Positions 1 to 37,237 of a stretch of DNA of 37,237 bases are shown one piece after another. The notes under the pieces were generated by a model. That model had not been told where the DNA came from. It saw only the letters and a list, made by a program, of their open reading frames with translations, and did not search any database. The DNA is taken from NCBI GenBank assembly GCA_007695305.1, contig REEA01000085.1:1-37237 (forward strand), read 5' to 3'. Numbering within the stretch: the stretch's first letter is position 1; every line of letters starts with the position of its first letter. The DNA comes from Bacteroidia bacterium. GTDB lineage: Bacteria; Bacteroidota; Bacteroidia; Bacteroidales; UBA7960. A program made the translations under genes and the position numbers.

Positions 1-159
1 TTAGCCAAAAACAGGCAGGTGCAGGGTAAAAACAGGGTGCGGTGATCCTGCATTCCATATATGATCATGGCTTTCGTACAGAAAAACATCAATACATCAA
101 TCATTCTTTATAATTTTGGTCAGATTTTTTTGTATCTTCACTGTAAGAAAAGGATTTCC
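1..159. other. Left-edge non-coding leader
   Basis: No gene can be supported here. One forward frame is open from base 1 for 14 codons and stops with TGA at 43-45, so it could be the tail of a gene entering from the left, but another frame also stops close by at TAA 27-29 and nothing distinguishes them. The rest is the upstream region of the first large gene. Confidence 0.5.
111..118 (+). promoter_or_regulatory. Candidate Bacteroidetes -7 box upstream of the first receiver/ATP-grasp gene
   Basis: TAATTTTG matches the Bacteroidetes -7 consensus TAnnTTTG and lies 41 nt before the chosen start codon at 160. No convincing TTTG -33 element is present 19-21 nt upstream, so this is only a half-match. 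Confidence 0.3.
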
Positions 160-3100
160 ATGACAAATAAATTTCATAAAGATTACACATTGAACGTTCC
201 GGGTTTTGGATCCGACATTGACCAGCCTTTGGCCATCAGCCAGGAAGAAATAAAAAAGCTCCTTGTTGAGAAAAAAGAGCGGTTGAAGGAATTGGGTGCT
301 ATCCACAGAACCACAGCCATTCTGAAAGAAGAAAAGCCCATTACAGAAATGCTGCAAAGCATTGTTAAGTTGTTGCCTGAAGCATGGCAGCATCCTGAGG
401 CAGCTATTGCCAGAATCAAATACGGGAAAGATTTTTTTTTATCCAAAGCCGGTTTCAGGGAAACAACATGGGTACAACGCAAAACCTTCGAAACAATTGA
501 CGGTACAGAAGGCAGTATAGAGGTTTTTTATCAGAAAGAGTTTCCTGAACAGGAGGAAGGCCCGTTTTTCATTGAGGAGCGTCATCTGATCAACAACTTA
601 AGCAGCTTGATTACCGGTCATTTAAACACACAGATCGGCAAGAACCTTCTAAAAGCCGCCGAAAAACAGAAAGAAGAAACGGAAGAGCAACGTCAGGAAC
701 GTGCTCATTCAGCCATGAGCAGGCATCTTCTGCAGAAGTTTTTAAACAAGCACAATTCAGACCGCGACATTTACCATGACCTGATGCAGTATAAGGTGCG
801 GGAAATCCTGCTGGTAGCCAACCTGTATGATGCCTACATCATAGAGCAGGAGGGCCGGTTTTTTGAGCAGGTAACCGGCGAATATTACCAGCTTAATTTA
901 TCCTCTGCCCCCCGCATTACCGGGGTGTCAACGCCCGAGGAGGCTTTGGAAAAGCTTCAGGAGAAACATTTTGATATGGTGATCGTGATGATGGGTGTGG
1001 AGAAGTCCATGCCCATTCAACTGAGCAGAATCATCAAGCAGATCTATCACAACATTCCGATATTCATGCTGCTGAACAACAATTCAGATATTGTATTGTT
1101 TGAGGATGGCAGCAAACCCATCACTTCCATCGACAAGGTTTTTGTATGGAATGGCGATTCAAAAGTGTTTCTCGCCATGGTAAAATACAATGAAGACCGG
1201 ATGAATGTGGAGAATGATATCCGGATCGGGATGGTTAGGGTTATCTTGCTGGTCGAAGACTCTGCGAAATATTATTCACGTTATCTGCCAATTTTGTATT
1301 CTATTGTGATTGAGCAAACCCAGCACCTCATCGAAGAAGTAAACACTGATGAGCTCTACAAACTGCTGAAGATGCGTGTAAGACCAAAAGTGCTGCTGGC
1401 ATCCAGTTATAATGAAGCCGTTAGCCTGTTCAATAAATATAAAGACAATCTACTTTGCCTGATATCTGATGTCAAATTTACAAAAGACGGGGAGCTGGAT
1501 TCCAAGGCAGGATTGAAACTGGTGAAATATTCCAGGGATATAATTCCCAACCTGCCAACAGTTTTGCAAAGTTCGGATCCGGAGAATGCTGAGGAGGCAT
1601 ATAAGCTGCAAGCCACATTCATCAATAAAAACTCGGAAACCCTGAAACAGGACCTGCAAAGCTTCATCAACTATTACCTGGGTTTTGGTCACTTTGTCTA
1701 TAAAGACGACGAAGGACGACGCGATCTGGCTGTGGCACGCTCCATGAAAGAGTTCCGCACCCATCTGAAATCCATTCCCGAAAAATCACTCATCTACCAT
1801 GCCAAAAAGGATCATTTCTCGCACTGGCTGATGGCCCGTGGTGAAATCCAGATTGCCAAGCGCATCAAACCATTGAAGGTTGAAGATTTTGAGTCGTCGG
1901 GAAGTTTACGCAACTACCTGATTGATGTGATCGAACAATGCATTCATGACAAGCAAAAAGGGAAGGTGATCAATTATGAAGAATCAGCCATTCTTGACGA
2001 CACCAATGTGGTCAGTATGTCGCCCGGATCATTGGGTGGCAAAGGACGCGGTTTGTCTTTCATCAATATGATCATCAATAACTTTAATTTTACTGAACTT
2101 GTTCCGGACATCCGGATAAAAACCCCGAAAACTTCCATCATAGGCACGGAGGAATTTGAACGCTTTGTTCATAACAATGATCTTTACAATAAAATATACG
2201 GAGAATCAGATTATGAGACGATAAAGAAGCTATTTTTATCGGGGCATCTTACCGTAACACTGAAAAAACGCCTGAAGACCTATTTGTCAGTCATTGACAA
2301 ACCACTGGCTATCCGGTCATCCAGTTTATTTGAAGATTCCCTGATGCAGCCTTTTGCAGGCATTTTCGACACCTTTCTGTTGCCCAACAACCACCCTGAC
2401 TTGAATACTCGCCTGGAGCAGGTGATGAGTGCCATCAAGCTGGTGTATGCATCCATTTTCTCCCCCACTGCCCAGGCCTATTTTAAAGCGGTAAATTATA
2501 AGATTGAAGAGGAGAAAATGGCCGTGATCATCCAGGAGGTGGTCGGTCATGAATACAACGGATGTTATTATCCCCACATAAGTGGTGTTGCGCAATCATA
2601 CAACTTCTATCCGTATTCATACATGAAACCCGATGAAGGCTTTGCATCCATTGCCCTCGGATTGGGTAAATATGTGGTTGAAGGGGAAAAAACATACCGC
2701 TTCTCCCCCATTCACCCTCAACTGGAAATGTACACCCCAAAGGAGCTGTTTAAAAATTCCCAGGTACATTATTATGCTGTTGATCTGACAAAAAAAGACC
2801 TCAATCTTTTGGATGGTGAAGATGCCGGACTCATAAAATTAGAGATCGATAAGGCGGAAAAACATGGCACACTGAAGCATTGCGCGTCTGTTTATGATTT
2901 TAACAGCGAGCGTACGATCCCCGGCATCACCGACCCCGGGCCCCGGGTGCTTAACTTCGCCAATATCCTGAAATATAATTACATACCACTCTCAAAGACC
3001 ATCGAGGTAATTCTTGATGTTATTTCAGAATCGATGGGTACCCCCATCGAGATTGAGTTTGCCATTGACCTGAACAAGGACAAGGAAGGACATGCTGCCT

Positions 3101-3717
3101 TTTATCTTTTGCAAATCAAGCCACTGATAAAAAACATCATCGAAACGGAAATCAATATCGACAAGATCAATAATGAGAAATTGCTGTTATATAGTGAGAA
3201 CGGAATGGGTAACGGACGCATCGAAGATATCTGCGATGTCATTTTTGTTGACATTGACCGTTTTGATAAGCTCAAAACGGAAAAAGTAAGGGATGAGATT
3301 GATAAGCTGAATTCCATGTTGGTAAAAGAAGACAGGAAATATATCCTGATTGGCCCCGGCCGCTGGGGTACACGCGACCGTTTTATCGGCATCCCTGTTA
3401 ACTGGTCACAGATATCCAATGCCCGCATTATTGTTGAAATGAGCATGGAAGACTTCCCATTGGATGCCTCTTTGGGTTCCCATTTCTTTCATAATGTAAT
3501 ATCCATGAATGTTGGCTATTTCTCGGTCAAACACGACGATCTCATTGATTATATCAACTGGGAAAAGTTGCATGCCGCGCCCTTGATAAATGAACTGAAG
3601 TATATCAAACATGTGCGTTTTGAAAAACCGCTTGAAGTAATCATGGACGGGAAAAAACGTCATTCTCTCATCTATTTTCATGACAATATATCAGATGAAG
3701 AATCAACAAATATGTAA
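160..3717 (+). CDS. Receiver-domain protein with PPDK-type ATP-grasp domain and N-terminal GAF-like sensor (PEP synthase-like)
   Basis: This 1185-aa protein starts at ATG 160, chosen because AAGGA-like sequence lies just upstream at 149-154 and the preceding 33 codons of open frame look non-coding. Domains in order: a GAF-like sensor region (about 40-185) of the kind seen in Bacteroidetes histidine kinases; a degenerate receiver-like segment (about 215-340) beginning EILLVANLYDAY; a better receiver (about 360-510) with VILLVEDS and a candidate phospho-acceptor in LISDVKF; then a PPDK N-terminal ATP-grasp region with LGGKGRGLSF (about 624) and LAIRSSSLFEDS (about 715), and a C-terminal block with IGPGRWGTRD (about 1063). 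The phosphohistidine swivel domain and the PEP-binding TIM barrel of real PEP synthase or PPDK are not visible, so automatic annotation as PEP synthase would mislead. The paralogous next gene begins 61 nt downstream, suggesting an operon. Its substrate is unknown. Confidence 0.75.
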   Translation: MTNKFHKDYTLNVPGFGSDIDQPLAISQEEIKKLLVEKKERLKELGAIHRTTAILKEEKPITEMLQSIVKLLPEAWQHPEAAIARIKYGKDFFLSKAGFRETTWVQRKTFETIDGTEGSIEVFYQKEFPEQEEGPFFIEERHLINNLSSLITGHLNTQIGKNLLKAAEKQKEETEEQRQERAHSAMSRHLLQKFLNKHNSDRDIYHDLMQYKVREILLVANLYDAYIIEQEGRFFEQVTGEYYQLNLSSAPRITGVSTPEEALEKLQEKHFDMVIVMMGVEKSMPIQLSRIIKQIYHNIPIFMLLNNNSDIVLFEDGSKPITSIDKVFVWNGDSKVFLAMVKYNEDRMNVENDIRIGMVRVILLVEDSAKYYSRYLPILYSIVIEQTQHLIEEVNTDELYKLLKMRVRPKVLLASSYNEAVSLFNKYKDNLLCLISDVKFTKDGELDSKAGLKLVKYSRDIIPNLPTVLQSSDPENAEEAYKLQATFINKNSETLKQDLQSFINYYLGFGHFVYKDDEGRRDLAVARSMKEFRTHLKSIPEKSLIYHAKKDHFSHWLMARGEIQIAKRIKPLKVEDFESSGSLRNYLIDVIEQCIHDKQKGKVINYEESAILDDTNVVSMSPGSLGGKGRGLSFINMIINNFNFTELVPDIRIKTPKTSIIGTEEFERFVHNNDLYNKIYGESDYETIKKLFLSGHLTVTLKKRLKTYLSVIDKPLAIRSSSLFEDSLMQPFAGIFDTFLLPNNHPDLNTRLEQVMSAIKLVYASIFSPTAQAYFKAVNYKIEEEKMAVIIQEVVGHEYNGCYYPHISGVAQSYNFYPYSYMKPDEGFASIALGLGKYVVEGEKTYRFSPIHPQLEMYTPKELFKNSQVHYYAVDLTKKDLNLLDGEDAGLIKLEIDKAEKHGTLKHCASVYDFNSERTIPGITDPGPRVLNFANILKYNYIPLSKTIEVILDVISESMGTPIEIEFAIDLNKDKEGHAAFYLLQIKPLIKNIIETEINIDKINNEKLLLYSENGMGNGRIEDICDVIFVDIDRFDKLKTEKVRDEIDKLNSMLVKEDRKYILIGPGRWGTRDRFIGIPVNWSQISNARIIVEMSMEDFPLDASLGSHFFHNVISMNVGYFSVKHDDLIDYINWEKLHAAPLINELKYIKHVRFEKPLEVIMDGKKRHSLIYFHDNISDEESTNM

Positions 3718-3778
3718 TGGCGATTGACCGGCATAAAGTATATCGCAGCCTGGAAATCATTTACTGAAAAAGAAAAAG

Positions 3779-6763
3779 ATGCATGCCATAACCAAATATA
3801 AATACGATGAAAGGTATTCGACGGATACCTATGACTTCAAAGAGATCACCTATCAGGATCTGATGCAGAAGCGCATCATCAATGTACTGTTGATATGCAG
3901 TAACTATGACGCTTTTATGCTGGAGGAGGACGGCAGGATTAACGAGAAGATTTTTCTTGAATACACCTCGAAAAACTTAAGATATCCCCCGCAGTTCACC
4001 CAGGCCAGTTCATCGGAGGATGCATTTAAGCTATTGGAGGAAAAAGATTTTGACCTTGTAATCACTATGCTGAACGTGGGCAAGATCGATTGTTTTGAAA
4101 TGGCAAAGCAGGTAAAAAAAAGACATCCGAAAATACCCATCGTGGTATTGACACATTTCAGCCGTGAAGTTTCCATAAAGCTCAAAAATGAAGATCTGAG
4201 TTCAATTGATTATGTTTTTTGCTGGCTTGGTAACGCGGGTTTGTTGCTCGCCATCATTAAATTGCTGGAAGACAGAATGAACGCCGATTATGACATTGAG
4301 TATGTCGGGGTTCAGGGCATTTTGCTGGTGGAAGATTCCATCAGGTATTATTCCTCTTATCTGCCCACCATTTACAAGGTTATTTTTGATCAGACCAATG
4401 AACTGATGACCGAGGGTTTGAATGAGCACCGGAAAACATTGCGTATGCGCGCCAGGCCCAAAATATTGCTTGCCAAAAGCTATGATGAGGCCATCAGCCT
4501 GTACAACAAGTATCAGGAAAATCTGCTTGGGATCATCTCTGATATCAGTTATGCCAGAGGCGGTGTTCGTGATGACCATGCAGGTATTAAGCTGGCCAAG
4601 CATATCCGAAAAAAGAACAGCCAGATCCCCATTCTTCTCCAGTCATCCGAAAAATGGGATGCGACCATCAACAGGGACATTGAAGTAAGTTTCATTGACA
4701 AGTATTCAAAAACGCTGCTCATTGAGCTGAAGCACTACATCAAGGAGAATTATGGCTTTGGTGATTTTGTTTTTAAAGACCCTGCAACGGGCATGGAGCT
4801 TAAACGAGCCAATAACCTGCACTCATTGCAGGTCAAGATTGCCAATGCCGATCCCAAGGTGCTTGAGTATCATGTTACCAACAACCATTTTTCCAGGTGG
4901 TTAAAAGCCAGAGCCTTGTTTTCCATCGCCAACATTTTTGCCCAAAAGAGCCGCGATGATTTTGACCACATCGAAGAGGTACGCAGCTATCTGATCGACA
5001 CCATAGCCAATTACCGGCGTACCAAAGGCCGGGGTATCATTGCCAGTCATCTTGATGAATATGCTGTTTTCACAAGGCTGGGCGACGGTCAGCTGGGAGG
5101 CAAAGCCAGGGGGCTTGCCTTCATTGATTCGGTTATCAATCGTTATAAGATCATGAATCACTGGGATGGCGTCAACGTTTCCATTCCGCGTACAGTGGTA
5201 CTCACAACCGATCTTTTTGATGAATTCATGGAAGATAACGATTTGTATGACTTTGCACTGTCAGACGTCACCGACGAAGAAGTGCTTGACCGTTTCGTGC
5301 ACAGCAAAACACCCTCGCGCATGCGATCATTCATTCGCGAAATCATTGATTTTTTCAAGTCGCCCCTGGCCATACGGTCTTCCAGTTTGCTCGAAGACAG
5401 TCATTACCAGCCATTTGCCGGTGTGTATTCAACCTACATGATACCTAACAATCATGCCGACAGGCAGGTACGCATGCAGCAAATTGACCAGGCCATCAAA
5501 AGTGTGTATGCTTCCGTCTTTTTCTCAGAAAGCAAGGCATATATTGAAGCAACATCCAACGTGATTGATGAAGAGAAAATGGCCGTTGTTATACAGGAAG
5601 TTTCAGGGAGGCAATATGGCAATATGTTTTATCCAACCATTTCAGGTGTTGCCCGGTCTGTGAATTTTTATCCCATAGACCCTGAAAAGTATGAGGATGG
5701 TGTGGCCAATATCGCTTTCGGGTTGGGAAAGATTATTGTTGACGGGGGACTTTCTCTGCGTTTTTCGCCAAAATACCCGGAAAAGGCATTGCAATTGTCC
5801 AACACCGAAATCGCTTTGCGCGACACACAGAAAGAATTTTACAGTCTCGACATGGATCCGGAAAAGTTTCAGCCGGCCGTTGACGAGACTCTGAACCTGC
5901 ATTATATCCGGATTCGTCAGCTCAAAGGCCATTCACCGCTGAAACACGTTGTTTCCACCTATGATTATGAAGATCAAATCATCAGGGAAGGTTTGTATGA
6001 TAAAGGCATACGCCTGATAAGCTTTGCCAATGTTTTGCGGCATAAATCGTTTCCGCTGGCTGAGATTTTACAGGAATTGCTTCACATCGGCCAAAAGGAG
6101 ATGAACAACCAGGTTGAGATCGAGTTTGCCGTCAACATGGATGTGCCAAAGGGTGAAAAAATGCAGTTCCACTTTTTGCAGATCAGACCGATTGTGGAGA
6201 CCCAGGAGAAAAACCAGGTGGATGTCAATTTGTGCAAACCAAAGGATACCATCATCACCAGCCGGAATGCCCTTGGTAATGGCATCATCGAAAATGTCCG
6301 GGATTTTGTATATGTGAAGCCTGATGTGTTCGATGCCGCCAAAACAAAAGAGATTGCTGATATCATCAACAAAATAAACAACGACATAAAAGGAAACGGA
6401 AGCAATTATGTTCTGGTTGGTCCCGGCAGATGGGGGTCGAGTGACCCCTGGCTTGGTGTACCGGTGAAATGGGCACAAATCTCTGCCGCCAGGCTAATTG
6501 TTGAATCAGGGCTGAAAGACTTCCAGATCGACCCAAGTCAGGGCACCCACTTTTTCCAGAACCTGACTTCTTTCAGTGTAGGGTATTTCACCATCAACCC
6601 ATTTGCCAAAGACGGTTTTTATGATGTGGATTTCCTGAATAAACAGGATGCAGTGTATGAAGACGAATTTGTACGTCACATTCGTTTTAAAAGTCCCATT
6701 GTGATCAAAATCAACGGCAGCAAGAAAATTGGCGTTGTTTTAAAACCTGAGCCTGAAGTCTGA
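3779..6763 (+). CDS. Receiver-domain protein with PPDK-type ATP-grasp domain (tandem paralogue)
   Basis: This 994-aa protein is a clear paralogue of the preceding gene without its GAF-like N-terminal region. It has a receiver-like segment (about 30-155, INVLLICSNYDAF), a second receiver (about 175-330, GILLVEDSIRYYSSYLP, candidate phospho-Asp in IISDISY), LGGKARGLAF (about 437), the ATP-grasp signature LAIRSSSLLEDSHYQPFAG (about 531) and VLVGPGRWGSSD (about 879). The motif GTHFF (His924) matches GSHFF (His1108) in the first protein. As there, the PEP-utilising mobile domain and TIM barrel are absent. Proteins of this type are usually labelled pyruvate phosphate dikinase or PEP synthase in Bacteroidetes genomes; the architecture supports ATP binding coupled to phosphorelay input, but not PEP synthesis. 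ATG 3779 is the first in-frame start and fits the paralogue alignment. Confidence 0.75.
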   Translation: MHAITKYKYDERYSTDTYDFKEITYQDLMQKRIINVLLICSNYDAFMLEEDGRINEKIFLEYTSKNLRYPPQFTQASSSEDAFKLLEEKDFDLVITMLNVGKIDCFEMAKQVKKRHPKIPIVVLTHFSREVSIKLKNEDLSSIDYVFCWLGNAGLLLAIIKLLEDRMNADYDIEYVGVQGILLVEDSIRYYSSYLPTIYKVIFDQTNELMTEGLNEHRKTLRMRARPKILLAKSYDEAISLYNKYQENLLGIISDISYARGGVRDDHAGIKLAKHIRKKNSQIPILLQSSEKWDATINRDIEVSFIDKYSKTLLIELKHYIKENYGFGDFVFKDPATGMELKRANNLHSLQVKIANADPKVLEYHVTNNHFSRWLKARALFSIANIFAQKSRDDFDHIEEVRSYLIDTIANYRRTKGRGIIASHLDEYAVFTRLGDGQLGGKARGLAFIDSVINRYKIMNHWDGVNVSIPRTVVLTTDLFDEFMEDNDLYDFALSDVTDEEVLDRFVHSKTPSRMRSFIREIIDFFKSPLAIRSSSLLEDSHYQPFAGVYSTYMIPNNHADRQVRMQQIDQAIKSVYASVFFSESKAYIEATSNVIDEEKMAVVIQEVSGRQYGNMFYPTISGVARSVNFYPIDPEKYEDGVANIAFGLGKIIVDGGLSLRFSPKYPEKALQLSNTEIALRDTQKEFYSLDMDPEKFQPAVDETLNLHYIRIRQLKGHSPLKHVVSTYDYEDQIIREGLYDKGIRLISFANVLRHKSFPLAEILQELLHIGQKEMNNQVEIEFAVNMDVPKGEKMQFHFLQIRPIVETQEKNQVDVNLCKPKDTIITSRNALGNGIIENVRDFVYVKPDVFDAAKTKEIADIINKINNDIKGNGSNYVLVGPGRWGSSDPWLGVPVKWAQISAARLIVESGLKDFQIDPSQGTHFFQNLTSFSVGYFTINPFAKDGFYDVDFLNKQDAVYEDEFVRHIRFKSPIVIKINGSKKIGVVLKPEPEV

Positions 6764-7053
6764 ACAACAATTCTCACGTATGATGCATTGCAAAGTCCGG
6801 TAAAATGTCCCGGGGAGGTCATCCATTTATGAAACGTATTCGGGTTATGGCTCGCGGGATGAAAGTGTTTTCCAGGAGCCTTTTCCCGTTTTCATGTGTT
6901 GTGTTCTGACCGGAGAATCCACCCCCTGGTAAAAGAAAATAATAATTTCCTGCTTTTGTTTGTTTTAATCACAAATAAGGGCTAAATTCGCCCCTTAATT
7001 GATAATTAATTAACAACAATCATTATTTGTATCATTTTTTAAATCCACGTATC
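6764..7053. other. Intergenic region upstream of glutamate dehydrogenase
   Basis: The 290-base gap holds the candidate gdhA promoter at 6959-6990. I found no convincing terminator for the upstream gene pair. A 26-codon basic open frame at 6829 has no recognisable features and is not called. Confidence 0.5.
6959..6990 (+). promoter_or_regulatory. Candidate Bacteroidetes promoter for gdhA
   Basis: TTTG at 6959-6962 is followed after 20 nt by TAAATTCG at 6983-6990, one base off the TAnnTTTG consensus. The gdhA start codon is 63 nt further on, leaving a leader of about 55 nt. Confidence 0.45.
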
Positions 7054-8391
7054 ATGAATTTAGAAAAAATAATGGCAGACCTGGAGCGAAAGAATCCGGG
7101 CGAAAAGGAGTTTTTGCAAGCAGTTAGAGAGGTTTTGGAAACCATTATCGATGTGGTTGCAGAGAACCCAAAGTATCAGGCTGCAAATATTATTGACCGT
7201 ATTACCGAACCTGACAGGGTAATTTCCTTCAAGGTGGAATGGGTAGATGACAAAGGGAAGGTTCATGTCAACAGGGGTTATCGCGTACAATTCAATAACG
7301 CGATTGGACCCTATAAGGGTGGTTGCCGTTTTCACCCCAGTGTAACACTGAGTGGTTTGAAGTTTTTGGGTTTCGAGCAGATTTTCAAGAACAGTCTTAC
7401 TACATTACCTATGGGAGGTGCAAAAGGAGGCAGTGACTTTGATCCCAAAGGAAAGTCACAGTCAGAGATCATGCGCTTTTGTCAGGCTTTCATGTGTGAA
7501 TTGTACAAATATATCGGACCCGACACCGACATACCTGCCGGTGATATTGGAGTTGGCGGCCGTGAGATTGGTTACATGTATGGCATGTACAAAAAGCTTG
7601 TTGGTGAACATACCGGAACATTTACCGGCAAGGGTCGCAACTGGGGTGGCAGCTTGATCCGTCCGGAGGCCACCGGTTATGGTGCGGTATTCTTCGCGGA
7701 AGAGATGTTGAAGACCCGCGGCGAGAGAATCCAGGGAAAAACCGTGGCCCTCTCAGGCTTTGGTAACGTAACATGGGGTGCTGCGCTAAAAGCCACCGAG
7801 CTCGGCGCCAAAGTATTAACCATCAGCGGACCCGACGGATACGTGTATGATCCCGACGGAATATCCGGTGACAAGATCGATTATCTGCTGGAGCTGCGCG
7901 CGTCTAACCAGGATATCGTGAAACCCTATACCTACGAGTTCCCCAATGCACAATTCTTCGAAGGCAAACGTCCCTGGGAGCAAAAAGCGGACATCGCGAT
8001 GCCATGCGCGATCCAGAACGAGCTCAACGCAGAAGATGCAAAAAATCTGGTAAACAATGGCGTTCTGGCTGTTTCTGAAGGAGCTAACATGCCGTGTACG
8101 CCTGAAGCCGTTGAGATATTCCAGGAAGCCAAAATCCTGTATGGTCCGGGAAAAGCAGCCAACGCAGGCGGTGTTTCCACCTCAGGCCTCGAACAAACCC
8201 AGAATGCCATGAAACTCAACTGGCACGCAGAAGAAGTAGAAGAAAAACTGCACCAGATCATGAAAAACATCCATGAAGCCTGCAAAAAATATGGAGAGCA
8301 GGAAGATGGCTATATCGACTACGTGAAAGGTGCCAACGTGGCCGGCTTTATAAAAGTTGCCGATGCCATGATTGACCAGGGCGTAATTTAA
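7054..8391 (+). CDS. gdhA: NADP-type glutamate dehydrogenase
   Basis: This cytoplasmic enzyme interconverts 2-oxoglutarate plus ammonium and glutamate, and is the likely ammonium-assimilation route here. At 445 aa it has the normal length of the small hexameric bacterial family. Visible motifs are the substrate-binding PYKGGCRFHPSV (about 86), the catalytic-lysine region LPMGGAKGGSDFDPKG (about 117), DIPAGDIGVGGREIGYM, and the Rossmann-fold GFGNVTWGAA (about 235). The start is set at ATG 7054, not the in-frame ATG at 7027, because MNLEKIMADLERKNPGEKEF aligns with the usual family N-terminus and the nine extra residues do not. The NADP preference is inferred from overall similarity to the family. 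It appears monocistronic, with a promoter-like element upstream and a terminator 65 nt downstream. Confidence 0.96.
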   Translation: MNLEKIMADLERKNPGEKEFLQAVREVLETIIDVVAENPKYQAANIIDRITEPDRVISFKVEWVDDKGKVHVNRGYRVQFNNAIGPYKGGCRFHPSVTLSGLKFLGFEQIFKNSLTTLPMGGAKGGSDFDPKGKSQSEIMRFCQAFMCELYKYIGPDTDIPAGDIGVGGREIGYMYGMYKKLVGEHTGTFTGKGRNWGGSLIRPEATGYGAVFFAEEMLKTRGERIQGKTVALSGFGNVTWGAALKATELGAKVLTISGPDGYVYDPDGISGDKIDYLLELRASNQDIVKPYTYEFPNAQFFEGKRPWEQKADIAMPCAIQNELNAEDAKNLVNNGVLAVSEGANMPCTPEAVEIFQEAKILYGPGKAANAGGVSTSGLEQTQNAMKLNWHAEEVEEKLHQIMKNIHEACKKYGEQEDGYIDYVKGANVAGFIKVADAMIDQGVI

Positions 8392-8455
8392 TGCATCACC
8401 CGTATCATCTTAGGTCTGAGGTTATTGTGCAAACCGCATGATTATGCCAAAATAC

Positions 8456-8510
8456 GCAGGGTATCGCAAAAAAGTTCCGCTTGTGAACAATGCATACCCT
8501 GCTTTTTTTT
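8456..8510 (+). terminator. Rho-independent terminator after gdhA
   Basis: GCAGGGTAT (8456-8464) pairs perfectly with ATACCCTGC (8494-8502), followed by eight T residues. The 29-nt loop contains a nested short hairpin (GTTC...GAAC, 8474-8488). Confidence 0.75.
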
Positions 8511-8643
8511 GCGTGACATTGCGGTTTTTTTTATTTTTACCAATCCATTTAATATCTGTCAGGCATCATTACAGCGTCATAGTCCGCAAGCCGCTACTTT
8601 GGCTATAACCGGGACGTATTAAGATTTATAAAGATTATCGAAC

Positions 8644-9126
8644 ATGAATGAGCTATCGTTTTTTGACAAAAGTCAACTCCTTGCGCTGGTGGGGGTGTCG
8701 TCTGATACAAAAAAATTCGGGAATCAAGTTTTTCAGTTTTTACATAAACATGGCTACGAAGTATTTCCGGTTCACCCAAGGGCTAAAAGCATTAATGGCG
8801 TAAAATGCTTTAACTGTATTACAGAATTGCCGCCGAATATTGATAGAGCTATTGTCATTACTCCTCCGGCGGAAACCGACGGCGTGTTAAAACAGCTTGC
8901 CGCACATGGCATTATGGAGGTGTGGGTGCAGCAGTTGAGCCAGTCCGCAGACAGCAAAAATGTTTCCGAATCACTTGGTCTCAAAACCATATTTAACCGC
9001 TGCGTGTTCATGTTTGCCGAACCGGTGAAAGGCATACACGCATTTCACAGATGGCTATGGAAGCATTTTTACCGTAAAAAGTATGCGCAAATGTGCAAAC
9101 AAGCACACAATCATCCAGCATCTTAA
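8644..9126 (+). CDS. CoA-binding domain protein (YccU/CoA_binding_2-like)
   Basis: The 160-aa protein is a single Rossmann-like CoA-binding domain as found in the YccU family and in the N-terminal part of succinyl-CoA synthetase alpha and acyl-CoA synthetases. The first strand and glycine region read LALVGVSSDTKKFGN (about 13-27), followed by GYEVFPVHP, the internal strand IDRAIVITPP, and VWVQQLSQS. Family members are about 120-150 aa, so the basic, Lys/His-rich C-terminal tail is slightly longer than usual. The biological role of the family is not well defined; a CoA or nucleotide-binding regulatory role is an inference. It sits alone between the gdhA terminator and the promoter of the helicase gene. 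Confidence 0.85.
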   Translation: MNELSFFDKSQLLALVGVSSDTKKFGNQVFQFLHKHGYEVFPVHPRAKSINGVKCFNCITELPPNIDRAIVITPPAETDGVLKQLAAHGIMEVWVQQLSQSADSKNVSESLGLKTIFNRCVFMFAEPVKGIHAFHRWLWKHFYRKKYAQMCKQAHNHPAS

Positions 9127-9175
9127 AAAACTGAGCGGGAACGTCATATGATTACAAAAAATTAAAGTCTAAATA

Positions 9176-9208
9176 TTTGTTTTTTTGTTATTATTATTTG
9201 TATATTTG
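9176..9208 (+). promoter_or_regulatory. Bacteroidetes-type promoter for the helicase gene
   Basis: TTTG (9176-9179), a 21-nt spacer and TATATTTG (9201-9208) match the TTTG/TAnnTTTG consensus in full. The coding start follows 54 nt after the -7 box. The surrounding AT-rich stretch offers other TTTG choices. Confidence 0.65.
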
Positions 9209-9262
9209 TAGATATTTTTAAGAATCATACATTTTAATTAAAACATCAAACCTATATCCGGA

Positions 9263-11563
9263 ATGGTGTCCACAAGCCAGGAGGCAGACAAACAGAAGGA
9301 GCTGGCATCGCGCTATATAAACAGCACAGCGCGGCATATATTTCTGACCGGTAAAGCCGGTACCGGGAAAACCACCTTTCTGAAAAAAATCATACATGAT
9401 ACACATAAGAAAGCCATAGTTGCCGCGCCCACCGGTATTGCAGCCATCAACGCGGGTGGTATTACCCTTCATTCCCTGTTTCAGCTGCCTTTTGCTTCGT
9501 TCATACCTTCCGACAGCGGCCTGGTAAACTTACCAATCACTACCGAAGTAAAAACACCACTCAGCCTGATAAGGGGAATCAAGTTTTTTGATGCCAAACG
9601 CAAATTGCTGCGCGAACTGGAGTTGCTGATCATCGATGAGGTAAGCATGCTCCGCGCCGACATTCTTGACGCCATCGACAGCATACTTCGTCATGTGCGA
9701 CGCCAACGGAAAGTTCCTTTTGGTGGTGTACAGATGCTTTTTATCGGTGACCTTCTGCAGCTTCCGCCGGTGGTCGGGAATGGCGAATGGGCTGTTTTGA
9801 AGCATTTTTATCCGGGCATGTTCTTTTTCAATGCCAGAGTACTAAAAGAAAGTCCACCCGTTTATATTGAGCTGGATCACATTTACCGCCAGACCGACCA
9901 AGACTTTATTTCGCTGCTCAATAAGTTGCGCGACAACCGGGCCAATGCCGAAGAATTAGCCAGGCTCAACCGCCTGGTAAAGCCGGGCTTTGACCCCACC
10001 CACCATGAAGGATATATCTTTCTTACCACCCACAACTACAAAGCCGAGCAAATCAATAAACGGGCAATGCAAAAAATCAGGAAGCCTGAATTTACATATG
10101 ATGCCCTGGTGGAAGGCGACTTTGGTGAAAAGCTTTACCCTGTCGAGTATACACTTCGGCTGAAAGAAGGAGCCCAGGTAATGTTCATCAAGAATGACCA
10201 TTCAGGTGAAAAACGCTATTTCAATGGTAAAATAGGCATCATTGACAGTTTGGGCGATGATTATATCAATGTTCGGTTTGAAGATGGAACACCAACGGTA
10301 AAGGTTGAAAGATATGTTTGGGAAAACAAAAAATATAGTGTTCATCAAGACACCAGCCAAATTGTGGAAACCCTGACGGGCACCTTTTCCCATTACCCCG
10401 TCAAGACAGCCTGGGCCATTACCATACACAAGAGCCAGGGTCTTACTTTTGACAAAGCGGTGATTGATGTATCTTCGGCTTTTGCACCAGGCCAGATTTA
10501 CGTGGCCTTGTCACGCCTATCGGGGCTCAACGGGCTGGTGCTCAGCGAAGCAATCCCTTCAAACCCTCCAAAACAGGAAACCGTGCTCACGGAATTTGCA
10601 AGCAACAGGCTATCTTACAACGCATTACAAGATTCCCTGGAGCAAGATGCTAAAACCTATTTAAACCGGGAGCTTTTAAGGGCTTATGACCTGGATGAGC
10701 TTTGCGACACAGTAAAATGGCATGTAAAAAGCTACAATAAGGACGAAGCCCGCTCCGTCATGCAAGGATTTAAGCCATGGGCAGATGATTTGTATGCCGA
10801 CTGTCTGAGTTTAAAAGTAATTTCCGATCGTTTTCTGAAACAGCTGAAACACCTTATAGCCGCCGGTGATATGGCCGACTTGCAGGCCAGGGTAACGAAA
10901 GCAGGAAACTATTTCAAACCTGAGCTTAAGAAATTCTCACAACGCATCCTTGATCATATCATGAACATCCATATGATGAAAGGCGTGAAAAAATATACTT
11001 CCGAGCTGCGCGACCTTGAAAGCACATTTTTTAGCAAACTACAGTTTTTATCCAAGACAGATACGCTCCTCAAAACCATACCCGCCAATATTGAGCCTAC
11101 GCGAAAAAATACAAATGATCCACAGCTGAATGCTGAAAGAGATAAGATGCTGAGTGAAGAGGTTACCAATATTCTCGCGACCGGCAAAAAACGATCCTCC
11201 AAAAGCAGAAAAAGCATATCAGAGCAGGAAAAACAGGCCGGAAAAGTTAAGGGCCATTCTGCCGCATTAAGCTATGGTCTTTATCTGAAAGGAAAAAGTA
11301 TAGAAGACATTGCAAAAGAACGGGAGCTTTCTGAATCGACGATTATGACGCACATGATCCAATATGTGCAAAAAGGCTTGCTGGATGTGGGCCTTTTTCT
11401 TGAAAAAGAAAAAATGAGCCAAATACTGGCCGCGTCAAAAGCTGTTAACAGCACACGATTAACTGATATTATGGCTGTGTTGGGTGATGAGTTTACTTTC
11501 ACGGATGTGCGCCTGGCCCTTGCTGCAAAAAACAGTGATGATACTGAAAGTCAAGATGTTTGA
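9263..11563 (+). CDS. PIF1-like DNA helicase/ATPase with C-terminal helix-turn-helix domain
   Basis: The 766-aa protein is a superfamily 1 helicase of the PIF1/RecD-like group. It shows Walker A GKAGTGKTT (30-38), the PIF1-style PTGIAAINAGGITLHSLF, Walker B LLIIDEVSML (about 121-130), GDLLQLPPV, and the late motifs TIHKSQGLTFDKAVID and YVALSRLSGLNGL. After the helicase core (to about residue 440) comes an uncharacterised linker, then a C-terminal HTH of the HTH_40 type (about 670-715) around GKSIEDIAKERELSESTI. This helicase-plus-HTH layout recurs in Bacteroidetes. It probably unwinds DNA or DNA-RNA structures during replication or repair, with the HTH adding nucleic-acid contact; this role is inferred. 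The start at ATG 9263 sits directly downstream of the promoter. Confidence 0.88.
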   Translation: MVSTSQEADKQKELASRYINSTARHIFLTGKAGTGKTTFLKKIIHDTHKKAIVAAPTGIAAINAGGITLHSLFQLPFASFIPSDSGLVNLPITTEVKTPLSLIRGIKFFDAKRKLLRELELLIIDEVSMLRADILDAIDSILRHVRRQRKVPFGGVQMLFIGDLLQLPPVVGNGEWAVLKHFYPGMFFFNARVLKESPPVYIELDHIYRQTDQDFISLLNKLRDNRANAEELARLNRLVKPGFDPTHHEGYIFLTTHNYKAEQINKRAMQKIRKPEFTYDALVEGDFGEKLYPVEYTLRLKEGAQVMFIKNDHSGEKRYFNGKIGIIDSLGDDYINVRFEDGTPTVKVERYVWENKKYSVHQDTSQIVETLTGTFSHYPVKTAWAITIHKSQGLTFDKAVIDVSSAFAPGQIYVALSRLSGLNGLVLSEAIPSNPPKQETVLTEFASNRLSYNALQDSLEQDAKTYLNRELLRAYDLDELCDTVKWHVKSYNKDEARSVMQGFKPWADDLYADCLSLKVISDRFLKQLKHLIAAGDMADLQARVTKAGNYFKPELKKFSQRILDHIMNIHMMKGVKKYTSELRDLESTFFSKLQFLSKTDTLLKTIPANIEPTRKNTNDPQLNAERDKMLSEEVTNILATGKKRSSKSRKSISEQEKQAGKVKGHSAALSYGLYLKGKSIEDIAKERELSESTIMTHMIQYVQKGLLDVGLFLEKEKMSQILAASKAVNSTRLTDIMAVLGDEFTFTDVRLALAAKNSDDTESQDV

Positions 11564-11737
11564 TCTGTTTCTGTTAACGGATGACCCGCGAACCTTCCAT
11601 CACAATTGTGAAAAATTCATAAGAAAAATTTCGAAAAATCCAAGCCTTTTCATAAATAATTTATTTTTCCTGCTGTATTTATTGCTTCGGGTTTTTTATG
11701 TATTTTTCGCATTGAAAACTCCAATTGATTTAGTCAT

Positions 11738-12259
11738 ATGCGCATTGAACGTATCAAACCCAGGAAAAATGAGGAAGTTGTGTCCGAAGCAATTGATCTC
11801 TCGCTACTTGAGCCTCTATTAGAAAAGTACAAAAACCGCAAAGGAAATCTGATTCCGCTTTTACAGGGTACGCAAGACATTTACGGCTACCTTCCTATGT
11901 CAGCCTTTGCCCGCATCCATGAAGCTACCGGGCTGGAGCTGAACGAAATGTATGGTGTTGCCACTTTTTATGCTCAATTCCGGCTTGTACCGGCAGGAAA
12001 ACACATTGTTAAGATGTGTCATGGTACCGCCTGCCATGTGCAAAGCGTTACGGCCATCACCGATGAGATATTGGATACCCTTGAGATCAAAGACGGTGAA
12101 ACCACCAAAGACGGTATATTCACCGTTGAAACGGTGGCATGCCTTGGATGCTGCTCGCTGGCCCCGGTGATGATGATTGGGGATGAAACTTACGGCAAAC
12201 TCACTCCCAAACAGGCTGTGAAAATCATCCGTGAAATTCGAAGAAACGAGGTAAATTAA
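11738..12259 (+). CDS. NuoE-like NAD(P)H oxidoreductase [2Fe-2S] subunit
   Basis: The 173-aa protein belongs to the 24-kDa NuoE/HydC/FdsG family of thioredoxin-like ferredoxins that sit beside the FMN subunit in complex I, bifurcating hydrogenases and NAD-linked formate dehydrogenases. The cluster ligands are visible: Cys94 and Cys99 in CHGTACH, then Cys135 and Cys139 in CLGCC. The family hallmarks IYGYLP and GVATFYAQF are also present. It is the first gene of a co-directional set with a NuoF-like protein (93 nt downstream), a GltD/molybdopterin fusion and a ferritin-like protein. No membrane subunits of complex I are nearby, so it most likely belongs to a soluble complex. The 174-nt upstream gap has an imperfect -7-like TATTTTTC at 11701 but no good -33 element. 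Confidence 0.92.
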   Translation: MRIERIKPRKNEEVVSEAIDLSLLEPLLEKYKNRKGNLIPLLQGTQDIYGYLPMSAFARIHEATGLELNEMYGVATFYAQFRLVPAGKHIVKMCHGTACHVQSVTAITDEILDTLEIKDGETTKDGIFTVETVACLGCCSLAPVMMIGDETYGKLTPKQAVKIIREIRRNEVN

Positions 12260-12352
12260 AAAACAGTTTTGGGCAATGGATATAACAGGGTCCGAATCTT
12301 AGCCACTTTATTCCGGATATACCGAACAAACATCAACAATAAAGAAACAAAC

Positions 12353-14131
12353 ATGGAAAAAACGAAGGTAATTGTAGGTTTGGGAAGCTGTGGCATTGCA
12401 GCCGGGGCATCCAAAACATACAATGAATTTCAGAGGATCATACAAACCGACAGGCTGGATGTGGAACTAAAAAAGACCAGCTGTATAGGTATGTGTTACA
12501 GGGAGCCCCTGGTGGAGATCATTGACGACAGCGGCACCTACCTGTACGGCGAAGTGGATCTTCCGCGCGTGGATGAGATCATCGACAAGCATATTAAAAA
12601 ATTTACGCCCATTCCGGAATACATCGTACAGTCGGACAAATACCCGTCGAAGGACCAGGAGTTTTTTGACAGGCAGGTAAAGATCAGTCTGCGGAACTGC
12701 GGACACATTGATCCCGAGTCTATCGAAGAATATGAAGCCCGCGATGGTTACCGGGCCATTCGCAAGATTGCCAACGGGAACATTAGTCCCGACAGGGTGA
12801 TCCAGGATGTGCTGGATTCGGGTCTGCGCGGCCGCGGGGGTGGTGGATTTCCCACAGGCATGAAATGGAAGTTTGCCAAAAATAACCAATCGGAACAAAA
12901 ATACGTGATTTGCAATGCCGATGAGGGAGACCCGGGGGCATTCATGGACAGATCCATACTGGAAGGGGATCCGCACGGTGTGTTGGAGGGGATGATCATT
13001 TGCGGGTATGCCATTGGAGCATCAGAAGGTTACATTTATTGTCGTGCAGAATACCCATTGGCCATCAAACGTTTGAACATTGCCATCTCACAGGCCAGGG
13101 AAAGGGGATATCTGGGCAAGAACGTATTTGGCATCAATGGTTTTGACTTCGACATCATCATCAAAGAAGGAGCCGGGGCATTTGTTTGCGGTGAAGAAAC
13201 CGCCCTGATTGCTTCGATCGAGGGCATGCGGGGCATGCCACGCAGACGTCCCCCCTTCCCTGCCGAGTCGGGCCTCTGGAAAAGTCCGACCAACATCAAC
13301 AATGTGGAAACTTTCATCAACATCCCATGGATCATCCATAACGGACCCCAAGCCTATGCGCAATACGGAACGGAAAAGAGCAAGGGTACCAAGGTATTTG
13401 CACTTACCGGGAAGATCAATCACGGTGGTTTGGTGGAAGTACCTATGGGTATCACCATTAAAGATGTGATTTACAAGCTGGGGGGTGGCATCACCGGCGA
13501 TAAAAAGTTTAAAGCCGTCCAATTGGGCGGACCGTCAGGGGGTTGCATTCCCGAACATCTGAGCCACACCCAGGTCGATTATGATTCAGTGAACGCCACA
13601 GGGGCAATCATGGGGTCAGGCGGCATGGTCGTGATGGATGAAACCACCTGCGTGGTGGACATTGCCAGATTCTTTCTGGATTTTACCCAGAAAGAGAGCT
13701 GCGGAAAGTGCACTTTTTGTCGCCTTGGCACCAAGAGAATGCTGGAGATCCTTACGCGTATAACAGAGGGTGAAGGCCGGGAAGGAGACATCGAAAAACT
13801 GGAAGAGCTGGCGGAAACCATTAAAGACAGCTCACTGTGCGGCCTGGGCCAAACAGCACCAAACCCTGTTCTGACCACCATCAAGTATTTCCGTGACGAG
13901 TATGAAGCGCATATCCGGGATCACAAGTGTCCGGCGCTTAGCTGCAAAAAGCTGCTAACCTACACCGTTATTGATGAGAAATGCACCGGTTGTATGGCTT
14001 GTATTAAGGGTTGTCCGGTTGATGCCATCGAAGGAGAAAAGAAGCAGGTGCACAAAATCCTGCAAGATGTGTGTATCCAGTGCGGTGTTTGTTTTACCAG
14101 ATGTAAATTTGAAGCCATCAGGGTTTCCTGA
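12353..14131 (+). CDS. NuoF-like FMN/NADH-binding subunit with C-terminal ferredoxin
   Basis: This 592-aa flavoprotein starts at ATG 12353; the upstream in-frame ATG at 12269 would add 28 residues that do not fit the family. Order of domains: a thioredoxin-like 2Fe-2S domain (1-85), the NuoF core with FMN/NADH motifs GRGGGGFPTGMKW (about 159) and GAGAFVCGEETAL (about 265), the SLBB and 4Fe-4S region ESCGKCTFCRLG (about 447) with the fourth Cys in SLCGLGQ, and a two-cluster ferredoxin at the C-terminus (CTGCMACIKGCP and CIQCGVCFTRC). This is the layout of HndC/HydB-type subunits of soluble NAD-linked hydrogenases and formate dehydrogenases. The N-terminal domain shows only Cys13 in its first half and SCIGMC in its second, so its cluster may have fewer ligands than usual. 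It would oxidise or reduce NADH and pass electrons to the neighbouring fusion protein. Confidence 0.93.
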   Translation: MEKTKVIVGLGSCGIAAGASKTYNEFQRIIQTDRLDVELKKTSCIGMCYREPLVEIIDDSGTYLYGEVDLPRVDEIIDKHIKKFTPIPEYIVQSDKYPSKDQEFFDRQVKISLRNCGHIDPESIEEYEARDGYRAIRKIANGNISPDRVIQDVLDSGLRGRGGGGFPTGMKWKFAKNNQSEQKYVICNADEGDPGAFMDRSILEGDPHGVLEGMIICGYAIGASEGYIYCRAEYPLAIKRLNIAISQARERGYLGKNVFGINGFDFDIIIKEGAGAFVCGEETALIASIEGMRGMPRRRPPFPAESGLWKSPTNINNVETFINIPWIIHNGPQAYAQYGTEKSKGTKVFALTGKINHGGLVEVPMGITIKDVIYKLGGGITGDKKFKAVQLGGPSGGCIPEHLSHTQVDYDSVNATGAIMGSGGMVVMDETTCVVDIARFFLDFTQKESCGKCTFCRLGTKRMLEILTRITEGEGREGDIEKLEELAETIKDSSLCGLGQTAPNPVLTTIKYFRDEYEAHIRDHKCPALSCKKLLTYTVIDEKCTGCMACIKGCPVDAIEGEKKQVHKILQDVCIQCGVCFTRCKFEAIRVS

Positions 14132-14181
14132 TCATAATTGTTTTCAACTGAATATAGCTTTTCCAGATAAATATCAATAAA

Positions 14182-17100
14182 ATGAGCAAACTGAATATCA
14201 TTATCAACGGAAGAATTGTACGGGGAATACGCGGCGAAACCATCCTTGAGATGTCGCGCAGGTTGGGTATTGAAATCCCCACACTATGCAATGACGACCG
14301 TTTGGAACCTTTTTCGTCCTGTTATTTGTGTGTTGTTGAGGTTGATGGCATGCGCGGCTTACAGCCTGCCTGTTCAACGAAGATTACGGAGGGTATGCGT
14401 ATTGCAACAGATAACGACCGCGTGCATAAATCGCGCAGGTTTGCGCTGGAGTTGCTGGTCAGCAATCACTATGCAGACTGTGCCCCGCCTTGCCGCGAGG
14501 AGTGTCCGGCGGGAGTTGATGTACAAGGTTACATTTCTATGATCAGCAAGGGCAAGCACCGTGAGGCTGTGGAGCTGATCAAGGAAACCAATCCGCTGCC
14601 GGCTATCTGCGGACGAGTCTGCGTAAGACCCTGTGAGCTGGTATGTCGCAGAAACCTCCTGGAAGACATTGGCGTTGGCATTGACTACCTGAAGCGTTAC
14701 ACTTCAGACATTGACATGTTTTCGGAAAACCGTTTCATGCCGGAGGTTAAACCTTCGACAGGGAAAAAAGTGGCCATCATCGGTGCCGGACCCGGAGGCC
14801 TTACGGCAGCCTATTTCCTGGCTAAAGAAGGGCACCATGCTGAAATATTTGAAGCCAGTCCGCACGCCGGTGGTATGCTACGCTATGGCATCCCACCTTA
14901 CCGCCTTCCCAATGAAGTGATTGAAAAAGAGATTGAGGGGATAACCGGCCTGGGGGCAAAAATTCACTATAACCGTCGTTTGGGCGACAATCTCAGCTAT
15001 AAAGATCTCAAAGAAGGATTTGATGCCACCATCCTGGCCATTGGTTCCCAAAAAGGGACAGGGATTGGATGCGAAAACGATGACGCTGAGAATATATTCA
15101 GTGGCATCGATTTTTTGAGAAATATGGAGATGACAGGTCAAAAATATGACTTTTCCGGTAAAAAGGTAGCGGTGATCGGTGGCGGTAATACTGCGATGGA
15201 CTGCTGCCGTACGGCCAAGCGCTGCGGTGCGGAGGAGGTAACTGTTATCTATCGACGGACAGAAAAAGAAATGCCGGCCAACCCCATTGAGATCCACGAA
15301 TCGAAGCTGGAAGGGATCAATTATATGTTTTTGACGGCCCCGGCGAGGGTTAACAAAGATGAAGAGGGTAAGCTGAAGTCTCTGACCTGTGTGCGCATGG
15401 AGCTGGGAGAGCCTGACGCGTCGGGTCGCCGCAGACCGGTAAAAATAGATGGTTCTGAGTTTGATGTTGAGCTTGATTTTATCCTTGCTGCCATCGGGCA
15501 AAAAACGGTGGTGAATTTCATGGAAGACATCAGTCAACATGCTGAAAAACCGCTCAAGCTAAACCGATGGGGAGACATAGACGCCGCTCCCGGCACATTA
15601 CAGACATCTATCGAGAACGTCTTTGCCTGTGGTGACGGCGTTACCGGACCGGCAACCCTGATAGAGGCTATCGCACAGGGCAGGATTGCTGCCCAAAGCG
15701 CAGACAAATGGCTGCGTGGTGAGAAGGTTAGCCCCCCTCCCACCGAGTTTCTCAGCAAAAAAGACAATTTTGAAAAACAGCAGAAACAGGATTATGCAGG
15801 ATATTTTGCTGATCAGATCCGCGAAGAAATGCCCACGCTTGATCCGGCAAAAAGGGACAATTTTGACGAGGTTGAGCTAGGCTATACCGATGAAGCAGCC
15901 ATTAAGGAAACGCTGCGATGCCTGGAATGCGGCTGTTCGGAGTTATATACCTGCGACCTGAAAAAATATGCCAACGACTACCAGGCTGAGCAAAAGCGAT
16001 TTGGCGGAGATTATAAAAAACACGAGGTCAATTTTGACCATCCTTTTGTGGAGATAGACAACAACAAATGCATCTTATGCTCCCGCTGCATCCGTATCTG
16101 CGCTGAGGTAAACGGTGCCAATGCTTTGGGACTTGTAAACAGGGGATTTGAAACCTATGTGGCACCGAGCATGGATGGCCCCTTGCAGGAAACAAACTGC
16201 GAATCATGCGGCCTGTGTATTGATACCTGTCCTACAGGTGCCATCACCGAAAACGTAGCTTTTAAAACCATGCCGGTTGAAATGGAAACAGTGTCAACCG
16301 TTTGCAATTATTGTTCGGTTGGCTGCGAAATCAATATCCATCACAAAACAGGATTTGCAGCCCGGGTAACCGGAAAAAAAGGCCTCATCAACCATGATGG
16401 AAGCATTTGCAGGTATGCCAAATTCGGATACCATTATCTGAATGACAAAAACAGGATTACCTCCCCCATGAAAAAGGTGAACGGTGAATTTGTGCCCATC
16501 ACTTTTGAGGAGGCTTATGAATTGATCATAGACAAAATCAGGCATACCAATGCCGGCGAAAACGGTTTTTATATCGGGGCCAGGCTGACCAACGAGGAGA
16601 TGTACCTGATTCAGAAGCTGGCCAGGGCCGGCGTAAAGACCAATAATGTAAGCAGCTTTCACTATATGGACAGGGGATCAGGTTACTTTGCCAACAGCAT
16701 GCACCACGTTCCCATCAGCCAGCTAAAACTGGCAAACAAGGTGTATATCCTTGACAGTGAAGTAAACTATGAAAATGCCGTACCCGGTTATTACATGATC
16801 AACAACCGGTTCCGCAGTGGCACACCGCTTGAGCTGGTCACAACAAGCGACAGCAATCGCATGGCACACAAAGCCGACACGGTCACAAAGGTTCACTCAA
16901 CGTATTATTTTGTGAAATCGGTGATCCATTATATGCTTTCCAACAACATGGAAAACCGGATCTATATTGACGATCATTGCCATGATTTTGAGACGTATCG
17001 CGAACAGGTACTGGCGGAGAGTTTTGAATCCCTGGCAGAAAAATCAGGATGCACGCCGGAGGTGATTGCCAAATTTGCCCGGGAGTTCAACAACGAAGCA

Positions 17101-17874
17101 CATGCGGTAGTCATGTATTCTGAAAAGAACCTATCGGCCAACACCTGTCATGAATTGCGCAATCTTTGTTTCATCTCAGGCAAGGCAGGCAAAACTGCCA
17201 GCGGTCTCTTCTCCATGAAAGAAAAAAACAATTCACAAGGCCTGTTCGACATGGGGGCATGTGCGGCCATTGCACCGGGTGGTGTTATGCTAAAGGATGG
17301 GGAGGTCATCGACGCAATGAAGGCACTGTGGAAGCAGGATGCGCTGCCGGAAGAAGTGAGCCAGGATCAATGGGCATTGCTGCAATCAGGTTCTATAAAA
17401 AATTGCTTCATTTTTGGTGAAGATCCCCTGGGTTGTGCGGTGAACAAAACCGAAATAATGGCAGCATTAGACAAGATCAGCTTTATGGTTGTTCAGGATC
17501 TGTTCATGACCGAAACCGCCGCTGCAGCTGATCTGATTCTCCCCGGCTCGCTCCACATGGAGACAGGTGGCAGCTTCACCAATATGCAGAAATTTATACA
17601 GCAATTCGAACCTGTTATGCAAAGTGCCATTCAGCATACGTCGTTTGATCAGCTTGTCCATTTGCATAAGCAGCTTGGTATTGAGTCAGATTATGCATCA
17701 CCGGCAGATGTAATGCTCGAAGTAGCCTCGGCCATGGATCAACAGGGTAAAACCAACGGTCATTACCAGATGGTTTATACTGATCTGGACAATCCGAAGC
17801 GCCGTTTCGGTCATGGTTGCGATTACCTGGTGAAAAGATTTGACAACCATTGGGAAGAAGTATTTTCAACATAA
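14182..17874 (+). CDS. Fusion of 2Fe-2S, GltD-like FAD/NADPH oxidoreductase, ferredoxin and molybdopterin-oxidoreductase-like module
   Basis: A 1230-aa multi-cofactor protein. Residues 1-80 form a NuoG-type 2Fe-2S ferredoxin (IPTLCNDD...SSCYLCVVEV). Residues about 96-190 carry the paired 4Fe-4S cysteine motifs of GltD/NfnB (CAPPCREECP, CGRVCVRPCELVC). The FAD site VAIIGAGPGGLTAAYF is near 197, the NADPH site VAVIGGGNTAMDCC near 330, and FACGDGVTGPATLIEA near 480. A two-cluster ferredoxin follows (CILCSRCIRIC, CESCGLCIDTCP, about 630-690), then a FdhA/NuoG-like module from about 705 with the 4Fe-4S motif CNYCSVGC plus Cys in SICRYAKFG. At the formate-dehydrogenase Sec/Cys position (after TNNV) it has Asp830 followed by Arg. 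The region after FTNMQKFIQQF is short, with no visible molydopterin-binding C-terminal domain. It probably receives NADPH and exchanges electrons with the NuoEF-like subunits. Formate dehydrogenase activity is doubtful. Confidence 0.85.
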   Translation: MSKLNIIINGRIVRGIRGETILEMSRRLGIEIPTLCNDDRLEPFSSCYLCVVEVDGMRGLQPACSTKITEGMRIATDNDRVHKSRRFALELLVSNHYADCAPPCREECPAGVDVQGYISMISKGKHREAVELIKETNPLPAICGRVCVRPCELVCRRNLLEDIGVGIDYLKRYTSDIDMFSENRFMPEVKPSTGKKVAIIGAGPGGLTAAYFLAKEGHHAEIFEASPHAGGMLRYGIPPYRLPNEVIEKEIEGITGLGAKIHYNRRLGDNLSYKDLKEGFDATILAIGSQKGTGIGCENDDAENIFSGIDFLRNMEMTGQKYDFSGKKVAVIGGGNTAMDCCRTAKRCGAEEVTVIYRRTEKEMPANPIEIHESKLEGINYMFLTAPARVNKDEEGKLKSLTCVRMELGEPDASGRRRPVKIDGSEFDVELDFILAAIGQKTVVNFMEDISQHAEKPLKLNRWGDIDAAPGTLQTSIENVFACGDGVTGPATLIEAIAQGRIAAQSADKWLRGEKVSPPPTEFLSKKDNFEKQQKQDYAGYFADQIREEMPTLDPAKRDNFDEVELGYTDEAAIKETLRCLECGCSELYTCDLKKYANDYQAEQKRFGGDYKKHEVNFDHPFVEIDNNKCILCSRCIRICAEVNGANALGLVNRGFETYVAPSMDGPLQETNCESCGLCIDTCPTGAITENVAFKTMPVEMETVSTVCNYCSVGCEINIHHKTGFAARVTGKKGLINHDGSICRYAKFGYHYLNDKNRITSPMKKVNGEFVPITFEEAYELIIDKIRHTNAGENGFYIGARLTNEEMYLIQKLARAGVKTNNVSSFHYMDRGSGYFANSMHHVPISQLKLANKVYILDSEVNYENAVPGYYMINNRFRSGTPLELVTTSDSNRMAHKADTVTKVHSTYYFVKSVIHYMLSNNMENRIYIDDHCHDFETYREQVLAESFESLAEKSGCTPEVIAKFAREFNNEAHAVVMYSEKNLSANTCHELRNLCFISGKAGKTASGLFSMKEKNNSQGLFDMGACAAIAPGGVMLKDGEVIDAMKALWKQDALPEEVSQDQWALLQSGSIKNCFIFGEDPLGCAVNKTEIMAALDKISFMVVQDLFMTETAAAADLILPGSLHMETGGSFTNMQKFIQQFEPVMQSAIQHTSFDQLVHLHKQLGIESDYASPADVMLEVASAMDQQGKTNGHYQMVYTDLDNPKRRFGHGCDYLVKRFDNHWEEVFST

Positions 17875-17886
17875 AGAGATATAAAC

Positions 17887-18342
17887 ATGAAATCATTTGA
17901 AACCGTTAATGATGTTTTGGATTTTGCCATGCAATCCGAACAGGAGGCCGTCGATTTTTACACCTCCCTTGCAGATAAAATGCAGAATGAGGAAATGAAA
18001 TCTGTGTTTCTTCAGTTTGCGCAGGAAGAGGTGGGACATAAGGCCCGTTTGCAAAAGATCAAGGATGAAGGCATTTTCGATATGCCCGTTGAAATGGTGC
18101 GCGATCTGAAAATTTCCGATTACGTTGTACGCACAAAAGCGACACCTGATATGGAATACCAGGATGCACTGATCCTTGCCATGAAACGTGAGAAAGCAGC
18201 ATTCAAGCTTTACACAAAGCTTTCAGAAAGTTGCGAACATCCGGGCCTGAAAAATGTATTCCAGGCACTTGCCGTGGAGGAATCAAAGCACAAACTCCGC
18301 TTTGAGCTGGAATATGATGACTATGTAATGAGGGAGAATTAG
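17887..18342 (+). CDS. Ferritin-like diiron protein (rubrerythrin-type, no rubredoxin domain)
   Basis: The 151-aa protein is a four-helix ferritin-like domain. The diiron ligand pattern is visible: Glu20 in SEQEAVDFY, EEVGH with Glu48 and His51, REKAAFKLY with Glu102, and EESKH with Glu132 and His135. Family members include rubrerythrin catalytic domains (peroxide reduction) and small ferritin-like proteins. The usual C-terminal rubredoxin domain is missing, so electrons would have to come from a partner. It begins only 12 nt after the stop of the GltD/molybdopterin fusion, so it is very likely co-translated with the NAD(P)H oxidoreductase, which could be that donor; this link is an inference. 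Confidence 0.88.
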   Translation: MKSFETVNDVLDFAMQSEQEAVDFYTSLADKMQNEEMKSVFLQFAQEEVGHKARLQKIKDEGIFDMPVEMVRDLKISDYVVRTKATPDMEYQDALILAMKREKAAFKLYTKLSESCEHPGLKNVFQALAVEESKHKLRFELEYDDYVMREN

Positions 18343-18352
18343 TGTTTTTCTG

Positions 18353-18374
18353 AAACTGCCTGCCAGTTTTTTTT
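18353..18374 (+). terminator. Short terminator after the ferritin-like gene
   Basis: AAACTG (18353-18358), a 5-nt loop and CAGTTT (18364-18369) are followed by a run of T through 18374. The stem is only 6 bp, so termination may be partial. Confidence 0.5.
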
Positions 18375-18425
18375 CGTGTATGTTCTGCGGTGGGAAGCGT
18401 TGTTTTTTTTATTATTCTTTCCGAT

Positions 18426-18463
18426 GCAGATCACATCAGGTCAGCCTGAATTTTGTGATCTGC
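18426..18463. other. Hairpin between convergent genes
   Basis: GCAGATCACA (18426-18435) pairs perfectly with TGTGATCTGC (18454-18463), and TCAGG/CCTGA (18436-18440/18445-18449) extend the stem around a TCAG loop with a 4-nt bulge. There is no T-run on either side. It lies 16 nt beyond the stop of the minus-strand T9SS gene and may stabilise 3' ends. Confidence 0.55.
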
Positions 18464-18478
18464 TCCCTGCCGGATTCC

Positions 18479-21400
18479 TTACAGTTTCACAAAAATAACC
18501 TGATGCCGTTTGCCGTCAGAAACAATGCTGAGAACATATGGCCCGGGCTTCAGGTCCGAGACATTGACAGCCATCGGTCCGCTTTTGGTTTCATTGTTTT
18601 CCTTGCGGATCATTTCCCTGCCCGAGAGGCTTAAAACATGAAGCTCCGTAACAGCACCATCAAAATCCACATACAGCCTGTCTGAGACCGGGTTCGGGAA
18701 AATTTTCAGCAAATCACCGGAAGCGATCTCACCGATGGAAGTATCATCTTCATCGCCTTCGATGGGCAGCATGACAGGGACAATGAGGTCTGCGTTTATC
18801 ACAGTGAAATAACCGTCGGCGGTATGTTCGTCTTTTTCCACAAAATAATAATACCCACCCTGGATTAGCTCGAAAATATAGTCACCCGGGTCGTTGGCGA
18901 GTTGATCCACGCTGATGACTGCGCCTTCAATGATTTGATCGTCGAGACCGGTCACCACAAAAACCACCTGGTAAGAAGGAACAGCCAGCAGCAGGTCAAA
19001 GGTATAGGTTTGATCCACACAACCGCTGCCAACGGTGAGTTGTACTTCATACAGGCCTGCTTCCGCGTAGATGTGGAAGGGGTTTTCGTCGTTGGAAACA
19101 TTGCCGTCGCCAAAATCCCATTGGTAAGATGATACATTTGTGGCGTTAGCAAAGAAGGCCACTTCATGATCCAGGATAAGATAATCAGGTTCTGCCACGG
19201 GCTGGGATTCCAGATCCTCCACAATCGCGACGTCATCCAGGTAAATGAAATATCTGCCGGATGTGCCACCATCGGTATGCCATCCAAAATAGTATACACC
19301 GGTCTCTTCCACTGTAAACTGTTGGGAGGCAAACATGTAGTTGTTGCTGCTGAATTCCGGCAGGTTGATCAGCAGTTCATCCATCGCTCCAGGGCTTTGA
19401 TCCGTTCCCATGTGGAGGCGTAAATTCTCTGTGGAAAAATGGGAGCGGTAATAAAAGCTGATTTCGTAGCAGGTACCGGCTTCAAGGTAAAAGCATTCGC
19501 TGAACAGCCAGTCATTATTGGCTGTATTCCCTCCTGCCCCGTCAGTGCGAATGGCATATACATAATCTCCTGTCCTGGAAACTGAAGGATTCTCCAGTTG
19601 ATGCCATTCGTTTACCCCTGCCAGGCTTAGCGTTGACCATTCAGAAAGGTCTTCCTCCCCTTCAAAGCTCGTGTAAAACTGAGACATAAGATAAGCGGGC
19701 AAATGAATTGTATCGTTGGCATGGTTGATGTCCTGGGGGTGCTCGGTCCATATACTGATATCAACCGGCTGGTCGGGTAGAATGGCGAAACCGTTTTCCA
19801 CCAATAACCAAAGGCTTTCGCCACTCTCAATATTGATGCTGAAAGGAATGTTAAAGATTTCCTCATTTACCATCACGCCCACAGAAAAAGCATCAATGTC
19901 TTCTTCGCCAAGATTTGTTACTTCAATCTCCACAAAACCGGCTTCTTCCAGCTGGCAGTTTTCATCCTTTGCCCTCGGACGCAGATAATTTGTAACAGCC
20001 AGGTCATAGTCAAACACCTGGTATATGGTGATATCGTCCACGTGCATGCCGAACTGATCGGGCGGGCCGTATGCGTGCCAGCCAAAATACCACGAGCCCG
20101 ACTCATCAACCGTAAAGGTGGTTTCAGCTTTCATGTAAGGAGGGTTGGATATTTCACCCAGATCTATCAGTTCGTGAACCATGGCATTTCCGGAAGGCTC
20201 CTGGCCGATTTTGAGCCTGAGGCTTTCGGGCCATACGGTGGCGCGGTTTTTATAGTAAAAACTCACGTAATAGGTCACTCCTGCCTCCAGGTTGAAACAG
20301 GGGCTGATTAACCAATCGTTGCTCGGAACGCTGGATTGATTAGAAAAATATGCAAAGGAATAGTCGCCACTGTTCGCATGCTGGGGATCAAAGGTCAACT
20401 CCCAGGTAATGCCGTCATTGTTGCCGTCTTCCACAGTCCAGTCGCTAAAATCCTCATCTTCTTCAAAACCCATTGTATAGGCACCTTCCGTTGACAGATC
20501 GAAGGCAGACAGTCTGATGGGGACATCGTACAGCCCGTCATTGCCGGGGTTTTCATCATTTTCAAGCAAGGTATAAACACTGATGAAGAATTCGGTGCCA
20601 TCAGACAGGTTTAGGGTTTGATCAAAGGTATAATCAATACTTTCGCCGTATAGGAGGCTTTGTGTGATCATTTCCACAACAGGGTCTTCCCCGTTGAGTT
20701 GATAGGCTATCTGGAAGTTGCTGATGGTTTCCGATCCGAAGTTTTCAACGCGTACGCTGACTTCTTCTTCATCTGAAAAAGCGCAACTGCCTGTGGGAGA
20801 AAGCAGATGCGTAACACCGGCATCATGGGCATACAGGTTTTTGATTTTTATATCGGTAATGTGAAAGATGTAACTTTCCGGATCGCTCACCGTGCCTGTG
20901 GTAGCATAAAAGGCCAGTATAATATCCTGACCACCGTAGCCTTCAATGGTTTTGGTAAATGGCTGCAATGATTCGGTCACTCCGCTTTGCTGTGTAAATG
21001 CGGCGACTTCTTCCCATGTTGTGCCACAGTCGGCAGACACCATGATGGCCAGTTTGTCATCGGAACCCATCTGATCGGCGTTCCAGTCATATTCAATGGC
21101 AGCCCGCAATTCAACCACGAGATTGTCACCGGCGGTAAATGTTGGTCCTACCATCCAGTCTTCGGTACCCAGCCCGGTAAAATACACATTTGCCGTACGG
21201 GCTCCGTCATAGTTTTGCCCCTGCCAGTCGGTATTCATGGCTACCCGCGGCCAGTCCCTGCCACGGGCTTCATACCATCCGGGATAAATATCACCCAAAT
21301 TGTGCTGGTAAAAACCGATAAACGTCATTTCGGGAAGTGGAAGGTCACGGGCCTGGTGATGATTTCGGACAAACACCGCGCTCACGTCATTATACGTAAA

Positions 21401-22303
21401 TCCATCGCCCGGTAACTCGGTAGTGATCTCAAAACGGTATTCACCGTATGGAATATGGTCAATTGTGCCTACTTCAACGTCGGCATAATCACCGGGCCCG
21501 ATGGTGTCTTCATAGGCTCCGAAAAGATTCTGAATATGAGCCCCGCGGACACGCACTCTTACAGGAACTGAGCTGATGGGTTCCAGACCGTCGTTTTTTA
21601 TCCTGGCAACTACAGGCATGCCTTCTTCAAAGCAGCTATGAGGCGCAGGATGAACCAGATCAAAGGCGAGGGCATCACGGGGCACGGCATCTTTGATTAC
21701 GATGTCATCAATATGAAAAGCCGCAAGACTGTTCGGATCTTGTCCGTTGGTGGCATAAAATGCAACACGGATGGTTTGCCCGGCGAATTCACCCAGAGGG
21801 ATGTCGTAATAAGCACCCTCCCATGGGGGCTGGTTACCCAGCTTAAATGAGTACATAGTCTCCGTGAAGTTGTAACCGGTAGTTGCCACCATCACGCTGA
21901 CACTGTCGTTGTGGCTGAAAAAGCCTTGCACAGGATCGTCCCAGAAACGGGTAAGCGCAGCCATAAAACTGAGTTTGGTGTTTTCGGTGGCTTCAAAACG
22001 CGGACTGATGATCCACTCATCTTTAAGGCCTGTATAACTGTATATCACGGCGGCAGCCACCGAGCCATGCAGGATATTTGCCCGGAACCAGGCACTGTTT
22101 GAAATGGTGGGAGGAGTTGGAGGCAGTCCCTTCCCCTGGTTCCATCCGGGATATACTTCATGGAGATTAATACCGTTGAACAACTCGAAATCGACCATTA
22201 TGGGCAATTCCTGGATATCACGATTGCCATTGGTGGTATCCTGGTTGGCAAAAGCGAAAGAAGCAAATAAAATGAGAAGCAGAAATGGTACTGTATGTTT
22301 CAT
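18479..22303 (-). CDS. T9SS-exported multidomain protein with choice-of-anchor J-like repeats and a PKD domain
   Basis: This 1274-aa secreted protein begins with a signal peptide (MKHTVPFLLLILFASFAFA) and ends with a type A T9SS sorting domain of about 80 residues (KIFPNPVSDRLYVDF ... GPYVLSIVSD). Between them are at least four jelly-roll, choice-of-anchor J-like segments. They are recognised by repeated features such as DEWIISPRF, TEDWMVGPTF, SNDWLISPCFNLEAG and NNDWLFSECFYLEAG, paired with later FHIDDIVI, MHVDDITI and YLDDVAI motifs, and are separated by Ig-like spacer segments about the NxGxExI type. A PKD domain (about 1035-1110) contains YQWDFGDGN. No catalytic motif was seen, so it is probably a surface adhesin or binding protein exported through the outer membrane and released or anchored through the sorting domain. 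A good promoter precedes it at 22333-22364. Confidence 0.88.
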   Translation of the reverse strand: MKHTVPFLLLILFASFAFANQDTTNGNRDIQELPIMVDFELFNGINLHEVYPGWNQGKGLPPTPPTISNSAWFRANILHGSVAAAVIYSYTGLKDEWIISPRFEATENTKLSFMAALTRFWDDPVQGFFSHNDSVSVMVATTGYNFTETMYSFKLGNQPPWEGAYYDIPLGEFAGQTIRVAFYATNGQDPNSLAAFHIDDIVIKDAVPRDALAFDLVHPAPHSCFEEGMPVVARIKNDGLEPISSVPVRVRVRGAHIQNLFGAYEDTIGPGDYADVEVGTIDHIPYGEYRFEITTELPGDGFTYNDVSAVFVRNHHQARDLPLPEMTFIGFYQHNLGDIYPGWYEARGRDWPRVAMNTDWQGQNYDGARTANVYFTGLGTEDWMVGPTFTAGDNLVVELRAAIEYDWNADQMGSDDKLAIMVSADCGTTWEEVAAFTQQSGVTESLQPFTKTIEGYGGQDIILAFYATTGTVSDPESYIFHITDIKIKNLYAHDAGVTHLLSPTGSCAFSDEEEVSVRVENFGSETISNFQIAYQLNGEDPVVEMITQSLLYGESIDYTFDQTLNLSDGTEFFISVYTLLENDENPGNDGLYDVPIRLSAFDLSTEGAYTMGFEEDEDFSDWTVEDGNNDGITWELTFDPQHANSGDYSFAYFSNQSSVPSNDWLISPCFNLEAGVTYYVSFYYKNRATVWPESLRLKIGQEPSGNAMVHELIDLGEISNPPYMKAETTFTVDESGSWYFGWHAYGPPDQFGMHVDDITIYQVFDYDLAVTNYLRPRAKDENCQLEEAGFVEIEVTNLGEEDIDAFSVGVMVNEEIFNIPFSINIESGESLWLLVENGFAILPDQPVDISIWTEHPQDINHANDTIHLPAYLMSQFYTSFEGEEDLSEWSTLSLAGVNEWHQLENPSVSRTGDYVYAIRTDGAGGNTANNDWLFSECFYLEAGTCYEISFYYRSHFSTENLRLHMGTDQSPGAMDELLINLPEFSSNNYMFASQQFTVEETGVYYFGWHTDGGTSGRYFIYLDDVAIVEDLESQPVAEPDYLILDHEVAFFANATNVSSYQWDFGDGNVSNDENPFHIYAEAGLYEVQLTVGSGCVDQTYTFDLLLAVPSYQVVFVVTGLDDQIIEGAVISVDQLANDPGDYIFELIQGGYYYFVEKDEHTADGYFTVINADLIVPVMLPIEGDEDDTSIGEIASGDLLKIFPNPVSDRLYVDFDGAVTELHVLSLSGREMIRKENNETKSGPMAVNVSDLKPGPYVLSIVSDGKRHQVIFVKL

Positions 22304-22332
22304 GATTCTTGTTTTGATGATTTATGATCATA

Positions 22333-22364
22333 CAAAGATACCAATTTCCGGGAAGGTCTTCAAC
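22333..22364 (-). promoter_or_regulatory. Bacteroidetes-type promoter for the T9SS cargo gene
   Basis: Read on the minus strand, GTTG (22364-22361), a 20-nt spacer and TATCTTTG (22340-22333) match the -33/-7 consensus with one mismatch. The start codon at 22303 follows about 30 nt later. Confidence 0.6.
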
Positions 22365-22390
22365 GGACTAATTAAGGAAATGGGAGGATA

Positions 22391-22424
22391 TAAAAAACCG
22401 CCGGGAAGACATTTCCCGGCGGTT
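22391..22424 (-). terminator. Strong rho-independent terminator after the E1 dehydrogenase gene
   Basis: A perfect 12-bp stem (22396-22407 with 22413-22424; arms AACCGCCGGGAA and TTCCCGGCGGTT) with a 5-nt loop is followed on the minus strand by TTTTTT. It lies 23 nt after the stop of the minus-strand 2-oxoacid dehydrogenase gene. Confidence 0.92.
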
Positions 22425-22446
22425 AAACAACAGATCAGTTAATCGA

Positions 22447-24534
22447 TTAAAAGTTCAGCAACGCCATTGCTGCATCTTTGATTCTTTTCACATCGGGCAG
22501 GATGGCGGCTTCCAGGTTTTTGTGGAATCCCACCGGGGTAAATGTGGATCCGACACGTTTCACCGGTGCGTCGAGATGCTCGAAGGCATGCTCGTTAATT
22601 TGCGCGACAAGCTCTCCACCGAAACCTGCAAATACTTTGTCTTCATGAACAACCAATGCCCGGTTTGTTTTCTTCACAGAATTAACGATGCTATCGGTAT
22701 CCAGCGGAATGAGCGATCTGATATCCACCACTTCAATTTCCTTGCCTGTTTCTTTGGCAATTTGCTCAGCGGCCTGGATGCTAAGATGGGTGGTATTTCC
22801 ATAGGTGATAATCGTGAGATCTTTACCGGCCCGGCGGATTCGTGCTTTTCCAAACGGGACTTCATAATCGTCGGGCACCACTGTTTCAGCGATTTTGGCA
22901 TTGTAGAGCGCTTTGGGTTCCAGGAAAAGTGTCGGGCCTTCCGACCGCATGGAGGAACGCAGCAGGCCTGCGGCATCATCTGCATACGACGGGTAAACCA
23001 CACGTATACCGGGGAAGGTAGCCAAGGCTGCTTCCGTAGTTTGTGAGTGATACAAACCGCCGCCGATATAACCGCCGGAGGCCAGCCTGATGGTCACATT
23101 GGGCACAAATTGACCGTTGCTTCTCCAGTAGTCGTGCGTCATCTCCACGTATTGCTCCATGGCCGGCCAGAAATAGTCGGCAAACTCGGCACCTTCGATC
23201 ACAATACGGATCTTTTTATCAAAACGGCTCATGCCATTGGCTGTACCTACAATAAAGTCTTCGGCGATGGGTGCATTGAAGACCCGTTCAATGCCGAACT
23301 CCTGCTGCATACCCTTTGTAACATTGAATATGCCGCCCTTCTCTTTGTATGCAACATCCTGCCCCCAGATAAATGTATCGGGATTGCGTCTGAATTCTGC
23401 CTTCAAGGTTTCATTGAGGGCGGTTATGAGCTTGATTTTTTCACCTTCCTGATCATGGATACCTTCCGGATACTTTGATGCCGGATAAGGATCAGGAATG
23501 ACAAAATCAAAAATACTTGCCGGGTCAGGGTCGGGAGCTTTCATCACCTTTTTATGAGCCTCAGTGATCACTTTGTTGATTTCTTTGTCCAGGGCATCCA
23601 TTTCCTCCTGGGTATAAATCTTGTTGTTGAGAAGAAGTTTCCTGATTTTCAGAAGCGGGTCATGGGCTTTCACACAATGCAGTTCGCGATCATCCCTGTA
23701 GAGGTCGTGGCGGTCGCTGTTGGAGTGTGCCCCAATCCTGACCACGCTGGCATGCACAATCACCGGTTCACTATTTTCAAGCACATGCTGACGTGCTTCA
23801 TGCATGGCATTCATCGAACTCAGAACATCTTTTCCATCACAGTGTATAATCCGCAGATTTTTGAACCCCCGGAAATTATCAGCAGCTTTCCGGTTTGCTG
23901 TCTGGTCTTTTTTGGGAACGGAAATGCCATATCCGTTATCCTGGAAAACAAAAATGACCGGAAGCTTTTCATTGCTGGCGCCATTGATTGCCTCATACAC
24001 ATACCCTTCCGAAACAGAAGATTCGCCCTGAGAGCTAATGGCAACACCCTTATGTCCGTAACGTTTCATGGCACGGGCAACACCAACTGCATGCAGGGTA
24101 TGGTTACCGGTAGCCGATGATACGTTATGGATGTTCCATTCGGGCTTGGCAAAGTGGTTTGACATATGACGGCCGCCACTGGCAATATCAGTACCTTTTG
24201 ACAAACCGTTGAGCAAAATCTCTTCAGCGGTGATGCCGGCCGAAAGAGCTGTAAGCATATCCCTGTAGTAAGGGAAAAGATGGTCAGTTTCACGATTAAA
24301 AACCTGCCCGATAGCCAGCTGTATCCCATCATGACCTGCAAAAGGGGCATGATACGACCAACCCAGTGCCTGTTTTAGATAATTGGGCGCTTTATCGTCA
24401 AGTTTTCTTCCAAGCACCATCAACTGATACCATTTTTTGAAAGTGTCGGTATCAACCGTGTCCGCTGTATATTTTGGAGTAAACTGCTCGCTGGCAGTAT
24501 TGTTGATCTTCTTATTTTTCAATGTTTTTTCCAT
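22447..24534 (-). CDS. 2-oxoacid (branched-chain type) dehydrogenase E1, alpha and beta subunits fused
   Basis: This 695-aa enzyme joins E1 alpha (about 1-370) and E1 beta (about 375-695), which are separate genes in most bacteria. It would decarboxylate a 2-oxoacid with thiamine diphosphate and hand the acyl group to a lipoyl E2. The start is ATG 24534 (MEKTLKNKKINN); the upstream in-frame ATG at 24573 adds 13 residues with no family support. The ThDP motif reads G170-E-S, then 27 residues, then Asn200 in FQDNGYGIS, with Glu-Ser replacing the usual Asp-Gly. The E1 beta part shows FNAPIAEDFIVGTANGM, LASGGYIGGGLYHSQ, and VVHEDKVFAGFGGELVAQI. The substrate (pyruvate or branched-chain oxoacid) cannot be settled from sequence, and no E2 or E3 gene is nearby. 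A strong terminator follows. Confidence 0.9.
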   Translation of the reverse strand: MEKTLKNKKINNTASEQFTPKYTADTVDTDTFKKWYQLMVLGRKLDDKAPNYLKQALGWSYHAPFAGHDGIQLAIGQVFNRETDHLFPYYRDMLTALSAGITAEEILLNGLSKGTDIASGGRHMSNHFAKPEWNIHNVSSATGNHTLHAVGVARAMKRYGHKGVAISSQGESSVSEGYVYEAINGASNEKLPVIFVFQDNGYGISVPKKDQTANRKAADNFRGFKNLRIIHCDGKDVLSSMNAMHEARQHVLENSEPVIVHASVVRIGAHSNSDRHDLYRDDRELHCVKAHDPLLKIRKLLLNNKIYTQEEMDALDKEINKVITEAHKKVMKAPDPDPASIFDFVIPDPYPASKYPEGIHDQEGEKIKLITALNETLKAEFRRNPDTFIWGQDVAYKEKGGIFNVTKGMQQEFGIERVFNAPIAEDFIVGTANGMSRFDKKIRIVIEGAEFADYFWPAMEQYVEMTHDYWRSNGQFVPNVTIRLASGGYIGGGLYHSQTTEAALATFPGIRVVYPSYADDAAGLLRSSMRSEGPTLFLEPKALYNAKIAETVVPDDYEVPFGKARIRRAGKDLTIITYGNTTHLSIQAAEQIAKETGKEIEVVDIRSLIPLDTDSIVNSVKKTNRALVVHEDKVFAGFGGELVAQINEHAFEHLDAPVKRVGSTFTPVGFHKNLEAAILPDVKRIKDAAMALLNF

Positions 24535-24826
24535 ATTCAAACAATTAACAGTCGTATGTAAAAATTCTGTCAATGAGTAAACGTATAAATTGTTAATTTG
24601 TTTACAAGACTAAGAAGTCCTGATTATCAGGTATATATAGTCAAAAAAATGTTTTGCAGATGATGCATCAGAATGCGCGGTCTTCCTAATTATTTAGTCA
24701 GACACTTGCCATAAATTCCGGAAAATACATTTTTGTTTTTTCAATATCCTGACAATGTGCAATATAAAAAAGATTGTAATGAAGGATGGGTATCCTGCAA
24801 AAGAAATAACGGTGATTTTATGATTT
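24535..24826. other. Intergenic region upstream of the E1 gene
   Basis: Nothing recognisable was found. It is AT-rich and should contain the minus-strand promoter for the E1 gene, but no clear TAnnTTTG element was seen. It borders the repeat units that begin at 24827. Confidence 0.5.
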
Positions 24827-24980
24827 TTCACTGCTAAAACGCGAATGTGAAGATTTTCTTTGTGTTTTCTTCGTGTTCTCTGCACCTCTGTGGTTAATAT
24901 TATTTCACCACTAAGACGCAAATGCAAGGGTTTTCCTTACGCCCTTTGCGCCTCTGCGGTTACTAATTATTTCACCGCTA
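24827..24980. repeat. Two and a fraction tandem copies of an imperfect-palindrome intergenic repeat
   Basis: Unit 1 (24827-24903) and unit 2 (24904-24970) align along their length, starting TTCAC(T/C)(G/A)CTAA(A/G)ACGC and ending CACCTCTGTGGTTA or CGCCTCTGCGGTTA. A third partial copy, TTCACCGCTA, starts at 24971 and supplies the stop codon of the nnr gene. Unit 2 folds on itself: CCACTAAGACGCAAA against TTTGCGCCTCTGCGG. The pattern resembles the CACCACTAAGACACAAAG-type repeats widespread between genes in Bacteroidetes and related genomes; that comparison is from memory. Open frames across it encode spurious Arg/Lys-rich peptides. Confidence 0.7.
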
Positions 24981-26489
24981 TCGGATGGTTGTTTTAATGG
25001 CTTTAGGGATCTGTTCAATGATATCTCCGGCTGTCAGCCCCTCATATCCTTTACGGTTGGCAGCGATGTCCCCTGCCCTGCCATGGAGGTAAACGCCCAG
25101 GATACAACTGTGCAGTGGAGAATAATTCTGTGCCATCCATCCAAGGATCATACCAGTGAGTACATCTCCGCTGCCACCGGTTGCCATTCCGGGGTTTCCG
25201 GTAGAGTTAAAGAAGCATCTGCCATCCGGTGATACGATGACTGTATGTGCTCCCTTGAGTACAATATGCACCTGAAAACGATGGGCGAGTTCAATAGCTT
25301 TATCCAACCGGTCATGATCATCGGTTGTTTTGCCTGCCAAGCGGTCAAACTCACCGGGATGGGGTGTAAAAACGGAACCTTTAGGCAGAAAACCGCACCA
25401 GGTAAGATTTTCAGCCAGGATATTCAGTGCATCGGCATCAAGCACCATTGGAACGGTAGTACTCTGTATCAGCAATTTCAATCCGCGGGCTGTCTGCTCC
25501 CGGGTACCCAAACCCGGTCCTACACCAACAACATTGAAACCTTCCACATCAGCTACTTCAGAAACAAAATGGGGGTGCTCATCAGGGATACACATGGCTT
25601 CGGGAACGGCTGTTTGCAATGCAGTATAACCACATTGGGGCAATTGCACGGTGAGCAGGCCGGCACCGCTGCGTATCACAGCGCGTGCGGTTAGTATCGC
25701 TGCACCTATTTTCCCGTAGCTGCCTGCCATCAGGTAGGCATGTCCGAAATGTCCTTTATGGGCGAACTTTTTCCTGTGGCGATAAAGTGCGCGAACATCC
25801 GATGCCTGTAAAAAATGGAATTTTGTTTCTGCCTGTCGAATCCCTTCCGGATGAAGACCAATATCAATCAAATACCATGAACCCAGATATTTTTCATTGG
25901 ATGCAAACATGAAGGCCAGTTTCGGGAACTGAAAGCTCAGGGTATAATCGGCCCGAATGATATTCTTTTCAGGGTTATCCCGGTTGTCTTCACAAAACAG
26001 GCCGGTCGGAAAATCAATGGCTACAACAACAGCACCGGATGCATTGATGTGTTGCACAACTGTTGCCAAAAGTCCCTCCGGGGGGCGCGTCAAACCACTA
26101 CCCAACATGGCATCTACAACCAGATCCTCTTTATCCAGAAACGGCAGTTCGTCATTGTCATGTATTTCTTCAAATTGCAGATTCTTAATGCCTGTCAGCC
26201 TTTTCTCATTGATCAGGAAATCATCAGAAGCCCGGGCAGCATGCATAATCTTATATATATATACCCGGTAGCCCGCTCCTGCCAGCAAACGTCCGATAAC
26301 CAGTCCATCTCCACCGTTATTACCCATACCGCAAAAAATCCTGACGACCTTTTTTTTCTTCATGTGCCTGCGGATCCATTCATAGCATTTTTTCGCTGCT
26401 CGCTCCATCAAATCTATGGATGAGATCGGCTCATGGACAATGGTATAAGCATCCAGTTCTCTAATTTGTGCAGAATGTAGAATTTTCAT
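24978..26489 (-). CDS. nnr: Bifunctional NAD(P)H-hydrate epimerase / ADP-dependent NAD(P)HX dehydratase
   Basis: The 503-aa protein repairs hydrated, inactive NADH and NADPH. The N-terminal YjeF_N epimerase half (1-215) contains GMGNNGGDG (54-62) and VVDAMLGSGLTRPP. The C-terminal ribokinase-like carbohydrate-kinase half (about 230-503) contains GSYGKIGAAILTARAVIRSGAG, the dehydratase motif TPHPGEFDRLAG and the nucleotide-binding GNPGMATGGSGDVLTGMI. The length matches the usual fused bacterial enzyme. ATG 26489 gives MKILHSAQIRELDAYT, which matches the family start. The last codon and TAG stop fall in the intergenic repeat beginning at 24971. Its upstream region is shared with the divergent wbqC-like gene. 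Confidence 0.95.
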   Translation of the reverse strand: MKILHSAQIRELDAYTIVHEPISSIDLMERAAKKCYEWIRRHMKKKKVVRIFCGMGNNGGDGLVIGRLLAGAGYRVYIYKIMHAARASDDFLINEKRLTGIKNLQFEEIHDNDELPFLDKEDLVVDAMLGSGLTRPPEGLLATVVQHINASGAVVVAIDFPTGLFCEDNRDNPEKNIIRADYTLSFQFPKLAFMFASNEKYLGSWYLIDIGLHPEGIRQAETKFHFLQASDVRALYRHRKKFAHKGHFGHAYLMAGSYGKIGAAILTARAVIRSGAGLLTVQLPQCGYTALQTAVPEAMCIPDEHPHFVSEVADVEGFNVVGVGPGLGTREQTARGLKLLIQSTTVPMVLDADALNILAENLTWCGFLPKGSVFTPHPGEFDRLAGKTTDDHDRLDKAIELAHRFQVHIVLKGAHTVIVSPDGRCFFNSTGNPGMATGGSGDVLTGMILGWMAQNYSPLHSCILGVYLHGRAGDIAANRKGYEGLTAGDIIEQIPKAIKTTIR

Positions 26490-26580
26490 GATGGTATTTA
26501 TTTAATAACCGGACTGATTAACAATATTTTCCGTGAATTTACTCAATACTTTGCGATTTCATTCCCACAAAAAATAGATG

Positions 26581-26588
26581 TACATTTG
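26581..26588 (+). promoter_or_regulatory. Candidate -7 box for the WbqC-family gene
   Basis: TACATTTG matches TAnnTTTG. The nearest TTTG upstream (26551-26554) leaves a 26-nt spacer, longer than the usual 19-21, so support is partial. The leader would be about 115 nt. Confidence 0.3.
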
Positions 26589-26710
26589 CCATAACAGGAA
26601 CAAACGCAACCCTTTTCATCAGGAATGGGGATGAATCCAAGCTTTCAACAACGACATCATCATCAAAACAAAAATACATCTAATTTTTCTTAATATCAAG
26701 CCATGCAGTC

Positions 26711-27370
26711 ATGTCTGCCGACGGAAAAAACACACTGCTGATACCGACAGCCTATTTGCCGCCTCTGGAATACATGGTGGCAATGCTGGCTCACTCAAAA
26801 GCAGAGGTTGATTTACATGAAACTTATCCAAAACAGACCTGGCGCAACCGTTGCAGGATTCTGACCGCCAATGGTGTGCTGGATCTGACCATACCTGTCA
26901 CCAGACCTATGGGCAATCATACCAGAACCCTCGCAGTTATGACCAGCAGTCACGAGCCCTGGCAACAAAAACATTGGCGGGCCATCAGCAGTGCATACCG
27001 GAAAGCACCATATTTTATTTTTTATGAAGACCTGATTGCGCCTTATTATTTGAATAGCAGTCAGTGGTTTTTGTGGGAATTTAATCATCAGCTTTTACAT
27101 GCCATCGCCGGTGAGCTGAATATGGATCTGGATTGGGCATACACGGACACCTACAAAAAACAAGCTTTGGATTATATTGATCTGAGAAACCGTATTTCTC
27201 CCAAAAACCGTGATGACGAGCCATTGATTGATCACTGGCCCATTTATTATCAGACTTTTTCCGAAAAATATGGATTTATTCCCAATTTGAGTATCATAGA
27301 CCTGCTTTTTCACATGGGGCCTGATGCTCCGGCATATCTCCGGGATGCTATCCGCTTTTACCTTGGTTGA
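26711..27370 (+). CDS. WbqC-family protein
   Basis: The 219-aa protein belongs to the WbqC-like family, common in Bacteroidetes and in some O-antigen clusters, where a role in nucleotide-sugar or amino-sugar chemistry is presumed but unproven. The family pattern is visible: LIPTAYLPPLEYM near the start, the core QTWRNRCRILTANGVLDLTIPV, the PWQQKHWRAISSAYRKAPYF block (about 92-111), and LDWAYTDTYK. No signal peptide or membrane segment is seen, so it is probably cytoplasmic. Its 3' end overlaps the convergent HD-domain gene by 13 nt. Confidence 0.9.
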   Translation: MSADGKNTLLIPTAYLPPLEYMVAMLAHSKAEVDLHETYPKQTWRNRCRILTANGVLDLTIPVTRPMGNHTRTLAVMTSSHEPWQQKHWRAISSAYRKAPYFIFYEDLIAPYYLNSSQWFLWEFNHQLLHAIAGELNMDLDWAYTDTYKKQALDYIDLRNRISPKNRDDEPLIDHWPIYYQTFSEKYGFIPNLSIIDLLFHMGPDAPAYLRDAIRFYLG

Positions 27371-29445
27371 CCCAGTGTGGGATAAGCCACCCGAACGTGA
27401 TATATATTCAGGAGCATCCGTTTCAGAATGCCTTTAACGGTAGTGATGTCCTTAAAGGTGATGTCGGCGTTGTCGAACTGTTTTTCCTGCACCTGTGCAT
27501 CAATGATATTGTCGACCAGCTGGTTTATCTGTTTTTCATCGGGCTTTTCCAGGCTGCGGGAAGCAGCCTCTACAGAGTCAGCCATCATCACCACTGCCGT
27601 TTCCTTACTGAAGGGCCGAGGGCCCGGATAGACAAAATCGGCCTTGTTGACATCCTCACCCTCATTTTCTTTGATCTGCATATTGTAAAAATACCGCGCG
27701 GTTGTGGTTCCATGATGGGTTCGGATAAAATCAATAATATATTCAGGAAGGTTGTGTTTGCGTGCCATTTCAATACCGTCGATCACATGGTCGATGATGA
27801 TGCGCGCGCTTTCCCTGAAAGAAATATCATGATGGGGATTAAATCCCGTAGTCTGGTTTTCAATAAAATATTGCGGGTTTTTCATTTTCCCGATGTCATG
27901 GTACAGTGCGCCGGTACGGGTAAGCAGGCTGTTTCCACCGATGGCGATGATGGCTTCTTCCGAAAGGTTTGCCACCTGCATGGAATGCTGAAATGTTCCG
28001 GGGGCTTGCAGACTGAGGTTTCGCAGCAAGGTATTGTTGGTATCGGCAAGTTCCAGCAACGAAAAATCGGTGGGCATGCTGAAGAGTCTTTCATACAAAA
28101 AGATCAGCGGATAGGCAAATAGGGTCAGGACAGCACCACCGGCAAAATAACCGATTTCATTCCAGTAAAGGTTTTCGAAAGACCCGGTATGTGCCAGTGA
28201 CAAACCAAAATACACCGCCACATAGGTTGCAAAAATAAGGCTTACGGTAAGAAACAATTGTGAGCGGCGGCGAAGGCTGGCCATGCTTAATATCGCCATG
28301 ATACCGGCAACAAACTGGATAAATACGAACTCGAAACTGCGGGGTATCAGGAATCCAATCAGAATGATGGTGATGATGTGGATATACAACGCCAACCTGT
28401 TGTCAAAAAATGCCCTTATTACAATGGGGACCAGACACACAGGAACGAGATACAGATAGTCGACATTGAGGCGGATCATCAGGCTTGTCAAAAAAACCAT
28501 CAGCAATACCGACAGCAGGATCATCAGGATTTTACGGTTGTCGTAAAACACATCTTTGCGGAAAAAATACAAAAAGAGCAACAGCACTACCATGGAAATG
28601 GCCACAAGCACAAACTGACCGGCATATAAAAGTGTTCGTTGTGCCGCATCGCCGATCTGCATTTGATATTCGGCACGGAAAGATTCAAGTATTCTGAATC
28701 TTTCAGATGTAACAATTTCTCCCTTTGAAATGATTTTTTCCCCTTCCTGAACCATACCCCTGGTAAGTGGAATATTCTCCATCTCAGCCTCAAAAGTACG
28801 TTGTGTAAGCTCTTCATTAAAGAAAACATTATGGCTGAGCGCATCTTCCAGCAAAGGCTGCAGCAAGTCTGAGTCTATTCGGTCCTGCCTGTCTTCAAGA
28901 ACAGAAATAGCATACAGGAAAGCTTCCTGGATGGTGTACATTGCTCCCAAAACGGAGGTTCTCGCCACATTGTCATCAACAACCCGGATGGCATAGCTTT
29001 CAGGTTTATCCCTGAACTGTTCATCGAGGAAAACAATACCGGCGCTGTAAAGATGTGTGAGTATTTCTATACCGGCCTGTCGTGTACGTCTTTTCAACGC
29101 CGGCGACCCATTGTCAGGATAAGCCTCTGACCAGGCCCTCTCAAAAGAATCTTCAAAATTCCCGACCATGGACTCAGCTACGCGAGGTTGGCGAGAGAAA
29201 AAAGGCATGAATTCTTCCATTAACGTTTCCCGCTCACGTCTTAACTCATCTTCTGACTTGAGAACGGCAAAATCGAATGGAGCAATCAGGTCTTCATATA
29301 ACCATGGCCGTGCCTGCTGATACTCATACTCGAACCCGGGCTGCCGCGGGAAAAGCTGCACCAGGAGAAATATACTCAACAAAACAAGAAAACCCTTGTA
29401 GATATTGGCAAAATGCCTTTGAAGCCAATGCAAAATGTTGATCAT
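27358..29445 (-). CDS. PgpH-type 7TM-HD phosphohydrolase (probable c-di-AMP phosphodiesterase)
   Basis: The 695-aa membrane protein starts at ATG 29445 (MINILHWLQRHFANIYKGF). The open frame continues 125 codons upstream, but that extension runs over the divergent NlpC/P60 gene, is rich in Cys and Phe, and has no family similarity. Order: an N-terminal membrane anchor (about 18-33), a large extracytoplasmic 7TMR-HDED-like region, a cluster of about seven membrane helices (about 275-465), and a C-terminal HD domain with His487 (HSMQVANLSEEA), His516-Asp517 in the HDIG motif, and HHGTTTARYFY. PgpH-family enzymes of Firmicutes hydrolyse cyclic di-AMP, and similar proteins in Bacteroidetes are assumed to do the same. 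The 3' end overlaps the convergent wbqC-like gene. Confidence 0.88.
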   Translation of the reverse strand: MINILHWLQRHFANIYKGFLVLLSIFLLVQLFPRQPGFEYEYQQARPWLYEDLIAPFDFAVLKSEDELRRERETLMEEFMPFFSRQPRVAESMVGNFEDSFERAWSEAYPDNGSPALKRRTRQAGIEILTHLYSAGIVFLDEQFRDKPESYAIRVVDDNVARTSVLGAMYTIQEAFLYAISVLEDRQDRIDSDLLQPLLEDALSHNVFFNEELTQRTFEAEMENIPLTRGMVQEGEKIISKGEIVTSERFRILESFRAEYQMQIGDAAQRTLLYAGQFVLVAISMVVLLLFLYFFRKDVFYDNRKILMILLSVLLMVFLTSLMIRLNVDYLYLVPVCLVPIVIRAFFDNRLALYIHIITIILIGFLIPRSFEFVFIQFVAGIMAILSMASLRRRSQLFLTVSLIFATYVAVYFGLSLAHTGSFENLYWNEIGYFAGGAVLTLFAYPLIFLYERLFSMPTDFSLLELADTNNTLLRNLSLQAPGTFQHSMQVANLSEEAIIAIGGNSLLTRTGALYHDIGKMKNPQYFIENQTTGFNPHHDISFRESARIIIDHVIDGIEMARKHNLPEYIIDFIRTHHGTTTARYFYNMQIKENEGEDVNKADFVYPGPRPFSKETAVVMMADSVEAASRSLEKPDEKQINQLVDNIIDAQVQEKQFDNADITFKDITTVKGILKRMLLNIYHVRVAYPTLGQPR

Positions 29446-29718
29446 GTGTTCAAAAAATTTCTTTTTAGCTGATGTACAACGAAAAACAATTATTTCGTGA
29501 AAATGTTTGTCATTCTGAAACTTATCACTCCTTTTGCTGACCCACGAATGTAAGCATTTATTTTGTATATCAAATAAGCCGGGTTTTGTACTCTGCAAAA
29601 AAGTTTTTACTTTCACACTATTGGACATTTCACACATTTTGACATCATAACAGTACATGCATAAACCGGCCCGGGACGTTACAATCCTATATATGGAGGC
29701 CCATAAATATAACTTTAA
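29446..29718. other. Divergent intergenic region between the HD and NlpC/P60 genes
   Basis: This 273-base region should carry promoters for both genes, but I found no full consensus on either strand. It includes a degenerate stretch at 29624-29648 that resembles the octamer repeat at 31720-31759 (GACATTTC, CACATTTT, GACATC). Confidence 0.45.
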
Positions 29719-30498
29719 ATGGAAACAGGTATTTGTTTGATCTCCGCAGCAGCCGTTCGCCTGGAAGCACATCACAAAAGCGAAATGGTAAGCCAGTTGC
29801 TTTTCGGTGAAAGATTTCATGTTATTGAAAGTGGGAATGAATGGTTATATATAGAATCATTGGAAGACGTTTACAGAGGATGGATCTGGCGGCCCCAGGT
29901 TGAAATATTGGACAAGAAAAACAAAATGCTTTTGCAAGCATATAACAGCTACGTTATCACAGAGAGCTTCTCACGCATGAGCATGGCATCCGGCGAGCGA
30001 TCCTTTATGGTTGGCGCAGGCAGTACAATGTACGGCGCACCCGGCCAGGGGTTTACTCTTTTTGGAAAAACTTTTATGTTTGAAGGTGAATACAAGTACT
30101 TCCCAAAAGTCTCCTCAGGAGAGGACCTGGCAAAGCTGGCGACCATTTTTCTTCACACCCCTTACCTGTGGGGTGGCAGATCTGTTTTCGGGATCGATTG
30201 TTCGGGCCTGGTGCAGATTGTTTGCAAGATTGCGGGTATTGCAATGCCGAGAGATGCTTCCGTGCAAGCAACGAAAGGGAAAACCATTCACCTGATCCAC
30301 GAGGCAAAAGCCGGCGACCTGTGCTTCTTTGCCAGCGAGGAGAAAGAAATATCCCATACGGGTGTTTTGTTGGACAATGAACAGATTATTCACGCCTATG
30401 GACGCGTCCGCATTGACAATATTGATCACCATGGGATTTTCAACACAGATACACGTAAATATTCCCATACCCTGCGTCTCATCCGGAGGATCATCTGA
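29719..30498 (+). CDS. NlpC/P60 cysteine peptidase with N-terminal SH3-like domains
   Basis: The 259-aa protein resembles dipeptidyl-peptidase VI/YkfC-type gamma-D-glutamyl peptidases that trim cell-wall peptides. It has two SH3-like segments (about 1-70 with LLFGERFHVIESGNEWLYI, and about 70-125) and a C-terminal NlpC/P60 domain with Cys161 in GIDCSGLV, His213 in SHTGVLL and His225 in IIHAYGRVR, the expected catalytic set. The glycine-rich YLWGGRSVFG before the Cys is also typical. There is no signal peptide, so it is probably cytoplasmic and acts on imported murein peptides, as YkfC does; that role is inferred. ATG 29719 is preceded by AT-rich sequence, and GGAGG at 29695-29698 is too distant (about 20 nt) to count as a Shine-Dalgarno. 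Confidence 0.9.
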   Translation: METGICLISAAAVRLEAHHKSEMVSQLLFGERFHVIESGNEWLYIESLEDVYRGWIWRPQVEILDKKNKMLLQAYNSYVITESFSRMSMASGERSFMVGAGSTMYGAPGQGFTLFGKTFMFEGEYKYFPKVSSGEDLAKLATIFLHTPYLWGGRSVFGIDCSGLVQIVCKIAGIAMPRDASVQATKGKTIHLIHEAKAGDLCFFASEEKEISHTGVLLDNEQIIHAYGRVRIDNIDHHGIFNTDTRKYSHTLRLIRRII

Positions 30499-30629
30499 AA
30501 TGATATCATTCAAGGCAAAGGCAGAGTCTGTTTTTAATTAGAGCGGGGAAAATAATGGTTTTTTTCTGCAAAGAAACAGATTCATTTGCAAGCCGGGATA
30601 ATATAAGATATCATAGCCATCATTTTGAT

Positions 30630-31484
30630 TCACTTACTATATGATCGCAGATCCTCATTGATCCTTATCCGGTCAAGCAGTAACCTGATCAGCTTATCCA
30701 GATCTGAACCCTCGGAATAGTCAGCCGGAGCAATGAATTTTACACGGTCTTGCTTCAACATTTCGCGGCATATTTCTACGGGAGATTTTTTTCCGGGCAC
30801 TTCCGGAGCGCTGGTATTATACGCGGCAATGGTAGCGCCACCCTGGTAATTCATCATTTTCATGGAGGGGACATCGGTTTCGCCATCGCCAATATATATC
30901 ATCCGCTCAAAGGGTACCGGGCGTTCTTCATCCGGGATATGCCGGTTGATCTGCTTGTTATCATAGGAATTGTCTATCCCTTTATTGATGCGAAAGAGGT
31001 ATTGGGTTTTGTTCGTATAGTTAATGGCCAGCGCAGCCCATTCGGCCTCATCCTGATCATTGTACTTGAAACCGGATGCAAAAATATTTCTGAAATATCC
31101 GGCAATGGATGTACCTGAAATAAACTCCCGCAAACCGGAAGATATGATATGGTGATCAAGGATAATTCCTTTTGAGGCAGCATAGGCATTGATACGTCCG
31201 AAATAACTTTCCACACCGGGGAAAAACCGGATATCCCTGCCATAATCGATGAAGTCCTGCCGGTTGATGGGAATTCCCTTTTCTCTGGATTTTTGCAGCA
31301 TAAACTGCATGTAGGCCAGAATACCGTCCATGTCGTGGTCGGCACCCATCCTGTTGGCTTCGGCCCAGAATATTTCTTTGGGGATACCCAGTTTTGGGAT
31401 AAATGAGTGTTCCTGCATATTGCCGGGAGCAAGCGTGTCGTCAAAATCATAGGCAATGGCAGCCCTTATCATCTTGTTTTTCAT
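30630..31484 (-). CDS. HAD-family hydrolase (phosphatase-like)
   Basis: This 284-aa protein starts at ATG 31484 (MKNKMIRAAIAYDFDDTL); the in-frame ATG seven codons upstream lies within a likely promoter leader. HAD motif I is DFDDT (nucleophile Asp13 and Asp15), motif II is the Ser of HIISSGLREFI, and the acidic motif IV is IGDGETDVPSMKM. A long cap region (about 40-110) sits between motifs I and II, as in phosphoserine-phosphatase-like C1-capped enzymes. The natural substrate is not predictable. It appears monocistronic, with a well-matched promoter directly upstream and no clear terminator downstream. Confidence 0.87.
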   Translation of the reverse strand: MKNKMIRAAIAYDFDDTLAPGNMQEHSFIPKLGIPKEIFWAEANRMGADHDMDGILAYMQFMLQKSREKGIPINRQDFIDYGRDIRFFPGVESYFGRINAYAASKGIILDHHIISSGLREFISGTSIAGYFRNIFASGFKYNDQDEAEWAALAINYTNKTQYLFRINKGIDNSYDNKQINRHIPDEERPVPFERMIYIGDGETDVPSMKMMNYQGGATIAAYNTSAPEVPGKKSPVEICREMLKQDRVKFIAPADYSEGSDLDKLIRLLLDRIRINEDLRSYSK

Positions 31485-31502
31485 AATTATAAGATTTAAA
31501 TA

Positions 31503-31533
31503 CAAAAATAGTCACATTAGATATACGGTCAAA
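31503..31533 (-). promoter_or_regulatory. Bacteroidetes-type promoter for the HAD gene
   Basis: On the minus strand TTTG (31533-31530), a 19-nt spacer and TATTTTTG (31510-31503) match the consensus exactly. The start codon at 31484 follows about 18 nt after the -7 box, so the leader is very short. Confidence 0.75.
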
Positions 31534-31594
31534 TTAATTTATTGAGTTGATCCGGGAGCTGGGGGGTGAGAGGTGAAGTTAAGGGAGAGTAAAA

Positions 31595-31629
31595 AGTAAG
31601 TAAGAAGTAGATAGTAAACAGTAAACAGA
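31595..31629. repeat. Low-complexity AGTAA-type repeats
   Basis: Degenerate short repeats (AGTAAGTAAGAAGTAG and AGTAAACAGTAAACAG) run through the gap between the HAD gene and the protease. On the minus strand they read as CTGTTTACTGTTTACT, a pattern familiar as scattered intergenic filler in Bacteroidetes genomes (from memory). Confidence 0.55.
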
Positions 31630-31665
31630 AGAGCTGGAAGCTGAGACACGAAGAAGCGTCCTGAA

Positions 31666-31690
31666 TGTCTCGTCCTGAAATAGGTTTACA
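31666..31690. other. Possible insertion-sequence end remnant
   Basis: The 25-base stretch starting TGTCTCGTCCTGAAATAG and ending GTTTACA resembles, from memory, ends of IS3-type elements seen in Bacteroidetes. It contains one of two direct copies of CGTCCTGAA (31657-31665 and 31671-31679) and runs into a TTTACA/TGTAAA inverted repeat (31685-31701). No transposase or second end is visible. Confidence 0.25.
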
Positions 31691-31719
31691 TTTTTTGTAA
31701 AAAAAATCCCGACGGGTCA

Positions 31720-31759
31720 GACATTTCGACATTTTGACATTTCGACATTTCCACATTTT
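31720..31759. repeat. Five tandem 8-bp repeats (GACATTTC type)
   Basis: Five consecutive octamers read GACATTTC, GACATTTT, GACATTTC, GACATTTC and CACATTTT. They sit about 45 nt upstream of the -7 box of the protease gene. Confidence 0.85.
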
Positions 31760-31802
31760 TAAATATTTTTCATATCAATGTAAATAGATTGTTAATTTTT
31801 TT

Positions 31803-31810
31803 TAAATTTG
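31803..31810 (+). promoter_or_regulatory. Candidate -7 box for the subtilisin-like protease gene
   Basis: TAAATTTG matches the Bacteroidetes -7 consensus exactly and lies 36 nt before the start codon at 31847. The -33 position has only a weak match (AATG at 31777-31780, 22-nt spacer). Confidence 0.45.
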
Positions 31811-31846
31811 GGCTTCCTAATCATTTGTTTAACCAAAATCAACGTT

Positions 31847-34800
31847 ATGAAAAGCAGAATTGTTACACTGTTACTTTGTTGCCTGATGGCCGGTGCATGG
31901 GTTTTATTCACCAATCCCATGTATGCCAATGATGCGACAAATGCAAGTATGGAGAACTTCTTCGGTGAGCGTCCGCCTGTTAAATGGCAAGATGTACCTG
32001 AGGATGCTATAGAGCCGGGTCTGTTCCAGGTGAAATTCCATCCCCGTCTTACAAACCTGCTCAGCAAAGGCTATTTTGAGAGCAGAAGCGGGGAAGCTGT
32101 CACATTGGGACATGTTGATATCGACGAACTAAACACAGCGTTCGGAATATCGCGTTACCAGTCGTTGCTGCACGGTTTGTATGAGATATCCCCGCCAAGC
32201 AGGGACCTGGAGAGCCGACATCAGCAATGGGGTTTGCACCTTTGGTACGAAATACGTGTGGATCAGCGTGTGGATGTGATGTCAGTTATTGATGCATTTT
32301 TACGCATTCCTGATGTTTTGGTGGCCGAGCCCGTATTAATAAAGCAAAGGATAGAGCCCGTCTCAGTTACATCACTTTCCGGAAGATATGATGAACCCAG
32401 CAGGATGAGCCCCAACGATCAGTTTTATGGCCTCCAATGGGGTTTTAAAAACACCGGGCAGGATATCCGCGGAACATTGGGTATTCCCGGTGCAGATATC
32501 AGTGCAGAGCCAGCATGGGAATATGTTACCGGCAACCCGGATGTAATCGTTGCAGTAATTGACGGAGGAATTCAGTACAACCATCCCGATCTGGAAGGCA
32601 ATATCTGGCCAGGTATAGGTCCTGATGGTACAAATACCAAACCGGATGACCACGGCACCCACGTAGCAGGCACAGTGGCTGCTATGAGCAATAATTCCAT
32701 AGGAGTTGCCGGTGCTGCAGGTGGTGACGGAACGCCCGGAAGCGGCGTAAAACTAATGAGTCTTGACTTGTTTGACGGCTCCCATGGATTAAACACCCTG
32801 CAAATGAATATTTATGCTGCCGACAATGATGCTGCTGTATCACAAAACAGTTGGGGTTATCGAAGTGCCGGGGTTTACAATCAATCTGACCTGGACGGCA
32901 TCGATTATTTCAATGCCAATGGTGGTGGCAATGTTTTGGATGGTGGTTTAACCATCTTTGCCGCCGGAAACAATAACAACAACGGACAGTGGTATCCGGC
33001 CTACTATTCCGGAGCCATGGCTGTGGCATCGACTGACAACCGGGATCGCAAATCCAGTTTTTCCAATTTTGGCAGCTGGATAGATCTGTCGGCTCCGGGA
33101 ACCGATATCGCCAGTACCGGATCAGGCAGTTCATATATCTGGATGTCGGGCACATCAATGGCTTGTCCGCACGTTTCAGGTATAGCTGCCCTGGTTCTTT
33201 CTTATGCACCTGGCGTAATGAGCAACCAGGATTTGTGGGACCTGCTTGTTGCCACCACCGACAATATTGACAGTGAAAATCCCAATCATGTGGGCTTGCT
33301 TGGATCAGGACGCCTGAATGCACTGCAGGCCGTCGAAGCAGCACAAGCTTTTTTGGGTGGTGTTCAGAGACCCTCCAGCTTGACGGCAACCGCCACAGGT
33401 GAAAGCGACATCAATGTAGCATGGCAAGCTAACAACGACAATGATGCCGTCCTGATCGCTTTTTCCGAAAACGGAAACTTCGGCACACCAAGTGACGGAA
33501 CCACATACTCAGCAGGCCAAACAATCAGCGGTGGCGGTACCGTTCTGTATTTCGGACAGTCACAAAATGCACTTACACATACCGGACTGGATTTCGCATC
33601 CACTTATTACTACAGGGCGTGGTCATATAGCGGCAGCGAATACTCGGGACACATTGCCGCACAGGCTACCACCTTCCCACCGGACAATTTCCCCCTGCCA
33701 TTTACTGAGAATTTCAACGATTTTGCTGGCATTCCACTTGGCTGGAGTACGGGAGGCACAGCAAGCTGGACGGTAGGAACTTTTTCAAACGGGTTAACCG
33801 GAACCACAGGAAACTACGCATATGCCGAATTTTCAGGTAATACTGCACGCACGGCACATTTGATCAGTCCCAGTCTGGTTTTGACCGAATTTACCGACAT
33901 ACGACTGGAATTCAAGCACCGCTACAACCATGAGCGCAGCTCAGCCATCCTGGCATACAGCCTTAATGACGGGGGCAGCTGGACAACCATCCAATCCTGG
34001 AGCAGCAACACAGGAACCACAAGTTTTAACCAGGTAATTGGTGCGCTGGCCGGACAACCCAATGTCAAATTCCGCTGGACACTTACCTTCGAAGGTGGCG
34101 GGCCACCTTCAAGGGCGCGAAGCTGGAGTATCGATGATGTTTCAGTAACAGGTACTTCAGCAGGTACAATGTACACCATTACGGCCACTGCCGGAACAGG
34201 AGGCAGTATCAATCCGGCAGGCAGTATAACCGTTTCCGAAGGTGCGAACCAAAGCTTCTCCATCAATCCGAACAACGGCTTCGAAATTGCTGATGTAGTG
34301 GTCAACGGCAGCAGCGTAGGGCCAGTCACGGCATATACGTTCAATAACGTGTCAGCCGACCACACAATTCATGCAACTTTTGAAGAGATACCTGTAATCA
34401 CTTACTCTATCCAGGCATCGGCCGGCAACGGGGGCAGCATCAGTCCCTCAGGAGCCATCACTGTTGTTGAAGGTGACAACCAAAGCTTTTCTATTGTTGC
34501 CAATAGTGGATTTGAAATTGCTGATGTAGTGGTCGACGGCAGCAGCGTAGGGCCAGTCACGGCATATACGTTCAACAACGTTTCAGCCAACCACACCATT
34601 CACGCAACTTTCGCAGAAGTCCAGGTAATCACTTACACCATCCAGGCGTCAGCCGGCAACGGAGGAAGTATAAACCCGTCAGGAAGCATCACTGTGGTTG
34701 AAGGTGACAATCAAGCCTTTTCCATTTCGCCAAACAGTGGTTTTGTAATTGCTGATGTAGTTGTGGATGGTGGCAGTGTGGGTGCAGTCACGGCATATAC

Positions 34801-35668
34801 GTTCAACAACGTTACAGCCGACCACACCATCCATGCCACTTTTGAAACAGCACCGGAAGATCCCTGCCTGATCACCACATTGCCTTATTCACAAGACTTT
34901 AACGCTGCAGCGGCAATTCCTGAATGCTGGGAAAGTGTGATCAATACAGGTGATGTAGCATGGCAGGTGGGATCGTTCAGCGGCGGTTTAAACGGTACCA
35001 CCGGCAATTACGCGTATTTCTTCTACCAGGGCAACCAGGCAAGAAATGCAGACCTTATCAGTCAGCCATTTGATTTTAGCAATTATACCGGAATCAACCT
35101 TGCTTTTACCCATTACCATGTGGCTAGCAGGAGTTCTGTCGGGCTTTATTACAGCACCGACGGCGGCAATAACTGGACAACGATACAGACCTGGAGCAAC
35201 AGTACCGGCAATCCGGCAAGCTTCAGTCAGAATCTATCCGGACTTGCGGGGGTTCCGAATGTGATTTTCCGCTGGAACATGAATTATGGCGGCGGTGGAC
35301 CACCTCAAAATTCCAGGAGCTGGAGCGTTGATGATATTGTTGTAACAGGAACAATTGCCCAGGGCGGAGATGAAGCCTCTCAACCTCTGTATGGTGACAC
35401 GGAGCTTTTAGAATCCGAAGTTCTGGAAATGACCTGCTTCCCCAATCCGGCAACCGATCAGGTAAACATCTCTTTCAACCGTGATGTGACTAATGGAACG
35501 ATCATTTTTACCGATATCTCAGGAAGGGATATATACACGCTGACCGTCAACGATTTGCATAAGCAGGAAACTGTCAGCGTAAACACCGGCAACTGGACAA
35601 AGGGTCTATTCGTGGTGCGCCTGATTACCAACGAAGGCACAACTACACAAATCATTACGGTGAAGTAA
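31847..35668 (+). CDS. Subtilisin-like (S8) serine protease with T9SS sorting domain
   Basis: A 1273-aa secreted protease. The start is ATG 31847, which opens a signal peptide (MKSRIVTLLLCCLMAGAW); the in-frame ATG at 31808 overlaps the -7 box. The catalytic triad is Asp239 (VAVIDGGIQYNHPD), His272 (DHGTHVAGTVAAM) and Ser437 (SGTSMACPHVSG), with the oxyanion Asn region in SQNSWGY. About 190 residues between the signal peptide and the catalytic domain may be a propeptide. After the protease come a fibronectin-like segment (about 505-610), a choice-of-anchor J-like domain (about 620-765), three 77-residue repeats (about 776-1005), a second anchor J-like domain (about 1010-1165) and a T9SS type A tail (FPNPATDQVNISF ... 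KGLFVVRLITNEG). It is likely an extracellular or surface degradative enzyme. A strong terminator follows. Confidence 0.94.
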   Translation: MKSRIVTLLLCCLMAGAWVLFTNPMYANDATNASMENFFGERPPVKWQDVPEDAIEPGLFQVKFHPRLTNLLSKGYFESRSGEAVTLGHVDIDELNTAFGISRYQSLLHGLYEISPPSRDLESRHQQWGLHLWYEIRVDQRVDVMSVIDAFLRIPDVLVAEPVLIKQRIEPVSVTSLSGRYDEPSRMSPNDQFYGLQWGFKNTGQDIRGTLGIPGADISAEPAWEYVTGNPDVIVAVIDGGIQYNHPDLEGNIWPGIGPDGTNTKPDDHGTHVAGTVAAMSNNSIGVAGAAGGDGTPGSGVKLMSLDLFDGSHGLNTLQMNIYAADNDAAVSQNSWGYRSAGVYNQSDLDGIDYFNANGGGNVLDGGLTIFAAGNNNNNGQWYPAYYSGAMAVASTDNRDRKSSFSNFGSWIDLSAPGTDIASTGSGSSYIWMSGTSMACPHVSGIAALVLSYAPGVMSNQDLWDLLVATTDNIDSENPNHVGLLGSGRLNALQAVEAAQAFLGGVQRPSSLTATATGESDINVAWQANNDNDAVLIAFSENGNFGTPSDGTTYSAGQTISGGGTVLYFGQSQNALTHTGLDFASTYYYRAWSYSGSEYSGHIAAQATTFPPDNFPLPFTENFNDFAGIPLGWSTGGTASWTVGTFSNGLTGTTGNYAYAEFSGNTARTAHLISPSLVLTEFTDIRLEFKHRYNHERSSAILAYSLNDGGSWTTIQSWSSNTGTTSFNQVIGALAGQPNVKFRWTLTFEGGGPPSRARSWSIDDVSVTGTSAGTMYTITATAGTGGSINPAGSITVSEGANQSFSINPNNGFEIADVVVNGSSVGPVTAYTFNNVSADHTIHATFEEIPVITYSIQASAGNGGSISPSGAITVVEGDNQSFSIVANSGFEIADVVVDGSSVGPVTAYTFNNVSANHTIHATFAEVQVITYTIQASAGNGGSINPSGSITVVEGDNQAFSISPNSGFVIADVVVDGGSVGAVTAYTFNNVTADHTIHATFETAPEDPCLITTLPYSQDFNAAAAIPECWESVINTGDVAWQVGSFSGGLNGTTGNYAYFFYQGNQARNADLISQPFDFSNYTGINLAFTHYHVASRSSVGLYYSTDGGNNWTTIQTWSNSTGNPASFSQNLSGLAGVPNVIFRWNMNYGGGGPPQNSRSWSVDDIVVTGTIAQGGDEASQPLYGDTELLESEVLEMTCFPNPATDQVNISFNRDVTNGTIIFTDISGRDIYTLTVNDLHKQETVSVNTGNWTKGLFVVRLITNEGTTTQIITVK
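34174..34866 (+). repeat. Three 231-bp in-frame repeats inside the protease gene
   Basis: Period 231 nt, measured from GCCGG(A/C)A at 34190, 34421 and 34652. Each encodes a 77-residue InlB B-repeat-like unit with YT(I)xAxAGxGGSI(N/S)P and VTAYTFNNV(S/T)A(D/N)HTIHATF. Copies one and two are nearly identical over about 100 nt (GAAATTGCTGATGTAGTGGT onward), which points to recent tandem duplication. Confidence 0.92.
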
Positions 35669-35706
35669 TATCGTTATTGCTTGCTTTTGCATTCAACTGC
35701 AATGAT

Positions 35707-35742
35707 AAAGAAAGGCTGCCTCAACAGGCAGCCTTTCTTTTT
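35707..35742 (+). terminator. Strong rho-independent terminator after the protease gene
   Basis: A perfect 15-bp stem (35707-35721 with 35726-35740; AAAGAAAGGCTGCCT arm) closes on a CAAC loop and ends in TTTCTTTTT. It lies 38 nt after the protease stop. Confidence 0.95.
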
Positions 35743-35858
35743 GCAAACAATGAAATGACTGCAACTTTTGCATGAATATTTTCATTTCGTTTCATTGAGA
35801 CATGAAACACTTCATAATCATTGTTTCCTTATTTTCGGGTTGATTTAATAAATCTGCA

Positions 35859-36149
35859 ATGATGATAATTATTTCACTGGCCACCTTTTATCTAATTACC
35901 CCCTTGCTGATCCTGTATTTGTGTCATCGCTTTCCTGCCGTTAACAAGCTTGGAGCCATGATCATTGCATATGCTGCGGTACTGGTTTTGGGGAATGGAG
36001 GAATACGTCCCACCATGGGCACATTCCTCAATGAGTATCTGTTAATCAATAAAGATGCTGGAAATCAAGAGACAGATGCACTACACACATCCGGATTATT
36101 ATCTTGGATTTCTTATTGCCGAAGTGCTAAGCAGATTCTAACTGAATAG
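35859..36149 (+). pseudogene. Truncated membrane protein remnant (DUF819-like N-terminus)
   Basis: The 96-codon frame starts with two hydrophobic helices (YLITPLLILYLC, then GAMIIAYAAVLVLGNGGI) and FPAVNKLGAMIIAYA, which resembles from memory the first 60-70 residues of DUF819-family membrane proteins, normally about 400 aa. After about residue 66 (LLINKDAGNQ) the sequence loses hydrophobicity and ends in a short, unrelated tail. A second frame, 36055-36141, encodes 28 residues including HPDYYLGFLIAEVLSRF, which looks more protein-like than the overlapping tail. I read this as a 5' fragment left by a deletion, possibly joined to a fragment of another gene. A genuine small protein cannot be excluded. 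Confidence 0.5.
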
Positions 36150-36166
36150 AGAAATACTCTCTAAAG

Positions 36167-37237
36167 TCAAGGTTTGAGCCGGGCAGCTTGCCAGCCATCA
36201 ACCAATTCACTGAATATCTCTTTAACGGTTGTGATTTTTGTTGCCAGGTATGCATTGGCACCGGCAAAGGCATAACCGCTCTTCATATTGCCTTTGTAAG
36301 CATTATAGAGCGCTGTGACAATGCAATACGGACTGCTTGAAACATCGCAGGTTTTTATGCAATGAAACGGACACCTTAATGGAATCTTTAATCCCAGTTT
36401 AACTTTGTCCAGAAAATGATTATGGATGGCTCTGCCGGGCATTCCCACCGGACTTTGAATGATCTCCATATCACTTTCGGAGGCATCGATATAGGTTTGT
36501 TTAAAACGCGGGGAAGCATCACATTCTACGGTGGTAACAAACCGGGTTCCCAATTGGACCCCCTGGGCACCTTTTTGCATAATATTATGTATATCCTGAC
36601 CTGTGTATATTCCACCGGCTGCTATCACAGGAATACTGCAATGGTACATGTCTTCAAAGAATTTCACTTCCTTCACCACTTCCGGTATCAGTTCTTCAAG
36701 CGCATAATGGGCGTCGTCAATATTTTCTTTTTTAAAACCCAGATGCCCCCCTGCTTTTGGGCCCTCAACAACAAAAGCATCGGGCAGGTAATCGTGATTT
36801 GATTTCCATTTTTCGCAAATGATCTTTGCGGCTCTTCCGGATGATACTATAGGAACAAGTTTTGTTGTACTTCCCGGTGTTAAAAATTTAGGTAATTCGA
36901 ATGGCAGTCCGGCACCTGAGAATATAATGTCTATCTTTTCCTCAATGGAGGTGCGCACCAAATCAGCAAAATTCGACATGGCTACCATAATATTTACCCC
37001 TATAATTCCTTTGGTATGTTCCCTGGCTTTCCGGATCTCTTTTCTCAAGCCTTCAATGTTTGCCTGCAAGTAATCAAGTGCCGGCACACGATGCACAAAT
37101 CCCAATCCAGCGGCAGAGATAACCCCTACACCGCCTTCATTGGCCACGGCTGCTGCCAGACCAGAAAGACTAATACCTACACCCATTCCTCCCTGGATGA
37201 TGGGAACGGGAATATTTATCCCGCCTATTTTTAATTC
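36167..37237 (-). CDS. Nitronate monooxygenase / 2-nitropropane dioxygenase-family FMN oxidoreductase (5' end outside window)
   Basis: The gene is cut by the right edge: the frame is open to base 37237 and residues ELKIGGINIPVPIIQGG precede the first in-window Met, matching the family N-terminus, so the true start lies beyond. The 356 visible residues form a TIM-barrel FMN enzyme. Motifs are GGMGVGISLSGLAAAVANEG, VEGPKAGGHLGF (catalytic-His region), IPVIAAGGIYTGQDI and GAQGVQLGTRFVTT (phosphate binding). Related proteins oxidise nitronates or act as FabK-type enoyl-ACP reductases, and assignment between them is not secure. The C-terminal segment carries four cysteines (CPFHCIKTC, then C seven residues on), typical of a subgroup in anaerobes. 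Confidence 0.9.
   Translation of the reverse strand, partial: ELKIGGINIPVPIIQGGMGVGISLSGLAAAVANEGGVGVISAAGLGFVHRVPALDYLQANIEGLRKEIRKAREHTKGIIGVNIMVAMSNFADLVRTSIEEKIDIIFSGAGLPFELPKFLTPGSTTKLVPIVSSGRAAKIICEKWKSNHDYLPDAFVVEGPKAGGHLGFKKENIDDAHYALEELIPEVVKEVKFFEDMYHCSIPVIAAGGIYTGQDIHNIMQKGAQGVQLGTRFVTTVECDASPRFKQTYIDASESDMEIIQSPVGMPGRAIHNHFLDKVKLGLKIPLRCPFHCIKTCDVSSSPYCIVTALYNAYKGNMKSGYAFAGANAYLATKITTVKEIFSELVDGWQAARLKP

Follow-up and report, generated by a model that had tools for sequence, protein, structure and literature searches.

A stnABC locus of a Bacteroidales genome encodes a StnC subunit whose formate dehydrogenase-like domain is in all likelihood a cofactor-free relic

Two described complexes stand closest to the locus reported here, StnABC of Sporomusa ovata and the electron-bifurcating Nfn-ABC of Caldicellulosiruptor saccharolyticus, a member of a phylum other than the host's. 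In the excerpts of PMC10482914, S. ovata StnC is presented as a GltD-NuoG fusion with a catalytically inactive FdhF-like part, and clusters C1 and C2 are placed off the electron path. Deletion of the FdhF-like domain is reported to leave no active complex, and exchange of C1 or C2 cysteines to leave no tetramer (PMC10482914). Formate oxidation by S. ovata StnABC was assayed and reportedly not detected (Kremp 2020, PMC7483475). The cofactor list for S. ovata StnC, as excerpted from these papers (PMC10482914/PMC7483475), mentions no pterin, and the excerpts give Val or Ile at the position of S. ovata Cys114 in two homologues and an Fe content of roughly 42 per complex for S. ovata variants. The Nfn-Bfu class (BfuB clade 53) is reported from Bacteroidetes too, and 13 Bfu sequences with rubrerythrins are noted in the same survey (Schut 2022, PMC9304861). 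Literature searches found no related paper under the entry code 9BOV and no paper linking StnABC with the term Bacteroid.

The window (the whole stretch of DNA analysed, 37,237 nucleotides) contains genes for all three subunits of such a complex, followed by a gene for a ferritin-like protein. The features are as follows.

11738 to 12259, forward strand: stnA (bfuC), NuoE-like subunit with a thioredoxin-like [2Fe-2S] domain (PF01257, E 2e-47; 9bov_C, 1.2e-57; 8oh5_A, 8.7e-52)
12269 to 14131, forward strand: stnB (bfuB), NuoF-like FMN/NAD subunit with an N-terminal extension and a C-terminal 2x[4Fe-4S] domain (8oh5_B, E 2.9e-264)
14182 to 17874, forward strand: stnC (Nfn-bfuA), 1230 aa, with 2Fe-2S, GltD-like, dicluster and FdhF-like domains (phmmer against the PDB, Pfam)
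14764 to 15681, forward strand: GltD/NfnB-like FAD and NADP(H) domain of StnC (Pyr_redox_2, residues 195-500), containing Arg241
16042 to 16248, forward strand: Nqo3-like [4Fe-4S] dicluster domain of StnC, with 8/8 Cys invariant in 62 homologues
16303 to 17874, forward strand: FdhF-like domain of StnC, with the Fe4S4 site and PF00384 to residue 1149, without PF01568
16669 to 16674, forward strand: Asp830-Arg831, aligned where formate dehydrogenases carry Sec/Cys-His
17887 to 18342, forward strand: rubrerythrin/ferritin-like protein (PF02915, E 4.2e-18), 12 bases after stnC

Judged by its sequence, the product of 14182-17874 is a full-length StnC (Nfn-BfuA), a subunit of an electron-bifurcating transhydrogenase and an ordinary member of the described family. 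Its Pfam domains run in the order 2Fe-2S (residues 3-78), Fer4_20 (100-178), Pyr_redox_2 (195-500), Nqo3-type dicluster (621-689), Molybdop_Fe4S4 (PF04879, 701-754) and Molybdopterin (PF00384, 758-1149), with all four StnC domain types carried on a single chain. The first-pass annotation was confined to the FdhF-like domain, the last 43% of the gene, and left aside residues 1-690, which comprise the 2Fe-2S, GltD/NfnB-like FAD-NADP and dicluster domains. Its label of a formate-dehydrogenase-like module misleads, since the protein taken as a whole is the StnC of an electron-bifurcating transhydrogenase and not a separate formate dehydrogenase. The top full-length PDB matches (phmmer) are 9bov_A (E 2.1e-244) and 8oh5_C (E 3.7e-243), from entries titled as the electron-bifurcating Nfn-ABC of C. 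saccharolyticus and the StnABC of S. ovata, respectively. Lys171, just N-terminal of the GltD-like domain, occupies the position of S. ovata K170, a strictly conserved residue near cluster C7, and Arg241 that of R239. The motif HxxxCxxxCxxxCP named in PMC7483475 is found in the protein. The CxxCxC motif is likewise found, with five residues before the last Cys compared with the four printed in that paper; S. ovata StnC as aligned from the PDB also has five.

StnB carries PF01512, PF10589 and PF14697 and aligns with 8oh5_B over residues 33-618. Residue 2 of 8oh5_B falls on residue 33 of the stnB open reading frame, and translation probably initiates at the 12353 ATG. The order StnA-StnB-StnC recurs in all 34 related loci with enough upstream DNA, the other 11 of the 45 being too short. 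The ferritin-like gene lies directly downstream of stnC in 25 of these 45 loci and further off in 2; it is missing where there is room for it in 5, and 13 are uninformative, giving 25/32 informative loci with the gene directly after stnC. Pfam found no rubredoxin domain in the ferritin-like protein of 17887-18342. Such a conserved partner could take electrons from the complex, for example for peroxide removal; we regard the wider reading that includes this step as doubtful. PADLOC returned only a subtilase match among six neighbours, and the neighbour genes scanned included no Nuo membrane subunit. Elsewhere in the window, adjacent large proteins at 61-3717 and 3779-6763 each combine a PEP-synthase-type ATP-binding domain (PF01326) with a receiver-domain match, weak in the first, and Pfam found no further catalytic domain in either.

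The site that would hold the metal in a formate dehydrogenase is altered. The first-pass annotation, aligning by eye, had put Asp830 where Sec or Cys binds the metal and Arg where the catalytic His sits, and both placements hold: codon 16669-16671 is GAC, and Asp830 and Arg831 fall on Sec140 and His141 of E. coli FdhF in a gap-free alignment (StnC, TNNVSSFHYMDRGSG; E. coli FdhF, TNNVDCCARV(Sec)HGPS; the genome's own Cys formate dehydrogenase, NNNVDYCTRLCHAST). The suspected loss of the C-terminal molybdopterin domain is borne out by a Pfam scan, which finds no PF01568 in the FdhF-like domain and detects it in the genome's other formate dehydrogenase (E 8.3e-30). The 4Fe-4S motif is kept, as had been noted, with Fe4S4 cysteines 708, 711, 715 and 743. 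The end of the protein, given earlier as about 105 residues past FTNMQKF, is in fact 92 residues past it. The position of FdhF Lys44 is occupied by Tyr745. The marks of a molybdopterin formate dehydrogenase that were checked are missing: there is no Sec/Cys ligand, no catalytic His, no Lys44 and no PF01568.

Conservation was surveyed in an alignment of 62 distinct homologues of at least 1000 aa, out of 74 collected. The ligand position is Gly in 23, Asp in 14, Glu in 8, Asn and Phe in 5 each, Thr and Leu in 2 each, and His, Ser and Gln in 1 each, with Cys in none; Gly is found even within the genus, in L100 (= G413). At the position of Arg831, Arg (39) is followed by Gln (13), Lys (3), Ser (2), Tyr (2) and one each of Met, Phe and Thr. 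The FdhF Lys44 position is Tyr in 32, Phe in 10, Lys in 8, Leu in 5, Gln in 3, Arg in 3 and Met in 1, and all eight bearers of Lys are without a Cys ligand. The FdhF Arg333 position is Lys in 52 and Arg in 10. Outside the FdhF-like domain, the cysteines at 36-64, 100-108, 147-155, 580-591 and 630-683 and His96 are invariant (62/62), as are Lys171 and Arg241 (62/62 each), while C143 is Cys in 54 and Ile in 8. Every homologue carries Val, Ala or Ile where S. ovata has Cys114. Column identity averages 0.76 across the GltD part, 0.81 across the dicluster domain and 0.57 across the PF00384 part. Such a pattern would be expected if a structural domain with relaxed constraint sat on an otherwise constrained enzyme. 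The retention of Arg831 in 39/62, together with Lys or Arg at the Arg333 position in 62/62, may reflect residual constraint on the FdhF-like domain.

An AlphaFold2 model of residues 691-1230, built from a 33-row alignment, has a mean pLDDT of 91.2 and a pTM of 0.91. Foldseek and VIA-align pair it with formate dehydrogenases, with 9bov_A (Z 37.6, rmsd 2.7 over 475 aligned positions) and 8oh5_C (Z 32.9, rmsd 3.1 over 462 aligned positions) and, at a lower rank, with complex I NuoG. True formate dehydrogenases score no lower than the StnC entries (TM about 0.8 versus 0.74-0.78; Z 38.0 versus 37.6 and 32.9), so the predicted fold of the domain is still very like that of a formate dehydrogenase. 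Going by the model, fold by itself does not separate an active domain from an inactive one.

The four cysteines of the FdhF-type cluster (708, 711, 715 and 743) are all lost in 6/62 homologues (L031, L033, L034, L036, L040 and L090), and L088 lacks the first of them only. From its place, this cluster would be the C1 cluster of S. ovata. On a quick tree without bootstrap the six require 2 changes and a single origin is possible, so we do not claim independent losses; with L088 included there are 3 changes, at least 2 of them on well supported branches. These counts are soft because L036, L040 and L090 are long branches. The cluster-less homologues count against the picture drawn from S. ovata, in which mutants in the C1 or C2 cysteines are reported to form no tetramer (PMC10482914). 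They also provide a direct test of any role of that cluster.

A NuoE-NuoF-FdhA-like operon that encodes a Cys formate dehydrogenase is present elsewhere in the same genome (G000 contig C3, L055:332-4916). Searches of the genome's own bin detected no MoaA, MoaC or MoeA, though MoaA is present in a sister genome, G414. With a bin 94% complete, a sister that has MoaA and an operon sited on a contig of 9.8 kb, this may reflect a gap or a stray contig. The C-terminal domain of MoaA is present in 15 and absent in 5 of the 20 StnC-bearing genomes with a completeness of 90% or more, the genome's own bin being among the 5; these 5 hint, by what is a weak argument, that StnC needs no pterin. Across 395 genomes of the phylum there are 87 matches to StnC at E 1e-100 or better. 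Ten extend over most of the protein (the source genome included), 75 belong to a family (f19) aligning only as far as about residue 640-706, and 2 cover only about residues 98-595. The short f19 homologues, common in the phylum, have open frames of 656-842 aa; loci L107-L110 (G063, G010, G060 and G106) are StnC-like, with open frames of 658-821 aa, and are without the FdhF-like domain. No StnA or StnB match was found near short f19 homologues at the four loci examined, so they are no proof that StnC works without its FdhF-like domain.

With high confidence we read stnA-stnB-stnC as encoding a transhydrogenase in which the FdhF-like domain is a cofactor-free relic. The sequence analysis itself establishes membership of the family, the order of the genes and the disappearance of the ligand, of catalytic residues and of the C-terminal domain. 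Activity, electron path and scaffold role are carried over from S. ovata. By that analogy the complex would most likely reduce NAD+ and ferredoxin at the expense of NADPH, or run in the opposite direction. Electron bifurcation would take place at the FMN in StnB, and a chain of Fe-S clusters would carry electrons between StnB and the NADP(H)/FAD of StnC's GltD-like domain. The C-terminal domain, derived from a molybdopterin enzyme, would no longer bind pterin or Mo/W and would serve assembly and stability outside the electron path. An inactive FdhF-like domain in the StnC subunit already explains what was observed at the Asp-Arg site. An annotation trap is also settled: names such as those in the PDB present these proteins as formate dehydrogenase or molybdopterin oxidoreductase, although the domain most likely survives as a structural relic.

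The first-pass annotation had left two readings standing, a NuoG-like cofactor-free scaffold and an Asp-ligated enzyme. In the latter, the FdhF-like domain would be an active Mo/W-bis-pterin enzyme resembling the NarG type and would supply the bifurcating complex with a third substrate. In its favour are the intact Fe4S4 site, the occurrence of Asp (14/62) and Glu (8/62) at the ligand position, a separate molybdoenzyme encoded in the genome and the presence of MoaA in most relatives. Against this, the conserved Asp ligand of NarG-type enzymes has no counterpart in the family, where Gly is commonest, even in the same genus, and Phe (5) and Leu (2) also occur; PF01568 is missing, FdhF Lys44 and His141 are replaced by Tyr and Arg, and the MoaA, MoaC and MoeA genes did not turn up in the bin, though the sister has MoaA. 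S. ovata StnC, with Asp at the same place, is reported to show no formate activity and, in the excerpted cofactor list, no pterin. We consider an Asp-ligated enzyme very unlikely. The scaffold reading is in all likelihood right, given the inactivity and assembly role reported in S. ovata and a ligand position that varies freely among the 62 homologues.

Two further explanations were rejected, as was the Asp-ligated enzyme, on the evidence against each. The matches to PF00384 and TIGR01591 could point to a bifurcating formate dehydrogenase (Fdh-Bfu) whose active Sec or Cys disappeared through sequencing error or recent mutation. We give this hardly any credence, since no homologue has Cys at the site, the codon is GAC and not TGA, the TIGR01591 score is 285 against a cut-off of 666, and the genome has its own Cys-bearing NuoE-NuoF-FdhA-like operon elsewhere. 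The chance that the gene is instead NuoG of a complex I Nuo module is practically negligible, despite a NuoE-NuoF-NuoG-like gene order and a TIGR01973 match: a GltD domain is inserted between the 2Fe-2S and dicluster domains, StnB has an extra 4Fe-4S domain, Nuo membrane subunits are absent from the neighbours scanned, and the best NuoG reaches 153 bits where StnC-type PDB entries reach 813-817 (phmmer).

Compared with known systems, the locus shares with StnABC of S. ovata (8oh5/8oh9; PMC7483475, PMC10482914) the three subunits, gene order, domain order, Fe-S motifs, counterparts of K170 and R239, and an FdhF-like domain with Asp aligned at the site. It differs in a Bacteroidales host (by relatives), Asp-Arg in place of Asp-Gly, Val in place of Cys114, 58 additional residues in StnC and the ferritin-like gene that follows stnC. 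The Nfn-ABC of C. saccharolyticus (9bov/9bp5) is the best full-length match, and its Asp-Arg is aligned after a 4-residue insertion. With the Nfn-Bfu class, as described in PMC9304861, it has in common the BfuBC core and an NADP-reducing, FAD-containing domain on BfuA; the T. sibiricus member of that class is given there as about 200 residues smaller than that of S. ovata and without the A4 cluster cysteines. E. coli FdhF and complex I NuoG share the fold of the C-terminal domain with StnC. FdhF retains the Sec140, His141 and Lys44 that StnC lacks, whereas NuoG, as generally understood and by its PDB match ranges, is without the GltD domain that StnC possesses.
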